Source of the DNA: Tunturiibacter empetritectus
GTDB lineage: Bacteria > Acidobacteriota > Terriglobia > Terriglobales > Acidobacteriaceae
NCBI RefSeq assembly: GCF_013410875.1
Contig: NZ_JACCCU010000001.1
Location: 744,001-808,000, forward strand
Length of the DNA stretch: 64,000 nucleotides
Direction of reading: 5' to 3'
The notes beneath the pieces were generated by a model, which worked only from the letters and a program-made list of their open reading frames with translations, did no database searches and was not told the DNA's origin. The translations under genes were made by a program, and so were the position numbers. The first letter of the stretch is position 1, and every line of letters begins with the position of its first letter. This document shows, one piece after another, positions 1 to 64,000 of this stretch.

Positions 1-12
1 TATCTGAGACAC

Positions 13-1167
13 ATGCTCGAAGAGGGCTACAGCCACCGCACATTGACCAATGCGGCCAGTTATATGCTCCACGCCATTCAAATCCTCGGCTTGTGTGAGC
101 TTCGTGTCGTTCACGAGGAGGAGATCGAAAAAGCGGCGGAATTCTGGGCGGAGTATCGGGGCCCATTTCGAGATCCCGGTCACAGCCAATATGGATCGCC
201 AAGATCCTTTATCAAGTATGTCTGCGCATGGTTTCGGTTTAATGGCAAATTGGCGCTGTCACCAGATCCTCCTTTCCACGAACAGACGCACGCATTCTCC
301 GATGCCCTACGATCTACCTATGGCCTCGCCGCAGTGACGGCTCGCGGCTATTCGAACCGTGCCCAAGGCTTCTTGACTTGGCTGGCGGCTCAAGGTGGAA
401 ATATGGAAACCGTTTCCTTGGCCGACATTGACAAGTTCGTTGTCGCGAAGCGTGCAGAAGGATGCAGGCCCCGCGGCATTGCTAACCAATGCAAGGCCTT
501 GCGCAGTTTCTTCCGTTTTGCTGAAATGCGCGGATGGTGTGTGCCGAATCTCGCACTCACCATCCGAATCCCCCGTATTCCCAAAAACGAGCCGCGCCCC
601 ACGGGACCAACGTGGACGCAGGTCCGCCAACTGCTAAAACTGACCGAAGGGAATGACCCTGAGCATATTCGCGCCCGGGCCCTCCTGCTTCTGTTTACGA
701 TCTATGGACTGCGCGCGAGTGAGGTCATCAACCTGCGTCTGGAGGATCTTGATTGGCAGAGTGAAGTCTTCACCATTCGGCGCGCCAAGCATGGCGGCAC
801 TCAGCAATATCCGATCCAATACGAAGTGGGGGAGGCGATTCTCAAATATCTTCGATATGTCCGACCGCGTGTCGATGATCGGCACGTCTTCCTTGGAGAA
901 CGACGCCCCTGGGGACCACTCCAACACACCACTATGTGGAGGACCGTATCGAGGCGGTTGGAAGCACTTGGAATAGAGCTCCGTCATCAGGGACCTCACG
1001 CTTTACGTCACGCATGTGCAACCCGGTTGCTCCAGAAAGGGTCATCCATTAAGGAAATCGCCGACTTCCTGGGACACCGCAACACGAAATCTGTTGGTAT
1101 CTATGCAAAGTGCGACATCGCCGCTCTTCGCAAGGTTGCCGCCTTTCGTCTGGGCGGGTTGCGATGA
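13..1167 (+). CDS. Tyrosine recombinase, probably part of a RIT-type array
   Basis: Site-specific recombinase of the phage-integrase/XerD fold, which cuts and rejoins DNA through a 3'-phosphotyrosine. An N-terminal SAM-like DNA-binding domain (about residues 80-185) precedes the catalytic domain. The catalytic set is complete: Arg234 (YGLRASE), His329 and Arg332 (HALRH), His355 (LGHR) and Tyr364 (IYAK). The reading frame is open to the left edge, so the true start may lie upstream and position 13 is only the first ATG. The stop overlaps the start of the next recombinase as ATGA, implying coupled translation. Adjacent coupled recombinases of different subfamilies are typical of RIT (recombinase in trio) elements; the third member would lie to the left. 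Family is certain, element type is inferred. Confidence 0.9.
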   Translation: MLEEGYSHRTLTNAASYMLHAIQILGLCELRVVHEEEIEKAAEFWAEYRGPFRDPGHSQYGSPRSFIKYVCAWFRFNGKLALSPDPPFHEQTHAFSDALRSTYGLAAVTARGYSNRAQGFLTWLAAQGGNMETVSLADIDKFVVAKRAEGCRPRGIANQCKALRSFFRFAEMRGWCVPNLALTIRIPRIPKNEPRPTGPTWTQVRQLLKLTEGNDPEHIRARALLLLFTIYGLRASEVINLRLEDLDWQSEVFTIRRAKHGGTQQYPIQYEVGEAILKYLRYVRPRVDDRHVFLGERRPWGPLQHTTMWRTVSRRLEALGIELRHQGPHALRHACATRLLQKGSSIKEIADFLGHRNTKSVGIYAKCDIAALRKVAAFRLGGLR

Positions 1168-2138
1168 AGCTACAGGAAGGAATTGACGTTTATATCGAGG
1201 CGAGACAATCCGAAGGCGCGCCCTGGATGAAAGGTGCGCAAAGCCTGCGTTCCCTTTGCCGAAGCCTCGGGAATATGCCCTTGAATCGAATCCGAGTCAA
1301 CCAGATTGCCCCCTTTCTGGATGGTCCTCACACCTCTGCTGCAACTTGGTACAACAAATACTGTGTCCTGCGCCAGTTCTTTTGCTACTGGAAGGCCCGT
1401 AATGAGATATACGGGTTGCCTCTGCCTCCCCCACGGCGCTTTCCCGCACAGACATTTGTCCCCTACGTTTATTCGCGAACTGAACTCCGGCGGCTGCTGG
1501 TAGCAGCCGGAATCACTCAACGAGACTTGAACTCTGTGATTGGCCCTCGCACCTTTCGCACCTTGCTTCTGTTTCTTTATGGAACCGGCGCGGGCCTCAG
1601 CGAAGCTGTTCAACTGGAGCGCGGTGACGTGGACTTTCGCAGGAGACGAATTACCCTTCGCAGTAGTGTCGCTCGCTGTACGCGCGAGATTCCGATAGGT
1701 TCTGATCTTTACGAGATATTGCTGCAGTATCACCGAGCACATCATCAACAAGAGGCAATAAGAGACCCACAATTCTTCCTAACCAAGGATGGGGCACAGA
1801 TAAAAGCAAGCACGGCGAGCAAGACTTTCCAGAAGGTGCGCAAGAAAGCAGGCGTTGCTCGCTATGACGGAGCCCGCTACCAGCCGAGGATGCAAGATCT
1901 GCGATATACCTTCGCTGTCCACCGATTAACTGCATGGTTCAAGAACGGCGCAGACATGGGGCGAATGATTCCGGCGCTTTCGGCCTACATGGGACAGCAT
2001 GACCTCAGCGCGTCGGAACGTTATCTACGTCTGACTCCAGAGCGCTTTCGAGCGCAACTCAATAAACTCAGTCCAAAGCGAGGCAAAAGGCGGTGGCGCG
2101 ATGATAGCGAGCTGATGAGGTTTCTTGACAGTCTATGA
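1164..2138 (+). CDS. Divergent tyrosine recombinase lacking part of its catalytic set
   Basis: A 324-residue recombinase-fold protein. I use the ATG at 1164, which overlaps the upstream TGA, rather than the longer in-frame start at 1110. It has a SAM-like N-terminal half and a catalytic half, but key residues are changed. The motif normally written YGTGLRxSE reads YGTGAGLSE, so box-I Arg is Gly144. The box-II His is Gln244 while Arg247 remains. The GH motif reads GQ (Gln278), and the nucleophile Tyr287 (ERYL) is kept. It may therefore act only together with the preceding enzyme, as a partner subunit. RIT elements are known to carry unlike recombinase subfamilies in fixed order, so this is probably the last gene of such an element. 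Confidence 0.85.
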   Translation: MKLQEGIDVYIEARQSEGAPWMKGAQSLRSLCRSLGNMPLNRIRVNQIAPFLDGPHTSAATWYNKYCVLRQFFCYWKARNEIYGLPLPPPRRFPAQTFVPYVYSRTELRRLLVAAGITQRDLNSVIGPRTFRTLLLFLYGTGAGLSEAVQLERGDVDFRRRRITLRSSVARCTREIPIGSDLYEILLQYHRAHHQQEAIRDPQFFLTKDGAQIKASTASKTFQKVRKKAGVARYDGARYQPRMQDLRYTFAVHRLTAWFKNGADMGRMIPALSAYMGQHDLSASERYLRLTPERFRAQLNKLSPKRGKRRWRDDSELMRFLDSL

Positions 2139-2180
2139 AAAGACAGGCGTGTGGACGGAATCGGTAGAGGGCCGATAATA

Positions 2181-2191
2181 AGCGCGGCGCT
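2181..2191. repeat. 11-bp direct repeat, left copy
   Basis: The sequence agcgcggcgct occurs here and again, identically and in the same orientation, at 2731-2741. The two copies bracket the decayed ATPase fragment. Each copy is also nearly self-complementary (agcgc-g-gcgct), so it could be a recombinase-bound half-site or a target duplication. This copy lies 43 bp past the stop of the second recombinase. Confidence 0.6.
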
Positions 2192-2211
2192 TTTCGCTCA
2201 GAGTCGGCCAG

Positions 2212-2712
2212 ATGATTGTGCTGTCGCATAGCAAATCATTCCTCTGCTGCTTGTGGGAGGGGACGGACCCGAACGCCCGCTCTGCGTTCCAAATCGAGCA
2301 GAATGGAAATGGCTTAACACTCGCCGCCTGGGATGTCCGGCAGGATGCCATCACAGAGCATGACCGGCGCGATGCGCTGTTCAACGAGTACCGCGCCAAT
2401 GGTCCGAAGGGTAACAGCCCTGAGGTTACACGGTCTATTCGTCCACACTTGGAGGCATATCTGCGTACCGCGTGTCCTGCGACGTTTCCTTCCGGAACGC
2501 TGCTGGGGCTTTTCTATGCTCGCTGCGAGCGAGAATACGGACACCCCTCGCAGATTCTCAACCGCCACAAAATAGATGAACTGTTTGACCTGAAAGAGGA
2601 TTCCAATCGTTACCACCACGACACGAACCCGGCATGGGGAAACAGAGTCGATCAACGACCAAGAGTTATTGGGATACATCTGGCGAGCGATATAGCCTTC
2701 ACTCGACCGTAG
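2212..2712 (+). pseudogene. Truncated and frameshifted C-terminal remnant of an AAA (AAA_13-like) ATPase
   Basis: The frame from 2212 begins IVLSHSKSFLC..., which looks like the end of a P-loop ATPase core just after Walker B. It continues with ITEHDRRDAL, a conserved-looking IRPHLEAYLR stretch and FDLKEDSNRYHHDTNPAW, as I recall from the C-termini of large AAA_13-type ATPases of defence and mobile islands. No Walker A is present, so the whole N-terminal part is missing. Near 2641 the family-like sequence switches to the +1 frame, which reads SINDQELLGYIWRAI and stops, whereas the original frame reads unrelated residues. I conclude that the gene was cut on its left by the recombinase element and then decayed. 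The family call is from memory of motif style. Confidence 0.5.
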
Positions 2713-2730
2713 AAATAATGGCATGGGACT

Positions 2731-2741
2731 AGCGCGGCGCT
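2731..2741. repeat. 11-bp direct repeat, right copy
   Basis: Second exact copy of agcgcggcgct (see 2181-2191), 540 bp downstream of the first. It sits between the ATPase remnant and the stop of the convergent HNH-ATPase gene at 2756. It may mark the far end of an inserted or excised segment. Confidence 0.6.
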
Positions 2742-2755
2742 AAGACCAGTTGATG

Positions 2756-4072
2756 CTATGCGTTCGCGCCAATTTGATGAATCTCAACAGACGGGGTTTC
2801 TCCATCAAGCGTGATGACTTCAAAATCTGGCGACGACACTACTTCAGCCAGTTTTGTATCTAGGTGTGCTTCTACCACCGTTTGAAACAAGTGTTCTGAC
2901 TTAGACAGATAGATTGCCCAATCTCTCTGTCCAGCAGAATCCAACGAGCGAAATGGTTCGATAACTAAGACAGTGGCAACATACTGTGCCGAAAAGCGAG
3001 CGATAGCAATACCGATTTCAGTCAATACGTATACCTGTTCGCCTCCTGACAACATACCGAAGCTTGGATGAAAATCCCCGTGTGACCGTAATTTGACCTT
3101 GATCTTGTTACGAGGCGGTTCATCTTCATCATCGTCTTCATCCGATTCTAAAGGCTCGGCCTCTTCCACCCATACTTTCTGTACGAATCGCTCTGAGTCA
3201 CCAACAAGAGGGAGAATGTTCACGAGTTCCATTTCGTCAATCTGAAATGATCGTGCAATTCGACGGGTATCTTCCCAAGTTTTCCACTCTTCTTTCTCTG
3301 AATCACTAAGACTTGCATCCTTGGGGTGTTTGACAACAACAAAACGAGTCTGCAATGGAATATATGGCACAGGGGAATGATTAAAGGAATAAGAAACCTC
3401 TCCGTTCTCACCCATCGCAATTCGTACGACAGTTTCGATAGGAGTGAAGTATGTGATTTGAATATCAAGTGGTGGATATGTCCCGAACCTGCGTCTCCAC
3501 CTATTCATGCCCCACATCGAAGTAGAAGCCAATGAGAGCCATTCCCAAAGAGCTGTCTTCCCCGTCGAATTCGGTCCAGACAAAATCGTAAACTTCCCGA
3601 ACCGCACCGTGGTAGGTGTGCGAAACACTGGACCATTTAATACGCGCATTTCATGGAACCACCCTAAAGGGGCGCTCAATCCTGTATGTCGCCTCATAAT
3701 CGCGGTTTCATGGAGACCCTTGTAGCTGACCAATACTGAAGGCGGGTAATCGGTACCACGATTGTTGTCAATCAACTTTGCGTGAGTCTCGCATAGCCAA
3801 ATTGCATTCGATGGGGCGGAAAGCTCAAATTGGGAAAGAAATCCTTGGCCCCTCGGCCCACTCGGAGCCGCACTGTATATATGTGCAGCGACCCCAGTTA
3901 TGGAAATGAGGTTATCACCTCGTCCAGGCCCAATCGTAAGTGCTGAGCAGTTTGGAAAGCTGCACTCGTAACCGCTCCGGGAGGCAACTGTGCGTTTTAC
4001 AGCGGGGCTGAAGTTGATCCGATTTGGTCCGACCTTTTTGGGAGCTGACTTGCGGTTTTTGTTGCTCGTCAA
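2756..4072 (-). CDS. HNH nuclease fused to an ABC/SMC-like ATPase, candidate defence protein
   Basis: A 438-residue single-chain fusion. Residues 30-110 form an HNH/zinc-finger nuclease: Cys37 and Cys42 (CSFPNC), His64 (AAHI), Asn89 (SNAIWLC), Cys94 and His97 (CETHAKLID). Residues about 140-430 form an ABC-class ATPase with Walker A GPNSTGKT (166-173), signature LSGGEQ (341-346), a Walker B that reads VLVIEP with the usual Asp replaced by Ile and Glu kept, a D-loop SLD and His403 (EAHLD). An acidic linker (DEDDDEDE) lies at about 311-318. The start is TTG, preceded by an AAGGA-type ribosome site. The gene is visibly richer in A/T than its neighbours, suggesting transfer. In Septu the ATPase PtuA and the HNH protein PtuB are separate, so this could be a one-gene analogue. 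Domain calls are firm; the defence role is inferred. Confidence 0.8.
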   Translation of the reverse strand: MTSNKNRKSAPKKVGPNRINFSPAVKRTVASRSGYECSFPNCSALTIGPGRGDNLISITGVAAHIYSAAPSGPRGQGFLSQFELSAPSNAIWLCETHAKLIDNNRGTDYPPSVLVSYKGLHETAIMRRHTGLSAPLGWFHEMRVLNGPVFRTPTTVRFGKFTILSGPNSTGKTALWEWLSLASTSMWGMNRWRRRFGTYPPLDIQITYFTPIETVVRIAMGENGEVSYSFNHSPVPYIPLQTRFVVVKHPKDASLSDSEKEEWKTWEDTRRIARSFQIDEMELVNILPLVGDSERFVQKVWVEEAEPLESDEDDDEDEPPRNKIKVKLRSHGDFHPSFGMLSGGEQVYVLTEIGIAIARFSAQYVATVLVIEPFRSLDSAGQRDWAIYLSKSEHLFQTVVEAHLDTKLAEVVSSPDFEVITLDGETPSVEIHQIGANA

Positions 4073-4536
4073 GGCAATTTCCTTTAACTTCCGTCCGCAA
4101 TTTGGGGGATGTATATCTTGATTTCATATCGGCAAAGCTGCGATGTAACCCAAAACTCTTGCTAAGGCAACTGATTGCCTGTGCCCAAGGTCCGAGCGTC
4201 AATCCAAGGCCAGAGTCCGGAAAATGGCTGCCTTGACCTGCCACAATCGTACGCTTGCCATCGCAACTTTAATTCTTTCCGAAATCAATCCCACACTGTC
4301 TTGGTTAGATCGCGGCTCGGCCCTCGCCGCTAAGCATCCTTCCGGGACAAAGAAGGTTGCAACCGCACGACGTGCAGCCGCCAGCGGCGGCTCGTGCGTG
4401 GAGATTTGCCGCTGAGAACGCCCCGGCGGGGCTGCGGCAAATCAGAATCAATATCCGAAGAGGGATTTGAATATCGAACTTCCTACGCCAGCCTCCGCCA
4501 GCGGCTCCGGCTAAAAACGGCTTTGGAGGTTCACGG
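4073..4536. other. Intergenic region with a large hairpin, no gene seen
   Basis: No convincing coding frame on either strand. It holds the upstream region of the HNH-ATPase gene and the downstream end of the integrase gene. The only clear structure is the hairpin at 4403-4443. I looked for a tRNA as the integrase target and found none. Confidence 0.6.
4403..4443. repeat. Long two-tier inverted repeat near the integrase 3' end
   Basis: Perfect outer arms gatttgccgc (4403-4412) and gcggcaaatc (4434-4443) enclose an inner gcccc/ggggc stem. No T-run follows on either side, so it is not a standard terminator. Its place 94 bp past the integrase stop makes an attachment or recombination site, or a processed mRNA end, possible. 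Confidence 0.55.
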
Positions 4537-5970
4537 TCAGCGCGGCTTGTGGCGTTGACCTCGTTTGCCTTTGTCATGCGTCTCTGCTGCTTTCGACGCC
4601 TTGGCCCTGGTATCGTCCGGTTGCGGCAACTCCCATCCCGCCATGCCCTGCAACACGCGGTCGGCGTGCTTGATGGTGTTCACGTGCCCGTAGTGGCTTT
4701 CAATCATGTGGACGGAAGTTCCCATCTGCTCAGCAAGGAAATACACGTCTACGCCTTCCTGCAACCGGAGCGTGGCATACGTGTGCCGGAAGCAATAAGT
4801 CGAGCGCGGCACGCCCTGCGTGCCTTCGCGCAGATTCGCTTCGTTCAGAAGATCGGCAATCAAGGAACTATACAGCGTCTTCGCGGGCTTGCCGGTGACG
4901 TTGGTAAATACTCTGTCGTACGGTTCCGTGGCTTTGGAGATTGCGCGAATGCGTTCCAAATAATCTCCGACGCTCTTGGGCGCAACCAACTTGCGCGATT
5001 TGCCCTTGCCCTGCACGAACAAGACAACGATCTCGCGGCCCTCGCGGTCTTTTGCGGGCATGATGTCGCGCCAGCGAAGATTCTTCATCTCCGCTGGCCT
5101 CATGCCCGTATTGCAGGCAATCAGAATCAAGTTGTAGGTGACGGTACGATACCAAACGCTTGACGGCTTATCCGCCTCGGCAATCCACTTGCGGCCTACG
5201 GTATGGAGTTTGCGATACTCCTCAAGCGTGAACTCGTCACGCCGCATCGTCTTGAGCTTGGGGCGCTCGTCGAAACGCTGGCTTGCGGGAACATATCGTT
5301 TCTTCACCGCATAATTCATGATCGCGCCGAAGATGGACATCTCGAAGCGGATGGTGGAATCACTGATGAAAGGGACCACCCGTTCTTCGGAAGGTTTGAC
5401 TTCAATCGGTTTCAACACTCGGATGCCCAAAGTCTGCTGAACCTTGGTGCGGCGCTCGGCTTCATGGTCTGCGAAGGTTTGCGCTGCGTCGGCGGTAACT
5501 TCTCGAACGCCGTTGCGCCGGTGGCGTCCCGCGCCGTTCTCCCGCCGCCATGCCGGATAGCCGCCCCATCGTTCGTCACCGATAAGATGGACCTGCGCGG
5601 AACCGGCGTACCGATCTAAGGTGCCCTCGATGACGGCACGGAGTTTCTTGGGCCGGGCGGCGCTGATCTCTCCACGCTTCGCTCGCGCCTCCTGCGTCAG
5701 CAAATACTCGTGCGCCACGTCGCGGAAGGGGCGATTGAACACAGGAACGTCATGCTTGATGCGGAATCGAACGTCTGCGTCCTGATCGAAGGCCCGCTCG
5801 CGGGCCGCGCTGATGTCGGTTGTTTTAAGCGAAACTGTCTTGTAGCGGTCGGCCTTCGGCATCTTCATGCGGCAGTACCACATCCGGTGGTCCACGTCGC
5901 CGCGCCGGAAAAGAATCAGGCCGGGTTTCAGCTCCTCTTTCTCGGTAACAAAGGCCATATTCGCCTCCAT
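4537..5970 (-). CDS. Phage-type tyrosine integrase
   Basis: A 477-residue integrase with an N-terminal DNA-binding arm, a core-binding domain (about 75-235) and a catalytic domain (about 245-440). Visible catalytic residues are Arg291 (NTGMRPAEM), Arg395 in YCFRHTYAT, and Tyr427 in SHYGHV. The box-II His position appears to be Tyr392 and the GH motif reads GTS, a variation common in island integrases. The C-terminal 30 residues are basic and Lys-rich. The Met at residue 5 (MAFVTEK) is an alternative start. It differs from the two recombinases at the left edge, so the island probably contains two separate integration events. No cargo gene or tRNA target is obvious next to it. Confidence 0.88.
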   Translation of the reverse strand: MEANMAFVTEKEELKPGLILFRRGDVDHRMWYCRMKMPKADRYKTVSLKTTDISAARERAFDQDADVRFRIKHDVPVFNRPFRDVAHEYLLTQEARAKRGEISAARPKKLRAVIEGTLDRYAGSAQVHLIGDERWGGYPAWRRENGAGRHRRNGVREVTADAAQTFADHEAERRTKVQQTLGIRVLKPIEVKPSEERVVPFISDSTIRFEMSIFGAIMNYAVKKRYVPASQRFDERPKLKTMRRDEFTLEEYRKLHTVGRKWIAEADKPSSVWYRTVTYNLILIACNTGMRPAEMKNLRWRDIMPAKDREGREIVVLFVQGKGKSRKLVAPKSVGDYLERIRAISKATEPYDRVFTNVTGKPAKTLYSSLIADLLNEANLREGTQGVPRSTYCFRHTYATLRLQEGVDVYFLAEQMGTSVHMIESHYGHVNTIKHADRVLQGMAGWELPQPDDTRAKASKAAETHDKGKRGQRHKPR

Positions 5971-6528
5971 CGTTTGACTGGTTCTGTGCAGATTCCGTGT
6001 AAATTACTCGTGCAAGCCATTGATTCTTCGTAGCTGTGCATACTTTGTACAGAAGATTATAGAAAATTATGTGCTTTATTTCTAGCTATTTATAATACAT
6101 TTCTCATCCTGAGCGGAGCGAAGGATCCCGACAAACTCGAAACCATCTTAACCGGGCTCGTCCCTTTCAGCCCATACTCACGTATTCTTCCCCTTACAAG
6201 AATCTATATAGCCCTGAGCTGGCAGTACCGCTCTTTCTTTGTCAACCCCCAAACTCACTAATCCCCGCGCCAGACAAGGAGATTCGCGTGGCGTATTAGT
6301 TTCACTCAACCAGCTATACTGGTAACAGGCTTCAAAAAGACCCCGGCGCAACTCCGGGGTTTTATCTTTTCCATGTAATCACACGCTAAACTGCACAAAA
6401 CAAGTATTTTAGCCGTAAGCCATTTGAAATGAATATTTTGCAGACACCATAGGCTTCTAACCCGCAGATTCGATTGAACTTGCGTACAAGATACCCCGAG
6501 AGGGGGGAGGGGGGTACCAGAGAGCACG
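5971..6528. other. Intergenic region, A/T-rich then a terminator, no gene seen
   Basis: Contains the probable promoter of the integrase gene, read to the left, in an A/T-rich stretch (6030-6100). A short motif (gagcggagcgaaggatccc, about 6111-6129) resembles a dispersed acidobacterial repeat I recall. A symmetric terminator lies at 6334-6370. A G-rich stretch (6501-6514) precedes the MATE start. No small ORF or structured RNA could be supported. Confidence 0.5.
6334..6370. terminator. Symmetric rho-independent terminator without an obvious client gene
   Basis: Perfect arms accccgg (6340-6346) and ccggggt (6354-6360) around a 7-nt loop. A T-rich tail follows on the plus strand (6361-6370) and an A-run precedes it (6334-6338), so it works on paper in both directions. 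No gene ends here, which raises the possibility of a short untracked transcript or a leader attenuator for the MATE gene. Confidence 0.7.
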
Positions 6529-7908
6529 ATGTCCATCCGCCAGCAGATCCAGCCCGTGCTCACCCTAGCCCTCCCACTCATCCTTGCCGAACTCGGCTGG
6601 ATGTCAATGGGCATCGTCGACACCATCATGGTCGGCCACATGGCCAATCCGGCACTCGCCATCTCCGCTGCCGCTCTCGGCCAGGTCCTCTACAACACCA
6701 TCGCCTTCGGCATCGCCGGAGTCCTCCTCGGCCTCGACACCTACCTCTCCCAGTCTCACGGGGCCGGCCGCTTCGACGAGGCCAACCGCTGGCTCCTCCA
6801 CGGCCTCCTCCTCGCCGCCGGCCTCGCCCTCACGCTCATCCTCATCATCCTCTGCGCACCGTCCTTCATGCTCCGCCTCCCCATCGACCACGCCGTCCTC
6901 ACCGGCTCAGTCGCCTTCCTCGACGCGCTCAACTACGGCACCCCGGCCCTCTTCCTCTACTTCACCCTCCGCCGCTACCTTCAGGCCTTCAACCACGTCC
7001 GGCCCATCGCCGCAGCTCTGGTCACCGCAAACCTCGTCAACGTCGTCGGCAACTGGTTCCTTATCTATGGGCACTCCTTCGGTCCCCTCCACATCCCGGC
7101 CCTCGGGGTCACGGGCTCAGGCCTCGCGACCTCCTTTTCCCGCTGCTATCTCGCCCTCTTCATGGTCATCGCCCTCTGGCGCATCGAACGCCGCCACCAC
7201 TACGGCCTCCGCAGCATGGCCCGCCACTTCGAGCCCCGCCGCCTCCGCCGCCTCGCCCTCCTCGGAGCACCCGCCGGCGGTCAGATCTTCGTCGAAATCT
7301 CCATCTTCGGCATGGTCACCTTTCTAATCGGAGTCATGGGGCGGCTTCCCCTCGCTGGACACGAGATCGCCCTCAACTGCGCCAGCTTCACCTTCATGGT
7401 CCCCTTCGCCATCTCCGCCGCAGCCGCAGTGCGCGTCGGCCAGGCCATCGGCCGCAAAGCTCCCAGCGAAGCGGCCTCCGCAGGTTGGGCCGCAATCCTA
7501 CTCGGCGCAGGCGTCATGGCCTGCTTCTCCGCTGTTCTGCTTCTTATGCCCCACGCAATCGCGAGCAGCTTCACCGCCGATCGCGACGTCATCGCTGCCA
7601 CCATCCCCCTGCTCTTCGTAGCCGCTATCTTCCAGTTCTTCGACGGCCTCCAGATCACCGCCACCGGTTCGCTCCGCGGCGCAGGGAACACCCACGCCGG
7701 CCTCATCGTCCAGATCGTCGGCTACTGGATCATCGGTCTCCCCATCGGCTACCTCTTCGGCTTCCGCCTCCACTACGGAGCCGTCGGCCTCTGGATGGGC
7801 CTGTGTGCGGGCCTCATCGTAGCGGGCACCACCCTCACCCTCATCTGGCGCCACACCACCAAAAAACAGCTTTTAGCCCTTAGCTCTCAGCCTTTAGCTA
7901 GAAGCTAA
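6529..7908 (+). CDS. MATE-family multidrug/Na+ or H+ antiporter
   Basis: A 459-residue inner-membrane protein with about twelve hydrophobic segments and the internal pseudo-repeat of the MATE (NorM/DinF) family. The first half starts LTLALPLILAELGWMSMGIVDTIMVGH, the classical first-helix region with the conserved MVG, and the second-half counterpart lies near residue 240 (LGAPAGGQIFVEISIF). Such pumps export cationic drugs or metabolites using a sodium or proton gradient. The start ATG at 6529 follows an unusually G-rich tract (6501-6514) that may be sequestered by the nearby CCCC. The gene overlaps the convergent EamA gene by four bases. The substrate cannot be told from sequence. Confidence 0.93.
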   Translation: MSIRQQIQPVLTLALPLILAELGWMSMGIVDTIMVGHMANPALAISAAALGQVLYNTIAFGIAGVLLGLDTYLSQSHGAGRFDEANRWLLHGLLLAAGLALTLILIILCAPSFMLRLPIDHAVLTGSVAFLDALNYGTPALFLYFTLRRYLQAFNHVRPIAAALVTANLVNVVGNWFLIYGHSFGPLHIPALGVTGSGLATSFSRCYLALFMVIALWRIERRHHYGLRSMARHFEPRRLRRLALLGAPAGGQIFVEISIFGMVTFLIGVMGRLPLAGHEIALNCASFTFMVPFAISAAAAVRVGQAIGRKAPSEAASAGWAAILLGAGVMACFSAVLLLMPHAIASSFTADRDVIAATIPLLFVAAIFQFFDGLQITATGSLRGAGNTHAGLIVQIVGYWIIGLPIGYLFGFRLHYGAVGLWMGLCAGLIVAGTTLTLIWRHTTKKQLLALSSQPLARS

Positions 7909-7919
7909 AGGCTAAAAGC
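7869..7919. terminator. Bidirectional hairpin containing both convergent stop codons
   Basis: Inner perfect arms 7889-7899 and 7903-7913 (11 bp, 3-nt loop aga) sit within outer arms gcttttagcc (7869-7878) and ggctaaaagc (7910-7919). The stop codons of the MATE gene (7906-7908) and the EamA gene (7905-7907 on the other strand) are inside the right arm. Probably a shared terminator. Confidence 0.75.
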
Positions 7920-8828
7920 CACCGTCTCCTCGCGCACCCTGGTCTTCGACCGCGTCGTCAACGTAACCGCCGAAGCAAGAATCAACCCGCCCCCAACCCA
8001 GGCGCTCGGCCCCAGCCGCTCCCCCAGCACAATCACTCCCAACAAACTCCCAATCAGCGGCTCCATATTCAGCAACACCCCCGCCTGCGAAGCCGGAACC
8101 TGCGTCATCCCCCAGTTCCACAACAGGGTAGTCGTAGCCGTACACAGCACCCCACTCGCAGCCAGCGCCAGCCAAGCCTTCACCGACACCCCCGCCATCG
8201 GCGGCATCCCATACCGCACCGGGACCCACACCATCAGCATCAAGGTCCCAAGCAGCAACCCATACGCCGTCACCACAATATGCGAGTGCCGCCCCATCAA
8301 CTGCTTGTTGAAGAGAATCCAGAACAGCGCAATCAGCAACGACACCACCACCAGCGCATCCCCAGCCAGCGTAGCGCCCCCCTTGGCGTGCAATCCACCA
8401 CCCAGCGCAATCAGAGCCGCCCCGCAGGTAGATCCCGCCAGAGCCACCCACCCCACCCAGTCCATCCGCTCATGCGCATACGCCGCCGCCCCTACCGCAA
8501 GAATCACCGGCATCGTCCCCACCATCAGCGAGGCATGGCTCACCGTAGTAATCGACAACCCATAGAACTGAATCAGAAACTGCAGCGGCACCCCAAGAAA
8601 CGAGGCAGCCAGCAGCATTCCCCACTCCCGCCGGTTCAACCCCGGGCGATGGGTCACCAGCAACGGCAGCAGCACCACCATCGCAAACAGAAACCGGTAC
8701 AGCACCATATGCGCGAAGCTCATCTCCGCCAGCGCAATCTTCCCGAAGAAGAACCCGCACCCCCACAGCGAACTAGCCAGCGCACAAGCCGCAAACCCCA
8801 GTGCCCGTCGTTTCTCTAAAACCACCAT
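7905..8828 (-). CDS. EamA/DMT-family transporter
   Basis: About 307 residues from the ATG at 8828; a TTG at 8846 would add six residues. Ten hydrophobic segments form two tandem EamA domains (about 5-140 and 155-300), the layout of drug/metabolite transporters such as RhaT/YdcZ-like exporters. Characteristic pieces are SSLWGCGFFFGKIAL near the N-terminus and GVLLNMEPLIGSLLGVIVLGE in the second repeat. It lies in the inner membrane and likely exports a small metabolite. It is downstream of and co-directional with the M13 peptidase gene, but a terminator at 8851-8886 separates them, so it probably has its own promoter. Confidence 0.9.
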   Translation of the reverse strand: MVVLEKRRALGFAACALASSLWGCGFFFGKIALAEMSFAHMVLYRFLFAMVVLLPLLVTHRPGLNRREWGMLLAASFLGVPLQFLIQFYGLSITTVSHASLMVGTMPVILAVGAAAYAHERMDWVGWVALAGSTCGAALIALGGGLHAKGGATLAGDALVVVSLLIALFWILFNKQLMGRHSHIVVTAYGLLLGTLMLMVWVPVRYGMPPMAGVSVKAWLALAASGVLCTATTTLLWNWGMTQVPASQAGVLLNMEPLIGSLLGVIVLGERLGPSAWVGGGLILASAVTLTTRSKTRVREETVAFSL

Positions 8829-8850
8829 CCTTCCACTCTCGCACAATTAA

Positions 8851-8886
8851 AAGCGAACGGGAGAGAAAGCCGAAGCCTCTCTCCCG
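8851..8886 (-). terminator. Rho-independent-like terminator of the M13 peptidase gene
   Basis: Arms 8858-8865 (cgggagag) and 8879-8886 (ctctcccg) form an 8-bp GC-rich stem. Read on the minus strand, the stem is followed within a few bases by a CTTTTAATT tail. It lies directly after the stop of the M13 gene at 8922. Confidence 0.65.
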
Positions 8887-8921
8887 CAGCAATCCGAACC
8901 GGAAAGGTTATGCCAACTTGC

Positions 8922-11039
8922 TTACCAGACGCGGCAACTCTTCACCGGCACCATTGGCGCGCCTTTCTTGCAGCCAAACGCCGCCGCAAATCCAGGCTGA
9001 TTCACAATCGCACCATTCGCGCGGAAGTGGTCCGGCGAGTGAGGATCGGTCAACACCTGCGTCCGCACCTGCTCCGGCCGCGGATTCTCGCACCAGTTCT
9101 GCGCGTAACCGATGTAGAACCTCTGCGGGGCCGTGTATCCGTCCTTCTTTGCTGTCAGATCGACGCCCTCCTTCTTTGCGCGATCGAGGTAAGCCATATA
9201 AGCCAGCAGCAAACCGCCGTTGTCCGCGGTATTTTCGCCTAGCGTCAGCCTGCCATTCACCTTCACATCATCGACGGCAACGAAGCTGCCATACTCATCC
9301 GCCAGGCAGTCCGTCCGAGCCACGAAGTTCTTCGTATCCTCCGCCGTCCACCAGTCGCTCAGGTTGCCTTTCCCATCAAACTTCTTGCCTTGATCATCGA
9401 ACCCATGCGTTAGTTCATGACCAATCACTGCGCCAATATGTCCATAGTTCACGGCGTCATCCTGCTTCGGGTCATAGAACGAAGGCTGCAGAATTCCTGC
9501 AGGAAAGTTGATCGTATTCTGGCTATCGTCGTAGTCCGCATTCACCGTCGGTGGCGTCATATCCCATTCGAAGATGTTGACAGGCTGCCCGATCTTCGCC
9601 AGTTGCCGATCATTCTCGAATGCATCCGCACGTCGTGCATTCCCCAGCGCATCGTCCGGCTTGATCTCCAGCTTGGTGTAGTCTCGCCACTTATCTGGAT
9701 AGCCGATCTTATTTGTAACCTGGTGCAGCTTCTCTTTCGCCCGCGTCTTCGTCGCAGCCGACATCCAGTCGAGTTGATCGATATCGTGTCCCATGGCCGT
9801 TTCAATGTCAGCGACCATCTCCATCATCTTCGCCTTACTGTCTCCGGCGAAGTACTGCTCCACATACACCTTACCCAAAGCCTCTCCCAGCGCGCCATTC
9901 ACCGAGTTCGAACAACGCTTCCAACGCGCGGCCTGCTCCGGCTGCCCATTCAACTTGCGTCCGTAAAAGTCAAAATTCTCGGCATCGAATCTCTTCGGCA
10001 ATCTGCCCGCATAAGTCGTCAACACCTGGTATCGCAGGTAAGCTTTCAGCGTCTCCAGGTTCGTCGCATCAATCTCCTTAGTCAGCGCAGGGAAGAACTG
10101 CGGCGTCGCATTATTGATCTCGCTCACCCTCGGCGAATGGATTGCGTCTTGAAACTCTCTAAAGTTCAGCCCCGGCACTGTCGCTTCAAACTTGGCAATA
10201 GTTTGTAGATGATAAGTCTTCTCCGGGTCGCGCATCTCGGTCACGCCCATTGATGCCTTGGCCAGTGCCGTCTCGAACGTCAGAATCGAATGAGCATCCT
10301 TTGTCGCCTTTTCCGGCGAGCTCCCCGCCAGCTCAAGCATCTTCGCGACGTGTGCGACATACTGATCCCGAAGCTCAACATCTTTCGCTCCCGTTCGCAG
10401 GTAATAGTCTTTTTCCGGCAATCCGAGCCCGCCCTGCTGCACAGATGCGATCTGTTTGGTTGCGTCCTTGAAGTCCTGCTGTTCCCCATAACCAAAGAAC
10501 ACATTCACACCGATCCTTTGCAGGTTGCCGGCCAAGGCTGACAGTTCTTCCTTGCTCTTCACGGCATCGATCTCACTGAGCAACGGCCCCGTAGGAGCAA
10601 TTCCTTTCGCTTCAATCGCATCCGTATCCATACACGCCTTGTAGAAGTCGCCGATCTTTTGTTCGTCAGGCGAACGGCCCGCGCCACCGGCAGCCGCCTT
10701 GGTCAAAATTCCATACAGCGACTGGGTGTTCACGTTGTACAGCGCGTAAAACTGGTCGACGCCGGCCTGGTCTGCAGGGATCGGATGGTTTGCCGCGAAC
10801 TTCCCGCAGGCAAACTTGTAAAAGTCATTACATGGATCGACCGAGGCATCCAGGGAGGTGGTATCGAATCCCGGAATCGGGAGATAGGTTTCAGTCGGCT
10901 TGCTGCTATCGCTCACCAGCTTCGCTTGTTGTGCCCAGCCAACACTCCATGTGCCAGTCATAGCCACCGCAATCATTGCACCAAGTCCAGCCCGCCGCCT
11001 CATCCTGCCAGGAACTTCCAACGTCCATGCTTTCAACAT
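8922..11039 (-). CDS. pepO: Secreted M13-family (neprilysin/PepO-like) zinc metallopeptidase
   Basis: A 705-residue protein with an N-terminal signal peptide (hydrophobic core GAMIAVAMTGTWSVGWA). The mature part has an N-terminal Peptidase_M13_N domain with early cysteines (DPCNDFYKFACGKF) and a C-terminal catalytic domain. It shows the zinc site HELTH (in VIGHELTHGFDDQG), the third ligand region ENTADNGG (commonly ENIADNGG), and the conserved end CRVW. Such enzymes cut oligopeptides in the periplasm or outside the cell, and Acidobacteria encode many. The length matches the family (about 670-720). A terminator follows at 8851-8886. The gene symbol is by homology to family type, not a proven orthologue. 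Confidence 0.93.
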   Translation of the reverse strand: MLKAWTLEVPGRMRRRAGLGAMIAVAMTGTWSVGWAQQAKLVSDSSKPTETYLPIPGFDTTSLDASVDPCNDFYKFACGKFAANHPIPADQAGVDQFYALYNVNTQSLYGILTKAAAGGAGRSPDEQKIGDFYKACMDTDAIEAKGIAPTGPLLSEIDAVKSKEELSALAGNLQRIGVNVFFGYGEQQDFKDATKQIASVQQGGLGLPEKDYYLRTGAKDVELRDQYVAHVAKMLELAGSSPEKATKDAHSILTFETALAKASMGVTEMRDPEKTYHLQTIAKFEATVPGLNFREFQDAIHSPRVSEINNATPQFFPALTKEIDATNLETLKAYLRYQVLTTYAGRLPKRFDAENFDFYGRKLNGQPEQAARWKRCSNSVNGALGEALGKVYVEQYFAGDSKAKMMEMVADIETAMGHDIDQLDWMSAATKTRAKEKLHQVTNKIGYPDKWRDYTKLEIKPDDALGNARRADAFENDRQLAKIGQPVNIFEWDMTPPTVNADYDDSQNTINFPAGILQPSFYDPKQDDAVNYGHIGAVIGHELTHGFDDQGKKFDGKGNLSDWWTAEDTKNFVARTDCLADEYGSFVAVDDVKVNGRLTLGENTADNGGLLLAYMAYLDRAKKEGVDLTAKKDGYTAPQRFYIGYAQNWCENPRPEQVRTQVLTDPHSPDHFRANGAIVNQPGFAAAFGCKKGAPMVPVKSCRVW

Positions 11040-11199
11040 TTAATTATCCTTTTTCATGCGGAATTTCTGCAGCCTTTGTATCACCAACCCAGCGCAGCTG
11101 TTATTTTCGTCCAGCCGTCCGCATACATTGGCGTCGCCCGCGCGTCTGTGAAAGCATTACTCGAGCGTTCTCGGTGAGCAGAGATACGCATCTACCCCC

Positions 11200-12837
11200 A
11201 TGACGGTTCCCATATCCCTCATTTCGACGTTTTGCCGACGCCTCTCGCTCATGGGTGTTCTGCTTTTTGCCCTCGCTTTCCCTGTCTTCGCCGCCCGCGG
11301 GCCAGAACCTCCGCTGCGCCTGCCGCTGGAACCGTTCGGCTTCCGACCCCTCTCCCAGCAGTTCCTTCTCGCAGGCAGCTCCATGTTGACGATCCACTAC
11401 GTCGACGACCAGCATCTTTTGCTCACCTTCAGCGCCCGCCACCTGCTCAAGCGCCTGCCCGACGAGCCCGAGGACGACATGGATCGCACCATCGACGCCG
11501 TCCTGCTCGAGCTACCCTCCGGCCACGTTCTGGCGCGCACCACCTGGCGTACCCACGATCATGGCCAATATCTCTGGAGCCTCGGCCACGGCCACTTCCT
11601 CCTGCGCATCCGTGACACTCTCACAACCTTCGCTCCACTCGCTAACCTGGCGACCGGCCAGCCTTTTACAGAGCATCCATTTCTTGCCACAGAAGATCGC
11701 CGCATCGCCGTCGTCATCCTCTCCCCAGATGCTGATCTCCTCACGGTGGAGACCGTCAAACGTACCCCACCCGTTCCCAAGCCAAAGGCTCCTCTCTTCG
11801 GCCCTACCCCGGTTGAACCGGCTCCAGAGCCGCAAGTCGTTCAAATCAACTTCTATCGTCTTTACGTGCCAACTGAACCCGGCGCACAAGTCAAAGCAAG
11901 TCCTGCCGGTGCTGGCCGCTCCAAAGGTGCCGGAGGCCTTCCCGTCTCGGTCGCAGGATACCTCTCCACCGTCGATCAAGGACATCAGCACTATGCCTTC
12001 GACTTCCACTCCTACGCCGGCAAGGTCGACGAACTCTCGCCCTTCGACTCCACCTGTCCGCCCTTTCCACTCTTTGTCAGCCATAGCCAGTTCATCGTCT
12101 TCGGCTGTCGCACGGGTCACACCATCGGTGCTGTCGGTGGCTTCAATATGCGGGGGCAGGAGATGTGGGAGCAGGGTCTCTTCGGCGATTTCATCGCTCC
12201 GTCGCTCGTCTACGCTCCATCCAGCGGACGATTCGCGCTCAGCCGCGTTCTCCTCCATTCCTCTGCTGTAGCCGATCAGCCCGTCAGCGCGGACGAGATC
12301 TCGGCGCAAACTGTTGTTGTCTATCAGACCGACAGCGGCAAGCAAATCCTCCATGCCGACTGCACCCCCGTTGAGCGCGCAGGCCAGAACTTCGCTCTCG
12401 CGCCGGACGGCCTCTCTCTTGCCATCATCCACGCTGACGCCATCGAGATCTATCGTCTCCCGCCTCTCACCCCTAAGGAAGAAAACGCGATCAAACTGGC
12501 GCAAACCTCTGCGCCAGCCGAGAACGATCTGCCGGTCCGCTTCGCCAGCCAACTCTCCCCATCTGCGGAAGAAGCCGATTCCACCGTTCAACCCGAAGCC
12601 CAGCCGGCCAACGCCGTCGCGCCCAGTGCGTCGAACACAACCGCTCCCGACTCCACCCAAACACTTTCACCTGCAGACGCGGCCCCCGCAGCGAAACCCT
12701 CCGGCGATACCGCTCAAGCCTCGGGCGACCCCACACCTGAGGAGCATCGCAAACCACCTACTCTCTACACCCTCCCCACCGACAAACCGTCGGACAGACC
12801 TTCCAACTCCGACCGTCCAAAGGACACGCCTCAGTAG
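11200..12837 (+). CDS. Secreted protein of unknown function, possible beta-propeller
   Basis: A 545-residue protein with a signal peptide (LMGVLLFALAFPVFAARG) and no catalytic motif I recognise. Residues 45-420 contain repeated short hydrophobic strands such as YVDDQHLLLTFS, SGHVLARTTWRTHDHGQYLWSLGHGHFLLRIRD and NFALAPDGLSLAIIH. These resemble the blades of WD40/TolB-like propellers. The last 110 residues are low-complexity, rich in Pro, Ala, Thr and Ser, and probably disordered. It stands alone between the divergent M13 gene and the convergent rpsT. I cannot assign a function. Confidence 0.75.
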   Translation: MTVPISLISTFCRRLSLMGVLLFALAFPVFAARGPEPPLRLPLEPFGFRPLSQQFLLAGSSMLTIHYVDDQHLLLTFSARHLLKRLPDEPEDDMDRTIDAVLLELPSGHVLARTTWRTHDHGQYLWSLGHGHFLLRIRDTLTTFAPLANLATGQPFTEHPFLATEDRRIAVVILSPDADLLTVETVKRTPPVPKPKAPLFGPTPVEPAPEPQVVQINFYRLYVPTEPGAQVKASPAGAGRSKGAGGLPVSVAGYLSTVDQGHQHYAFDFHSYAGKVDELSPFDSTCPPFPLFVSHSQFIVFGCRTGHTIGAVGGFNMRGQEMWEQGLFGDFIAPSLVYAPSSGRFALSRVLLHSSAVADQPVSADEISAQTVVVYQTDSGKQILHADCTPVERAGQNFALAPDGLSLAIIHADAIEIYRLPPLTPKEENAIKLAQTSAPAENDLPVRFASQLSPSAEEADSTVQPEAQPANAVAPSASNTTAPDSTQTLSPADAAPAAKPSGDTAQASGDPTPEEHRKPPTLYTLPTDKPSDRPSNSDRPKDTPQ

Positions 12838-12973
12838 ATTCTCTCCGCGAAAAATTACAGCTGCGAAACGCGAAAGTATAAGACAGACGCAAAAGGCCGA
12901 CCGCGGTCTCCCGAAAGCCAGCCTCTTCCTAATCTCTACGCCAAAACTTCAGCTTCCCATCAAAACCCGAAAA

Positions 12974-13252
12974 CTAAGCAGCTTTCTTCGGCGCGACAGC
13001 CTTTACACGCGCGTTCAATCGGCTCTTGTAGCGGCTCGCGGTGTTCTTGTGCAGAACGCCCTTCTGCACGCTTTTATCCAGAATCGACGCGGTCTCACGG
13101 TACTGGGTGGTTGCAGCGGCGTGGTCGCCATTCGCGATCGACTCGCGCAGCTGACGCAGGGTGCCACCCAGCTTGCTTTTGTTCGAACGGTTTACCGCGG
13201 TCTTGGCTACGGTCTGACGTGCGCGCTTCAAAGACGAAACATGATTTGCCAT
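12974..13252 (-). CDS. rpsT: 30S ribosomal protein S20
   Basis: A 92-residue basic protein starting [13 protein letters not shown] and ending VAPKKAA, with the S20 pattern of long basic helices ([39 protein letters not shown]). S20 binds 16S rRNA early in small-subunit assembly. I chose the ATG at 13252 because an AGAAGAGAG ribosome site lies just upstream and the longer frame gives atypical N-terminal residues. It is a single-gene unit, as usual. The stop faces the stop of the upstream secreted-protein gene. Confidence 0.96.
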
Positions 13253-13723
13253 AAACTCTCTTCTCTCAGCCCGTACATTTGTAGGGGAAAATGGGATGCA
13301 GGCTGACGGCCAAACGACTTTGTACCAGCCATAGCCTTGAGCCAGCAGCGCTAAACAAGCCCGCCGCACGCCCTGCAATATCTAAGTCTACGGAAACCTG
13401 GGCCTTCGGTCAACCTATCTTCCAACCGAAAATACGGCGTATAAGCCCCCAAAAGCATCCAATCCACAGAAAACATGCCGCACCGCGATCCCATCCCGGT
13501 TTTGCACCAAAATCTATTCATCATTTGCCCCTTGACGCCATCTTCCCGACGTTCTACTCTTTGCCCATCTTCGACACTAGATTGGCACCTTCCGCCATCC
13601 CGGTCGCAGTCAAAGGGCGCAGCCAATGCGCTACCAGCTACTGTCTGCTCTTCCCCTCAAAAACTCCCAAGTCAACGGCCATGCACCCAACCCAGCTCCC
13701 CCTGACGGAGGTCAGCACACTAC
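13253..13723. other. Divergent intergenic region between rpsT and phoH
   Basis: Presumably holds the leftward rpsT promoter and the rightward phoH-operon promoter. A frame across 13291-13731 is open but proline/serine-rich and looks like a chance frame in GC-rich DNA. No hairpin or RNA gene stands out. Confidence 0.5.
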
Positions 13724-14761
13724 TTGATTAAAAAATCCCTGGAAATCACACCTGGCATTGAGCCCCTGTACGGGACCCACGACGAAAACCTCCGCCTCCT
13801 CGAGGACAAACTCAACGTCACGATCGATCTCCGCTCCGACGCTATCCACGTTACCGGCGAAGCCACCAACGTAGCCCGCGTCGAACAACTTTTCACCGAC
13901 TTCGACACCCTCCGAAAATCCGGCGTTAATCTCCACAACGGCGAACTCCACGGCATGCTCAAGCTCGTCGTCGCCGATCCCTCCATCACCCTCAAATCCC
14001 TCGTCGACACAGGCAAACAGCGCTCCGCCGGCGTCAAGCGTATGGTTCAGCCCCGCTCGCCCAACCAGCGTAAGTACGTCGAAGCCATCGAGCAGTCCGA
14101 CATGACCTTCGGCTTGGGCCCCGCCGGCACCGGAAAAACCTACCTCGCCGTCGCCATGGCCGTGTCCGCTCTCATGGCCAAAAAAGTCAGCCGCATCATC
14201 TTGGTTCGTCCCGCAGTCGAAGCCGGCGAACGCCTCGGCTTCCTACCCGGCTCCCTCCAGGAAAAAGTCGACCCCTACCTGCGCCCCCTCTACGACGCCC
14301 TCTACGATCTCCTCGACCCCATCAAGGTCGACAAGCTTCTCGAGTCCAACGTCATCGAAGTCGCCCCGCTCGCCTTCATGCGCGGCCGCACCCTCTCCGA
14401 CGCCTTCATCATCATGGACGAAGCCCAGAACACCACCATGGAACAGATGAAGATGTTCGTCACCCGTCTCGGCAACAACTCCAAGGCCGTCATCACCGGC
14501 GACCTCACCCAGACCGACCTGCCCAACCCGAAGAAGTCCGGCCTCCTTGAGGCGCTCCACGTTCTTGACGGCGTAGAAGGCATTCGTTTCTGCCACTTTG
14601 AAGACGTCGACGTCGTTCGCCACCAACTCGTCCAGCGCATCGTTCGAGCCTACGACATCTACGGCAAGGCCCAGCAGCAACTCCCTCTTCCCATCGGCGA
14701 AGTTGCCATGCCGGACCCGAACCTCGCGTCCACAGCCAAACCCATACCTAAACCCCAATAA
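13724..14761 (+). CDS. phoH: PhoH-family ATPase
   Basis: A 345-residue cytoplasmic PhoH-like protein. The N-terminal region (KH-like, about 1-105) is followed by the P-loop domain with Walker A GPAGTGKT and the family-specific RPAVEAGERLGFLPG and DPYLRPLYDAL motifs. Walker B is IIMDEAQN. PhoH/PhoL proteins are linked to RNA metabolism through their constant neighbour YbeY. The start is TTG at 13724: an in-frame stop at 13703 rules out longer forms and a GGAGG lies 12 bases upstream. It heads a run with GH16, ybeY and corC, though a hairpin at 14789-14811 may reduce read-through into GH16. Confidence 0.93.
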   Translation: MIKKSLEITPGIEPLYGTHDENLRLLEDKLNVTIDLRSDAIHVTGEATNVARVEQLFTDFDTLRKSGVNLHNGELHGMLKLVVADPSITLKSLVDTGKQRSAGVKRMVQPRSPNQRKYVEAIEQSDMTFGLGPAGTGKTYLAVAMAVSALMAKKVSRIILVRPAVEAGERLGFLPGSLQEKVDPYLRPLYDALYDLLDPIKVDKLLESNVIEVAPLAFMRGRTLSDAFIIMDEAQNTTMEQMKMFVTRLGNNSKAVITGDLTQTDLPNPKKSGLLEALHVLDGVEGIRFCHFEDVDVVRHQLVQRIVRAYDIYGKAQQQLPLPIGEVAMPDPNLASTAKPIPKPQ

Positions 14762-14788
14762 ATTCAACCAATCTGCGATAATCAATCA

Positions 14789-14815
14789 CAGGGGGCCAAT
14801 CCAGCCCCCTGTTGA
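14789..14815 (+). terminator. Hairpin between phoH and the GH16 gene
   Basis: Perfect arms cagggggc (14789-14796) and gccccctg (14804-14811) with a 7-nt loop, followed by a weak T-rich stretch (ttgatattg). It could be a leaky terminator or an mRNA-processing or stability hairpin inside the operon. Confidence 0.55.
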
Positions 14816-14837
14816 TATTGAGTAACCGTTCCGCACG

Positions 14838-15755
14838 ATGATCACCATCGAACCCCCAAGTGCCAACTCCATCCCCGCGCCTCTCCGCTCAGGTTTGACG
14901 CGCACCTTCACCCGCGCATGCTTGATTTTTCTCGCAGCAGGAGTGACCCTCGCCGCACAATCCCCGGCAACTCCAAACCCAAATTGGCGCCTCACCTGGA
15001 GCGACGAGTTCAACGGCCCCAACGGCTCCTCACCAGACCCCGCCAAATGGACCTACGACATAGGCGGTGGTGGCTACGGCAACCACGAGCTCGAGTCCTA
15101 CACCAAGCGGCCCGTCAACGCCCATCAACAGGACGGCCACCTCATCATCACGGCCCGCAAAGAAGACCTCACCGGCCTGGATGGCATCCCGCGCCACTAC
15201 ACCTCCGCCCGCATCAACACCAAGGGGCTCTTCTCCCAAGCCTACGGACGCTTCGAAGCCCGCATCCAACTTCCCACCGGCAAAGGTATCTGGCCAGCCT
15301 TCTGGCTCCTGGGCGACGACATCGACACCAATCCCTGGCCAAGGTCCGGCGAGATCGACATCATGGAAAACATCGGCGATCCGGCTACGGTCTACAGCAC
15401 CCTCCACGGCCCCGGATACAGCGGTGCCAAACCCATTTCGGCAAAATTCCCGCTCCCTGCGGGCGAATCCGTCACCGCCGGCTACCACCTCTACGCCGTC
15501 GAGTGGACCCCTAACGACATCAAGTTTTTCTTTGATGATCACCTCATCGTCGAGCGGACCCCAGCCGACCTGCCCCCCGGCACTCACTGGGTCTATGACC
15601 ATCCTTTCTTCGTCATTCTCAACCTGGCCGTAGGCGGCGGCTGGCCCGGCAACCCCGACGAGACCACTATCTTTCCTCAAAAGATGCTCGTTGACTACGT
15701 CCGCGTCTACCAAGCGGCCTCCTCAGCACCCCAGACGCCGAAGCCAATCCAATGA
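14838..15755 (+). CDS. Secreted GH16 beta-glucanase (laminarinase-like)
   Basis: A 305-residue glycoside hydrolase family 16 enzyme with an N-terminal signal segment (about residues 20-42, ending LAAQS). The catalytic sequence SGEIDIMENIG gives nucleophile Glu172, helper Asp174 and acid/base Glu177. Other family signatures are LTWSDEFNG, GIWPAFWLLG, HLYAVEW and the closing VDYVRVYQ. Such enzymes cleave beta-1,3 or mixed beta-1,3/1,4-glucans such as fungal laminarin. Its ATG-TGA overlap with ybeY (15752-15755) couples a secreted hydrolase to an rRNA-maturation gene, an odd insertion into the usual phoH-ybeY neighbourhood. Confidence 0.92.
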   Translation: MITIEPPSANSIPAPLRSGLTRTFTRACLIFLAAGVTLAAQSPATPNPNWRLTWSDEFNGPNGSSPDPAKWTYDIGGGGYGNHELESYTKRPVNAHQQDGHLIITARKEDLTGLDGIPRHYTSARINTKGLFSQAYGRFEARIQLPTGKGIWPAFWLLGDDIDTNPWPRSGEIDIMENIGDPATVYSTLHGPGYSGAKPISAKFPLPAGESVTAGYHLYAVEWTPNDIKFFFDDHLIVERTPADLPPGTHWVYDHPFFVILNLAVGGGWPGNPDETTIFPQKMLVDYVRVYQAASSAPQTPKPIQ

Positions 15756-16327
15756 TCGCCATCGAACCAACGGCAGGCCTGGAAGCGACGCTGTCCCGCT
15801 CCGGTTTAACCAGCTTTCTCAAGCGCGCTCGACTCGCCGTCGGCCTTAGAGGCGAAGTCGAGGTCCTGCTCGCGGACGACGCTACGCTGCGCCGTCTCAA
15901 TAGGTCCTTCCGGGGCAAAAACAAACCGACCGACGTCCTCAGCTTCCCCACTCCAGCCGAAATCTTAAACGCGCACGCTGGAGACTTGGCGATCTCGCTT
16001 GAGACCGCGGCTCGCCAGGCCGCCACCTACGGCCACTCTTTGTGCGACGAAGTGAAGATACTCCTCCTACACGGCCTGCTCCATCTCTCCGGTCTTGACC
16101 ACGAGACCGACAACGGCGAGATGGCCGCTCGCGAGGCTACTCTCCGCTGTAAGCTCAAACTCCCTAACACTTTAATCGAGCGCACCACCACACTGCCGCA
16201 AAAGGCGCGGCTAGACCAAACGACGAAGACATCGCCGCCCATGAAGAGGGCACCGACAGCATCCACTCGCCCCGCTACAAAACGCAGCGCAATAAAAAAG
16301 AAAACAATCGCGCGAGGTTCTAGATGA
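15752..16327 (+). CDS. ybeY: Endoribonuclease YbeY (rRNA maturation factor)
   Basis: A 191-residue metal-dependent endoribonuclease involved in 16S rRNA 3'-end maturation and ribosome quality control. The zinc motif is HGLLHLSGLDHETD (three conserved histidines), with the conserved NRSFRGKNKPTDVLSFP in the first half. The last 45 residues are a basic Lys/Thr/Arg-rich tail beyond the usual YbeY end (about 155 residues), probably disordered. It overlaps GH16 upstream and corC downstream by four bases each, so all three are translationally coupled. Confidence 0.95.
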   Translation: MIAIEPTAGLEATLSRSGLTSFLKRARLAVGLRGEVEVLLADDATLRRLNRSFRGKNKPTDVLSFPTPAEILNAHAGDLAISLETAARQAATYGHSLCDEVKILLLHGLLHLSGLDHETDNGEMAAREATLRCKLKLPNTLIERTTTLPQKARLDQTTKTSPPMKRAPTASTRPATKRSAIKKKTIARGSR

Positions 16328-17760
16328 CTCCCGCCTACGCGTATACCATTGCGCTCATTCTTCTTCTCGTTATCCTTGCGTTAGCTGCCTACGTCGATCG
16401 TGTCTACTCGGAGATGGGCAAATTCCTCGCCCGCGAATATCAGGACAACATCGACGCCTGGGAGAGTGTCGTCGAACCTCGTCTTCGTCTTGGTCGCGAG
16501 TCCATCGCACTCTCCGCCTCGGTTCTTCGCCAGCTCACGCTGGCAACCCTGGCCCTGCTTTCGGGCCTTCGCCTCTACACCCACACCAGCCTGGTTCCAA
16601 CCCTTGCACGTACACCCAGTCTTGGCGAGGTTCTGCGCGCAGTCTTCGAGCTCATTCTTCTCATCCTCATCTTCGACCGCCTGCTCCCGCAACTCCTTTT
16701 CTCCCGCACCCGCGGCCTCTGGATCGCGCGCATCCTTCCTCTTCTGCAGGCGCTCTTCTATCTCATTCTTCCGGTCACTATGCTGCTGCAGCTGCTTCTC
16801 TCTATTGCTGCCCTCGCTGAGCCGGAAGACACCACTGAAGAAGATCATCCCTCCGAAGCCATGGATGCTCTTCTTGAAGCCGGCGAAGAGGAGGGCATCC
16901 TCGAGGAGTCTGATCGCGAACTGGTCCGCTCTGCCGTGGAGTTTGGTGACAAGGTTGTCCTTGAGGTCATGACTCCTCGCCCTGAGATCTTCGCCGTTCC
17001 CGGCACCCTCACGCTGCAGGAGTTCACCGCGACGATCAACGAACATGCCTTCTCGCGTGTCCCGGTCTTCAACGGTTCGCTTGACCACGTCACCGGCATC
17101 GGCTTTGCCCATGACCTGCTCAAAGTACTTGACGCTGAGGCAAATACGCGCACGGTTGCTCAAATTCAGCGCCCCGCCGCCTTTGTTCCTGAGACCAAGA
17201 AAGTGGCTGAGCTGCTACGCGAGATGCAGCGCGAAAAACAGCACATGCGCATCGTCATCGACGAGTACGGAAGTGTTGCAGGCCTTGTCACCATTGAGGA
17301 TTTGCTTGAGGCGATCGTCGGAAACATTGCGGATGAGCATGATGAGCCTGAAGCGGATGACCAACCGATCCGCGAATCGAATGGCGCTTATGTGGTCTCG
17401 GGAGCGTTTGAGCTTTCGCGTCTGCGCGACCTTTTTGCCGATCAATTCGAGCCGAATCAACGGGTTACGCGGCCTGCTGAGGATGGGGAGCCGCATGAGC
17501 CTGAGGAGGAGGGGGTGGATTCAGGTGAGGGGGAGGTGACGGATCTTCGCGATACGCGGGACGATCCCACGGCGTTGCGGCTCCCGGAACACTATGAATC
17601 TACGACACTTGGGGGACTGGTCTCAGAGATCGCCGGGCATATTCCGCTGCCCGGGGAGGTGGTGGAAGAGGATGGACTGCGGCTGGAGGTGCTGGCCAGT
17701 ACGGACCGGCGGATCGACCGGATTCGGGTTAGTCTTACGGATCCTCCGGACCTTTCTTAG
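16324..17760 (+). CDS. CNNM/CorC-family transporter-associated protein (HlyC/CorC family)
   Basis: A 478-residue membrane protein. Residues 1-165 hold several hydrophobic helices (CNNM-like domain). Residues about 205-335 form a CBS pair beginning VLEVMTPRPEIFAV, with the typical RMRIVIDEYGSVAGLVTIEDLLEAIVG region (here HMRIVIDEYG). A C-terminal CorC_HlyC domain ends IDRIRVSL. An acidic insertion (DGEPHEPEEEGVDSGEGEV) splits that last domain at about 385-405. Members are tied to Mg2+/Co2+ efflux. ATGA coupling to ybeY makes it the last gene of the phoH-GH16-ybeY-corC run. Confidence 0.9.
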   Translation: MTPAYAYTIALILLLVILALAAYVDRVYSEMGKFLAREYQDNIDAWESVVEPRLRLGRESIALSASVLRQLTLATLALLSGLRLYTHTSLVPTLARTPSLGEVLRAVFELILLILIFDRLLPQLLFSRTRGLWIARILPLLQALFYLILPVTMLLQLLLSIAALAEPEDTTEEDHPSEAMDALLEAGEEEGILEESDRELVRSAVEFGDKVVLEVMTPRPEIFAVPGTLTLQEFTATINEHAFSRVPVFNGSLDHVTGIGFAHDLLKVLDAEANTRTVAQIQRPAAFVPETKKVAELLREMQREKQHMRIVIDEYGSVAGLVTIEDLLEAIVGNIADEHDEPEADDQPIRESNGAYVVSGAFELSRLRDLFADQFEPNQRVTRPAEDGEPHEPEEEGVDSGEGEVTDLRDTRDDPTALRLPEHYESTTLGGLVSEIAGHIPLPGEVVEEDGLRLEVLASTDRRIDRIRVSLTDPPDLS

Positions 17761-17830
17761 AGGATTTTTTGGAGTGTTTTTTCTTGTGTGGTGGAATGGG
17801 CGAAAAATAAGGGGATTTTGCGAAAATTGG

Positions 17831-17949
17831 GTGTTTTGACGTGGTGTTTTGCTGGTGGGAGTGTGGTGGTTTGCGTGGCTGAGATGGTGTTTAAGCAGTC
17901 GTAGTTTCGGGCGCTAAAAATGCACCACGTTTTTCAACTTTATTTTTTG
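17831..17949. repeat. GTGGTG-rich dispersed repeat, copy 1
   Basis: About 119 bp that aligns by eye, at roughly 70 percent, with 43302-43419. Shared landmarks in order are gtgttttg, gtggtg, tgtggctga or gcgtggctga, tggtgttt, gtttcg, a stretch like aaaaatgcaccacgttttt, and actttatttt. No coding potential. Similarity may extend left toward 17785. Confidence 0.65.
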
Positions 17950-17960
17950 GGAAGAGACGC

Positions 17961-18180
17961 TGTCCTGCCGGACGGCCTCCTGCGCGGAGCGCGGTCACTT
18001 CGTGACTTGTATACCGCTTCGCATGGCGCTCCCGTTGGTCGCGAGGGAAGATTGATTCCGACCAACGGGAGGACCGCGCGAAGCTCTAAAAAGGCGTGCC
18101 AACGCCCGCCGCCGAATCGGGGTCCCCACAAACAGGTCTTCGTTTGTGGGGTGACCAAGCAGGGGCCGTCCGGCAGGACA
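17961..18180. repeat. Multi-hairpin structured element, copy A
   Basis: Perfect 17-bp terminal inverted repeats (17961-17977 and 18164-18180). Inside are GTCAC-ttc-GTGAC (17994-18006) nested in GCGGT/ACCGC (17991-17995, 18013-18017), and a perfect 13-bp stem (18029-18041 with 18059-18071). A ggcgt/acgcc stem lies at about 18093-18106, and an extra 10-bp stem CCCCACAAAC/GTTTGTGGGG (18124-18133, 18142-18151) is not present in copy B. The closely matching copy at 53888-54071 defines the family. It could be a mobile palindromic element (REP/MITE-like) or a transcribed structured RNA. Confidence 0.8.
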
Positions 18181-18201
18181 TTCTCTATAGCCGTGAGTTG
18201 A

Positions 18202-19266
18202 CTAGTCGATAGAGATCTTACGGAGCAGTTTGAAGTCGGAGAGCATCTTTCCTGTTCCCAGCACCACCGAGGCGAGGGGATCATCGGCGATGGAGACGGG
18301 AAGCCCGGTCTCCTCGCGGATGCGCTTGTCGAGGTTCTTGATGAGCGCGCCGCCGCCAGTGAGGACGATGCCGCGGTCGGAGATGTCTGCGGAGAGCTCG
18401 GGCGGGGTCCGCTCTAGTGCTACGCGGATGGCATTGATGATGGTTGCGATGCTCTCCGAGAGGGCTTCGCGGATCTCGGAGTCTTCGATGGTGATGGTCT
18501 TCGGCACGCCCTCGATGAGGTTGCGGCCTTTGACCTCCATGGAGAGGGGCTTGTCGAGCGGATAGGCCGAGCCGAGGGAGATCTTGATCTGCTCTGCGGT
18601 GCGCTCGCCGATGAGCAGGTTGTACTTCCGCTTGAGGTAGGTCATCACGGCCTCGTCCATCTGGTTTCCGGCCATGCGCACGGAGCGGGAGTAGACGATG
18701 CCTGCGAGCGAGATCACCGCAATATCCGTGGTGCCGCCGCCGATGTCGACGACCATGTTGCCACCTGGCTCGGTGATGGGCAAACCCGCGCCAATGGCGG
18801 CGACCATGGCCTGTTCGACCAGGTGGACCTCAGAGGCTTTGGCGCGATAGGCCGAGTCCATGACGGCTCGTTTTTCAACCTGGGTGATCTCGGAGGGGAC
18901 GCCGATGACGATGCGCGGGTGAACCATCATCTTCCGGTTATGCGCCTTCTGGATGAAGTAGTTCAGCATCTTTTCGGTGTGGCGGAAGTCGGCGATGACG
19001 CCGTCCTTCATCGGCTTGATGGCGACGATGTTTCCCGGCGTGCGGCCGAGCATCTCCTTGGCCTCTTTGCCGACGGCTTCAACCTCGTTGGTGATCTTGT
19101 TCACCGCGATGATGGAGGGCTCGTTGACGATGATGCCTTTGCCGTGTGCGAAGACGAGCGTGTTCGCCGTGCCGAGGTCGATAGCAAGGTCGCTGGAAAA
19201 GAGGCTGAAAAGAGACCGCATATTGTGAATGCGGGAGTAACGCATCTGAAAACTATTCGAAGACAT
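18202..19266 (-). CDS. mreB: Rod-shape-determining actin homologue MreB
   Basis: A 354-residue bacterial actin that polymerises under the inner membrane and guides the elongation machinery. It shows phosphate-1 DLAIDLGTANTLVF, the MVVDIGGGTTDIAV phosphate-2 motif and the adenosine loop GIVLTGGGALIKNLD. The start may instead be the Met at 19221 (MRSLFSLFSSDLAIDLG), which is closer to typical MreB lengths (about 340). It is separated by ten kilobases from mreC-mreD-mrdA-rodA (29.3-34.3 kb), so its expression is uncoupled from theirs. The stop lies 22 bases from structured element A. Confidence 0.96.
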   Translation of the reverse strand: MSSNSFQMRYSRIHNMRSLFSLFSSDLAIDLGTANTLVFAHGKGIIVNEPSIIAVNKITNEVEAVGKEAKEMLGRTPGNIVAIKPMKDGVIADFRHTEKMLNYFIQKAHNRKMMVHPRIVIGVPSEITQVEKRAVMDSAYRAKASEVHLVEQAMVAAIGAGLPITEPGGNMVVDIGGGTTDIAVISLAGIVYSRSVRMAGNQMDEAVMTYLKRKYNLLIGERTAEQIKISLGSAYPLDKPLSMEVKGRNLIEGVPKTITIEDSEIREALSESIATIINAIRVALERTPPELSADISDRGIVLTGGGALIKNLDKRIREETGLPVSIADDPLASVVLGTGKMLSDFKLLRKISID

Positions 19267-19368
19267 AGGTGTTTGCGATCGATCCTAAAAAGAGACTCAC
19301 ACTAGTGTATTCCTTTAGCAAGCGCTATTTCAGCACCTAACCTAACCAGTAAGCATGCCTCTTCTGTG

Positions 19369-20721
19369 TTAGTCCCGTTCTGGTTCACACAGCAGCCGAC
19401 AGCAGAACAGCGCCGAAGGATAGATGAGGATGCTGACGTGCCGGGTGTAGGCAAAGCCGATCAGGAAGGGAAGTGTGGAGGCTGCGACCAGGGCAAGAAA
19501 AGTAGCCGCCTCCACGCGCAACCATCGGTCTGCTGGTGGACGGTGTCGAAGCAGAAGAAAGATTGAACTGGCGGTCGCGATCCAGAAGATCAACCTGAAG
19601 GCGAGCATTCCGGCGATTTCGATCAGCCGTCGACCCCCTAAACTTGCGGTGGAACCGTATTTTTCGAGTGAAAAGAAGAGGATCTTCAGCTTGCGAGCAT
19701 CTCCTGACAGCGTCTCCTGGGGATGAGTCCGCAGGTACTCGAACGCCGATCGCAGGTGATAGTCGTTGAAGCTCCACTCGTCCGGGAAACTTACTCCGCG
19801 GTTCAGTTCAAAGTCGTACCAGTCGAGCGAGTCGCCGTGCGGCGGCGGGTAGTTTCGTAGAAAGCCTGCGTTGTTGCCTTTGTGCAGATTGATTCCGTCG
19901 AAGCTGGTTCCCAAGCTGTATCGGCCGCTGGCGTGATGCTGATGCAGCGCCCACCCGAGAGGAGCTGCCGCAACCAGCAGGAGGACGAGCCAACGCAGGC
20001 TTGTCTGCTTCTCTAAAGCGAGGAAGCCTGCCAACAGAACCAGCACGGCAAGTTGCATTCCGCTCTTCGAGAGGTAAAGCCCATCGAGCGCCGCCGCGAA
20101 CAATAGAGCCCTGTGAGTGCCGTGCAGGCTTGCCGTTCCAACGGTTCTCCGTCCGGGCTGGCCGAAGAACAGAATTGCCGCGCCCAGCGCCAGAAAGCTG
20201 TAGGAGAAGCCTTCGTCTACCTGCAGATTGGTTACGTCGGCCAGAAACGCCGGAATCAAAAACGGAACGAGAAGCAGCAGGATCGTCAACGCTCTGCGAC
20301 CGGGCGGCTGCGGCAGACAACACCATGCGAGATAGAGGGCGAACTCGACCGGCAACAACAGGAGGATTGTCTTGAAGCAGACGACTGGAATATAGCGATC
20401 GCCCAGGAGTCGAATGCCTGAGGCAACGACGACTGCGGTAGCCGGCATGCGCGCGGCGTGGAAGCAGATGGGATTGCCGCGGGTTCCCATCTCTTCGGTG
20501 CAGACTGTGATACCGCCGCCGGTCAGCAGGCTGCGCGTGGTTGGCCCGACGAAGTTGGTAATAGAGAAGAGCGACTTGTTTGCGCGGGTATGATCGAGTG
20601 CCCATACTGTGGCCAGCGAAAGGAGTACGGGAACGAGGAGCAGGACCAGCAGCAGACGACGGTCTCGCCTGGTCTGGTATAACTCGATTGAGTTTAAATC
20701 GCCTGGGACGATTGCCCGCAT
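19369..20721 (-). CDS. Multi-pass membrane protein of unknown function, GT-C-like
   Basis: A 450-residue inner-membrane protein with about ten hydrophobic segments. A first helix ([20 protein letters not shown]) is followed by an extracytoplasmic loop, several helices, another loop (about 280-330, with [24 protein letters not shown]) and three closing helices. This layout resembles GT-C glycosyltransferases or PMT-like proteins, but I see no diagnostic acidic motif in the first loop. It stands alone, divergent from ald. No specific role can be given. Confidence 0.7.
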
Positions 20722-20901
20722 CTGCCCAATCTAATCGAAGTTGAGCCGGATGCTACGTTTGGTCTCCGCTTTCCTGATGGGGTCCTCGCCTGGGTTCGCT
20801 TGTGGAAGCGAACTATGGGAAGCTTCTCATGTTGCTGTGACATCGTTTCGGCGCAAATAGATACAATCGAAGGCAGCATCAAGCAAAGTGGAGACAGACG
20901 A

Positions 20902-22014
20902 ATGATTATTGGTGTGCCAAAGGAAGTTAAGGATCACGAGAGCCGCGTCGGGGTGACCCCGGCGGGCGTGAAAGCACTGGTCGAGGCAGGACACAAGGTT
21001 CTCGTGGAGCATGATGCAGGCGCGCTGTCGGCTATGCCGGACGACGAGTACCAGTCCGCGGGCGCCGAGATTGTTGGCTCGGCCTACGATGTGTGGCGGC
21101 TGGCGGAGATGGTCGTCAAGGTGAAGGAGCCGGTCGAGAAGGAGTACAAGAACTTTCGCGAGGGGCTGGTACTTTTCACATATCTCCATCTGGCTCCGCT
21201 GAACGATCTGACGGACGCACTGCTTCACTCGAAGGTGACGGGGATTGCATATGAGACGGTTCGCGATCGCGCGGGCACGCTGCCGCTGCTGACTCCGATG
21301 AGCGAGGTTGCTGGACGCATGAGCGTGCAGGTTGGCGCAGCTTATCTTGAGAAGGAGCATGGTGGGCGCGGAGTTCTGCTGGGCGGCGTTCCGGGTGTGC
21401 CTCCGGGGAATGTCTGCGTTATTGGCGGCGGTATTGTGGGGACGAACGCCGCGAAGATTGCGCTGGGCATGGGCGCGAAGGTGACGCTGATCGATTTGAA
21501 TTTGAATCGGCTGCGCGAGTTGGATGACATCTTTGGCGGACGGATCTATACGGTTGCGTCGAACAGCTACAACATTGAGCATGCGGTTCGGGAGGCTGAT
21601 CTGGTGATCGGCGGCGTTCTGATTCCGGGTGCGGCTGCGCCGAAGATCGTGACTAAGGCGATGGTGGCGAAGATGAAGAAGGGCGCGGTGATCGTGGATG
21701 TGGCTATCGACCAGGGCGGCTGCATCGAGACGGCGCACCCGACGACACACTCGAATCCTTCTTATGAAGTGAACGGCGTGGTGCACTACTGCGTGACGAA
21801 TATGCCTGCCGCGGTGCCGAATACCTCGACGCTTGCGTTGACGAATGCGACGTTTCCTTGTGTGCTGAAGCTGGCGCGGCTGGGGGCGAATGCGGCGATC
21901 AGCGAAGACAAGGGCATTGCCGAGGGCGTGAATACGTTCAACGGCGTGCTGACGTATGGTGCGGTGGCGCAAGCGCAGAAGCGTGAGTGGCAGGCGGTTG
22001 CGAAGCTCGTTTAG
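20902..22014 (+). CDS. ald: Alanine dehydrogenase
   Basis: A 370-residue NAD-dependent L-alanine dehydrogenase (alanine + NAD+ + water to pyruvate + NH4+ + NADH). It starts [20 protein letters not shown], carries the substrate region THLYLA-like (FTYLHLAPL) and the Rossmann motif [20 protein letters not shown], and has [21 protein letters not shown] near the C-terminus. The ATG at 20902 is preceded by GGAG at the right distance; the longer frame from 20800 would add an atypical Cys-rich leader. The length matches the family (about 371). It is divergent from the membrane protein and 66 bp before ntrY. Confidence 0.96.
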
Positions 22015-22080
22015 CTGCTGCGGTATGGGCGATCGACGAGCGTGTGGCCGCATATAATCGGGGGACTTAGGAGGGCGGGC

Positions 22081-24695
22081 ATGGGCGCGACTGCGAACCG
22101 GCGAAAGATTTGGATCGTGGCTCTGGGGACGTGCCTGCTTATCCTCTTTGTGGCGCTGGCGACGCTGAATGCGTTTAATACGCAGCTGCCAAAGCCCGCG
22201 AGTACGCAGCAGACGGTCATCTTTACGGGGCTGTCGATTGTGGCTTTTCTTCTGTTTGTTGCGGTGCTGCTGCTGCTGGTCCGCAATGTGTTGAAGCTGT
22301 ATGCGGACCAGCGCAGCCGGGTGATGGGGACGCGTCTGCGCACGCGGATGTTGTGGGGCGCGGTGCTGGTGAGCCTGGTTCCGATTGCTTCAATGTTTGC
22401 GTTCAGTTATCAGCTGATGAATCGCGCGGTGGATCGCTGGTTTACGCAGCCGGTGACGGATATGCGCGAAGACAGCAATAATATGGCGCTGGAGCTGGCG
22501 CACTATACGACGGCGAATGCTCGCGCTGAGGCGGATTCAATTGCTGCCAGTTTGCCGGCTGCGCCGGTGATTGCTCCTGTGGCCAAGGCGGCGGGTGGCG
22601 GTCGGGCGGGTGCTTCGGGCCGGGGTTCTGACCGGCGCTCGAACCGTGGGGCGTTGCCTGCGCATGCGGCGGCACCATCGGCTGTGTCTTTAGCTGTGTC
22701 TAGGAATCGCGAGGCGATCCATGATGTGCTGCGACAGCATGAGATCACACTGCAGAATGGCTTTGCGATCGTCTATCGCGAGGGCCGCGTAGTGGCTTCG
22801 TTTCATATGCCGCAGCGGGCTGGGACGACGGCGCAGGTCAAGGTGTGGCTTCCTGATCAGGTGGCCGGGGCCGATACGGATGAGTCGAGCGCCCAGAGAC
22901 AAGCTGATCCTGTGGATGCTGCGATTTTGACTGCGGCGCAGCGCGTGGATCAGCCGGTTTTTTCTCTTGGCGCTACGGACTATGCGCTAGGCGCAACGAC
23001 ATTAAAACAGGGCGAGACTGTGGTGGTTGGTTTGCCGATGCCGTTTGGGATGGCGGCGACGATGACGAATCTGCGCAAGGCGGCGGATGCGTACTGGGTG
23101 CTCTACAGCGAGCGGCGGCAGATCCGTGATCTTTATATGCTGCTGCTGATGATGATGACGAGCCTTGCGCTGTTTGCGTCGTGCTGGCTGGCGCTGCATC
23201 TGTCGAAGCAGGTGACTAAGCCGGTGGAGGCGCTGGCGGATGCGATGGAGGCGATCGCGCAGGGGGATTACGGCCATCGCGTGCAGGAGAGCGCGACCGA
23301 AGAGCTGGGGGAGCTGGTGCGCAGCTTCAACCACATGGCGGCCGATCTTGAGGGCAGTCGACGCGCGGTGGAGGAGTCGACGGTGCAGCTCAGCGCGGCG
23401 AATACGGCGCTGGAGGCCAGGCGCGGCGAGCTTGAGACGATGCTCGAGACGATTCCGAATGGTGTGGCGACGCTCGATACCGATCGGCGCATTATTCTTG
23501 CCAACCGGGCGCTTAGCGAGATGATGGACCCGGGCGGGCAGAGGCCGTTCTATGGGCTGGTGATGGAGGAGGTCTTTCCGCCTGAGGTGTCTGAGGTGCT
23601 TGATCGTCTGATTAAACGCAGTCATCGCATGGGGTCGGCGTCGAGTGAGATTGAGATTCCTGGTTTTCCTCAAAGCTCGGGCGACAGGTTTGGCGGGACG
23701 ATGAACCTGCTGGCTACGGTTGCTCTGCTGGAGATGCCGGCGGCTACGGAACGGATGCGCCGGGAGCATCAGGGCTATGTGATTGTGCTGGAAAACGCGA
23801 CGGAGCTGCTGCGAGCGCAGAAGCAGTCGGCGTGGAAGGAGGTGGCGCGGCGTGTGGCGCACGAGATTAAGAATCCGCTTACTCCGATCAGTCTTAGCGC
23901 AGAACAGATTCGCCGGCATATTGACCGCCTTGCGCGCGCTGTCGCTGAGGCCACGTCTGTCAGCGCTCCGGAGTCGCCGTCGATCGCTGTCATTCGCCGA
24001 TGCTCGGAGGTCATTACCTCTTCGGTTGAGAGTATGCGGTCGCTGGTCGATCAGTTTGCCGCGCTCGCGGAGTTTCCGACGGCTCGGCCAAAGCCTGCGG
24101 ACCTCAACACGATTGTGGAGAACTCACTCGCGCTGTTTGCTGGACGGATGCAGACGGTCCGCATCGTGCGCAAGATGAGCATCGACCTGCCGCTGGTGAT
24201 GGCGGACCCGGAGGCGCTGAAGCGGGCGCTTGGCAACCTCATCGACAATGCCGCCGAGGCGATGCAGCAGAGCCTCTATCGCGAGCTGCAGATCAGCACG
24301 TGTTTGCTGGAGAACGGGATGGTCGAGCTTGCCATTGCAGACAGCGGCTCCGGTCTCACCGATGACATGCGCGAGCGCCTCTTTCTGCCGTATTTTTCTA
24401 CCAAGCAGCGCGGCACGGGACTTGGACTGGCGATTGCCGCGAAGATAATCCAGGAGCACCAGGGCACGATCCGCGCGGAGAAGAATGAGCCTGCGGGTGC
24501 AAGATTCATCATCGAACTGCGACCGGCCCTCTCGACCGACAGCGACCCGGACGCGCCGGCGGCCTTCAGTGGATTCGCCACGCCGCAGAACGGCCATGCT
24601 GCAGTGGCTGCAGTTGAATCTGCTATAGAGCTTCCAGTTCACGGCGACACAAAAGCACAGGACGACTTAGCCTCCACCCTCCCCAGAGGCCCCCA

Positions 24696-24699
<4 letters not shown>
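22081..24699 (+). CDS. ntrY: NtrY-like membrane sensor histidine kinase
   Basis: About 872 residues. I use the ATG at 22081 because AGGAGG lies just upstream; an ATG at 22042 is in frame but lacks a ribosome site. There are three N-terminal membrane helices (about 12-32, 47-70, 95-115), a long periplasmic/linker region and a fourth helix near 360. These are followed by a HAMP domain, a PAS domain (about 455-560), the HisKA site RRVAHEIKNPLTPI and an HATPase domain with NLIDNAAEAM and GTGLGLAI. The linker has a Gly/Arg/Ala-rich stretch near residue 175-205. The stop overlaps the start of ntrX as ATGA, so the two form a standard two-component operon. Confidence 0.93.
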
Positions 24700-26066
<1,367 letters not shown>

Positions 26067-26097
26067 GTGTTTGTGCGAGGGGGTAGAGACTGTAAAC

Positions 26098-26208
26098 GCA
26101 GATTCCCTTCGGGAATGACAACCAGAAAAGGCAATGGCAGAAGCAGATTCCCTTAGGGAATGACAACAAGAGGGGCAGCGGCTGAAGCAGATTTATTCGG
26201 GAATGATA
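26098..26208. repeat. Three tandem imperfect copies of a ~45-bp unit
   Basis: The core gcagattcccttcgggaatg recurs at 26098, 26143 and 26187 (periods 45 and 44). The third copy is degraded. Each copy contains the small palindrome attccc-ttc-gggaat. It lies between the convergent ntrX and era genes. Confidence 0.7.
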
Positions 26209-26220
26209 CTTTGTCTGCTG

Positions 26221-27270
26221 TTACTTTTCTTCTGCGGCTTGCTTTGCGGCGATCTCTTCGAGTTGGCGGCGCCAGTCGAGGTCTTCGACGAAGCCGCGGC
26301 TGGAGCGCCACTCTTCCTGAACTTTGACGAAGAGTTCGAGGAAGACGCGGGTGCCGAGGAGCGATTCGATGTCTTTGCGGGCTGCGGTGCCGATGCGCTT
26401 CAGCATCTCGCCCTGCTTGCCGATGAGGATCGCCTTTTGTCCGGTGCGTTCGCAGAAGATCGCGGCTGAGACCTTCGTCACTGGCAGTTTGCCGTCCTTC
26501 GTCTTTTTCATGGACGCGGGCTCTTCGAACTTCTCGATGACGACTGCGGTGGCGTAGGGGACCTCTTCGCCGGTGAGCATGAGAATCTTTTCGCGGATGA
26601 GTTCAGCGACGAGGAAGCGCTCCGGTTGGTCGGTCAGTTGATGCTTGGGGAAGTAGCGCTGGCCCTCTTTGAGTTGGCCGACGATCTTCTCGAGGAGAAG
26701 ATCGAGGCCCTCCTTCTTGCGGGCTGAGATGGGAATCACATCGGCGAAGGGATGAAGCGTGGACCAGTGCGCGATCAGCGGGAGCAGGTCTTTCTTGGGG
26801 ATCGCGTCCATCTTGTTAAGGACGAGGATGACGGGACATTCGAGCTTTTTGATCAGCGAGAGGGCGAAGTCGTCTTCAGCGGCGGACATGCCCATGCGGC
26901 CTGTGGCTTTTCCGCTGTCTTTCTCTCCCAGGGCCTTTGGCAGGCGGTGGGTCACGTCGACGATAAACAGGACGGCGTCGCGCGACTCCAGCGCATCGTG
27001 AACCTCCTGCATCATCCTTTTGTCGAGCTGCGTGTCGGGCTTGTGGATGCCGGGTGTGTCGACCAGAACGACCTGCGCGGCGGGATGTCCGGGCTCGCCT
27101 TTGGCTTTCTTCTTCAGGGGAACTTCGAGAACGCCGTGGATGCGGGTGCGCGTCGTCTGCGGCTTGTGTGTGACGATAGCCAGCTTCTGCCCGAGCAGGG
27201 CGTTCAGCAGAGTGGATTTGCCCGCGTTGGGGCGACCGATGATGGAGACGAAACCGGAGCGAAAGGCCAT
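26221..27270 (-). CDS. era: GTPase Era
   Basis: A 349-residue GTPase for 30S subunit assembly. The G domain has G1 GRPNAGKST, G2 around TRTRIHG, G3 DTPG (VVLVDTPGIHKP), G4 NKMD and G5 SA. A C-terminal KH domain contains ILIGKQGEMLKRIGTAARKDIE. It is longer than typical Era (about 300) because of Lys-rich insertions after switch II regions (LKKKAKGEPGHPA; GEKDSGKATGRMGMSAAEDD) and a C-terminal extension rich in Ala/Glu/Lys. It is divergent from the esterase gene, with a 59-bp spacer. Confidence 0.95.
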   Translation of the reverse strand: MAFRSGFVSIIGRPNAGKSTLLNALLGQKLAIVTHKPQTTRTRIHGVLEVPLKKKAKGEPGHPAAQVVLVDTPGIHKPDTQLDKRMMQEVHDALESRDAVLFIVDVTHRLPKALGEKDSGKATGRMGMSAAEDDFALSLIKKLECPVILVLNKMDAIPKKDLLPLIAHWSTLHPFADVIPISARKKEGLDLLLEKIVGQLKEGQRYFPKHQLTDQPERFLVAELIREKILMLTGEEVPYATAVVIEKFEEPASMKKTKDGKLPVTKVSAAIFCERTGQKAILIGKQGEMLKRIGTAARKDIESLLGTRVFLELFVKVQEEWRSSRGFVEDLDWRRQLEEIAAKQAAEEK

Positions 27271-27329
27271 TCTCCTTATTATGCGCTGTTGCGGTGCCGT
27301 AGTTCGTAAGCTCGGCTAAACTGACTCGT

Positions 27330-28490
27330 ATGAACTTCACCAAACTGCGGACTGCTCGCAGATTCGCTCGAGGTCTGGCCCTGTTATCCACTGTCACCGC
27401 GCCGCTGTTTCTTTCGGCTCAAGCTGTCAAACCGTTCTCTTCAATCGAGGTTCACTCGGACCGGACGGTGACCTTCGCCTATAAGGATGCCGCGGCCGGC
27501 AAGGTGGAGCTCGTGGTGGGCGGGTTGCCGAAGAAGTTGCCCATGAAGAAGGATGCGGCGGGCACCTGGACGGTGACGACGCCGGCGCTGGCGCCCGAGA
27601 TCTATGGATATCACTTCGAGGCGGACGGCGACTTCCGGCTGGACCCTGCCAATCCGGATACGACGATTAACCTAGTGGATATAGCGAATGAGCTAATAGT
27701 ACCGGGCGATACGCCGCAGCTGTGGGAGATGACCAACGTTCCGCACGGCGTTCTGCACCACTACAACTACACGACGAATATTGTTCTGGGGCTGCCGCAA
27801 AATCAGAGCCGGTACTACGTGTACACGCCGCCGGGCTATGATCCGAAGGCTCCTCAACCTTATCCGGTGCTCTATCTGCTGCACGGATGGAGCGACTCGG
27901 ACTCGGGCTGGACGGCGGTGGGTCGAGCGGATCTGATGCTCGACAATCTGCTGGCGCAGGGCAAGATCAAGCCGATGGTGGTGGTGATGCCGCTGGGCTA
28001 CGGGGATATGTCGTTCCTGCACCAGTTTCATGTATGGGAGGATCCTGCCGCTATCGATCGCAACACGGATCTGTTTACCAAGGCGCTGCTTACGGAGGTG
28101 CTTCCTCGTGTCGAGGCGGAGTACCACGTGTCGAAGGATCGGAAGGATCGGGCTATCGTTGGACTGTCCATGGGCGGGCTCGAAAGCCTGTCGATCGGGC
28201 TGTCGCATACGGACAAGTTTGCGTGGGTGGGGGGATTCAGCTCGGCCGTGCACAATCTTAACTACGAGACCAAACTGGCTGCGCTCGATCCCAGGACGGC
28301 GGACCTTCGCCTGCTGTGGGTGGCGTGTGGGACGGAGGATTCGCTGATCGAGCCGAACCGGAAGCTGGTGGAGTTTCTCAAGAACAAGAAGATGGCGGTC
28401 AAGCAGATTGAGACTCCTGGGTATCACACGTGGATGGTGTGGCGGGATAACTTGAGCCAGTTTGCGCCGCCGCTGTTTCAGTCGAAGTAA
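27330..28490 (+). CDS. Secreted CE1-type esterase with N-terminal beta-sandwich
   Basis: A 386-residue protein with a signal peptide (about 1-31, ending LSAQA). Residues 35-110 form an E-set/CBM48-like domain (VTFAYKDAAAGKVELVVGG). Residues 120-385 form an alpha/beta-hydrolase of the Esterase/IroE-feruloyl type, with YPVLYLLHGWSD, nucleophile Ser280 in GLSMGG, and a catalytic His in GYHTWMVWRD. The start is a plausible ATG 59 bp from the divergent era. Such enzymes de-esterify plant cell-wall xylan or similar substrates. Specificity (feruloyl or acetyl) cannot be read from the sequence. Confidence 0.88.
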   Translation: MNFTKLRTARRFARGLALLSTVTAPLFLSAQAVKPFSSIEVHSDRTVTFAYKDAAAGKVELVVGGLPKKLPMKKDAAGTWTVTTPALAPEIYGYHFEADGDFRLDPANPDTTINLVDIANELIVPGDTPQLWEMTNVPHGVLHHYNYTTNIVLGLPQNQSRYYVYTPPGYDPKAPQPYPVLYLLHGWSDSDSGWTAVGRADLMLDNLLAQGKIKPMVVVMPLGYGDMSFLHQFHVWEDPAAIDRNTDLFTKALLTEVLPRVEAEYHVSKDRKDRAIVGLSMGGLESLSIGLSHTDKFAWVGGFSSAVHNLNYETKLAALDPRTADLRLLWVACGTEDSLIEPNRKLVEFLKNKKMAVKQIETPGYHTWMVWRDNLSQFAPPLFQSK

Positions 28491-28505
28491 GCTGCTGGGA
28501 GAGCG

Positions 28506-29135
28506 TTATTTGCCTGTTGGAGATGCGTTGACCTCTTTGAGGTAGGCCGGGCTTAGTGTGCCTTTAGTCTTTGCGAGTGCCAGAAGAGTTGGGTAGAACT
28601 GGACGAATGTCGTGTCTACGGCGGCGTGCGCCTCGTGGCATTGGTAGCAGGAGCCGGGTCGAGCCACCACTTTGGCGGTGCCTTTAGGGGCGTCGAACTC
28701 GAAGAAGCCCCAGCCGCCTTCGAGCTTTGCATCCTTGACGTGCAGCTCGATTCCCATGATCTCTGACGACTGGGTGTGGCCGCTCTGGTTGATCGAGCTG
28801 GCCCCTTCAGCACCGCGAATCTCGAGCACGAGCACGGTCTTGTCGGGCCAGGCTCCGGTTTGAAGAAAGGCTCGATAGGAGCTGGGGTTGACGAAGACGT
28901 TGTCGAAGGTGGAGTGGCCCGGCATGGAGTGGCCCGGCATGGACGGCTTAGGGCTGTAGCTCATGTCGAGGCCAGAGCTGAGGAAGACCCACTCGCGGTA
29001 GTGCTCGGGCATCTTGAACTGGCCGTCTGCCGTGTAGTTTTGGCCGATTGCCTCAACGGTGTCGGGGTAGGACCGGACTGTCTCCTGTTGGGGGAGGATG
29101 GTAACCAAAAGTAGTAGAAGCGCGGAACGCAGCAT
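28506..29135 (-). CDS. Periplasmic cytochrome P460-family protein
   Basis: A 209-residue protein with a short signal peptide (LLLLLVTILPQ). The P460 fold is recognisable from REWVFLSSGLDMSY, FDNVFVNPSSYRAFLQTGAWPDKTVLVLEIRGA and the C-terminal heme site CYQCHEAHAAVDTTFVQFYPTL. Family members bind a cross-linked c-type heme and oxidise hydroxylamine or detoxify nitric oxide; many distant relatives are of unknown role. A five-residue tandem duplication (MPGHSMPGHS, encoded near 28915-28945) looks recent. It is divergent from mreC. Confidence 0.85.
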   Translation of the reverse strand: MLRSALLLLLVTILPQQETVRSYPDTVEAIGQNYTADGQFKMPEHYREWVFLSSGLDMSYSPKPSMPGHSMPGHSTFDNVFVNPSSYRAFLQTGAWPDKTVLVLEIRGAEGASSINQSGHTQSSEIMGIELHVKDAKLEGGWGFFEFDAPKGTAKVVARPGSCYQCHEAHAAVDTTFVQFYPTLLALAKTKGTLSPAYLKEVNASPTGK

Positions 29136-29287
29136 GGGTTAACCTCGATAAATCGGATTCAGGGTCTCATGTCCTCCTGCGGTTCGGGCAGCAGGTTTCG
29201 TTCTTGAGGAGAAGAGAAAAGTTGGCCTCCGCATCCAGCACGCCACCTCCGTCTGCGCTTAACTTCGCGGATAATCAGTGCTAGCGC

Positions 29288-30598
29288 ATGGAATCTTTCT
29301 TCACACGGTTTAAAAACGTCCTGGTGCTGGTGGCGATTCTGTTGGCCCAGACGATCGGGCTCGCGGTGCAGGTTCGCCGTCCGGTCGAATCGGGCGCACC
29401 GGACAGCAGCAAGGTTACGCTTATTCGCTACTGGGCTGTCTCGGTGGTGACGCCGTTTGAGCGGTTTTTTCATGGGATCGGTTATACCTTTCGCCACGGC
29501 TGGTCGAACTATGTGGATCTTCGCCATACCAAGCAGGAGAACCACGATCTTCAGGAGCAGATTGCGCGGCTGCGGCTGGAGCAAGCCTCCTTCGCCGAAG
29601 ACGCCATGCAGGGACATCGGCTACAGGCCATGCTGGACTTTCAGCAGCACTATGTTTCGACTACCGTTGCGGCGCAGGTGATCGGGACGAGCGGCAACGA
29701 TCTCTCTCGCGTGGTCTATATCGATAAAGGCGCGAAGGATGGTCTCAAGGCAGATCAGGCGGTGATTACTCCGGACGGTATCGTCGGCAAGATCCGCGAC
29801 GTCTTCCCGCATACCTCGCAGGTGCTGCTGATCAACGACCAGACCTCGGGGGCAGGCGTGCTGCTTGCGACCACGCGGATTCGTGCGATTCTTCGCGGCA
29901 GCACTACCGGCCAGATCCTCATCAATAATCTAACTCCGGACGATCGCATCAAGCCCGGCGAACAGGTGCTCAGTTCAGGCGGCGACCAGGTCTATCCGCG
30001 CGGACTTTCCGTCGGCACTATCGAGTCGATCAAGGTGGACCCGGATCACCAGCCTTACACACTCATCCAGCTTCGACCCGCGGCTAATCTGAATCAACTT
30101 GAGGAGGTTCTGGTGATCACCGGGACCCAGACCACGCTGCCCGTGGCGGCCCAGAGGGATCTGGTCGCAGGAGTGGAGACGGCCGAGGCGCAGGCAACTG
30201 CCAAACAGCTTGCGGATCAGCAGGCGGCTGAGGCTGCTGCGCGGTCGGCGGCTCAGATCGTGGCTGACCGTCTGCCCAGCATCCATGAGGGCGACGACGA
30301 CACGACCAAGAAGGGGGATGCGACAACACCTGCTGCCAAGACTCCGCCCGTCAGCGTGGTTCCGAAGCCCCTTCCGACCCTCCACTCGGATCGTTATTCG
30401 CCGGGAGCAACGCCATCGGCAGCCAATCTCAAACCCGGGGCTCCAGAGGCGGCTAATCCGGTTGTGCCACAGACGCCGACGCCAGACACTACGACTCAAC
30501 CCGCGACACCGAAGCCGGTCCAGCCGAAGCCTCGCAAACCTCAGCCTCCACCGGACTCGGCCCAGCCACAGACCCAGTCCCCTAACCCTCAGCCGTAG
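29288..30598 (+). CDS. mreC: Cell-shape protein MreC
   Basis: A 436-residue, single-pass membrane protein that scaffolds the elongasome in the periplasm. A membrane anchor lies at about 12-30 and a coiled coil at about 75-110 (KQENHDLQEQIARLRLEQASF). The MreC beta domain runs to about 285 (VVYIDKGAKDGLKADQAVITPDGIVGKI). The C-terminal 140 residues are low-complexity Pro/Ala/Thr/Gln, much longer than in E. coli MreC (367), and probably disordered. It is first in the run mreC-mreD-mrdA-rodA-rng. Confidence 0.95.
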   Translation: MESFFTRFKNVLVLVAILLAQTIGLAVQVRRPVESGAPDSSKVTLIRYWAVSVVTPFERFFHGIGYTFRHGWSNYVDLRHTKQENHDLQEQIARLRLEQASFAEDAMQGHRLQAMLDFQQHYVSTTVAAQVIGTSGNDLSRVVYIDKGAKDGLKADQAVITPDGIVGKIRDVFPHTSQVLLINDQTSGAGVLLATTRIRAILRGSTTGQILINNLTPDDRIKPGEQVLSSGGDQVYPRGLSVGTIESIKVDPDHQPYTLIQLRPAANLNQLEEVLVITGTQTTLPVAAQRDLVAGVETAEAQATAKQLADQQAAEAAARSAAQIVADRLPSIHEGDDDTTKKGDATTPAAKTPPVSVVPKPLPTLHSDRYSPGATPSAANLKPGAPEAANPVVPQTPTPDTTTQPATPKPVQPKPRKPQPPPDSAQPQTQSPNPQP

Positions 30599-30616
30599 CA
30601 GTCTGCTAAAAACATC

Positions 30617-31141
30617 ATGGCTACCCGCAGCTTTACATCCCGCCGAGAGCTAGAGCAGCACAGCTTTCCCTCCGCCGTTGCGTTGCTGGTTCCGCTGGGG
30701 GCGATCCTTCTGCAGGCGCTGCTACCTCGGCCCTTTCCGCGGCTTGCCATCCTCGACCTCCCCCTGATTGTGACCATCTTCTTTGCCGTCTCGCGCCGCA
30801 ACCCCGTCGCCGGAACTCTTACCGGCGCGGCCATTGGGCTGCTTCAGGACGCCCTGACCGCACAGCCCATCGGGGTCAACGGCATGGCGAAGTCCGTTAT
30901 CGGCTACATTGCGGCCAGCATCGGCATCCAGGTTGACGTGGAAAACCTCACGACGCGTATCCTCATCAACTTTGGCTTCTTTCTTATCAATAGCTTTCTG
31001 CTCTTTCTCATCAATCGCCGCCTGCTGGGGCTGACGAACTTCCACATCTATTGGGGCCACGAGTTTATCCGTGCCGCGATCAACACGGTGGTCGCGCTTC
31101 CCATCTTTTTTCTGCTGGATAACACCAAGCGCAACGACTGA
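30617..31141 (+). CDS. mreD: Cell-shape protein MreD
   Basis: A 174-residue inner-membrane protein with five hydrophobic segments (VALLVPLGAILLQALL near the N-terminus; VALPIFFLLDN near the C-terminus). The conserved GAAIGLLQDALTAQPIGVNGMAK segment is typical of MreD. It starts 18 bp after mreC and is followed by mrdA after 87 bp. Confidence 0.92.
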   Translation: MATRSFTSRRELEQHSFPSAVALLVPLGAILLQALLPRPFPRLAILDLPLIVTIFFAVSRRNPVAGTLTGAAIGLLQDALTAQPIGVNGMAKSVIGYIAASIGIQVDVENLTTRILINFGFFLINSFLLFLINRRLLGLTNFHIYWGHEFIRAAINTVVALPIFFLLDNTKRND

Positions 31142-31228
31142 AATGCGAAATCAACCGTCTACACAGTGCTTACGACACAACAGTGGTAGACACAGATCGT
31201 CAGCTCTCGCCGTAAACTGAGTTCAGCC

Positions 31229-33169
31229 ATGCAAATGAGCCACCATATCGACCCGAACGACCTCGGCCCCAACGGAAGGGCTGAGAAGGTCTCTGCGGGA
31301 AAGCTTCATGCGGCCCAATATATTGTTGCGGGCATTCTGATCGTGCTGATTACCGGGCTCTGGCGCCTGCAGGTTCTGGGGGCGGACAACTTCCGCGCGC
31401 TCGCCGAAGCCAATCGCATTCGCAAGGTTCCTATCCTCGCTCCACGTGGCCGCCTCTTCGATCGCGAGGGCCGGCTGCTTGTCGACAACTATCCTTCGGT
31501 CTCCTGCTACCTGCTGCGTGAGCAGGTGAAAGACTTCGACGCCGATCTGCCTCTGATCTCGCAGGGTCTGCACATTCCCATCGAGCAGATTCAGGCCACG
31601 CTGCGTCGCTACCAGATCGCGCCGAAGTATCAGCCTATTCCGCTGAAACAGGACATCTCTCCCGACGAGCAGGCCTTCATCGCCGCGCATCGCGATGAAC
31701 TCCCCGAGCTCGAAACTCTCGACGAGCAGCGCCGCCTCTACCCTCGCGACGGGTTTGCCGCGCACCTGATCGGGTATGTTGGCGAGGTTTCGGAGCAGAT
31801 GCTCGACGACCCGCGTTATGCGTTTTATTCTCCCGGCGATGTGGTCGGGCGCTCCGGCGTGGAACAGACTTACGACTCTCTGCTTCGCGGGAAAGATGGC
31901 AGCCGCGATGTCATCGTCAATAGCCACGGCAAGGAGCTTGGGCACCTTGGGCAAGAGCTTGCCGTTCCCGGAAAAGACTTGAAACTCACCATCGATCTTG
32001 ACCTCCAGATCGCCGCGGAAAAAGCTCTCGATGGCAAGAACGGCGCGATCGTCGCGATGGACCCTCACACCGGCGAGATTCTCGCGATGGTCTCTCGCCC
32101 GACCTATGATCCTAATCAGTTCTCTGTCCGGCTCACCAAAAACTACTGGAACGAGATCATCAACAATCCCGACCACCCGCTGCTGAACAAGAGCCTTCAG
32201 GCGCAGCTTGCTCCGGGCAGCACCTTTAAGATCATCATGTCAGTCGCGGGCCTGCAGGAGAATGTGGCGCAGACGATGCATGTAAGCTGCAACGGCGGTG
32301 CCGAGTTTTACGGCCACTTCTACGCTTGCGACAAACATCACGGTGCGGTGGACATCAACAACGCGATCCCGTACTCCTGCGACACCTTCTACTACACGCT
32401 CGCTAATCGTCTCGGCATCGACACGATCGCGAAGTATGCGACCTCCGTCGGCCTGGGTCAGAAGACCGGCATCGACCTGCCAGATGAAGTTGCCGGTACG
32501 ATGCCCTCTACCGCATGGAAGCTGAAGACTCAGCATGACAAGTGGTTCGCTGGCGAGACCATCTCGGTCGGCATCGGTCAGGGCGCGGTGACGGCGACAC
32601 CGATGCAACTGGCGCGTGCGCTCAGCGGCATTGCATCCGGCGGAGTCTTGCGCCGTCCTCACGTTGTATTTGCTGACGAGGTTCCGCCGGAGATGCAGCA
32701 GGCGATTCAGGAGTCCTTCCCTGGCTCGGGTAATGCGACCATCCCGCTGACGACGGAGAATTGGGAGCTCATTACCAATGCCATGGCAGCGGTCACTACC
32801 ACGGGAACAGCCGCCGAAGCTCACTTGGAAGGTATTGATTTCGCGGGCAAGACCGGGACTGCTCAGGTCATCGGCCATGACGCTCTCGCCAAAACCAATA
32901 AAGGTCACAATACCCAACCCAATGCCTGGTTTGTCGGCATGGCTCCGCGACGCAATCCTGACATCGTCGTTGCTGTGCTCTGGGAGCATGGCAACTGGGG
33001 CAACAACTCGGCCAAGCTCGCCTCCCAGATCATTGACGCGTATGTGAACAAGCAGCGCAAACTGGACAACAACATCCGTATCGCAGCGACACCTGAGCCT
33101 GCCAAGCCTGAACCTGCCAAGCCCACGACTCCCACCAGCGAATCGCCAACTGTACCGAGCGCCGAATAG
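31229..33169 (+). CDS. mrdA: Penicillin-binding protein 2, elongation transpeptidase
   Basis: A 646-residue class B PBP. A membrane anchor (about 28-48), a dimerisation/pedestal domain, and a transpeptidase domain with acyl-Ser331 (STFK 331-334), SCD at 383-385 and KTG at 541-543. It crosslinks peptidoglycan during cell elongation together with RodA. The C-terminal 30 residues are a Pro/Lys/Glu repeat-like tail (PEPAKPEPAKP). The start ATG at 31229 fits the conserved N-terminal cytoplasmic segment; MSHH two codons later is equally possible. Confidence 0.96.
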   Translation: MQMSHHIDPNDLGPNGRAEKVSAGKLHAAQYIVAGILIVLITGLWRLQVLGADNFRALAEANRIRKVPILAPRGRLFDREGRLLVDNYPSVSCYLLREQVKDFDADLPLISQGLHIPIEQIQATLRRYQIAPKYQPIPLKQDISPDEQAFIAAHRDELPELETLDEQRRLYPRDGFAAHLIGYVGEVSEQMLDDPRYAFYSPGDVVGRSGVEQTYDSLLRGKDGSRDVIVNSHGKELGHLGQELAVPGKDLKLTIDLDLQIAAEKALDGKNGAIVAMDPHTGEILAMVSRPTYDPNQFSVRLTKNYWNEIINNPDHPLLNKSLQAQLAPGSTFKIIMSVAGLQENVAQTMHVSCNGGAEFYGHFYACDKHHGAVDINNAIPYSCDTFYYTLANRLGIDTIAKYATSVGLGQKTGIDLPDEVAGTMPSTAWKLKTQHDKWFAGETISVGIGQGAVTATPMQLARALSGIASGGVLRRPHVVFADEVPPEMQQAIQESFPGSGNATIPLTTENWELITNAMAAVTTTGTAAEAHLEGIDFAGKTGTAQVIGHDALAKTNKGHNTQPNAWFVGMAPRRNPDIVVAVLWEHGNWGNNSAKLASQIIDAYVNKQRKLDNNIRIAATPEPAKPEPAKPTTPTSESPTVPSAE

Positions 33170-33181
33170 GACAGACCAGAC

Positions 33182-34282
33182 ATGCCACGCCTCTCCTCAT
33201 ATCGCGACTTCGACTGGGTCCTTCTTGGATTCGTGCTGCTGCTCTCGCTGATCTCGGTACTTGAGATCAAGTCGGCTACGCTGCACACCAAGTTTCACGG
33301 CTTCGACCACAAGCAGATCCAGTTCCTTGCTGGTGGCATCTTCCTGATGTTTGTCATCTCGCTGATCGACTATCACCGGCTGATCGATATCATCCATTGG
33401 GCCTATGGCGTCAGCGTACTGTCGTTGATTGCTGTCCTGATCGTTGGGACCAAGGTTCTGGGCGGTCGCCGTTGGATTAAATTTCCCGGTGGCATTCACT
33501 TTCAGCCGTCTGAGTGGGTGAAGTTGGTTCTAATCCTCGCGGTGGCCCGCTACTTCTGGGGGCTGGCAGGGAAGGAGCTTACGTGGGGCGATATCGGCAA
33601 GGCTGCGGCTATGGTTATGGTGCCGATGGCGCTCGTGCTCAAGCAGCCGGATCTTGGGACTGCGTTGACCTATCTGCCAATCTTGATCTGCGGGTTATTT
33701 CTGGGCGGCATCCGCGTCAAGCAGGTTGGCCTGGTCGTGCTGGCGATTGCGCTTATCGGTGGCGTCGCGTGGAAGAGCGGTAAACATCTGAAGCCGTATC
33801 AGCAGGCGCGCATCAACGCGTTCATGGATCCGGACTCCGATCCGCGCGGCTCCGGCTACCAGATCCGCCAATCTCTCATCGCAGTTGGCTCAGGCGGCAT
33901 TTGGGGCAAGGGCGCGAACAAGGGTACCCAGACGCAGGGCGATTTTCTTCCCATCCCTTACACAGACTTTATCTTTGCGGCCTTCTGCGAAGAGCACGGC
34001 TTCGTGGGCGCGATCGGGGTTCTGCTGCTCTACTTTCTGATTCTGATGCGTTTAATTCAGAACGCCCAGACCGCCTCCGATCTTCCCGGCAGCTTCATCA
34101 TCATGGGGGTGGTCGCAGTAATCGTCTTTCAGATCGCCGTGAACGTTGGCATGGTCGTGGGCCTGATGCCAGTTACGGGCATTCCTCTGCCGTTGCTGAG
34201 CTATGGCGGTTCGTCGGTTCTGTTTACTTTTCTGTCGCTTGGAATCGTGATGAACATCCGCATGCGGCGGTTCGTGAATTAG
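33182..34282 (+). CDS. rodA: RodA, SEDS peptidoglycan glycosyltransferase
   Basis: A 366-residue SEDS-family protein with ten hydrophobic segments. Conserved pieces include the WIKFPGGIHFQPSEWVKL, LKQPDLGTALTY and NKGTQTQGDFLPIPYTDFIFAAFCEEHGFVGA segments around the catalytic-loop region, and GIPLPLLSYGGSS near the end. It polymerises glycan strands with PBP2. It begins 12 bp after mrdA, so the pair is co-transcribed. Confidence 0.96.
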   Translation: MPRLSSYRDFDWVLLGFVLLLSLISVLEIKSATLHTKFHGFDHKQIQFLAGGIFLMFVISLIDYHRLIDIIHWAYGVSVLSLIAVLIVGTKVLGGRRWIKFPGGIHFQPSEWVKLVLILAVARYFWGLAGKELTWGDIGKAAAMVMVPMALVLKQPDLGTALTYLPILICGLFLGGIRVKQVGLVVLAIALIGGVAWKSGKHLKPYQQARINAFMDPDSDPRGSGYQIRQSLIAVGSGGIWGKGANKGTQTQGDFLPIPYTDFIFAAFCEEHGFVGAIGVLLLYFLILMRLIQNAQTASDLPGSFIIMGVVAVIVFQIAVNVGMVVGLMPVTGIPLPLLSYGGSSVLFTFLSLGIVMNIRMRRFVN

Positions 34283-34849
34283 CGGATTGCAAGGAGTTAC
34301 AGCTTGTCAACAAAGGAATGTGAATGCCGTGTGGCTTTTGCAGCAGCTTTAGTGCAATACTGTTAGCAACACCTGTTCGGCTGTAGATGCCGCTCAGTGT
34401 ACCCCGCTACTCGGGCGCACGGTCGCCAGTCAGCGGCAACAAAAGACTTTTTAGAAGAAAAGGCCGGCCAGCCAGAGACATCGATCCGTTGGCCGGACAG
34501 GTTTTAGGGAATGATTGCATCCGGATGGCGAACGGCCCCGCCTCAAGTCTTTGATTTTGAGGTTGTTCTGGCCACAAACTCCGCATGTTTCGAATTGCTT
34601 GAAGCACTCCCCCGTGTCCCCGATCTACCCGGTATTGCCCTAGGCGCGCTCCCCTTGAGCGCGCCTAGGGCAGAGCTGCACTCCTACCTCGCACCGGTTG
34701 TCGAGTCTTGTTCACGAGCTTCCGCAGCCCGTAATCTGTCCGCTCTACGGTGAGCCACACCTGCCCTCCGGGTCAGGCGAACTCCTGATTGTTCTCTGTC
34801 GCGTCTGCCGCTCGAACCTCATAGAGGCCGGGCAGAAAGAGCACAGCGA
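34283..34849. other. Long hairpin-rich leader between rodA and the RNase E/G gene
   Basis: 567 bp without a credible gene. Three inverted repeats stand in series: CCGGCCA/TGGCCGG (34464-34470, 34490-34496), CCTCAA/TTGAGG (34541-34546, 34557-34562), and a perfect 16-bp stem at 34636-34672. RNase E of E. coli represses its own mRNA through hairpins in a long 5' leader, so these stems may serve the same purpose here. This is an inference. Confidence 0.6.
34636..34672 (+). promoter_or_regulatory. Perfect 16-bp hairpin in the RNase E/G leader
   Basis: Arms 34636-34651 and 34657-34672 pair perfectly (tgccctaggcgcgctc with its complement) around the 5-nt loop ccctt. No T-run follows, which argues against termination. 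It lies 178 bp before the RNase start and could be a self-cleavage or autoregulation site. Confidence 0.6.
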
Positions 34850-37800
34850 ATGTCGAAAGAAATTTACATCTCCAGTACCCCTCACGAGACTCGTCTCGCC
34901 ATCGTCGAAAATGACGATCTAACCGAAATTTATTACGAGCGCGAGAACGAATACACTCTCGCTGGATCCATCTATAACGGTAAAGTCACCCGCGTTCTGC
35001 CAGGCATGCAGTCCTCCTTCGTGGATATTGGCCTCGAGCGCGACGCCTTCCTTTACATCACGGATTTTATGGAGGAGGCCGGCGATTCGGCTGACTTCGA
35101 TACCAACGGCGACTCCGGCCGTCGCTCCGAAGCGCGCCGCAACGACCGTGGCGAACGCAACGGCAGCCCCACCACCATCGAAGGCACGGTAGCCAGCCCT
35201 CCGGGCCGGCTCGACCAAACCAGCGACTCTAGTGTCCGCACCTCCGAGCGCACAGACCGCGGCGAGCGGGGTGATCGAGGTGGACGTAGCGACCGTGGTC
35301 GTGGCGGCAGAGGCCGTCGTGACCGTGGTGGCAACCGTGACCGCCAGCCTGTTGCCGATACCCCTGCCCCTATTTCACAGGATGACAGCTTCAACGCCCC
35401 TGTGGCCGACTACTTCTCTGCCGATCAGCCGACTGAAAATGCCATCGACCGAAACGACGCGGGCGAGATTGGCGAAGGAGCGCCTGGCGCTGACGGCAGC
35501 CGTCGCTGGCGTGGCCGTCGTGGCCGTCGCCGTGGCCGTGGGCCGGGTCAACGCGACGAGTCGCCGAACGTCGCCAGTGCCACTCCGGATAACGTCACCA
35601 GTGAAGCCGCCTATGACGAAGAATCTTTCGACATCGACGGAACTGCCGCACCTGTCGCGCCTGCCAGCAGCACGACTGCGCCGATCGCCTCTGCCTATGA
35701 CGCCGAGACAAGCACCTCTACTCCGGAGAACGCGGACCGTGGCAATCGCGACCGGGGTAACGACCGTGGTGCGCGCAATGATCGCGGAGACCGTAATCGT
35801 GGAGGCCGCAACGACCGCGGCAACCGAGGAGATCGCGGCGGACGTGACCGCGAGCCACGCGTCCCTCGCGGCTTTGCTCCCAAGACTGCGCTCTACGGCG
35901 TGGACGACGCACCCGCCTACGATCAGGCTCCGGAGCTCAACGCCAATGCGCCCGAGCCCATCGTTCTCCCTGGCGAGTCGCTCTCAAAGTACCGCAAGGG
36001 CGGCGAGGAGCCAGTAGTCACATCGTCCAAGCCTACTGAGACCAACGTCATCATTCCATCCGCGCCTGAGTTCAGCATCCCGGAAGGCTGGGACGGCGGT
36101 TCGACTCTCCCGGGCGAGTCTCTCTCACGCCATCGTCGCAATGAACCCCGCACAGAGAGCCGCAACCAGCCCCGCGCAGAGCATCGCCAGGTGGCTCGCA
36201 CCGACTACCGAAATAACAGTCCTGCGCCTTCTCTGCCTCGCGCCGAAGTCATTCGCGAAGCAGATGGATTCAGCGTTGGCGAGACGATTGAGGAGCAGCC
36301 GGAGGTTCTTTTCGCAGCGCATCCCGACCACACCTCGAACGAACAACCACAGCACGAGACACCAGCCGTGCCCGTCGAGTATGAACCCACCGACGCCTCT
36401 GCCTCCTACCGCCTCGATCCCGCAGCTCCCAGCGAGTATCGCCAGAGCGCGCCTGTGCTCGATGCGCCTGAGGAGGTTCTCGCAGAGACTCATGCCGAGC
36501 CGCAAGCTCACGATCACAGCGCGGCCCACAGCATCACGCCTGCTCCGGGTGAGCATGTTGCGCAGCTTCACACCGAGCCTGCGCACGCCGCCTACGAACC
36601 ATTTGACTGGCAGACCCCGGCCGCAACCCATGTTGAGCCTGAAGTCTTCGCCGAGACGGCTCCCGCGCCGCACGAGCTGACCACGCTTCACGCCACCGGC
36701 GAGATGCACTCTGAGGCTCCGGTCGCGATCTTTACGCCCGAGCATGCCACCGAAACTGTCTCACCGATTGAGCACGAGACTGCCGTCGCGAATCCAGCCG
36801 ATAACGTCGTCGCAGACCAGGCGGCTCCGCAGCACTTCGCGCCTGGCATCGGCTCGCTGGAGGAGGAGACGCTCGACGAGGAAGACTTCAGCACCACCCT
36901 TCACGCCAGCTCCATCGAAGAGATGGACGACTTTGAGGAAGAAGAGACTCTTGAAGGCGCAGCCGATCTTGGCACCATGATCCGCGAGATGTCCATCGAC
37001 CAGATCACGCGCTCCGGCAACGTGGACGAGGAAGAGGAGGACGACCTCGAAGAAGAGGACGCCATCTACGATCCTCTCGTCGGGGATCTTGAGGACACGG
37101 AGGAAGAAGATCTCGACGAGTCTGACACCGAAGAGGATGTTCTGCATGAAGAGTTCGTGGAAGGCGACGAAGCAGCTGCCAATGGCTTCGATCAAGCGCA
37201 GGCTGGTACTGCAGCTCCCACAACTGATCGCAATCGCGACCAGGACCGTGGTCGTGGCCGACGCGATGGTCGACGTGATGGCCGCCGCGGAGACCGCTAT
37301 GGCCGCAGCAGTGATAGAAACGACCGCCCCCGCAACACCGGCGGCGCAGGCGACCGCGAGCGTGCCAGCGGTGGCCGCGATCGACGTGGTGGCCGCAGCT
37401 CGATGCAGTCCACTAATCTTCCGGCGATCAGCGAACTCCTCAAGCCGGGACAAGAGATCCTGGTTCAAATCGCCAAGGAACCCATCGCAAAGAAGGGTGC
37501 GCGTATCACGTCGCACATTGCATTGCCTGGCCGCTTCCTCGTCTTCATGCCGACCGTCAATCACACTGGCGTCTCCCGCAAGATCGAATCCGATGGCGAA
37601 CGCCGACGTCTGAAGGAGATTCTGCTCAGCGAAAAGGGCGAGGCCTCGGGCGGGTTCATCGTTCGCACTGCCGCATCGGGAGCTAGCGAAGAGGAGCTTC
37701 GGTCTGACCTCCGCTTCCTCCTCAACCTCTGGGCTGATATCAAGCAGCGCTCCGAGTCCTCGAAGTCTCCCGCGCTGATCTATCATGATCTGAATCTCGT

Positions 37801-38620
37801 TGAACGCATCCTTCGCGATCAGGTTACGGACAACTTCTCCGCGATCTGGGTCGACAGCGAGAGCGAGTACGAGCGTGTTCTGCGCTTCCTGCAGCGCTTC
37901 CAGCCATCGCTGATTCGTCGCGTCAAGCTCTACACCAAAGAGACTCCACTCTTCGAGCAGTTCGGCATCACCGAAGAGATCAACAAGGCGCTCCGCTCCA
38001 AGGTGTGGCTTAAGTCCGGCGGCTCCATCGTCATCAACCAGACCGAGGCGCTCGTTGCAATCGACATCAACACCGGCAAGTTCGTCGGCAAGACGGCTCG
38101 CCTCGAAGACACCATCGTCAAGACCAACCTTGATGCGATCCCGGAGATCGTTCGTCAGATTCGCCTGCGCGATCTCGGCGGCATCATCATCATCGACTTC
38201 ATCGATATGGACGAGCGCAAGAACCGTAACAAGGTGATGGCTGCTCTCGAAGAGGAGTTGAAGACCGATCGCGCTCCTTCGAAGGTTCTTCAGTTCAACG
38301 ACTTTGGCCTGGTCGCGATCACTCGCAAGCGAGTGAAGCAGTCGCTCGAGCGTACGCTGTCCACTACCTGCAACATCTGCACCGGTACCGGCATGGTCAA
38401 ATCGCCCGTCACCGTGTGCAACGACATCTACATCGAGATGCGCAAGATGCAGAAGCATCTCGACCGCGGCGATGTGATGCTTCGCGTCAACCCGGAGGTC
38501 GTCAAACAGCTCAAGGCTCCAGGCACCAAGTGGCTTCAGGAGATGGAGGAGATGGTCGGCAAGACGATCCTCGTCAAATCCGATCCCAGCCTGCACCCTG
38601 AGCAGTTCGACATTCACTAG
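34850..38620 (+). CDS. rng: Ribonuclease E/G with a ~775-residue disordered insertion in the S1 domain
   Basis: 1256 residues. Residues 1-75 begin the S1 RNA-binding domain (VTRVLPGMQSSFVDIGLERDAFLYITDF). From about 857 the S1 domain resumes (LKPGQEILVQIAKEPIAKKGARITSH), followed by the 5'-sensor/RNase-H/DNase-I-like catalytic core. The catalytic aspartates are Asp1072 (AIDINTG) and Asp1116 (IIDFIDM), with zinc-link Cys1174/Cys1177 (CNIC). The insertion between about 76 and 850 is low-complexity. It has Arg/Gly/Asp-rich blocks (about 95-165, 215-230, 295-340, 790-850), a Pro/Ala/His/Glu-rich middle and an acidic block (about 670-770). E. coli RNase E has its disordered scaffold at the C-terminus, which this protein lacks. 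It ends the rod-shape operon region. Confidence 0.95.
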   Translation: MSKEIYISSTPHETRLAIVENDDLTEIYYERENEYTLAGSIYNGKVTRVLPGMQSSFVDIGLERDAFLYITDFMEEAGDSADFDTNGDSGRRSEARRNDRGERNGSPTTIEGTVASPPGRLDQTSDSSVRTSERTDRGERGDRGGRSDRGRGGRGRRDRGGNRDRQPVADTPAPISQDDSFNAPVADYFSADQPTENAIDRNDAGEIGEGAPGADGSRRWRGRRGRRRGRGPGQRDESPNVASATPDNVTSEAAYDEESFDIDGTAAPVAPASSTTAPIASAYDAETSTSTPENADRGNRDRGNDRGARNDRGDRNRGGRNDRGNRGDRGGRDREPRVPRGFAPKTALYGVDDAPAYDQAPELNANAPEPIVLPGESLSKYRKGGEEPVVTSSKPTETNVIIPSAPEFSIPEGWDGGSTLPGESLSRHRRNEPRTESRNQPRAEHRQVARTDYRNNSPAPSLPRAEVIREADGFSVGETIEEQPEVLFAAHPDHTSNEQPQHETPAVPVEYEPTDASASYRLDPAAPSEYRQSAPVLDAPEEVLAETHAEPQAHDHSAAHSITPAPGEHVAQLHTEPAHAAYEPFDWQTPAATHVEPEVFAETAPAPHELTTLHATGEMHSEAPVAIFTPEHATETVSPIEHETAVANPADNVVADQAAPQHFAPGIGSLEEETLDEEDFSTTLHASSIEEMDDFEEEETLEGAADLGTMIREMSIDQITRSGNVDEEEEDDLEEEDAIYDPLVGDLEDTEEEDLDESDTEEDVLHEEFVEGDEAAANGFDQAQAGTAAPTTDRNRDQDRGRGRRDGRRDGRRGDRYGRSSDRNDRPRNTGGAGDRERASGGRDRRGGRSSMQSTNLPAISELLKPGQEILVQIAKEPIAKKGARITSHIALPGRFLVFMPTVNHTGVSRKIESDGERRRLKEILLSEKGEASGGFIVRTAASGASEEELRSDLRFLLNLWADIKQRSESSKSPALIYHDLNLVERILRDQVTDNFSAIWVDSESEYERVLRFLQRFQPSLIRRVKLYTKETPLFEQFGITEEINKALRSKVWLKSGGSIVINQTEALVAIDINTGKFVGKTARLEDTIVKTNLDAIPEIVRQIRLRDLGGIIIIDFIDMDERKNRNKVMAALEEELKTDRAPSKVLQFNDFGLVAITRKRVKQSLERTLSTTCNICTGTGMVKSPVTVCNDIYIEMRKMQKHLDRGDVMLRVNPEVVKQLKAPGTKWLQEMEEMVGKTILVKSDPSLHPEQFDIH

Positions 38621-38700
38621 ACCGCTGTTTCGGAGAGCAATTACGGGCTTCAGCCTGTGGCGAAACTCCAAAAACAAGATCGAACCAAGGCATGAGATAC

Positions 38701-38736
38701 TACGGGCGTCCAAACCATCAGGGCGCCCGTAACTAT
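38701..38736 (+). terminator. Possible terminator after the RNase E/G gene
   Basis: Perfect 8-bp arms tacgggcg (38701-38708) and cgcccgta (38724-38731), followed by a T-rich stretch (actattcttt). It is 80 bp past the stop codon. The loop is longer than ideal (15 nt). Confidence 0.5.
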
Positions 38737-38888
38737 TCTTTCCTCAGTATCTTCTGGCCAACGTAAAATGTAAAAACTCCACCGGAGTGTCATCCTAAAC
38801 GACATTTCCTGCGTCTTACACAACAAGCGCGCTAGAGTCGGGTTCAAGCCCATGAAGAACCTCACAGCACCAAGGGAGCCACACAAAG

Positions 38889-39893
38889 ATGCACACCACG
38901 ATCATTGGGAATCGCCTACACCGTATCCTTGGCCGTACCGCGGCAGTCGCTTTTTTTGCAGCTGCAGGGACCCTGGGCCTTCACGCGCAACAGTCTGCCG
39001 GTACCGCATCGCCGTTGCCGCCGGTTAATTTAAAAGCGAGTCTTGTTGCACCGCTCAATCTTTCCACTCCGGACGATCTTGGCTACAGCAGTAGCACGGG
39101 CAGCTCCGAGACCGCCAGCGCCGTGGACTTCAATCTCAGCAGTGATGCAAACCAGCCCCCGCCGCGTCGCCGTTACAGCCGTCCAAACTACAGCGATAGC
39201 CATACCAATCCTGACGGTTCCGCGAAGTACACCTTCCTTGTAGGTGGTGGCTTCACATTACCGACCGGCGGAACCCACAACTACGCAACGCCAAGTTGGA
39301 AGATCCAGGCTGGCATTGGGCGCAACTTCAACAAGACCTTCGGAGTCATCGCCCAGTTCGACTACGATAAGTTCGGCTTTCAGACTAGTACTCTCAATAA
39401 CCAGCTTGCCATCTACAACGGATTGTGCACCTCGGCGGCCCAAGCCGCCGGCAACTGCTCGCTGATCCCTCAACTGGGCGGCAACATCCACCAATGGTCC
39501 TTCACGCTCAATCCAATCGTGAACTACTATACGTCCGATACCTTTGGGGCATATGTCGTCGGTGGCCTTGGCTTCTATCACAAATACACCAACTTCACGA
39601 CTCCTGTGACTGGCACATGTTTCGACCCATACTATGGCTACTACCAGTGCTCGGCCAATCAATCCATCGACTGGTATACGAGCAATGCCTTCGGTGTGAA
39701 CGGCGGCCTTGGCATTACCTACAAGCTCTCGCGTTTTGCCTCGACGAAGTTCTACGCTGAGGCTCGGTATGTCTGGACTGACAATCAGAAGCGCCCGTTC
39801 GATGTCAGCGGCACTACAAGCTACTTCAATGCGTTTCCGCAGGCCAGCGCGCGGACGACATATATTCCGGTTACCTTTGGTGTTCGCTTTTAG
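38889..39893 (+). CDS. Outer-membrane beta-barrel protein
   Basis: A 334-residue protein with a signal peptide (TAAVAFFAAAGTLGLHAQQ) and a Ser/Thr/Pro-rich linker up to about residue 105. A barrel of alternating amphipathic strands follows (KYTFLVGGGFTLPTGG, FGVIAQFDYDKFGF, YVVGGLGFYHKYTNF, KFYAEARYVW) and closes with a terminal Phe (PVTFGVRF), the BAM-recognised ending. It resembles OmpA-like/porin_4-type acidobacterial barrels. Four Cys residues sit in two predicted loops. It is monocistronic and ends in a strong terminator. Confidence 0.82.
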   Translation: MHTTIIGNRLHRILGRTAAVAFFAAAGTLGLHAQQSAGTASPLPPVNLKASLVAPLNLSTPDDLGYSSSTGSSETASAVDFNLSSDANQPPPRRRYSRPNYSDSHTNPDGSAKYTFLVGGGFTLPTGGTHNYATPSWKIQAGIGRNFNKTFGVIAQFDYDKFGFQTSTLNNQLAIYNGLCTSAAQAAGNCSLIPQLGGNIHQWSFTLNPIVNYYTSDTFGAYVVGGLGFYHKYTNFTTPVTGTCFDPYYGYYQCSANQSIDWYTSNAFGVNGGLGITYKLSRFASTKFYAEARYVWTDNQKRPFDVSGTTSYFNAFPQASARTTYIPVTFGVRF

Positions 39894-39923
39894 CGGCTAT
39901 CTGCTGGGTGCAGCTGCAAAAGG

Positions 39924-39960
39924 CAAAAGAAGAGAGGCACGCCGCCTCTCTCCTTTTGTT
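39924..39960 (+). terminator. Rho-independent terminator of the outer-membrane protein gene
   Basis: Stem agagaggc (39931-39938) with gcctctct (39944-39951), loop acgcc, extended by caaaag (39924-39929) with cttttg (39953-39958) and followed by a T-rich tail. One of the clearest terminators in the window. Confidence 0.85.
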
Positions 39961-40018
39961 TAAATCCTGATCTTGTGACGATCAAGACACGCTGGTTCTT
40001 TGCCCGTTTCCGAAAGGG

Positions 40019-40399
40019 CTATCGTAGTCGAAGAAAAAATCCTGCACCCACGCCGGCCACCGTTGCCAGGCTCATCAGCATCTGATGTCCGACTCCGCGC
40101 TGACGCATCTCCCAGGTATTTGTCCACAAGACTCCCATGAGAACGGCCATCAAAGACAGGCTGCCAATCCACGGAGAGTGATCCGTGCCCAGAACGAGCG
40201 CCGCCGCAAAGCCTCCCACCGCTGTGCACACCAGCCAAACCCCATCCTGAAGAAGCTTGTACGTCGATGTGATTCGATGGTCCCGCGCGACCAGATCGGG
40301 CAAAAACCTGGCAATGGAGAACGTGGCCGCCATCGACAGACCCACCGTCAGCAGATACCCAAGAACGATTGCAACGAGAAGAAAAGCGCCAGTGATCAT
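40019..40399 (-). CDS. Small four-helix membrane protein of unknown function
   Basis: A 126-residue protein with four hydrophobic segments (AFLLVAIVLGYLLTVGLSMAA; VWLVCTAVGGFAAALVLG; IGSLSLMAVLMGVLW; LMSLATVAGVGAGFFL). No known domain is recognised. It lies just after the outer-membrane gene on the other strand and 98 bp downstream of the GT2 gene's stop, so it may be co-transcribed with that gene's operon. Confidence 0.65.
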   Translation of the reverse strand: MITGAFLLVAIVLGYLLTVGLSMAATFSIARFLPDLVARDHRITSTYKLLQDGVWLVCTAVGGFAAALVLGTDHSPWIGSLSLMAVLMGVLWTNTWEMRQRGVGHQMLMSLATVAGVGAGFFLRLR

Positions 40400-40458
40400 G
40401 AGCCTGTTTTGGTCTCCTGCGCCGCGATGTTGCCTGCAGATCTTCTGGAGACTTGATG

Positions 40459-40489
40459 GTCAGTCTATCAGCCAGTCAGTCTATCAGCC
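40459..40489. repeat. Tandem 15-bp direct repeat
   Basis: gtcagtctatcagcc occurs at 40459-40473 and again at 40475-40489, one base apart. It lies between the small membrane protein gene and the GT2 stop. Probably a slipped-strand duplication. Confidence 0.6.
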
Positions 40490-40497
40490 TCAATCGT

Positions 40498-42216
40498 CTA
40501 AACGCCCACCGGATAAGGCTTCTCGTGCATCTCTTGATCGGGACCGCGGCTCCGTTCGAAACGACCCTGCAGCAGGCTCAATAAGCCTGTGTACCAGTAC
40601 CCGAAGACAAACAGCACGAGAAAGGGCACCGTAAAGAAGTTCTCCGTCGAAATTGCGTAGTAAACCGTCCAGGCAAAGTAGCATCCGATCGCCATCTCGA
40701 TCCAGGGAATGATGCCCAGCCGTTTGCGATACACCTTCGCCTGACTCTTCTCGCCCTTCTTCTTCACGCTGTACTTCGGTGTCCTTGCAAATGCGCTCTT
40801 CACTCCAAACAGCGCCTCCATTACAGCCTTGGTATTTGTAATGGTCAATCCAACTCCACCCAGCGCCATGACGAACGGCACGTAGATGATCGACTTGTAC
40901 CAGCTCTTCGGATAGAGCTCCTTCTGGCTCACCATGTAGAACGTTGAAACCGACATGGTGCTTGCGATGAACAGAGGAAAGTCGATCAGCAGCATCTGGA
41001 TATAACCCTGCCAACTGCGGATAATCATCGCCGGCATCAACAGCACACTCAGCACGATCATCAGTGGATAGCTGATATTCGCCGTCAGGTGATACCAGGC
41101 CTCGAGTTTCGTATGCCAGGGTGCATCGCTCTTCAACACTCGCGGCAGAATCTTCTTCCCCGTCTGGATCAGGCCTTTCGCCCATCGCGCCTGCTGCGTC
41201 TTGAAGGCAGTCATCTCAATCGGCAGCTCAGCGGGACATTCGACGTCCTGCAGATATTTGAACTGCCATCCCACCAGCTGAGCCCGATAGCTCAGGTCCG
41301 TATCCTCGGTCAAGGTGTCGTGTTGCCAGCCGCCTGCGGTTGAGATCGTCTCTCGCCGCCACATCCCAGCCGTGCCGTTGAAGTTAAAGAAGACTCCAGC
41401 CCGGCTTCGGCCTCCGTGCTCCAACACAAAGTGCCCATCCAGCAGAATTGCTTCGACCTGCGTCAGGAAGCTGTAGTTTCGGTTCAGGTGCGTCCACCGC
41501 GTCTGCACCATACCGATCTCCGGCTGCGCGAAGTGGTGAATCACCTGCATGACCCACTGGCGCGGCGGCACAAAGTCCGCATCGAAGATGGCCACAAACT
41601 CGCCCCGGGCAACGTCGAGTCCTTTGTCCAGAGCTCCCGCCTTATACCCATGCCGGTTGCTGCGATGCAGATACACAATTGGCTGCGGGTCCATGCCGAC
41701 AAATCCGCGCGCATAGCGTTCGACTATCTCCCGTGCCACCTCGGTCGTCTCATCGGTCGAGTCGTCCAGCACCTGAACTTCAAACCGGTCTCGCGGATAG
41801 TCCAGGCTGCATACCGCCTCGATCAGGCGCTCGATCACAAACTGTTCATTGAAGATCGGCAGCTGAATCGTGACAAATGGCAGCTGCCCCTCTGCGAACC
41901 GCATCGGCGGCTCACTCCACTTCGCAGCGTTCTTCTTGTTTTTGAAGTAGAGCCACACGAGCTGATAGCGGTGAATCCCATAAAATGCCAGAATAATCAT
42001 GACGATGAAGTAGGGAATCAGCATTGCCGTATCGAAGGCATTCCATCGATACAGATGCTCGAACGTCTTGTCTGCGTAGTGGGTCTTCCAATAGTGACCG
42101 AAGCCCTTTGGACCGACCAGCAACCCGAGTTGGGACGTCAGTGTTTGAAGAGAGAATTGCAGGGTCGTTGCTCCACGAAAGGTTCGGGGGTACCCAACCG
42201 ATTCTACGCGAATCAC
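40498..42216 (-). CDS. Processive family-2 glycosyltransferase (cellulose-synthase-like)
   Basis: A 572-residue inner-membrane GT2 enzyme. The N-terminal helix (about 65-85, LIPYFIVMIILAFYGIHRYQ) precedes the cytosolic catalytic domain (about 110-350). Key motifs are VTIQLPIFNE, DDSTD, DADFVPP (DxD), a TEDTDLSYRAQLVGW acceptor Asp and the QQARWAKG (QxxRW) motif of processive enzymes. Four or five C-terminal helices follow (about 365-545). It probably polymerises or transfers sugars from UDP-sugar to an envelope polysaccharide or glycolipid; the product cannot be told. Possible alternative starts exist after the atypical first 25 residues. The MqnC-like gene lies 53 bp upstream. Confidence 0.9.
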   Translation of the reverse strand: MIRVESVGYPRTFRGATTLQFSLQTLTSQLGLLVGPKGFGHYWKTHYADKTFEHLYRWNAFDTAMLIPYFIVMIILAFYGIHRYQLVWLYFKNKKNAAKWSEPPMRFAEGQLPFVTIQLPIFNEQFVIERLIEAVCSLDYPRDRFEVQVLDDSTDETTEVAREIVERYARGFVGMDPQPIVYLHRSNRHGYKAGALDKGLDVARGEFVAIFDADFVPPRQWVMQVIHHFAQPEIGMVQTRWTHLNRNYSFLTQVEAILLDGHFVLEHGGRSRAGVFFNFNGTAGMWRRETISTAGGWQHDTLTEDTDLSYRAQLVGWQFKYLQDVECPAELPIEMTAFKTQQARWAKGLIQTGKKILPRVLKSDAPWHTKLEAWYHLTANISYPLMIVLSVLLMPAMIIRSWQGYIQMLLIDFPLFIASTMSVSTFYMVSQKELYPKSWYKSIIYVPFVMALGGVGLTITNTKAVMEALFGVKSAFARTPKYSVKKKGEKSQAKVYRKRLGIIPWIEMAIGCYFAWTVYYAISTENFFTVPFLVLFVFGYWYTGLLSLLQGRFERSRGPDQEMHEKPYPVGV

Positions 42217-42269
42217 CGCTTGAAATCGGGTTAAGACGGCTGTACTTCAGCAAGAGACAACGACTGCTC

Positions 42270-43223
42270 TTAGTTCAAGAACATTGTCCGGTAGGCCGTA
42301 TCGCGTTGCACCGGCTTGAATCCTGCGTCACGAATCACATGCCGCAACTGCTCCTCAGTCGCCGCATTGGCGCCCTCAGCGTGCAGGACACTGCCTACAT
42401 CGTTGCCACCGAAGCGAAGTCCGACCTGCAACACTTTGAGTCCCTGCGTTTCGAGGTTCGACTGCACATTCTCGATGTTGTCGAGGGCCATGCGCGAGAT
42501 GGCCAGCGTCTTCAAATACTCGACTGCCGTTGCCTCCTCAAACCCCGGCATGGACGCGGCTTTTGGCGCGAAGCTCCACGGCGTGAACGAGGCAAAACCG
42601 TTTGTCTCTTCCTGCAGACTGCGCAGTGCTTCAAGGTGATTGATGCGGTGCTCCATCGTTTCGCCACCGCCGAAGACCATCGTCGCAGTGGTTGGCATGC
42701 CGAGCCTATGGGCGGCGCGATGGACTGCGAGCCAGTCTGCTGTGGTCCACTTTGTACGCGTACCCTGCTGTACGGCGTCGTCGAGAATACCCGCGTCATC
42801 ACCGGGGATTGAGTCCAGTCCGGCGTCGTGCAGGCGCGCGATCGTGTCCTCTACTGTGGCTCCGGTTTGGTTCGCGATGGAGAGGATCTCGCTGGCCGAG
42901 AGGGAGTGCAGCCAGAGGGTAGGGAAGCGTCTCTTGATGCTACGAAAGAGCCCGTCAAACCAGGAGATTGTGAGCGCCGGGGTTACTTCGCCCTGCAGCG
43001 TCACGCCGTGGCCGCCTCTCTCCAGGATGTGGGAGATCTCTTCGCAGAGCTGATCAAAACCCGCGCCAGTCGCGGACTGTGTGTAGGAGACTCTTCCGTC
43101 GATCGCGTAGCTTACGACACCTTCGGGGTGCAGACGGCGGCGTACGGCGTCGGCTTCCATTCCAATTCCAATCAGATCATCGCTGCGAAAGCAGTCCAAC
43201 GCTTCGGTTCGGCTAATTCCCAT
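42270..43223 (-). CDS. MqnC/CofH-like protein lacking the radical-SAM cluster motif
   Basis: 317 residues that track the dehypoxanthine futalosine cyclase (MqnC) family of the futalosine menaquinone pathway: GIGMEADAVRRRLHPEGVVSY, FPTLWLHSLSASEI, MEHRINHLEALRSLQEET and RFGGNDVGSVLHAEGAN, ending RDTAYRTMFLN. After IDGRVSYT, true family members have the CxxxCxxC loop that binds the 4Fe-4S cluster. Here that stretch is replaced by the short QSATGAGFDQLC. I checked the DNA at 43040-43110: no neighbouring frame hides the motif. A second segment after DSIPG is also shortened, which explains 317 rather than about 370 residues. The frame is otherwise intact. Classical radical-SAM chemistry seems impossible, so it may be a repurposed paralogue. 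Confidence 0.85.
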   Translation of the reverse strand: MGISRTEALDCFRSDDLIGIGMEADAVRRRLHPEGVVSYAIDGRVSYTQSATGAGFDQLCEEISHILERGGHGVTLQGEVTPALTISWFDGLFRSIKRRFPTLWLHSLSASEILSIANQTGATVEDTIARLHDAGLDSIPGDDAGILDDAVQQGTRTKWTTADWLAVHRAAHRLGMPTTATMVFGGGETMEHRINHLEALRSLQEETNGFASFTPWSFAPKAASMPGFEEATAVEYLKTLAISRMALDNIENVQSNLETQGLKVLQVGLRFGGNDVGSVLHAEGANAATEEQLRHVIRDAGFKPVQRDTAYRTMFLN

Positions 43224-43301
43224 GCTTCCATTCTACGGTTTTTACGTAAAACAATCTGGAGGCGAGAATGGTGGTTTTTCAGAGGTATTTGTGATTTTGA
43301 T

Positions 43302-43419
43302 GTGTTTTGCTGTGGTGAAAACGTGGTGAGGTTGTGGTGATACGTGTGGCTGACGTGGTGTTTTAGCCGCCACGTTTTCGCTGCCAAAAAATACGCCACA
43401 TTTTGCAGATTTATTTTGA
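43302..43419. repeat. GTGGTG-rich dispersed repeat, copy 2
   Basis: Aligns end to end with 17831-17949 (about 118 bp against 119), sharing gtgttttg, gtggtg blocks, tgtggctga, tggtgttt, the aaaaaatacgccacatttt box and a closing tttatttt. It fills most of the gap between the MqnC-like gene and the coiled-coil gene. Confidence 0.65.
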
Positions 43420-43438
43420 GAGACGATTCCGGAGAGTG

Positions 43439-43837
43439 CTATCGCTGGAGTAGCCGGACCAGAAGGACGACGACCATCGAAACCAGCGCAATCAAAATAG
43501 GAATGCCGGCCTTCAGCCATAGACTGAACGAGGCGACCTGTCTCTCGAGCGCCTCCATTCGGTGTTCGTGCTGCTCCATAGACGCCTGCGCATGCTTTAC
43601 CACTTCTCCTATCTCGGTGATCTGCGCGCTCTGGTCCTGGAGCTGGCGGTAGAGTCCCAGGTGCGCCTTGGTGACCTGTCCCAGATCGCCGCGAACGCCC
43701 TCGGCCATGGCCACCATCGCAGCTTCATTAGCTTTTTCGGCGGCTGCCTTGGAGTTGAAAAACTTGTCCGCCATCGGCACCAGCCGCGAGATGTGAGGCA
43801 GCAACTCAACTAACTGCGCGAATACCTTTGGCCACAT
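43439..43837 (-). CDS. Coiled-coil protein with a C-terminal membrane anchor
   Basis: A 132-residue hypothetical protein. Residues 25-100 are rich in Ala, Glu and Gln with heptad-like spacing (AQITEIGEVVKHAQASMEQHEHRMEALERQ). Residues 108-128 form one membrane helix (AGIPILIALVSMVVVLLVRLL). The topology suggests a tail-anchored cytosolic coiled coil. No known family is recognised. It lies 121 bp downstream of the VKOR gene, on the same strand. Confidence 0.65.
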   Translation of the reverse strand: MWPKVFAQLVELLPHISRLVPMADKFFNSKAAAEKANEAAMVAMAEGVRGDLGQVTKAHLGLYRQLQDQSAQITEIGEVVKHAQASMEQHEHRMEALERQVASFSLWLKAGIPILIALVSMVVVLLVRLLQR

Positions 43838-43957
43838 ACACTGCTCCCGATTTTGCTCTTCTTCTTGTTTCTTGCGACGAAATAACTCAACCCGATGCCT
43901 AATCCTAGTTCAGGCGCAATATCTGCTGATCTGAAACAGTCTTTCTCTTCGAGTTCA

Positions 43958-44416
43958 CTACGGCGTGAGCGACGAGTGCTTCTGCCGCCACCGCATGACG
44001 AGCGCGACGATCGTTACCAGCAGAATGGCCGTTACGATGCCCTGCGACCAAAGACAGTAGATGCACCACTTCTGCAGAACGTATGCCTCGATGTAGCTAA
44101 GAAACGCGGCGAAGAGAAAACCGATCTGAGCGAACTCGAAGACCAGCCACCAGCGGCCCATCAGCGCGAGAACCCCGATGGCTGCGTAGCCTGCGATGCC
44201 CAGCATCGCCACGGGAATATGTGAACCGGCCTTAGGGTCTTCGTCGAAGGTGCGGGGAGGAAAGACGGCAAACCGGCTGTGGTTGACCGCGCCGCAGTCG
44301 AACTTTTCGGTCACGGCGCAGGGGGGCGCAAGGGCAGGGTCCATGTAGTGGACGCGCAACGCCATGATGGAAACGACAATGCCTGCAACTGCCAGCAACG
44401 CAATCAGATACTTCAT
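43958..44416 (-). CDS. Vitamin K epoxide reductase (VKOR) family protein
   Basis: A 152-residue four-helix membrane protein of the VKOR family. The loop cysteines Cys33 and Cys41 (FDCGAVNHSRFAVF, with the family Ser/Asn-containing stretch) and the active-site pair Cys118/Cys121 (KWCIYCLWSQG) are present. Bacterial VKORs re-oxidise periplasmic disulfide-forming proteins and pass electrons to quinone, replacing DsbB. There is no fused thioredoxin domain, so a separate DsbA-like partner is expected elsewhere. Confidence 0.92.
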   Translation of the reverse strand: MKYLIALLAVAGIVVSIMALRVHYMDPALAPPCAVTEKFDCGAVNHSRFAVFPPRTFDEDPKAGSHIPVAMLGIAGYAAIGVLALMGRWWLVFEFAQIGFLFAAFLSYIEAYVLQKWCIYCLWSQGIVTAILLVTIVALVMRWRQKHSSLTP

Positions 44417-44635
44417 GGTCTGATTTTACTTGGTTGGACGCAACCGGCTGTAATCGTTTGTCTCTATCGTTCGTCTTACAGTTCATGTTTTCGCGCTCCC
44501 TAACGGATCATTCATCGCCTGTTGTTGCGGGCGGGGCAGTTGGGGGCGAGTATCATTGAAGTCAGGAAGACAGGCAGGACCTGCGGGATAGGCCGATAGA
44601 ACGCGCCCCCTGAGGGCTTGCCGCGGAGAAAAACG

Positions 44636-45301
44636 ATGATCGACAACCGCTTGAATATGAACGGGTATCCCACCACGATTGAGGGCGCACGCGAGGAGAC
44701 AGCCTCGCTGCTGGCCAAGGTGCTGGGCATTACCTCGCTCGGCTTTTTGATTACGGCCTTCGGCGTTGCAACGGCTCCCCCGTGGAGCACCCTTCCGGGA
44801 ATGATCGCGGTGCTTGTCCTCGTGCTGGCGATTACCTTTACGCGCAAGGCGAGTCCGGCGCTGGCGCTGGGGCTGTTCCTTACGCTGACGTACTTCATGG
44901 GTTGGGAGATCGGCCCGCTGATTCACCGCTACGTTCAGACTGTAGGCTCGACGGTTGTCTTCAACGCGGCGGCAACCACCGGCCTGGGCATGGCGGCCAT
45001 GGGATGCGTCGCGTATCTGTTCAACATCAACTATCGGCGCATCGCCGGAATTGGTTTCGCCGCTCTGCTGCTGCTGATGCTTGCCGGTATCGCCAGCATC
45101 TTCTTCCGCTTCATGACGCCGGATACCTACTCCTGGTTGACGCTGGGGGTCTTTACGCTGCTAACGGTTGGTGACTTTGCCCGCATCCGGGCAGGCGGAG
45201 ATGGCCGGTCGGCGGTGTCCCTTGCGCTCTCGATCTACCTCGATGCGATCAACATTTTTATGGCGGTTCTGCAGTTGATGGGTGGCCGCCGCAGGAATTA
45301 G
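44636..45301 (+). CDS. Bax inhibitor-1/YccA-family membrane protein
   Basis: 221 residues from the ATG at 44636, preceded by GGAG; a start at 44618 would add MPRRKT. Seven hydrophobic segments follow a short cytoplasmic N-terminus, and the end LDAINIFMAVLQLMGGRRRN matches the conserved YccA/BI-1 C-terminus (LYLDxINxFxxLLxLxG). Related proteins modulate FtsH (YccA) or leak calcium (BsYetJ). It is a single gene with no obvious operon partner. Confidence 0.9.
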   Translation: MIDNRLNMNGYPTTIEGAREETASLLAKVLGITSLGFLITAFGVATAPPWSTLPGMIAVLVLVLAITFTRKASPALALGLFLTLTYFMGWEIGPLIHRYVQTVGSTVVFNAAATTGLGMAAMGCVAYLFNINYRRIAGIGFAALLLLMLAGIASIFFRFMTPDTYSWLTLGVFTLLTVGDFARIRAGGDGRSAVSLALSIYLDAINIFMAVLQLMGGRRRN

Positions 45302-45502
45302 CTGCGGAGGGTTGCGACTGGCGAAGATGCAGAGCGTGGATCGTCTGAAGATCTCCTGAGACGTTGAACCTTTGGGTTCGTGTGTCTGATCCTTCAGCAC
45401 GAGGGCAGGGCATTGCTCCCAAAGCCCCGATATTCACGCACAGAGTGCTTTCTATCGAGGTACACTGAGCCGATTCAATGAGGGACTCTACCGGAGGATC
45501 AG

Positions 45503-46042
45503 ATGAAGGTTCAGGTCAATAGCGACAAGACAATTGACGTAGACGCGAGTTTGACGGGTTTTGTCGAAGGGGAGGTGAGCCGTGTCCTGGACCGGTTTGC
45601 CAAGAGGCTTACGCGAGTCGAGGTCCATCTCGCTGATGTGGATAACAAAAAGACTGGTAAAGCGGACAAACGCTGCCTGGTTGAGGTTCGCCCCGCCGGG
45701 GACAAGCCGGTGAGCGCGAACGCAGTCGCTATGACGACGGAGTCCGCAGTTGGGGCGGCCCTGGGAAAGATGCAGCGATTGTTGACCACCTTCTTCGGAC
45801 GGAGGGGAAGGGCTGCGGAGGAGGTCTCCGGGGATGTTCCGCACGCCGAAGAGGCCGCACCAGTTCTGGCGGCCAAAAAAGCGGCGGCTAGAAAGACTGT
45901 TGCCAAAACAGGCAAGAAGGTCGCGGCAAAGAAGGCCGCAGCGAAGAAGGCTGCCGCGAAGAAGCCGACCAAGCTCAGTCCTCGAGGTCCAAAGAAAAAG
46001 TTGATCTTCCAGGCCCGGCGGAGGTCTCAACCCTCCCGGTAG
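45503..46042 (+). CDS. HPF/RaiA-like (S30AE) protein with histone-H1-like tail
   Basis: A 179-residue protein. Residues 1-105 fit the S30AE fold of hibernation-promoting factors (MKVQVNSDKTIDVDASLTGFVEGEVSRVLDRF, RVEVHLADV, RCLVEVRP). These bind the 30S decoding site in resting cells. Residues 120-179 form an Ala/Lys-rich tail with repeated AAKK/AAAKK units, like histone H1 or Hc1, followed by PRGPKKK. The usual long-HPF dimerisation domain is absent. The tail would bind nucleic acid. An AGG-rich ribosome site (accggaggatcag) precedes the ATG. Confidence 0.85.
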   Translation: MKVQVNSDKTIDVDASLTGFVEGEVSRVLDRFAKRLTRVEVHLADVDNKKTGKADKRCLVEVRPAGDKPVSANAVAMTTESAVGAALGKMQRLLTTFFGRRGRAAEEVSGDVPHAEEAAPVLAAKKAAARKTVAKTGKKVAAKKAAAKKAAAKKPTKLSPRGPKKKLIFQARRRSQPSR

Positions 46043-46131
46043 CGGCGGAGTTCGTGGCGCGCTGCCTGCGGGCTGTGGAGAAGATGTCAAACTTTTATCG
46101 TTGAGTTATTCCGTAGATTTATCATGAAGCG

Positions 46132-47076
46132 GTGAACTCGACCAGCCGCAGACAGTTTCTCACGATGCTTGGCGCCACTAGCCTCTCGGCAGCCGTTGCG
46201 CCTTCGCTTCTTGCTGCATCAGCGTCTGCCGGTGGGCAGGTTCGCGAGCCGTTCACTTTTCTGTTCGTTACCGATGCGCATCTTCAGCCTGAACTGAATG
46301 GCGTTGTCGGTACGGATATGGCCTTCAAGAAGGCCCGCGGGGTCAAAGCCGACTTTGCCATCAATGGGGGCGATCACGTCTTCGATGCGCTCGCCGTGCC
46401 GAAGCAGCGTGCGCTGACCCTGTTCGACCTCTACGACAAGACCGAACAGGATCTGGGCGTGAAGGTTTACCACACCGTCGGCAATCACGACGTTCTCGGT
46501 ATCTACCCGGCCAGTGGTATCGCGCAGGACGATCCGCTCTACGGCAAAAAGCTCTTTGAGCAGCGCTTCGGCAAGCTGTACTACTCCTTCGACCACAAGG
46601 GCCATCACTTCATCGTGCTGGACTCGATCGGCATCACGCCGGATCGCGCCTACGAGGGCCGCATTGACGCGGCACAGTTGCAGTGGCTGACGGCCGATCT
46701 TGCTGTGCTCGCGCCGAGCACACCGGTCATCGTCTCGGTTCATATTCCTCTCGTCACAGCGATCGCGGCATACATGCCCGAACTAGCGGTTGCGCCGCCT
46801 CACCACGGCCTGAGTGTCGCCAATGCGAGCCAGGTGCTTGATCTCTTCGCGGGACATAATGTGCTGGGCGTTCTGCAGGGGCATACCCATGTCAACGAAG
46901 TGGTTCAGTGGAAGGGCGTGCCGTACATCACGAGTGGAGCGGTGTGCGGCAACTGGTGGCATGGCACGCGTCTGGGCACGCCGGAGGGCTTTACGATCGT
47001 CACCGTCGCAGACAATAAGCTGACCACGCACTATGAGCCTTCGGGCTTTCAGTCGGTCGCTCCGCAGAACACCTAA
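46132..47076 (+). CDS. Tat-exported metallophosphoesterase
   Basis: A 314-residue calcineurin-like phosphoesterase. The start is GTG. The N-terminal SRRQFLTMLGATSLSAAVAPSLLA is a twin-arginine signal peptide. Metal-binding motifs in order are DAH (FVTDAHLQP), GGD (INGGDHVFD), GNHD (VGNHDVLG), the VSVHIPL histidine and GHTHVN. These define a dinuclear-metal phosphoesterase working outside the cytoplasm. Substrate unknown; similar proteins include cyclic-nucleotide and purple-phosphatase-like enzymes. Confidence 0.9.
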   Translation: MNSTSRRQFLTMLGATSLSAAVAPSLLAASASAGGQVREPFTFLFVTDAHLQPELNGVVGTDMAFKKARGVKADFAINGGDHVFDALAVPKQRALTLFDLYDKTEQDLGVKVYHTVGNHDVLGIYPASGIAQDDPLYGKKLFEQRFGKLYYSFDHKGHHFIVLDSIGITPDRAYEGRIDAAQLQWLTADLAVLAPSTPVIVSVHIPLVTAIAAYMPELAVAPPHHGLSVANASQVLDLFAGHNVLGVLQGHTHVNEVVQWKGVPYITSGAVCGNWWHGTRLGTPEGFTIVTVADNKLTTHYEPSGFQSVAPQNT

Positions 47077-47136
47077 AGAACAATTGCTCTGGGAGGTCTG
47101 CTCCCCCTATTGTTTGATTTCTTCATTTTATTACCG

Positions 47137-47151
47137 TGGTACATTGGTACA
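47137..47151 (+). promoter_or_regulatory. Direct repeat at the start of the RHH-like gene, possible operator
   Basis: TGGTACA occurs at 47137-47143 and 47145-47151, directly against the ATG at 47153. There is no ribosome-binding sequence between, so the mRNA may be leaderless. Tandem short direct repeats spaced one helical part-turn apart are the type of site bound by ribbon-helix-helix repressors, suggesting autoregulation. Confidence 0.4.
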
Positions 47152-47152
47152 C

Positions 47153-47416
47153 ATGGCGACATCGAAGAACCTGGTCGAGGTTGAGCGGATTCAGACCGGG
47201 GTCCGCATGGAGAAGCGGTTGCTAAAGGTGCTGAAAGCCGTGGCCGAGTTGAAGGATATGAGTCTGGGCGATCTGCTGGAGGGCATTGTGCTTCATGCGT
47301 TTGAGGGCAAGTCCGCGTTTTCTCCGCAGACTCTGAAAGAGATTGAGAAGTTGAAGAATATCTATGGCCTGACGCTGCGCGCGTTGGATAGCCATCACTT
47401 GAAGGAGCGCAGATGA
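47153..47416 (+). CDS. Small ribbon-helix-helix-like protein
   Basis: An 87-residue protein. I take the ATG at 47153 (MATSKNLVEVERIQTGVRMEKRLLKVLKAVAELKDMSLGDLLEGIVLHAF); the frame is open further upstream but without a good start. The strand-helix-helix pattern (VRMEKRLLKVLKAVAELKDMSLGDLLEGIV) resembles CopG/Arc-type DNA-binding proteins. It overlaps the START-domain gene as ATGA and so is coupled to it. The function as a repressor is inferred from the fold and from the repeated TGGTACA in front. Confidence 0.65.
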   Translation: MATSKNLVEVERIQTGVRMEKRLLKVLKAVAELKDMSLGDLLEGIVLHAFEGKSAFSPQTLKEIEKLKNIYGLTLRALDSHHLKERR

Positions 47417-47961
47417 GAGCAGCCACGTTACTTCCTCTCGCACTGGCCACCGGCGTGGTGAGCGCAGGGCAGCCTATCGCGATGGCGCAAACAGCGGCGT
47501 TGCCGGCTCATGTCAGCAATAGTTTTAAGTTCATTGTGCCGGCTCCGTTGAGCCGCGCCTCGGCTCTCTTCGGTCCGGAGGGAGAGCGGTGCTGGGCGGG
47601 CAAGCACTGGAAGCCCGAGTTTGTTCATCCTCAACCGGCGCAGGACGTCCAGGGAGCCATCTTTACGGTCCAGCATGGTCTGCATAAGAGCGTGTGGGTA
47701 AATACGGTCTTTGATCCGATTGTTGGCCGTATGCAGTATGTGTCCTTCATTCCCGACGCGCTGGTCTTTACGGTCGAGGTGCGACTCTCTGTTCTTGCGC
47801 CCTCGAGCACGAAGGTGGAGGTGACCTATGTTCGGACTGCTCTCGACGCAGCCGCGAATGAGGACGTGCTGGCCATGGGGAAGCAAGACGCGGAGAGCGG
47901 GCCGGAGTGGCAGAGGTCGATCGAGGAGTGCCTCGCCGCAGAGCGACAGGCTAAGCCGTAG
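47413..47961 (+). CDS. Exported SRPBCC/START-like protein
   Basis: A 182-residue protein with a signal peptide (LLPLALATGVVSAGQPIAMAQT). The rest reads like a single SRPBCC/START-type small-molecule binding fold: FKFIVPAPLSRASALFGPEGERCW, then IFTVQHG, VNTVFDPIVGRMQYVSFIPDALVFTVEVRLSVLAPSSTKVEVTYVRTALD, and a long C-terminal helix. It is coupled to the upstream RHH-like gene and followed 12 bp later by a nucleotidyltransferase-like gene. No ligand can be proposed. Confidence 0.6.
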   Translation: MRAATLLPLALATGVVSAGQPIAMAQTAALPAHVSNSFKFIVPAPLSRASALFGPEGERCWAGKHWKPEFVHPQPAQDVQGAIFTVQHGLHKSVWVNTVFDPIVGRMQYVSFIPDALVFTVEVRLSVLAPSSTKVEVTYVRTALDAAANEDVLAMGKQDAESGPEWQRSIEECLAAERQAKP

Positions 47962-47973
47962 CCGGAGGACGCA

Positions 47974-48699
47974 GTGATCTTCGGGGTTGCTCTTTCTGAG
48001 ATCGATAAAGCTCGAGCCGAGCGGACGATCCGCAAACTTGCCGGGCACGACATCTCCCGGTGGGCGTTGACTGGTGGACTTGCCACTGAGATTTACATAG
48101 TGCGGTGTGGCGGACCGTTCGAGCTTCGTCCGCTGCACGATATCGACTTCATTGTGCCGTCGTTCGATTGCATACCGAAGAGCCTTTCCAAAGACTTCCT
48201 TCTGCGTCACGTTCATCCAGGCGATCCTCCGGGGAAGACGCTGCTGCAATGCGTGGACGAAGAGACCGGGGTTCGGGTGGATGTGTTTCGTGCCTACGGA
48301 TCGGTGATGAACCGTGTTCATCCGATCGATGGGAAGTTCGAAACAGTTCCAATGATCTCGATGGAAGATCTGACGGCACGAGCGGCCACGCTAAGCTGGA
48401 ATCTTTGCGAAGGCCAGCCCGTGGCTCCCAAGTACGTTCGAGATTTTTTTAGACTGATGGAGCTTTCGACGACGGAGGCTGTCGAATCGGCCTGGCAGGA
48501 TCATAGACAAGCACATCGTCCGGAGAGTTTCGAGACGGCGGTGGCTGAGATTCGCAGGGCGTTGGAAGCGCATCGAGAGTTACTCGTCAGCCCGGTTTAC
48601 TCAACGGACACCAAGGCGCTTTGTGAGCGGTGTGTGGGGAGCGAGGCTCTTCCGCTGGCTGAGGCAAATCGAATTCTCGCGATTCTTGGATACTGTTGA
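47974..48699 (+). CDS. Nucleotidyltransferase-fold protein
   Basis: A 241-residue protein starting with GTG. The sequence WALTGGLATEIY, followed by RPLHDIDFIVPS and later GVRVDVFRAYG, is the GG...DxD...D layout of the minimal nucleotidyltransferase fold, as in AbiEii-type toxins and kanamycin nucleotidyltransferase-like proteins. The C-terminal half is helical. It follows the START-like gene by 12 bp. Enzymatic activity and substrate are unknown; an unpaired toxin-like role is possible, but no antitoxin is recognised except perhaps the RHH-like gene. Confidence 0.65.
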   Translation: MIFGVALSEIDKARAERTIRKLAGHDISRWALTGGLATEIYIVRCGGPFELRPLHDIDFIVPSFDCIPKSLSKDFLLRHVHPGDPPGKTLLQCVDEETGVRVDVFRAYGSVMNRVHPIDGKFETVPMISMEDLTARAATLSWNLCEGQPVAPKYVRDFFRLMELSTTEAVESAWQDHRQAHRPESFETAVAEIRRALEAHRELLVSPVYSTDTKALCERCVGSEALPLAEANRILAILGYC

Positions 48700-48899
48700 G
48701 GCGATCCGAGATCTCGGTAACCGCGCCGGGGAATTAGACTTCGACCTCTCGATTTTGCAGGGCATCGAAAAAATCGATTGAATCGCCCCGATTCCGGGGT
48801 ATGCTGGGTAGCACTTCAGACGAGGTCCACTTCCGAGCTGTCTCGAGCTGACTTGCGTTCTGCACTTAGGCCCCAATTCCATCTTTCAGGAGTGATGCC

Positions 48900-49436
48900 A
48901 TGCAGTGTCCCGTCTGCCACAACGAGGTGGCAACCCAAAATGCATTTTGTAACCATTGCGGTGCGCCCCTTGCCGCGGGTAGTGCTGCGAGTTCAACGGT
49001 GCCCCCTCCGCCGGACTATACGAATGTTCCGCCGGCTTACTCTACGGTACCGCCTGCTTATGTTGCAGCGCCGCCAGCCGCAACCAACCCAGGGCTGTCG
49101 GAGAATGCAGCGGCGGCCATCGCGTATCTCACGATTATTCCGGCGATTATCTTCCTGGTGCTCGAGCCCTTCAACAAGATGCCGCTGGTACGATTTCACT
49201 CGTGGCAGTCGATCGGTCTTTGCGTGGCGGCGTTTGTGCTGCAGCTGCTGATCTCCTTTGGGGAGATACTCCTGCACTTCATTCCGGGGATTGTTCTGCT
49301 GTTCTCGCTGGTGCATCTGGTGATAGCGCTCGGCCTTTTTCTGATCTGGCTGTTCCTCATCATCAAGGCCAGCAAGGGCGAGTGGTACAAGCTGCCGATC
49401 ATTGGCGACTTCGCCGAGAAGCAGGCGCGCGGGTAG
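48900..49436 (+). CDS. Zinc-ribbon membrane protein (DUF4870-like)
   Basis: 178 residues. An N-terminal zinc ribbon (CPVCHNEVATQNAFCNHCG, Cys pairs at 3/6 and 17/20) leads to a Pro/Ala/Tyr-rich linker. Four membrane helices follow, with the DUF4870-type NAAAAIAYLTIIPAIIFLVLEPFNK and VRFHSWQSIGL signatures. Role unknown. The last 38 bp overlap the convergent DNA methyltransferase gene, so the two 3' ends are antisense to each other. Confidence 0.85.
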   Translation: MQCPVCHNEVATQNAFCNHCGAPLAAGSAASSTVPPPPDYTNVPPAYSTVPPAYVAAPPAATNPGLSENAAAAIAYLTIIPAIIFLVLEPFNKMPLVRFHSWQSIGLCVAAFVLQLLISFGEILLHFIPGIVLLFSLVHLVIALGLFLIWLFLIIKASKGEWYKLPIIGDFAEKQARG

Positions 49437-50313
49437 ATCTTCTGGCCTCGGTTTTTTTGACTCTCGGGAGCGGCATGTCCTCTCTTCGGGGGGCGTAGGC
49501 TGTAAGACGTTTTTCCATCACGGCGATGGCCGCGGCGCTCTCGTCAACGAGCAGGAAGCTGCGATCGTGTCTGGCTGCGGCGGCTCCGGTCGTTCCGCTG
49601 CCGGCAAAGAAGTCGAGCACTGTGTCGCCTGGGTTGGAGTGGACGCGCACGATCCGCTCGAGGATGCCGAGTGGTTTTTGCGTGGCGTAGCCGGTCTTCT
49701 CCTTGCCAGTGGGCGAGACGATGGTGTGCCACCAGACATCGGTGGGGGTCTTGCCGCGGGCTGCTTTGGTGGCGCCGACCAGCCCGGGCGCCATGTAGGG
49801 GATGCGGTCGCTCTCATTGAGGTTGAAGGTGTAGCGCTTCGGATCCCTGGTGTACCAGAGGATGTTGTCGTGTTTGGCGGGCCAGCGTTTGGTGGCGCGT
49901 GCGCCGTAGTCATAGGCCCAGATGATCTCGTTCTGGAAGCACTCGCGTCCGAAGATCTCGTCGAGCATGACCTTGCAATAGTGAACCTCGCGATAGTCGA
50001 TGTGGAAGAAGAGGGAGCCGGTGGGCGAGAGGATGCGGTGTGCTTCGACCAGGCGTGGGCGCAGGAAGCCGAGGAAGTCGTCGAAGCGGTCGCCGTAGCC
50101 TGTGCCTCCGTTTTGCTGCTCCAGCACTTCGGTGCGGTAGCGTCGGCCGCCGAATCCGACGCGGTCGCCTGCCTCGTCGCGAATGGTCTTCATCTGGGTG
50201 CGGCTCTGGCGTTTGCCGGTGTTGAAGGGGGGATCAACGTAGATCAGCTCTACGGAGGCGGCTGCCAACGACTGCAAAACGGTGAGGTTATCTCCCTGCA
50301 CGATCCGGTTCAT
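49399..50313 (-). CDS. Lone beta-class DNA methyltransferase
   Basis: 304 residues from the ATG at 50313. The catalytic motif IV DPPF (27-30, VELIYVDPPFNTGKRQ) comes before the AdoMet-binding motif I FAGSG (236-240, DTVLDFFAGSGTTG), so the order is that of the beta class (N6-adenine or N4-cytosine). A conserved TQKPLGILERIV links the two. No restriction enzyme gene is adjacent on either side, which suggests an orphan, regulatory or anti-restriction methylase. The C-terminal 35 residues are Arg/Pro-rich. Its frame is open far upstream of 50313, but that part overlaps the PP2C gene and is spurious. Confidence 0.9.
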   Translation of the reverse strand: MNRIVQGDNLTVLQSLAAASVELIYVDPPFNTGKRQSRTQMKTIRDEAGDRVGFGGRRYRTEVLEQQNGGTGYGDRFDDFLGFLRPRLVEAHRILSPTGSLFFHIDYREVHYCKVMLDEIFGRECFQNEIIWAYDYGARATKRWPAKHDNILWYTRDPKRYTFNLNESDRIPYMAPGLVGATKAARGKTPTDVWWHTIVSPTGKEKTGYATQKPLGILERIVRVHSNPGDTVLDFFAGSGTTGAAAARHDRSFLLVDESAAAIAVMEKRLTAYAPRREDMPLPRVKKTEARRSTRAPASRRSRQ

Positions 50314-50418
50314 GCCAACGGTCTCCGCTCCTAACACTAACGTACCCTTGGTCTCTTCGGCTGCGACGTGTATTGTTCTCCTCGGATGGTTCTGCTGCAC
50401 ACGGCCCCCCGCACGAAT

Positions 50419-51270
50419 ATGTCTGCGACTCACCTCATCTACGCCATGCTCAGTCACCGCGGCCGCGTCCGTAAGGGCAATGAAGATACCTGCGCTGCGG
50501 CGCCTGAGATCGGGGCGTTCGTCGTCTGCGATGGCATGGGCGGAGCGGCCGCCGGCGAAGTTGCGAGCAATCTGGCTGCCGATACGTTTCTCGCGAATCT
50601 TTCTTCGCCGCCAGGTGGGCCCGAAACGTCGTTGACGCCGGAGACGCGTATGAATGCCGCGATTCAGGCAGCCAATCATGCGGTCTATCAGCAGTCCCGC
50701 CAGCAGCGGCAGTACAACGGTATGGGCACGACGCTGGTTGCCCTGCTGCACGCGCCAGTGGTCAAAAGCGAGAGCAAGGGGGAGAATGGCAAGGCAGCCA
50801 CTCGCCGTTCGCCGGCCAGTCATCTGAACTCCCGCGTCACCGATCCTCCGACGCTCTGGCTGGGCCACGTTGGCGACAGCCGCTGCTACCGCCAGCGCCG
50901 CGGCAAGCTGGAGCAGCTCACTATCGATCATTCGCTGATCGAGGAGCAGCTTCGCGCCGGGCAGATCACGCTCGATCAGGCGGCACACTCGCCCATGCGC
51001 AACCTCATCACACGCGCCATCGGTTCGCAGGCCACGGTACAGCCAGAGATTCAAAGCCATCGTCCCCAGGCGAACGATGTGTACCTGCTTGCGTCTGACG
51101 GTCTGACCCACGAGGTGACTGACGAAGAGATCGCGGAGATTCTGACTGCGATCCCCAGGCCGCAGACCGTGGCCGCGCTCACCAAGGCATGCGAAGATCT
51201 GATCACGACGGCCAATCGCAACGGCGGCAACGATAACATCACTGTGCTACTGGTCGCCGTCGCTCCCTAG
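50419..51270 (+). CDS. PP2C-family protein serine/threonine phosphatase
   Basis: 283 residues from the ATG at 50419; in-frame starts at 50386 or 50368 are less likely because the homologous part begins with MLSHRGRVRKGNED. PP2C motifs are present: RKGNEDTCA, VVCDGMGGAAAGEVAS, LWLGHVGDSRCYRQR, LASDGLTHEVTDEEI and NGGNDNITVLLV. The conserved Asp residues bind two Mn2+/Mg2+ ions. An insertion (KSESKGENGKAATRRSPAS, about residues 114-132) lengthens the first half. It likely reverses a Hanks-type kinase encoded elsewhere. It is divergent from the methyltransferase. Confidence 0.92.
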   Translation: MSATHLIYAMLSHRGRVRKGNEDTCAAAPEIGAFVVCDGMGGAAAGEVASNLAADTFLANLSSPPGGPETSLTPETRMNAAIQAANHAVYQQSRQQRQYNGMGTTLVALLHAPVVKSESKGENGKAATRRSPASHLNSRVTDPPTLWLGHVGDSRCYRQRRGKLEQLTIDHSLIEEQLRAGQITLDQAAHSPMRNLITRAIGSQATVQPEIQSHRPQANDVYLLASDGLTHEVTDEEIAEILTAIPRPQTVAALTKACEDLITTANRNGGNDNITVLLVAVAP

Positions 51271-51420
51271 CAGCCGGTGGTGGGTCAGTTTGTAATGAAT
51301 GACTGAGGTTGCCGAAAAGTGACTTTACGTACGTATAGAGGCGTTAGTCGCTCTCGTGGGCGGGGATCATCTAGACTAACGATCTCGGATAGAGTGTTGT
51401 CCAGGAGAGATGCCTTGGGA

Positions 51421-52026
51421 ATGTGGTTGGACGGTAGTGGAGAGAGGCTCAATCAGGCAGAGTTCGAGGTCGAAGTCACCAGTCAATCTGTCAACGTCCG
51501 CCTGAACGCATCAATAAAGTCTCCACGAGGAAGATTCTATTGGGCTGCCTTCTTCGTGGCGCTCTGGATAGCAGCGCTTTGCCTGCTCGTGTTTTCCAAC
51601 GGCAAGCACGGGAATCCGGGTATGTGGCATGACTTCGCAACGTATCCGATCAATTCTTCAGGCTTCATCGTCCCGCTGCTCATACTACTCGGCTGTTCGG
51701 CTTTGATGGTGCTTATCAGCTGGCGTTACATCGTGATGGCATATCCTTCGGACGAGATCTTTTACTGTGATCAGTCGACGCTGACAATCTCGAAAGTGCC
51801 TTGGCTGGACATTCACAACAAAGACTGGCGGATTCGCTCCTACCCTCTTAACCAGATCACAGGGATCAAATATAAGTCAGTAGCAACAGCAAAAGGAGGC
51901 GCTGTCTACGGCCTTCGCTTTAAAGCAGGAGGACGATCAGAGCGCGTTCTCCCCGGTCTAGGAACCCACGATGCCGGCAAAATTCTGAAAGCTGTCAAAG
52001 CGTTTGGAATGGATGTGAGCGAATGA
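51421..52026 (+). CDS. Two-helix membrane protein, PH-like C-terminus, unknown function
   Basis: 201 residues from the ATG at 51421. A GTG at 51319 would extend it by 34 residues; the extension (MTLRTYRGVSRSRGRGSSRL) looks atypical. Two helices (YWAAFFVALWIAALCLLVFS and IVPLLILLGCSALMVLISWRYIVM) flank a short loop. The C-terminal 90 residues are strand-rich (EIFYCDQSTLTISKVPWLDI, WRIRSYPLNQITGIKYKSV), as in bacterial PH domains. It is slightly richer in A/T than neighbours. Not otherwise identified. Confidence 0.65.
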   Translation: MWLDGSGERLNQAEFEVEVTSQSVNVRLNASIKSPRGRFYWAAFFVALWIAALCLLVFSNGKHGNPGMWHDFATYPINSSGFIVPLLILLGCSALMVLISWRYIVMAYPSDEIFYCDQSTLTISKVPWLDIHNKDWRIRSYPLNQITGIKYKSVATAKGGAVYGLRFKAGGRSERVLPGLGTHDAGKILKAVKAFGMDVSE

Positions 52027-52215
52027 CACACGCTTTCATGGAGACGAAGTGAAGATTAGGTACGCTGCTTGTGTGGAAGCCCTGCCGCTGTTCCCGCAAA
52101 CGGGGTTATAGGTAACTAGGTTGCCCCGGATTTCAGATTGACCCAATGCTAGCTGCCCCTGATTCCGTACCTCCCACGCAAGCTGCTACACTGCGAAGTC
52201 GTTTGAAACTCCACT

Positions 52216-53085
52216 ATGTCTGATCTGAAAGCTATTAAGACCATTGCAATCCTCGGCGCCGGAACCATGGGCAACGGCATCGCGCACGTCTGTGCCCGCT
52301 CCGGCTTCGACGTTATCCTCTACGATCTACAGCAGCCGTTTCTGGATCGCGGGCTCGCTGCCATCGAGAAAAATCTTGCCCGCGAAGTGGCGAAGAACAA
52401 GCTCACGCAGCAGCAGGCCGACGAGGCCAGAGCGCGTATCACTCCCACGCTCGACCGTGAGGCGCTTGGCAGTTGCAGCTTTGCCATCGAGGCCGCGACG
52501 GAGAAGTTTGCGATCAAGTCGGAGATCTTTCGTGATCTCGACCGCATCCTTCCTGCTGAAGCCATCCTCGCGACGAATACGAGCTCCATCTCGATTACGA
52601 AGCTTGCCGCGGTGACGAAGCGTCCTGAGCAGGTGATCGGGATGCACTTCTTCAACCCCGTACCGGTGATGAAGCTGGTGGAGGTCATTCGCGGCCTTGC
52701 GACCTCGCAGGCTACCTTTGACGCGGTGCATGCACTCTCGCTGCAACTCGACAAGAAGCCGGTCGAGGTCAATGACGCCGCGGGATTCATCTCAAACCGC
52801 GTGCTGATGCCTCTGATCAACGAGGCGATCTACTCGGTGATGGAGGGCGTGGCGACTGCCGAGGCCGTCGATCAGGTCTTCGTGCTCGGCATGGCACATC
52901 CGATGGGTCCGCTCACTCTCGCCGACTTTATCGGGCTCGACGTCTGCGCCGATATCATGCGGGTCCTCGCCGACGGGCTTGGCAGCCCGAAGTACAACCC
53001 CTGTCCGCTGCTGGTTCGCATGGTCGACGCCGGCTGGCTGGGACGGAAATCAGGACGCGGCTTCTACACCTATCCCACCTCATGA
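52216..53085 (+). CDS. hbd: 3-hydroxybutyryl-CoA dehydrogenase
   Basis: A 289-residue short-form 3-hydroxyacyl-CoA dehydrogenase. The Rossmann motif GAGTMGNGIA opens the NAD domain. The catalytic His-containing segment GMHFFNPVPVMKLVEVIRG (active His with conserved Glu/Asn later) and the helical C-domain HPMGPLTLADFIGLDVCADIM follow. It interconverts 3-hydroxybutyryl-CoA and acetoacetyl-CoA in fatty-acid or butyrate-type metabolism. It is followed after 85 bp by a MaoC hydratase, a related acyl-CoA step, so the two may be co-regulated. Confidence 0.94.
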   Translation: MSDLKAIKTIAILGAGTMGNGIAHVCARSGFDVILYDLQQPFLDRGLAAIEKNLAREVAKNKLTQQQADEARARITPTLDREALGSCSFAIEAATEKFAIKSEIFRDLDRILPAEAILATNTSSISITKLAAVTKRPEQVIGMHFFNPVPVMKLVEVIRGLATSQATFDAVHALSLQLDKKPVEVNDAAGFISNRVLMPLINEAIYSVMEGVATAEAVDQVFVLGMAHPMGPLTLADFIGLDVCADIMRVLADGLGSPKYNPCPLLVRMVDAGWLGRKSGRGFYTYPTS

Positions 53086-53170
53086 GCAAGATCGGCTCTT
53101 GCGGTTCTACACTAATGAGATCAGCCGAAGCCTGAAGCTAGACGCAGCATCCAAAGGAACAGGAGAGACA

Positions 53171-53626
53171 ATGCCCCAGGAGTTTTATTACGAAGACTTT
53201 TACGTAGGCCAGAAGTTCAATTCGCTTGGCCAGGCCAAGGTGACTGCCGAAGAGATCAAAGAGTTCGGCAGCAAGTATGACCCGCAGCCGTTTCACCTCG
53301 ACGAGGCTGCCGGGGAAAACTCCTTCTTCAAGGGTCTCGCGGCCTCGGGCTGGCTTACCGCTGCGATCGTGATGCGCCTTCGCGTGCAGTCGATCACGGT
53401 TGCGGGCGGGATGATCGGCGCAGGCGTGGAAGAGATGCGCTGGACCGAGCCGGTTCGCCCGGGCGATTCGCTTCGTACCGAGATCGAGGTTGTCGGCGTT
53501 CGGCACTCCAACTCCCGCAAGGAGTTCGGTGTGGTTCGCACCCGCACGCTTGCCTTCAATCAACGCAACGAGGTGGTGATGCGCTCCACAGTCAACTTCC
53601 TGGCCCCCGTCCGGCCCACCGTCTAG
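53171..53626 (+). CDS. MaoC-family (R)-specific enoyl hydratase
   Basis: 151 residues. The ATG at 53171 is preceded by AGGAGAG; the longer frame overlaps hbd and is not used. The hot-dog fold signature DPQPFHLDEAAG holds the catalytic Asp and His, followed by FFKGLAASGWLTAAIVMRL. The enzyme hydrates (R)-enoyl-thioesters or acts on branched or hydroxylated acyl-CoA. It forms a probable operon with hbd upstream and the small gene at 53645 downstream (18-bp gap). Confidence 0.92.
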   Translation: MPQEFYYEDFYVGQKFNSLGQAKVTAEEIKEFGSKYDPQPFHLDEAAGENSFFKGLAASGWLTAAIVMRLRVQSITVAGGMIGAGVEEMRWTEPVRPGDSLRTEIEVVGVRHSNSRKEFGVVRTRTLAFNQRNEVVMRSTVNFLAPVRPTV

Positions 53627-53644
53627 TAAAAGAACGAGCTTTCA

Positions 53645-53884
53645 ATGACCAGCGAGGATCTGGCTCTTCTCAAATCGAGTATCGACCTCGTCGTCACGCT
53701 TGAGACGGTCGAAGGCGAGCGGTTTCCGGCTCAAATTCTCTTCGTCTTCGATGCCGAAGAGACCCCCGATGTCTTTTACCTGAAGGTTGAGCCCGGTCCC
53801 AACGGCAACTTCGTCCCGATAGGGACTGGCGGTCATTCGACCCTGCTGGCGGATATCGCCGCGGTTCATCGTCTGGAGTCCTGA
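53645..53884 (+). CDS. Small conserved-looking hypothetical protein
   Basis: 79 residues (MTSEDLALLKSSIDLVVTLETVEGERFPAQILFVFDAEETPDVFYLKVEP...). The composition is protein-like and mixed, the ATG is 18 bp after the MaoC stop, and codon use matches neighbours. The predicted fold is strand-rich. No family is recognised. Its stop is directly followed by structured element B (53888). Confidence 0.65.
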   Translation: MTSEDLALLKSSIDLVVTLETVEGERFPAQILFVFDAEETPDVFYLKVEPGPNGNFVPIGTGGHSTLLADIAAVHRLES

Positions 53885-53887
53885 AAA

Positions 53888-54071
53888 GCTGTCCTGCCGG
53901 ACGGGCCCACTACGCGTGGGGCGGTCACTTCGTGACGTGTGTACCGCTGCGCCTGATCCTCCCGTTGGTCGGAGGAGAAGTTGATTCCGACCAACGGGAG
54001 GAGCGAGCGAAGCTTTAAAAAGGCGTGCGAACGCCCGCCCTCCGCGCAGGAGGCCCGTCCGGCAGGACAGC
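53888..54071. repeat. Multi-hairpin structured element, copy B
   Basis: Perfect 20-bp terminal inverted repeats (53888-53907 and 54052-54071) enclose five hairpins: CCCAC-tacgc-GTGGG (53906-53920); GCGGT...ACCGC (53921-53947) with an inner GTCAC-ttc-GTGAC; a perfect 15-bp stem (53958-53972 with 53987-54001); GGCGT-GCGA-ACGCC (54022-54035, a GNRA-type tetraloop); and CCTCC-GCGCA-GGAGG (54039-54053). The first and last overlap the terminal arms by two bases, so alternative pairings exist. It shares terminal repeats and most inner stems with copy A (17961-18180). It begins four bases after a stop codon and ends 64 bp before the MBL gene. Confidence 0.82.
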
Positions 54072-54137
54072 ATCTGGGGGGAACCAATCTGGTTACCCTG
54101 GCGACATACTCACAACCAATCGGCGTATCCTAACGTG

Positions 54138-55187
54138 ATGATGCGTATGACAGTGCTCGCCTCCGGATCCAAAGGCAACAGCACAGTCATCGCCAGCTCT
54201 CGGACGCGCGTTCTGGTCGACGCCGGCCTCTCCTGCCGCGAACTTTTGCGGCGCATGGCCGTCGCGGGGGAAGATCCCGCCAAGCTCGACGCCATCCTCG
54301 TTACGCATGAGCATCAGGACCACATTGCAGGCCTTGCGGTTCTTGCACGACGCCTGAAGATCCCTGTCTTCTTTACCGAGCCGACGCACCGTGCCTGGGT
54401 TCGCATGCTGACCCCACGCACCACGATGACCTACGCCAAATGGCTCGATCATGTGCAGCGCGAGAAGGAATCCCGCGCCGCTGCCATAGCCGCGAGTACT
54501 TCGACTGCGGGCCTGGTCGCCCAGCTTGCCGCGCAGTCCGAGGCGATCGCCAGCGTCTCCTCCAAGACTGCTGCCCTCAACCGCTCCGACGACCCTAACG
54601 CCACCCTCGAGCTGCCCGTCGACCCCGATGAGGAGGAGGAGCTTTGCAGCCCGGAGCCGGCGGCACAAAAGGCAGACCCCACCCATCTTCCTGCGGTGGA
54701 GTACTTCCACGCCGGCACGCAGTTCTCCATCGGCGACATCGACATCACCCCCTTTACTATTCCGCACGATGCGGCCGATCCCTGCGGCTTTGTCTTCGAG
54801 GCCGAGGGCATCCGAATGGCGCTGGCGACCGACCTTGGCTATATGCCTCCTAACGTCAAGGCTGCTCTTAAACGCATTGATGTGCTTCTGCTGGAGTCCA
54901 ACCACGATCTCGAGATGCTGCGCGACGGCCCATACCCCTGGTCGGTCAAGCAGCGTGTTTTGTCACGGGTTGGCCACCTCTCCAACCATGCGACGGCTGA
55001 GTTTCTCGAAAAAGACTACGACGGCGGGGCAGCCTGGATCGTTCTTGGGCACCTGTCGGAGTCCAATAACGCTCCTGAGCTGGCGCGTCTTTCTGCTGAA
55101 CAGGCGCTAGGTAACCAGCCAATGCTGCTCGGTAACCGGATCGTTCTGGCCGGACAGTCCGTTCCGCTCGATCCCATCACTCTTTAA
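54138..55187 (+). CDS. MBL-fold metallo-hydrolase (YycJ-like) with internal insertion
   Basis: About 349 residues; starts at 54135 (GTG), 54138, 54141 and 54147 are all in frame, and MRMTVLASGSKGNST at 54141 fits best with homologues. The metallo-beta-lactamase motif THEHQDHIAG binds two metals, and LATDLGYM and HLSESNNAPE provide later ligands. The usual YycJ-type protein is about 260 residues. Here residues about 110-195 are an Ala/Ser-rich then acidic insertion (PVDPDEEEEL). Members are linked to nucleic-acid processing and cell-wall stress. It follows structured element B. Confidence 0.88.
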   Translation: MMRMTVLASGSKGNSTVIASSRTRVLVDAGLSCRELLRRMAVAGEDPAKLDAILVTHEHQDHIAGLAVLARRLKIPVFFTEPTHRAWVRMLTPRTTMTYAKWLDHVQREKESRAAAIAASTSTAGLVAQLAAQSEAIASVSSKTAALNRSDDPNATLELPVDPDEEEELCSPEPAAQKADPTHLPAVEYFHAGTQFSIGDIDITPFTIPHDAADPCGFVFEAEGIRMALATDLGYMPPNVKAALKRIDVLLLESNHDLEMLRDGPYPWSVKQRVLSRVGHLSNHATAEFLEKDYDGGAAWIVLGHLSESNNAPELARLSAEQALGNQPMLLGNRIVLAGQSVPLDPITL

Positions 55188-55293
55188 TGCTTCTTTTTCA
55201 GTCGTTTAGGGAGGGTATTCTGACGGTTACGATTCGATGAATCCTTTCTTTTCTTCGAGCTATCAAACAGGGTAGAATGGTGACTATAAACCG

Positions 55294-55785
55294 ATGAAAA
55301 AGACAGCGTTAGCATTTCCAGTCAACCGCAGAGCCCATAGCCTCGGTTGCATCGATCAGGTGGTGGGAGACATTCTCTCCGGTTGGCGCTACGACATCTC
55401 GGGACTCTCTCCGGCCATGCGCACGGACTATGAGCAGCATCTCTCCGACTGCAGTCACTGCCTCCGCCGCCAGCGCATCGCGCGCACCATCGATGTACTT
55501 TTGATCAGCGTCAGCTCCCTTTCGATCGTTGCGTTTCTGCTGGCTGCCGTGGTCATTCACCGGGTTGAGGTTGTCACCCATATCAACACCGTTCGGGTTC
55601 ATCTGAACCAGGCTCATGCGGTTGCCGTGTCACTTGAGGCAGTCGCGATCGTCGGCCTTGTCTTCTCGACTCTGCTCTGGGTGCTGGTTGCCATTGCGAC
55701 TCCGCTGCCGGGCTTTATCGGCGGCATCGTTCAGCAGCGAATCCCAGCGGACCTCCGCGACCGCTTTACCAAGAACGCCGCCTGA
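55294..55785 (+). CDS. Two-helix membrane protein with zinc-finger-like motif
   Basis: A 163-residue protein. Residues 48-57 (HLSDCSHCLR, in DYEQHLSDCSHC) match the H-x3-C-x2-C pattern of zf-HC2/anti-sigma-type fingers. Two membrane helices follow (about 69-90 and 110-140). The family of anti-sigma factors is one possibility, but no sigma factor gene is adjacent. Otherwise unidentified. It is preceded by a 106-bp gap after the MBL gene. Confidence 0.7.
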   Translation: MKKTALAFPVNRRAHSLGCIDQVVGDILSGWRYDISGLSPAMRTDYEQHLSDCSHCLRRQRIARTIDVLLISVSSLSIVAFLLAAVVIHRVEVVTHINTVRVHLNQAHAVAVSLEAVAIVGLVFSTLLWVLVAIATPLPGFIGGIVQQRIPADLRDRFTKNAA

Positions 55786-55892
55786 GCAGAGTCACGGGTC
55801 TTTATCTGCGGCACTGCCGGTCACCTGCTGCCTCTGATTTTGGCGAACCACTCCCCACTCCCGTACGGCATTTGATAGCGTAGTACAACATC

Positions 55893-56723
55893 ATGTCCTT
55901 CCCCACCCCTGAAGGCGAAGTCCTGCCGCCGCACACCGACGCTGCCCCCGCTCAGCCAATCCCCGACTATGAGCGCGAGGCCTCACGGCCCAACTCCCGC
56001 GCGCGCGGCTGGAATATCCTTGTCACCCCCGGCACCTACATTCTGCTCGGCATCAACATCGCCGTCTTCTGCTACATGATCCTCCGCGGCGTCTCGCCGA
56101 GTAACCCAACGCCCGGCCAGCTGCTTTACTTCGGAGCTACGAACACGGAGTTCATTCTGCATGGCCAGTGGTATCGCTTGCTGACGGCCACCTTCGTTCA
56201 TGTGGGCCTGTTGCATATCGCGACCAACATGTGGTGCCTGTGGAACCTCGGCCTGCTGGGCGAGCCGCTGCTTGGCCCTTTCGGGCTAATTGCGGTCTAT
56301 GTCCTTACTGGTGTCGCCGGGAACCTACTCGGTCTCTGCTCCAATGTCATCTTTCACGACTACGGCTCGGTGGGCGCCGGGGCGTCAGGTGCGGTCTTCG
56401 GCATTGCGGGCATTCTGATCGTCCTGTTGTCGAACAAGAAGCTTCCCATCCCGGCGTTCGAGCTCAAACGCCTCCGCCGGTCCGTCATCCAATTTGCGGT
56501 GTTGAACCTGATCATCGGCATCGGCGCGAACTTTACCAGCATCGTCCGCATCGACAACCACGCCCACATTGGCGGCTTTCTGAGCGGGTTGGCGCTGGGG
56601 GTTCCGCTGGTGCCGCGCATGACCTCAGGCCGCACCCGCTACCTCGCGCGCCAGAAGCTCACCTTTGCCGCTGCCGCGTTTCTGCTCTTCCTCTTTGCGT
56701 ACTTCATCACCAAGCTGCGGTAA
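55893..56723 (+). CDS. Rhomboid-family intramembrane serine protease
   Basis: 276 residues. A cytosolic Pro-rich N-terminus (about 45 residues) precedes six to seven membrane helices. The GASG motif gives nucleophile Ser165 (GAGASGAVFGIAGI) and the catalytic partner is His225 (NHAHIGGFLSGLALG). HVGLLHIATNMWCLWNLG supplies the conserved HxxxN region. The enzyme cuts transmembrane substrates within the bilayer. The stop codon TAA is the first part of a 16-bp inverted repeat (56721-56736 with 56776-56791). Confidence 0.93.
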   Translation: MSFPTPEGEVLPPHTDAAPAQPIPDYEREASRPNSRARGWNILVTPGTYILLGINIAVFCYMILRGVSPSNPTPGQLLYFGATNTEFILHGQWYRLLTATFVHVGLLHIATNMWCLWNLGLLGEPLLGPFGLIAVYVLTGVAGNLLGLCSNVIFHDYGSVGAGASGAVFGIAGILIVLLSNKKLPIPAFELKRLRRSVIQFAVLNLIIGIGANFTSIVRIDNHAHIGGFLSGLALGVPLVPRMTSGRTRYLARQKLTFAAAAFLLFLFAYFITKLR

Positions 56724-56791
56724 GCGAGTTAGCCAGTCAGCGAGTCAGCGGGGAGTTGTACTGATTCACTGCTGGCTGGCTAACTCGCTTA
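56721..56791. terminator. 16-bp inverted repeat starting at the rhomboid stop codon
   Basis: taagcgagttagccag (56721-56736) pairs perfectly with ctggctaactcgctta (56776-56791) across a 39-nt loop that itself carries short agtcagcg repeats. The left arm includes the stop codon. It could be a termination or stability hairpin shared with the convergent GAF gene, or a repeat-derived palindrome. Confidence 0.65.
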
Positions 56792-56832
56792 CTTGCTATA
56801 AGCCTTTGCGGCTGCACGCCAAACAAGAGACG

Positions 56833-57312
56833 CTATCGCAACCTGGACTCGGCCCAAAATGCCTCGAGCACGCGGGCACACTCTTCAAGGAGAGCCTGCG
56901 CGTCGGCATCGAAGGCATTCAGATGCTCGCTCTCTACATCCAGCGTCCCGATGACGAGATCGCCATGTCCATGGGCCAGAACCGGAACGATAATCTCCGC
57001 CCGCGTGCTGTCGAACGTCGTCATGTAGCCCGAGTCATCGGCCACATTGCCGGCGTTGACCGTTCTGACTCCGGCAATCGCTCTCGCGGTTAGGCCCTGT
57101 GTAATCGGAAAAGCGGGTTGAGACGGCGCGGAGTACCCACTCCACGCAATATTCACGACCAGTCCGCGCTCAAAGTCCACATCATAGATTCCCACCCAAC
57201 GCCAGGATCCTTCCTTGCGAATGGCATCCGCGATCCGTTTCGCTCTGGTGGAGCGATCGGATTTTTCAGCAGTGATATTCCTGAGCTTATTCAGAAGTTC
57301 GCTATTCGGCAC
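56833..57312 (-). CDS. GAF-domain protein, fRMsr-like without catalytic cysteines
   Basis: 159 residues forming one GAF domain (WRWVGIYDVDFERGLVVNIAWSGYSAP ... EIIVPVLAHGHGDLVIGTLDVESEHLNAFD). The arrangement is that of free-methionine-(R)-sulfoxide reductase, in which three cysteines carry the chemistry. Here the corresponding loops hold Ser/Ala/Asn residues, and the only Cys lies in the C-terminal helix (LLEECARVLEAF). So it is probably a ligand sensor rather than the reductase. It lies downstream of the XRE gene on the same strand, 61 bp after its stop. Confidence 0.85.
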   Translation of the reverse strand: MPNSELLNKLRNITAEKSDRSTRAKRIADAIRKEGSWRWVGIYDVDFERGLVVNIAWSGYSAPSQPAFPITQGLTARAIAGVRTVNAGNVADDSGYMTTFDSTRAEIIVPVLAHGHGDLVIGTLDVESEHLNAFDADAQALLEECARVLEAFWAESRLR

Positions 57313-57373
57313 CAGTTGATTCCCTCGGTCTGAGTAGAGTAAGGCGAACCTCGTCTTTCGATGAGCGTCAGAC

Positions 57374-57787
57374 TTAGCTAAGCGTCGTCTGGGCGAACTT
57401 CCGCACCATGGCCAGCAGCAGCCTACGGTCGCTCTCTGACAAGTGCGCCGAGTAACGCTGCACCTGGGTCAAAAAACGGATCTCTTCCTCGCCCAGGTTC
57501 AGCCCCGACATCTCTTTGGCCATCGTCTCTTCGGCGAAGAACTCCGAGAGCTGGAGATCCAGTGCTCGCGCAATCTTCTGGAGTGTCTCGAGCGACGGCA
57601 CGGTGTGCCCATTCTCTACACGCGAAAGGTAACAGCGCAGCAGCCCGGTCCGCTTCTCGATGTCGCCCTGCGACATGCCTTTTTGCAGCCGATATCCGCG
57701 AATCGTAGAACCGATATTCATCGAGATGGAAAGAGCCTCAATCGACTCGTTCGCCAGATCAACAGGTATTGTTTGCATGTCAGCCAT
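57374..57787 (-). CDS. XRE-family transcriptional regulator
   Basis: 137 residues from the ATG at 57787 (MADMQTIPVDL); the frame extends to 57823. A helix-turn-helix of Cro/C1 type spans about residues 24-82 (GSTIRGYRLQKGMSQGDIEKRTGLLRCYLSRVENGHTVPSLETLQKIARALD). The C-terminal part is helical, with no sensor domain recognised. It precedes the GAF gene on the same strand, and may share its transcript. Confidence 0.9.
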   Translation of the reverse strand: MADMQTIPVDLANESIEALSISMNIGSTIRGYRLQKGMSQGDIEKRTGLLRCYLSRVENGHTVPSLETLQKIARALDLQLSEFFAEETMAKEMSGLNLGEEEIRFLTQVQRYSAHLSESDRRLLLAMVRKFAQTTLS

Positions 57788-57996
57788 TAGCCACAAAGTA
57801 AACAGCCGCAACGAGTTGGTCAATGGCTAACTTTGGGGATCAGGGCAACTCCGAACCATCCCAGGTTCATGACAGGCAGTTACCGGCCAAACCCTGAAGC
57901 CTTACTTGAACCCTCGCCCAGGCAGGGAACCGCCCCCGGCATTATCGAATCGGTTACTAACCTAGTCTCGTCGCGGACGGCCCTTGCGAAGGCCAA

Positions 57997-58791
57997 TTAC
58001 ACCCCGACCCATCGGTACACGCTGCACAGATCCTCCGGCGAGGCTACGTGGTCCGCCGCCGCGTCCTCTTCTGACAGCTCCACGGTCCCGGTCCATAGAA
58101 GCCTGAAGCCGGCATGAGCCTCCAGCAGCTCGCCTGCCTCGGGGTTGAAGTAGATGACGTCCAGCAGACCCGGCCTGCCCGCAAATTCAGCCTCCAGCCG
58201 CTCGATCAGACGCTTTACCACCGGAGCCGCGAACGGATTGAAGAGGTAGAGCAGGCACGGCCCGTCCGGAAACGAGAACTCTATCGCGTCCTGGTGGAGA
58301 ATCCGCACCGGACACACCGCTCGCCCCGCACCGATCGCACCAGTCCAGGCGGCCAGGTTCGACTCCGCGGTCTTGGCCAGCGAGGCGTTCAACTCCACCC
58401 CGATCACCTGCCGAAACGAAAACTCCGAGGCCATCATCACCGCGCGACCCTTCCCGCAGCCCAGATCGACGAAGCTGTACTGAGAGATCGCGGCGTGCTC
58501 AGAGTCGGAGATCCAATCCTCGACCACGCGCCGAAACCGCGAGGGAGCCATGCCGTAGTAGGCAGTATTGAAGACGTCGTTCTTATGCCCCGTGCGCAGG
58601 TCGCCACCGCCGATCAGGCCGCTGGTGTCGACGCCGTAGCGTTGATCGAAGGGATGCAGCACCGGCTTTTCCAGACCCGCGGCGCCCTCCTGATGCTGCA
58701 GGCGGCCCAGTGCGGTACGCATCGTTCCCGCCAGCCCGCGCTGCGCCAGCGACCATCGCAGCTTCGACCATGCGGTGTTGAGTCTCGTCAT
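57997..58791 (-). CDS. Class I SAM-dependent methyltransferase
   Basis: 264 residues. The AdoMet-binding motif I is FVDLGCGKGRAV, followed by a VIGVELN acidic-end strand and a LLYLFNPFA-type motif IV region. The N-terminal 70 residues carry LHPFDQRYGVDTSGLIGGGDLRTGH, seen in a group of acidobacterial methyltransferases of unknown substrate. It lies 66 bp downstream of the GNAT-like acetyltransferase gene on the same strand, so both may modify the same molecule. Confidence 0.85.
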   Translation of the reverse strand: MTRLNTAWSKLRWSLAQRGLAGTMRTALGRLQHQEGAAGLEKPVLHPFDQRYGVDTSGLIGGGDLRTGHKNDVFNTAYYGMAPSRFRRVVEDWISDSEHAAISQYSFVDLGCGKGRAVMMASEFSFRQVIGVELNASLAKTAESNLAAWTGAIGAGRAVCPVRILHQDAIEFSFPDGPCLLYLFNPFAAPVVKRLIERLEAEFAGRPGLLDVIYFNPEAGELLEAHAGFRLLWTGTVELSEEDAAADHVASPEDLCSVYRWVGV

Positions 58792-58857
58792 TGAATTTTG
58801 TGTCTGCGTCAGGATCTACGAAACGATGAGCCGGCCGCTTCATCTCTCGATAGAAGT

Positions 58858-60012
58858 TTAGTGCAGCTCCCAATGCAGCGCAGGATCGACCAGCGTCTGC
58901 AGCAGAAAGTTATTTTTTGGCGGCGACCAGTGGGCCACCCGGCGCAGCAGTGAGACAAACAGCGACCGCTTCGCCACCACAATATCGACCGCCTTCTCGG
59001 AGACGAACGCGTGCCGCATCGAGTGCGGAGTTCCTCCTTCGAAGTACAGCCTGCCGGTTCCGATTTTAATCTCGTGCTCGATCAGGTACGCGCGGATCAC
59101 CGTTCCAACCGAGTATCGTTCGAGCCCTCCGCGATTCATCTGCCAGTCAATCTCCGACACGCCATGATGTCTCCTGCCGCCCAGCAGGCTGATCCACTGG
59201 CCGTCCGGCCGCTTCACACCAACGCAGAACAACCCGTCCAGCGCCTTCATGGAGCTGTATCGCCGCTCGAGCACGTCCTCGGAGATGGGATGGGTCGACG
59301 CCTCGTTCAATTCGATCAGCTGAGCCTTGTTCAGCATGCTCTTCACGTCGCCTTCGAAGATGCATCCCAGCTCAGCCTCGGCCTTGCGGCGGTAGTACCG
59401 CAGATTTCGCCGGGTGTGCTTGCCCATGGCGGCCAGCGTCTCATCCACCGTCTTCTCCAGCACAATGGTCGCCCCCACCTCGCGGGTCTGCGTCGTCCAC
59501 AGGCGCTTCTCATCCCCGGGAACCGAGCCGTCGAAACACGCCGACCACGTCTCATCGCCCTCGCCCGAGTAGCTGAGCATCACCACCTGCGCGCCATTGG
59601 TCATTAGGTAGCGGCCTACGTTGGCGGAGATTCTGGTCCGCTCGGCAGGCGGCGCAATCACGGCCCTGCTGCCGTTGAAGTCGCTTGTGGTGAAGACCCG
59701 CGACGGCATCCCCAGCACCTTGTACTCATAGACCAGCACGGCGCCCTTCAGGTCTTCGGCCCGCAGCTCAGTAACGGTTAAGTCCCGACGCTTTCCTGCC
59801 AGCACTAGGTAGGGAATCTTCTTCAGATTGTCGGTTCCGGTCAGGAAGTACTCCAGGTAATCCATCGCTCCGGTCTGTTCGCAGAGCGCGCTCAAACGGA
59901 TTAGGACTGGCTGCATGCGCAGAATCGCCTCTCGCCCACGCAGAACGAGAAGGTGCGCAGCATCCAGATCACTCCCCAATAGGTCTTTTGCTTCATCTCT
60001 GGTCGACAGCAT
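58858..60012 (-). CDS. GNAT (CelD/FemAB-like) acyltransferase
   Basis: 384 residues. The C-terminal region (about 210-370) resembles the BcsL/CelD GNAT fold (LEKTVDETLAAMGKHTRRNLRYYRRKAEAELGC; LIELNEASTHPI; SLLGGRRHHGVSEIDWQMNRGG; IGTGRLYFEGG), used in polysaccharide acylation or peptidoglycan-like FemAB chemistry. The N-terminal 190 residues resemble a second, degenerate copy. A 449-bp gene-free gap with lower GC lies upstream. The substrate is unknown; together with the methyltransferase it may decorate an extracellular polysaccharide. Confidence 0.8.
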   Translation of the reverse strand: MLSTRDEAKDLLGSDLDAAHLLVLRGREAILRMQPVLIRLSALCEQTGAMDYLEYFLTGTDNLKKIPYLVLAGKRRDLTVTELRAEDLKGAVLVYEYKVLGMPSRVFTTSDFNGSRAVIAPPAERTRISANVGRYLMTNGAQVVMLSYSGEGDETWSACFDGSVPGDEKRLWTTQTREVGATIVLEKTVDETLAAMGKHTRRNLRYYRRKAEAELGCIFEGDVKSMLNKAQLIELNEASTHPISEDVLERRYSSMKALDGLFCVGVKRPDGQWISLLGGRRHHGVSEIDWQMNRGGLERYSVGTVIRAYLIEHEIKIGTGRLYFEGGTPHSMRHAFVSEKAVDIVVAKRSLFVSLLRRVAHWSPPKNNFLLQTLVDPALHWELH

Positions 60013-60461
60013 AAGTTACTTCGTGAACCGAGGATCTTGGTACTCGAACGTCAGGTATTTACTTGCGGTACGACAGATAGGATCTGGTCTCTGGTGATAA
60101 GGCAGTCCAGTCTGTGGAACAGGCTTTTGCCAGTTCCAAGTAGTTGCTGATTGAAACAAATCAAAGACATTTTTCGGGAGACGAATCACGCGATAGCTGA
60201 AAGGCTTACGCCGAATCAATCAGATTGGATCTCTGATTCAACAATTGTGGCAATCACTCTGGACCCGGACCTGCTTCAAAGGCTCCCTGCAACCTCTTTG
60301 AGAGAGGCAACCCAAACAGCTCTGGACGGGGTGCAAAAGATCAACCTCAAAACTCAAAAAAGAAAATCGAACCATAAATCACGTACTGGAAAGACTTTAC
60401 AGCAAGTACTCGGCGAAACTATGAATAAATTTTGTCGCTGCCAAGGGTACCCATAGACGGG
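60013..60461. other. Low-GC intergenic region, no supported gene
   Basis: Presumably contains the promoter of the acyltransferase gene (reading left). A 101-codon plus-strand frame (60151-60456, TTG start) is Lys/Thr-rich, has no ribosome site and cannot be supported. A/T content is higher than in the flanks, which may mark an insertion scar. Confidence 0.5.
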
Positions 60462-61208
60462 TTACCCCATGTACATTCCGCCGTTTACGTCCAGCGTGTG
60501 CCCGGTAATATAGCTGGCCTCCTCCGACGCAAGGAACGCAACCGCATGAGCCACCTCAACGTCGGTTCCAACTCGTCCCAGCGGAATGAACTGCGCATTC
60601 ATCGCCTTCTGCTCGGCGGTAAGGACCTCGGTCATCGCCGTCTCGATAAATCCTGGCGCCACCGCATTCACCGTAATGGTCCGGCTCGCCAACTCGCGTG
60701 CCAGCGACTTGGTCAACCCGATCAGCCCCGCCTTCGAGGCAGCATAGTTCGCCTGCCCCGCCTGTCCCGTCTCCCCCACCACCGAGGTCACGTTGACGAT
60801 TCGCCCCCACCGGCCCTTCACCATCTGCGACATCACCGCCTGCGTCATCAGGAACGCGCCCGTCAGGTTGGTCGTCAGCACATCGTCCCAATCCTTCCGC
60901 TTCATGCGCAGCGATAAGATGTCCCGCGTGATGCCGGCGTTATTCACCAGAATATGCACGGCGCCAAAGTGCGCAATCACCGCCTTCGCGCACTCCTTGA
61001 TCGACTCCTCGTTTGAAACATCGAGCGCAAACGCGTGCGCCTTTCCACCGGCAGCCGCAATCTCCGCGGCAACGTCGCCCAGCTTCTCGAGATTCCTCGC
61101 CGCTAGCGCCACCGTCGCTCCCGCCCGCGCCAACTCCAGCGCACATGCGCGCCCAATCCCCTGCGAAGCTCCCGTCACCAACGCAACACGTCCTGCCGAA
61201 ATACTCAT
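60462..61208 (-). CDS. fabG: 3-oxoacyl-[ACP] reductase
   Basis: 248 residues of the short-chain dehydrogenase family. The cofactor motif TGASQGIGRA, the NNAG motif (ILVNNAGITRD), the catalytic Ser (VTSVVGETGQAGQ) and YxxxK (YAASK) are all present. It ends GHTLDVNGGMYMG, as FabG does. The ATG at 61208 follows AGGAGAG; the longer frame to 61349 would add a poor leader. It reduces beta-ketoacyl-ACP with NADPH in fatty-acid synthesis. The DUF2071 gene lies 19 bp upstream on the same strand. Confidence 0.93.
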   Translation of the reverse strand: MSISAGRVALVTGASQGIGRACALELARAGATVALAARNLEKLGDVAAEIAAAGGKAHAFALDVSNEESIKECAKAVIAHFGAVHILVNNAGITRDILSLRMKRKDWDDVLTTNLTGAFLMTQAVMSQMVKGRWGRIVNVTSVVGETGQAGQANYAASKAGLIGLTKSLARELASRTITVNAVAPGFIETAMTEVLTAEQKAMNAQFIPLGRVGTDVEVAHAVAFLASEEASYITGHTLDVNGGMYMG

Positions 61209-61227
61209 GACTCTCCTTGCAGCAAAC

Positions 61228-62022
61228 TCACTCATTATACGAATCGGCCTGGGCCTTCTCCGAGCGGTCTTCCCGCAGCGACCAGATGTAAACATGCAGC
61301 TCCCGGGCGAAGTGCAGAACCGGCGCACGATCGGACAGCGCGATGCCATGGGCCGCAGGCAGTTCGTTCACACGAATCTCCGCCTCGGCCCGCTTCAGCG
61401 GCCACGGAAGATGATGGATGTGCCCCACCAGCACCCTCCCTCCATGCGGAGTAAACAGGCAGTAGCGCTCCGTCAAAAAATGCTCCAATGTGCCGTCGAC
61501 ACTCGGCCCTGCGACCTTACCTAGTCCGCGATAGCTTGCTTCAAACCGTACGCTCTGCTTCGACATCAGCCTTTTGCTTCTGTAATCGATCGTTCCATTC
61601 GCCGAAACCTCTCGCTGCATGTTGGCCAAAAAGTACGGCAGATGAAAGAGTGTCCGCGCCCCCATCACAGCCAGCGCACTCGCGGCATCGAGCGAGAAAA
61701 AATATACGCCACGCAGGCCAGTGACCCGCGAACGCGCATAGGTCCGCAGATTCAACTCGCAAAACTTCCCAGCACTCGGAACAGCGACGCATCTCTCGCC
61801 CACCGCCCGCGTCCGTACCTGATCCATCCAGAAAGGCACTACACCCACCCACGCCCATCCGTCGAAGCTGTCAACCTCCAGCCCTGCTGGCAGCAGCCGC
61901 GCCATCGCGTCCACCGCAATCGGCCAGTGCGCGAACAGCAGGTCGTTCCACCGCTGCGCCATGCGCCATCTCCCTGCAGGCAGTTCATAGGGACGGTGAT
62001 CCAGCGCCTTCAAAACATCCAT
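61228..62022 (-). CDS. DUF2071 (YqjF-like) protein
   Basis: 264 residues of the DUF2071 family: QRWNDLLFAHWPIAVDAMARLLPAGLEVDSFDGWAWVGVVPFWM, then the conserved FCELNLRTYAR and GVYFFSLDAASALAVMGAR. No enzymatic activity is established for the family. It lies 19 bp upstream of fabG on the same strand, so they are probably one transcript. It is divergent from the ThyX-like gene. Confidence 0.88.
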   Translation of the reverse strand: MDVLKALDHRPYELPAGRWRMAQRWNDLLFAHWPIAVDAMARLLPAGLEVDSFDGWAWVGVVPFWMDQVRTRAVGERCVAVPSAGKFCELNLRTYARSRVTGLRGVYFFSLDAASALAVMGARTLFHLPYFLANMQREVSANGTIDYRSKRLMSKQSVRFEASYRGLGKVAGPSVDGTLEHFLTERYCLFTPHGGRVLVGHIHHLPWPLKRAEAEIRVNELPAAHGIALSDRAPVLHFARELHVYIWSLREDRSEKAQADSYNE

Positions 62023-62096
62023 TTCCCAAGCATAGTCGTCCCCGAAACACCCGTCGGAAGCCCAGCTTCACGGGATCAAGTATCCTGAGTCTCACC

Positions 62097-63716
62097 ATGC
62101 CAGCGACCCACAACCCAGAGAACAAAATCGATAGCCACGCGACCTCCTCCCCCGCGAATGCCCCGGCCGCGCACCCCCCCGCGAGCGAGACCGACGTCTA
62201 CGCCATCCACGGCGCCGATCCCGAGGTCCTCGCCTACGCCATGGCCAAGTACTCCCGCTCCGCCCTCACCATGAAGGAGTCCCTCGCCGAGATCAGCTCC
62301 CAGCGCGCCGAGCAGTTCCTCAATACCTTCTACTTCGCCTACGGCCATCGTTCCATCGCCGACCTCGCCCACATCCCCTTCGCCATCGAGCGTCTCTCTC
62401 TGCTCGCTGCGATCGAACTCGTAGACGAGACACGCTGGGACGGCCAGGAGCGCTCCACCCGCTACCAGAACTTCCGCCTCTCCGGCTGGTTCACTCCTGC
62501 CCTCGGCGACGAAACCTCAACCTTCACCGCCGCCGTCGAGCGCCTCTTCACCACCTACGACAAGGTCAGCGCCGGCATGCTCACCACGCTCAAGGCCGCC
62601 ATCCCGCAGCCTGAATCGATGAAGCCCGACGCCTATGAGCGTACCCTCAAGGCCCGCGCCTTTGACGTCGCCCGCTATTTCCTCCCCCTTGCGACCAACA
62701 CCTCGCTCGGCCAGATCGTCAACGCCCGCACCCTCGAAACTCAGGTCTCCCGCCTGCTCACCAGCGACTTCGCCGAGATCCGCCAGCTAGGCGAAAAGCT
62801 TCGCACCGCAGCCTCCGAGCCCGCATGGAACGTCCAGCATGCTGCCGGCGAGGTCCTCTGCGAAGAGATCGCCTCCCTTGACGCTGACTGCGGCGAGCGC
62901 GCCCACGAAGCTTTCCTGCGCCCCGTCAAAGCTGCGCCCACGCTGGTCAAATACGCCACCCCCAACGACTACCAGCGCGAGACCCGCAGCGAACTCGCCC
63001 ACGCCGCGAAGCTCCTCATGGGCAGCCAGCCCATCGCTTCCGCGCCTGTCGTCGATCTACTCGACGGCGACGAGCCCCTTGAAGTCGAACTCGCCACTTC
63101 GCTCCTCTACCCGCACAGCCACTACCCCTACCGCCAGCTCCGTAATCAGGTCGCCGCCCTCAGCGCTAACCAGCGCGGCGAGATCATTTCCCTTGGCGCC
63201 AAACACCGCGGCCGCCACGACGAACTCCTTCGCAGCTTCTCCTCCGGACACAGCCTCCGCTTCGACATCCTCATGGACATCGGCGGCTTCCGCGACATGC
63301 ATCGCCATCGCCGCTGCGTCCAGCTCCTGCAGCCCTACACCGACCTCCACGGCTACGACGAGCCCATCTGCCCCGGCCAGCCCACTCTCGCCGAAGCCGG
63401 CCTCGAAACCCTTTACAGCGAGACCCTCGCCGCCACCTACGCGACCTACCGCAGCCTGCGCGACAGCAGCGTCCCCGAGGCCGCGCAATCCGCCCAGTAC
63501 ATACTCCCGCTGGCCACCCGCTGCCGCTCGCTCTTCAAGATGGACTTCGCCGAGGCCCTCTACATCTCCGAACTCCGCAGCGGCATCGCCGGCCACTTCA
63601 GCTATCGCCGCGTCGCCTGGGAGATGTACAAAGCGGTCGCCAAAAAGCACCCTTCGCTGGCCCAGTACTTCCGCATCGAAGACGTCAACGAGCCCGTGGA
63701 TCTGTTGCGGCGATAA
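62097..63716 (+). CDS. Tandem ThyX-like flavin-dependent thymidylate synthase homologue
   Basis: 539 residues made of two ThyX-like halves. The first (about 35-265) has SALTMKESLAEI, GHRSIADLAHIPFAIERLSLLAAIELVDETRW and QERSTRYQNF. The second (about 285-535) has MGSQPI, HSHYPYRQLRNQVAALSANQRGEI, RDMHRHRRCVQLLQPYTDLHGYD and a closing FRIEDVNEP. Single-domain ThyX has RHRxxSxNExSxRY. Each half keeps only part of that signature (ERSTRY in the first, MHRHRR in the second). It may make dTMP, or may be a paralogue; whether thyA or a canonical thyX exists elsewhere is unknown. The first 33 residues are Ala/Pro-rich. Confidence 0.85.
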   Translation: MPATHNPENKIDSHATSSPANAPAAHPPASETDVYAIHGADPEVLAYAMAKYSRSALTMKESLAEISSQRAEQFLNTFYFAYGHRSIADLAHIPFAIERLSLLAAIELVDETRWDGQERSTRYQNFRLSGWFTPALGDETSTFTAAVERLFTTYDKVSAGMLTTLKAAIPQPESMKPDAYERTLKARAFDVARYFLPLATNTSLGQIVNARTLETQVSRLLTSDFAEIRQLGEKLRTAASEPAWNVQHAAGEVLCEEIASLDADCGERAHEAFLRPVKAAPTLVKYATPNDYQRETRSELAHAAKLLMGSQPIASAPVVDLLDGDEPLEVELATSLLYPHSHYPYRQLRNQVAALSANQRGEIISLGAKHRGRHDELLRSFSSGHSLRFDILMDIGGFRDMHRHRRCVQLLQPYTDLHGYDEPICPGQPTLAEAGLETLYSETLAATYATYRSLRDSSVPEAAQSAQYILPLATRCRSLFKMDFAEALYISELRSGIAGHFSYRRVAWEMYKAVAKKHPSLAQYFRIEDVNEPVDLLRR

Positions 63717-63735
63717 GACTACCTCGCGGCCTGAG

Positions 63736-64000
63736 CTAGTTGCTGCCCGACGGGGAAATAGCGATGTCCCGGTAGTAGGTCGGCTTCCACCGCAGCAAGT
63801 TCGCGGTCGACTTGCACGGCGTCATCCACGCAAACGCCGTCAGGTACAAGCGGTTCTTCGACCGCGCGCGAATCTTCGGCATAAGGTAGCGGTCGATCGC
63901 ATCCTCGCCGACATTCCAGCCGAAGCCGTACACCGGAGTGATCACGAAGTCCTGAAATCCAGTCTCGTTGGTCGTGCGCCCCAGATGCGCGACATAATAC
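63736..64000 (-). CDS. C-terminal part of an unidentified protein, cut by the window edge
   Basis: The minus-strand frame ends at 63736 and is open to 64000, giving at least 88 residues (reading ...GRTTNETGFQDFVITP, VGEDAIDRYLMPKIRARSKNR, LYLTAFAWMTPCKSTANLLRW). The start lies beyond the window. Its sense is convergent with the ThyX-like gene. No family is recognised; mixed hydrophobic strands suggest a globular, possibly exported protein. Confidence 0.65.
   Translation of the reverse strand, partial: YYVAHLGRTTNETGFQDFVITPVYGFGWNVGEDAIDRYLMPKIRARSKNRLYLTAFAWMTPCKSTANLLRWKPTYYRDIAISPSGSN

Follow-up and report, generated by a model that had tools for sequence, protein, structure and literature searches.

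The near-palindromic element at positions 53888–54071 of the window, the stretch of 64,000 nucleotides of Tunturiibacter empetritectus DNA that was analysed, is probably a copy of a genus-specific and new REP/MITE-like family of non-autonomous mobile palindromes. Its copies would have spread via an enzyme acting in trans on the folded single strand or on the end repeats; inverted-repeat recombination and exchange between copies may later have reshaped the interior, and selection or copying would keep every hairpin foldable. The original prediction had named a REP/MITE-like mobile element and a transcribed RNA side by side; copy number, genus-wide spread and empty sites favour the mobile element, and the RNA finds no match in Rfam. 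The Acidobacteriota hereby gain a structurally elaborate palindrome family. Its near-single-copy, few-copy and copy-rich species, with both filled and empty sites, form a natural series for testing the spread, the hairpin covariation, the in-place inversion and the domestication of a mobile palindrome.

The element begins 3 nt after the stop codon of a small frame on the plus strand (53645–53884), and the next frame in the 3′ direction, also on the plus strand, starts at position 54135. Its 184 bases, delimited by the fold, BLAST matches and empty orthologous sites and read on the plus strand with the left-type half on the left, form a near-palindrome that is closed by a perfect stem of 20 bp and has a long central stem flanked on each side by two outer hairpins. 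The left terminal inverted repeat (53888–53907), which contains the family core TGTCCTGCCGGACGG and is identified by end-repeat matches and the fold, leads into the left hairpin 2 (53907–53919; stem CCAC/GTGG, loop TACGC), a covarying helix with compensatory changes among copies, and then into a left-type hairpin 3 (53924–53936; GTCAC-TTC-GTGAC) that is a helix in the alignment of 25 copies described below. The central stem-loop CCTCCCGTTGGTCGG / CCGACCAACGGGAGG (53958–54001) and the right-type hairpin 3 (54022–54035; GGCGT-GCGA-ACGCC, followed by TTTTT in the minus-strand reading) are seen in both alignment and fold. The right hairpin 2 (54039–54053; CCTCC/GGAGG, loop GCGCA) is again a helix in the 25-copy alignment, and end-repeat matches and the fold identify the right terminal inverted repeat (54052–54071). 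The coordinates, the 20-bp closing stem and the five internal hairpins that had been predicted are borne out by the perfect stem and the fold, and the GNRA-type loop GCGA is present at 54027–54030.

Folded as RNA, positions 53888–54071 reach −130.8 kcal/mol with 20 outer closing pairs (z −12.1; all 200 shuffles fold less well), the opposite strand gives z −13.9, and with DNA parameters the fold has z −10.6. The fold of lowest energy pairs the two hairpin-2 arms in part with one another, not locally. Across the 25 aligned copies the local pairs are formed in 96 of 98 and 99 of 100 cells and the competing long-range pairs in 135 of 198, and since the local pairs hold better among the copies, the paper fold with five separate hairpins has the better support. 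Of the frames that overlap the element, with 143, 73 and 50 codons, we judge none to be a gene, in keeping with the earlier view of the element as non-coding.

The second copy reported at 17961–18180 (plus strand) is real, with a BLAST match at G000:C1:761959-762110, and the orthologous site in the relative G014 is occupied too. It is situated between a frame ending at 17760 and a gene on the other strand ending at 18202, which we take to be mreB-like. The one branch said to differ is a replaced right hairpin 2: a long hairpin module CCCCACAAAC..GTTTGTGGGG (18118–18156, plus strand) occupies the place where the orthologous element in G014 has an ordinary short hairpin 2. The long module CCCCACAAACGAAGACCTGTTTGTGGGG was seen at L026, L108, L109, L127, L133, L157, L233 and window 18118–18156, and in the copies seen it supplants the 3′ arm of hairpin 2 at roughly one point, as if by cassette exchange. 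G014 shares a conserved spacer in front of the second copy (window 17760–17950), and another intergenic region has a recurrence of a motif like GTTGAAAAACGTGG (L011, L031).

The covariance-model search that had been proposed as a check was run with a half-unit model built from 34 of 57 halves, and it revealed many copies in one genus. Far from there being only two copies, the host genome has at least 151 half-unit matches, and at least 151 were likewise found in a conspecific genome, 150 candidates having been scored in each. Among the 150 genomes searched, 37 (host included) have matches, all of them within the genus of the window, and under strict filters by which weak matches may be lost there was no match in any of 69 other genera. 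Sixteen genomes are copy-rich, with at least 34 half-unit matches each, and 14 of the 150 have only one or two. A DNA search agrees, with the family in 24 of 61 genomes (host included) and in one genus of 17; among the matches listed, the records with the pattern are entered as Edaphobacter lichenicola, Granulicella sp., Terriglobus and other Acidobacteriaceae. In the host genome itself BLAST gives at least 85 matches in the 40 scored out of 229 candidate places, many of them being one place matched on both strands. When up to two mismatches are allowed, the end core TGTCCTGCCGGACGG is found 285 times and its reversed control 9 times.

The family unit consists of two inverted homologous halves of ~85 nt each, and each half is built from an end repeat, hairpin 2, hairpin 3, a linker and one strand of the central stem. 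Because the halves face each other, the whole element approximates its own reverse complement and is foldable as a multi-armed hairpin or cruciform from either strand. Hairpin 2 has a variable stem and a mostly conserved TRCGC loop, and exists in short and long forms; hairpin 3 occurs in interchangeable types, namely GTCAC-TTC-GTGAC, GGCGT-TCGC-ACGCC followed by TTTTT, and GGTGC-TCAC-GCACC followed by TTTTT. Single halves or damaged pairs are common: within 566 kb of host DNA, selected because it contains ends, a partner end at 100–330 bp is present for 65 halves and missing for 47.

The claim that pairing is conserved despite changed sequence holds true: the hairpin-2 stems covary and are 98–99% paired. 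The alignment of 25 full copies comprises 22 of 30 host loci and three from relatives, with L021, L023–L027, L029 and L030 left out for large differences or inserts. Its 59 pairs are formed in 92.5% of 1472 cells, compared to 33–45% with slid partners. Double-change cells, which are not independent events since the copies have common ancestry, number 46 against 12.8 in shuffles, and the covariation score is 0.127 against 0.066; further pair types show no excess (37 against 36.2 in shuffles). Double changes are found in 7, 7, 10 and 1 of the 25 copies in the left hairpin 2, for which seven fully matched stem types are seen among copies, in 2, 7, 5 and 0 in the right hairpin 2, and in 2 and 2 in the left hairpin 3. 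The closing stem is nearly invariant and therefore uninformative on covariation, and four central-helix pairs that were derived from the linker of one copy are mostly unpaired in the alignment.

The site of the window copy is defined, and the element has been either acquired or lost there. Thirteen congeners were searched at this site and eight aligned: three are occupied, namely G032, G025 (without the right end) and G014 (without the left end), and five are empty (G085, G002, G072, G029 and G079). The empty sites have only a spacer of 13–25 nt between the stop codon and a conserved GAACCAA/GAATCAA motif. In the host, 16 nt of the site lie outside the element, or 14 with the flanking GC counted a single time, so that the inserted DNA corresponds roughly to the element including both end repeats. 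An older insertion followed by losses could also account for the site, and the empty state of G085 may be a deletion, since G014, which is apparently close to it, has a damaged copy. Flanking duplications, proposed originally as a mark of mobility, are not consistent among the flanks compared. The sole candidate at the window copy is GC/GC, which is indistinguishable from the end repeat; the flanks of other copies contain no constant target-site duplication, just a weak continuation of the end repeat outwards, and one other site is flanked, as judged by eye, by a 7-nt near-repeat (AACAAGC-like).

Several element sites in a 20-kb syntenic block are common to species that are 79–89% identical; two of these shared sites are without the element in G002 and G072, and G029 has a scar at one. 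In the conspecific genome the list of element sites looks by eye largely collinear with that of the host, and eight region pairs compared between the two contain no clean insertion, only internal deletions, replaced stretches or no difference; movement is thus slow on the conspecific scale. Elements at fixed sites are inverted or hairpin-swapped between species. At a site between a terminase-like gene and a HipA-like gene the element of the host (G000) is 70% identical to that of G032 as it stands and 88% when reverse-complemented, with the 34-nt right flank at 88% and four-fold sites at 80–85%, and by eye the hairpin-3 types stand in flipped order at the window site of G014 and at a different site of G032. 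Among four copy-rich species at the terminase/HipA site the identity of the element is below that of the neighbours' four-fold sites in two of six pairs, about equal in two and above it in two, and turnover of the interior is consequently clear in some comparisons only.

The original prediction had allowed for a match to an already described element or Rfam family; none emerged from the literature and Rfam searched. No published description of the family was found in open-licence PubMed Central papers, and the available part of one paper discusses repeats in another acidobacterium without this family (PMC3174227). The family resembles a REPIN or a MITE and fails the tested defining features of REPs, that is the tag and the flanking transposase. 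REPINs and BIMEs, which the available parts of three papers describe as REP pairs linked to RAYT (PMC3116915, PMC8049555, PMC3733652), share with it the opposed palindromes, the high copy number, the confinement to a genus, the occurrence of pairs together with unpartnered halves, the varying stems and the frequent nearness to gene 3′ ends. However, the half-unit of the family measures ~85 nt and includes several hairpins, in contrast to 20–40 nt for theirs; it has no GTAG/GTGG tag and no adjacent RAYT in the loci examined, and there are copy-rich genomes without the transposase family being detected. As far as the available part of PMC3733652 describes them, the TIRYT-associated TIR repeats of Acidobacteria come from the same phylum and are long, partly self-complementary inverted repeats that are single or paired, but they flank a tyrosine transposase gene, which no tested locus does, and by this description they would be set apart. 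The same part of that source gives bacterial MITEs (ERIC, NEMIS and others) as non-coding, strongly folding elements of 70–300 bp with terminal inverted repeats of 15–30 bp (PMC3733652). The family is short and non-coding as well, has terminal inverted repeats and presents a defined empty site in five of eight species, whereas no target-site duplication or parent transposon was found for it, and it has covarying internal hairpin modules and in-place inversion. Like the family, CGTC-tagged REPs are palindromes without known transposase, and the family unit starts with TGTC, a listed CGTC variant; theirs is a single stem of 8–9 bp, mostly with a CCA tail, and the family unit by eye has neither, and Acidobacteria are not among the five phyla listed in the part of the source that was available (PMC3733652).

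That the halves are REPs or REPINs proper, moved by a RAYT or by a relative, a TIRYT, possibly encoded elsewhere in the genome, seems to us unlikely from the loci compared. Dispersed palindromes, inverted pairs together with unpartnered halves and inheritance within one genus are all consistent with it, the host encodes two REP-type tyrosine transposases, and the available part of PMC3733652 reports that four acidobacterial species have TIRYTs and that some of the TIRs form repeat families. Yet the end repeat occurs at none of the 32 Y1_Tnp loci examined (two show an isolated near-match to the central stem) and the element at none of the 30 REP_Tyr_transpos loci examined (two have end-like matches without the next hairpin), which leaves a RAYT as adjacent driver unsupported. 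In 6 of the 16 copy-rich genomes (G002, G005, G014, G028, G029 and G083) there is no REP_Tyr_transpos match at E ≤ 0.01, and G002, G014, G028 and G029 are without any Y1_Tnp match too, whereas all four near-single-copy genomes have REP_Tyr_transpos matches. The unit ends with TGTCCTGCCGGACGG in the half and full alignments, with no GTAG/GTGG tag, and both host transposase genes are by eye flanked by other palindromes. At L050 the gene (1462–1923) has palindromes of its own on both sides, and at L051 the gene (1465–1893) has one upstream, again by eye; these palindromes are of a GGTGCCCCATCC...GGGTGGGG type and a GGGCACGGCTTTAGCCG type and apparently represent two further REP systems.

The existence of copy-rich genomes without a detected REP-type tyrosine transposase points to another mobiliser or to one now lost. 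Facing ends 450–6000 bp apart delimit 46 intervals with 85 reading frames in the 1.40 Mb examined; of the 39 frames compared to Pfam, 26 belong to ordinary families, 13 have no match and none is a transposase. An autonomous transposon between distant facing ends thus gained no support, and the inspected intervals are neighbouring independent copies or halves around other genes. We give hardly any credence to the idea that the terminase-like protein encoded beside the conserved copy mobilises the family, even though the arrangement of terminase, element and HipA recurs in five genomes and 12 of 30 loci are occupied, including those of four genomes that have almost no copy elsewhere. Genomes usually contain the gene once, and it is present in 18 other genera where the element search found none; the protein has no match at E ≤ 1e-10 in the copy-rich genomes G025, G085 and G077. 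On these grounds we mostly reject it as the mobiliser. What remains is a lost or unrecognised enzyme acting in trans, and this missing enzyme is the concrete open question that the family raises.

Two further readings are at the level of RNA. A structured RNA family, the element being transcribed and working as RNA, would account for the covariation at hairpins 2 and 3, and also for four near-single-copy species in which pairing is standard at all scorable sites with three stem types per hairpin 3 and the copies are conserved above silent sites. This reading is nonetheless distinctly unlikely: the two strands fold almost equally well, the orientation at one site flips between species, and covariation is possible for palindromes at the DNA level too. 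The whole window has no Rfam match at the gathering threshold, and four loci searched at E ≤ 1 gave matches below the gathering scores only. It appears very unlikely that the element is a terminator or mRNA 3′-end module in which the right-type hairpin 3 with its TTTTT would stop incoming transcripts. In its favour, the GC-rich hairpin and the T-run are kept while the stem changes (GGCGT/ACGCC, GGTGC/GCACC), and elements are often close behind stop codons; but the left-type halves have no T-run, and a terminator role implies that right-type halves should face gene 3′ ends. Counted up to 400 nt from a gene, the ratio of halves facing 3′ ends to those facing 5′ ends is 24:27 for the right type and 84:50 for the left type (Fisher p 0.067, in the wrong direction), and within 60 nt the ratios are 21:15 and 72:38 (p 0.55), so that these counts, made with crude gene calls, fail to support a terminator by orientation. 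The same crude calls put the median distance to gene 3′ ends at 40 nt (at most 30 nt in 42 of 89 cases) and to 5′ ends at 108 nt (at most 30 nt in 16 of 67). Among 78 elements with two called neighbours 39 are in tandem, 25 in convergent and 14 in divergent arrangements, the corresponding intergenic gaps numbering 212, 67 and 84. The crude calls also place 23 of 82 elements within long frames, which are probably mostly spurious.

Against the mobile family reading, which we prefer, stands the copy between the terminase-like and HipA-like genes, the conservation of which in four near-single-copy species exceeds the needs of a dying mobile element. Clustering of neighbouring frames recovers the arrangement of terminase-like gene (matching Terminase_6C and phrog_2), element and HipA-like kinase in five genomes. 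The terminase-like gene beside the kinase (L239–L268) is usually single-copy, occurs in 67 of 150 genomes, many of them without the element, and is apparently a domesticated phage gene. Among the best-scoring 30 of the 67 genomes with a match, a sample skewed to relatives of the query, 12 loci are occupied, 8 with both ends, which constitute the alignment of occupied loci, and 4 with the left end only; one end-like match in G021 (L258) was counted as chance, and the locus in G078 seems to retain a remnant of the element. On the terminase tree the occupied loci form two clusters, and three changes are needed, at least two of which are forced by well supported branches. The genomes G001, G073, G023 and G069 have 2 half-unit matches each at E ≤ 0.001 and 3, 3, 2 and 2 at E ≤ 0.05, and therefore hold essentially one copy; of the other ten genomes with one or two matches, G007, G015, G068 and G075 are unoccupied at this site.

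Between these four species the element is 77–94% identical in all six pairs, compared to 56–62% at four-fold sites of the terminase-like gene and 58–65% at those of the HipA-like gene. Fisher p values for element versus silent sites range from 0.029 to 5.8e-15, with sites treated as independent and counts rebuilt from rounded percentages. The 34-nt non-element flank (41–97%) is less similar than the element in four of the six pairs, equally so in one and more so in one, and local exchange may contribute in G001/G073 because element and flank are equally similar there. In the four species, 99 of 99 scorable pairs of hairpins 2, 3 and the centre are standard, as are 63 of 64 in the closing stem; each hairpin 3 occurs in three stem types, and G023 has lost the right hairpin 2; when copy-rich species are added, hairpin-3 pairing falls to 35/40 and 32/40, two types being out of register there. 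Conservation of a near-single copy, for which there are no further templates, suggests constraint; a reduced local mutation rate and between-species exchange are the alternatives, and the element at this site may possibly be retained for a local role. A bolder proposal is that in the near-single-copy clade the host took over the terminase/HipA element as a cis-acting structure under purifying selection, while genus-wide it is a mobile palindrome moved or remodelled by an unrecognised enzyme; we put this forward tentatively and regard it as rather doubtful. If true, one sequence would be both a mobile palindrome genus-wide and a domesticated regulatory or DNA-structural element.

A second widespread palindromic repeat, TGTCATCCTGAGCG...CGAAGGATC, adjoins or sits within elements at L095 (near 5820–6150), L130, L155, L213, L215 and L219. 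At L119 (near 11700) and L206 (near 5600) the end of an element is found within hairpin 2 of another, which suggests that one copy inserted into another.
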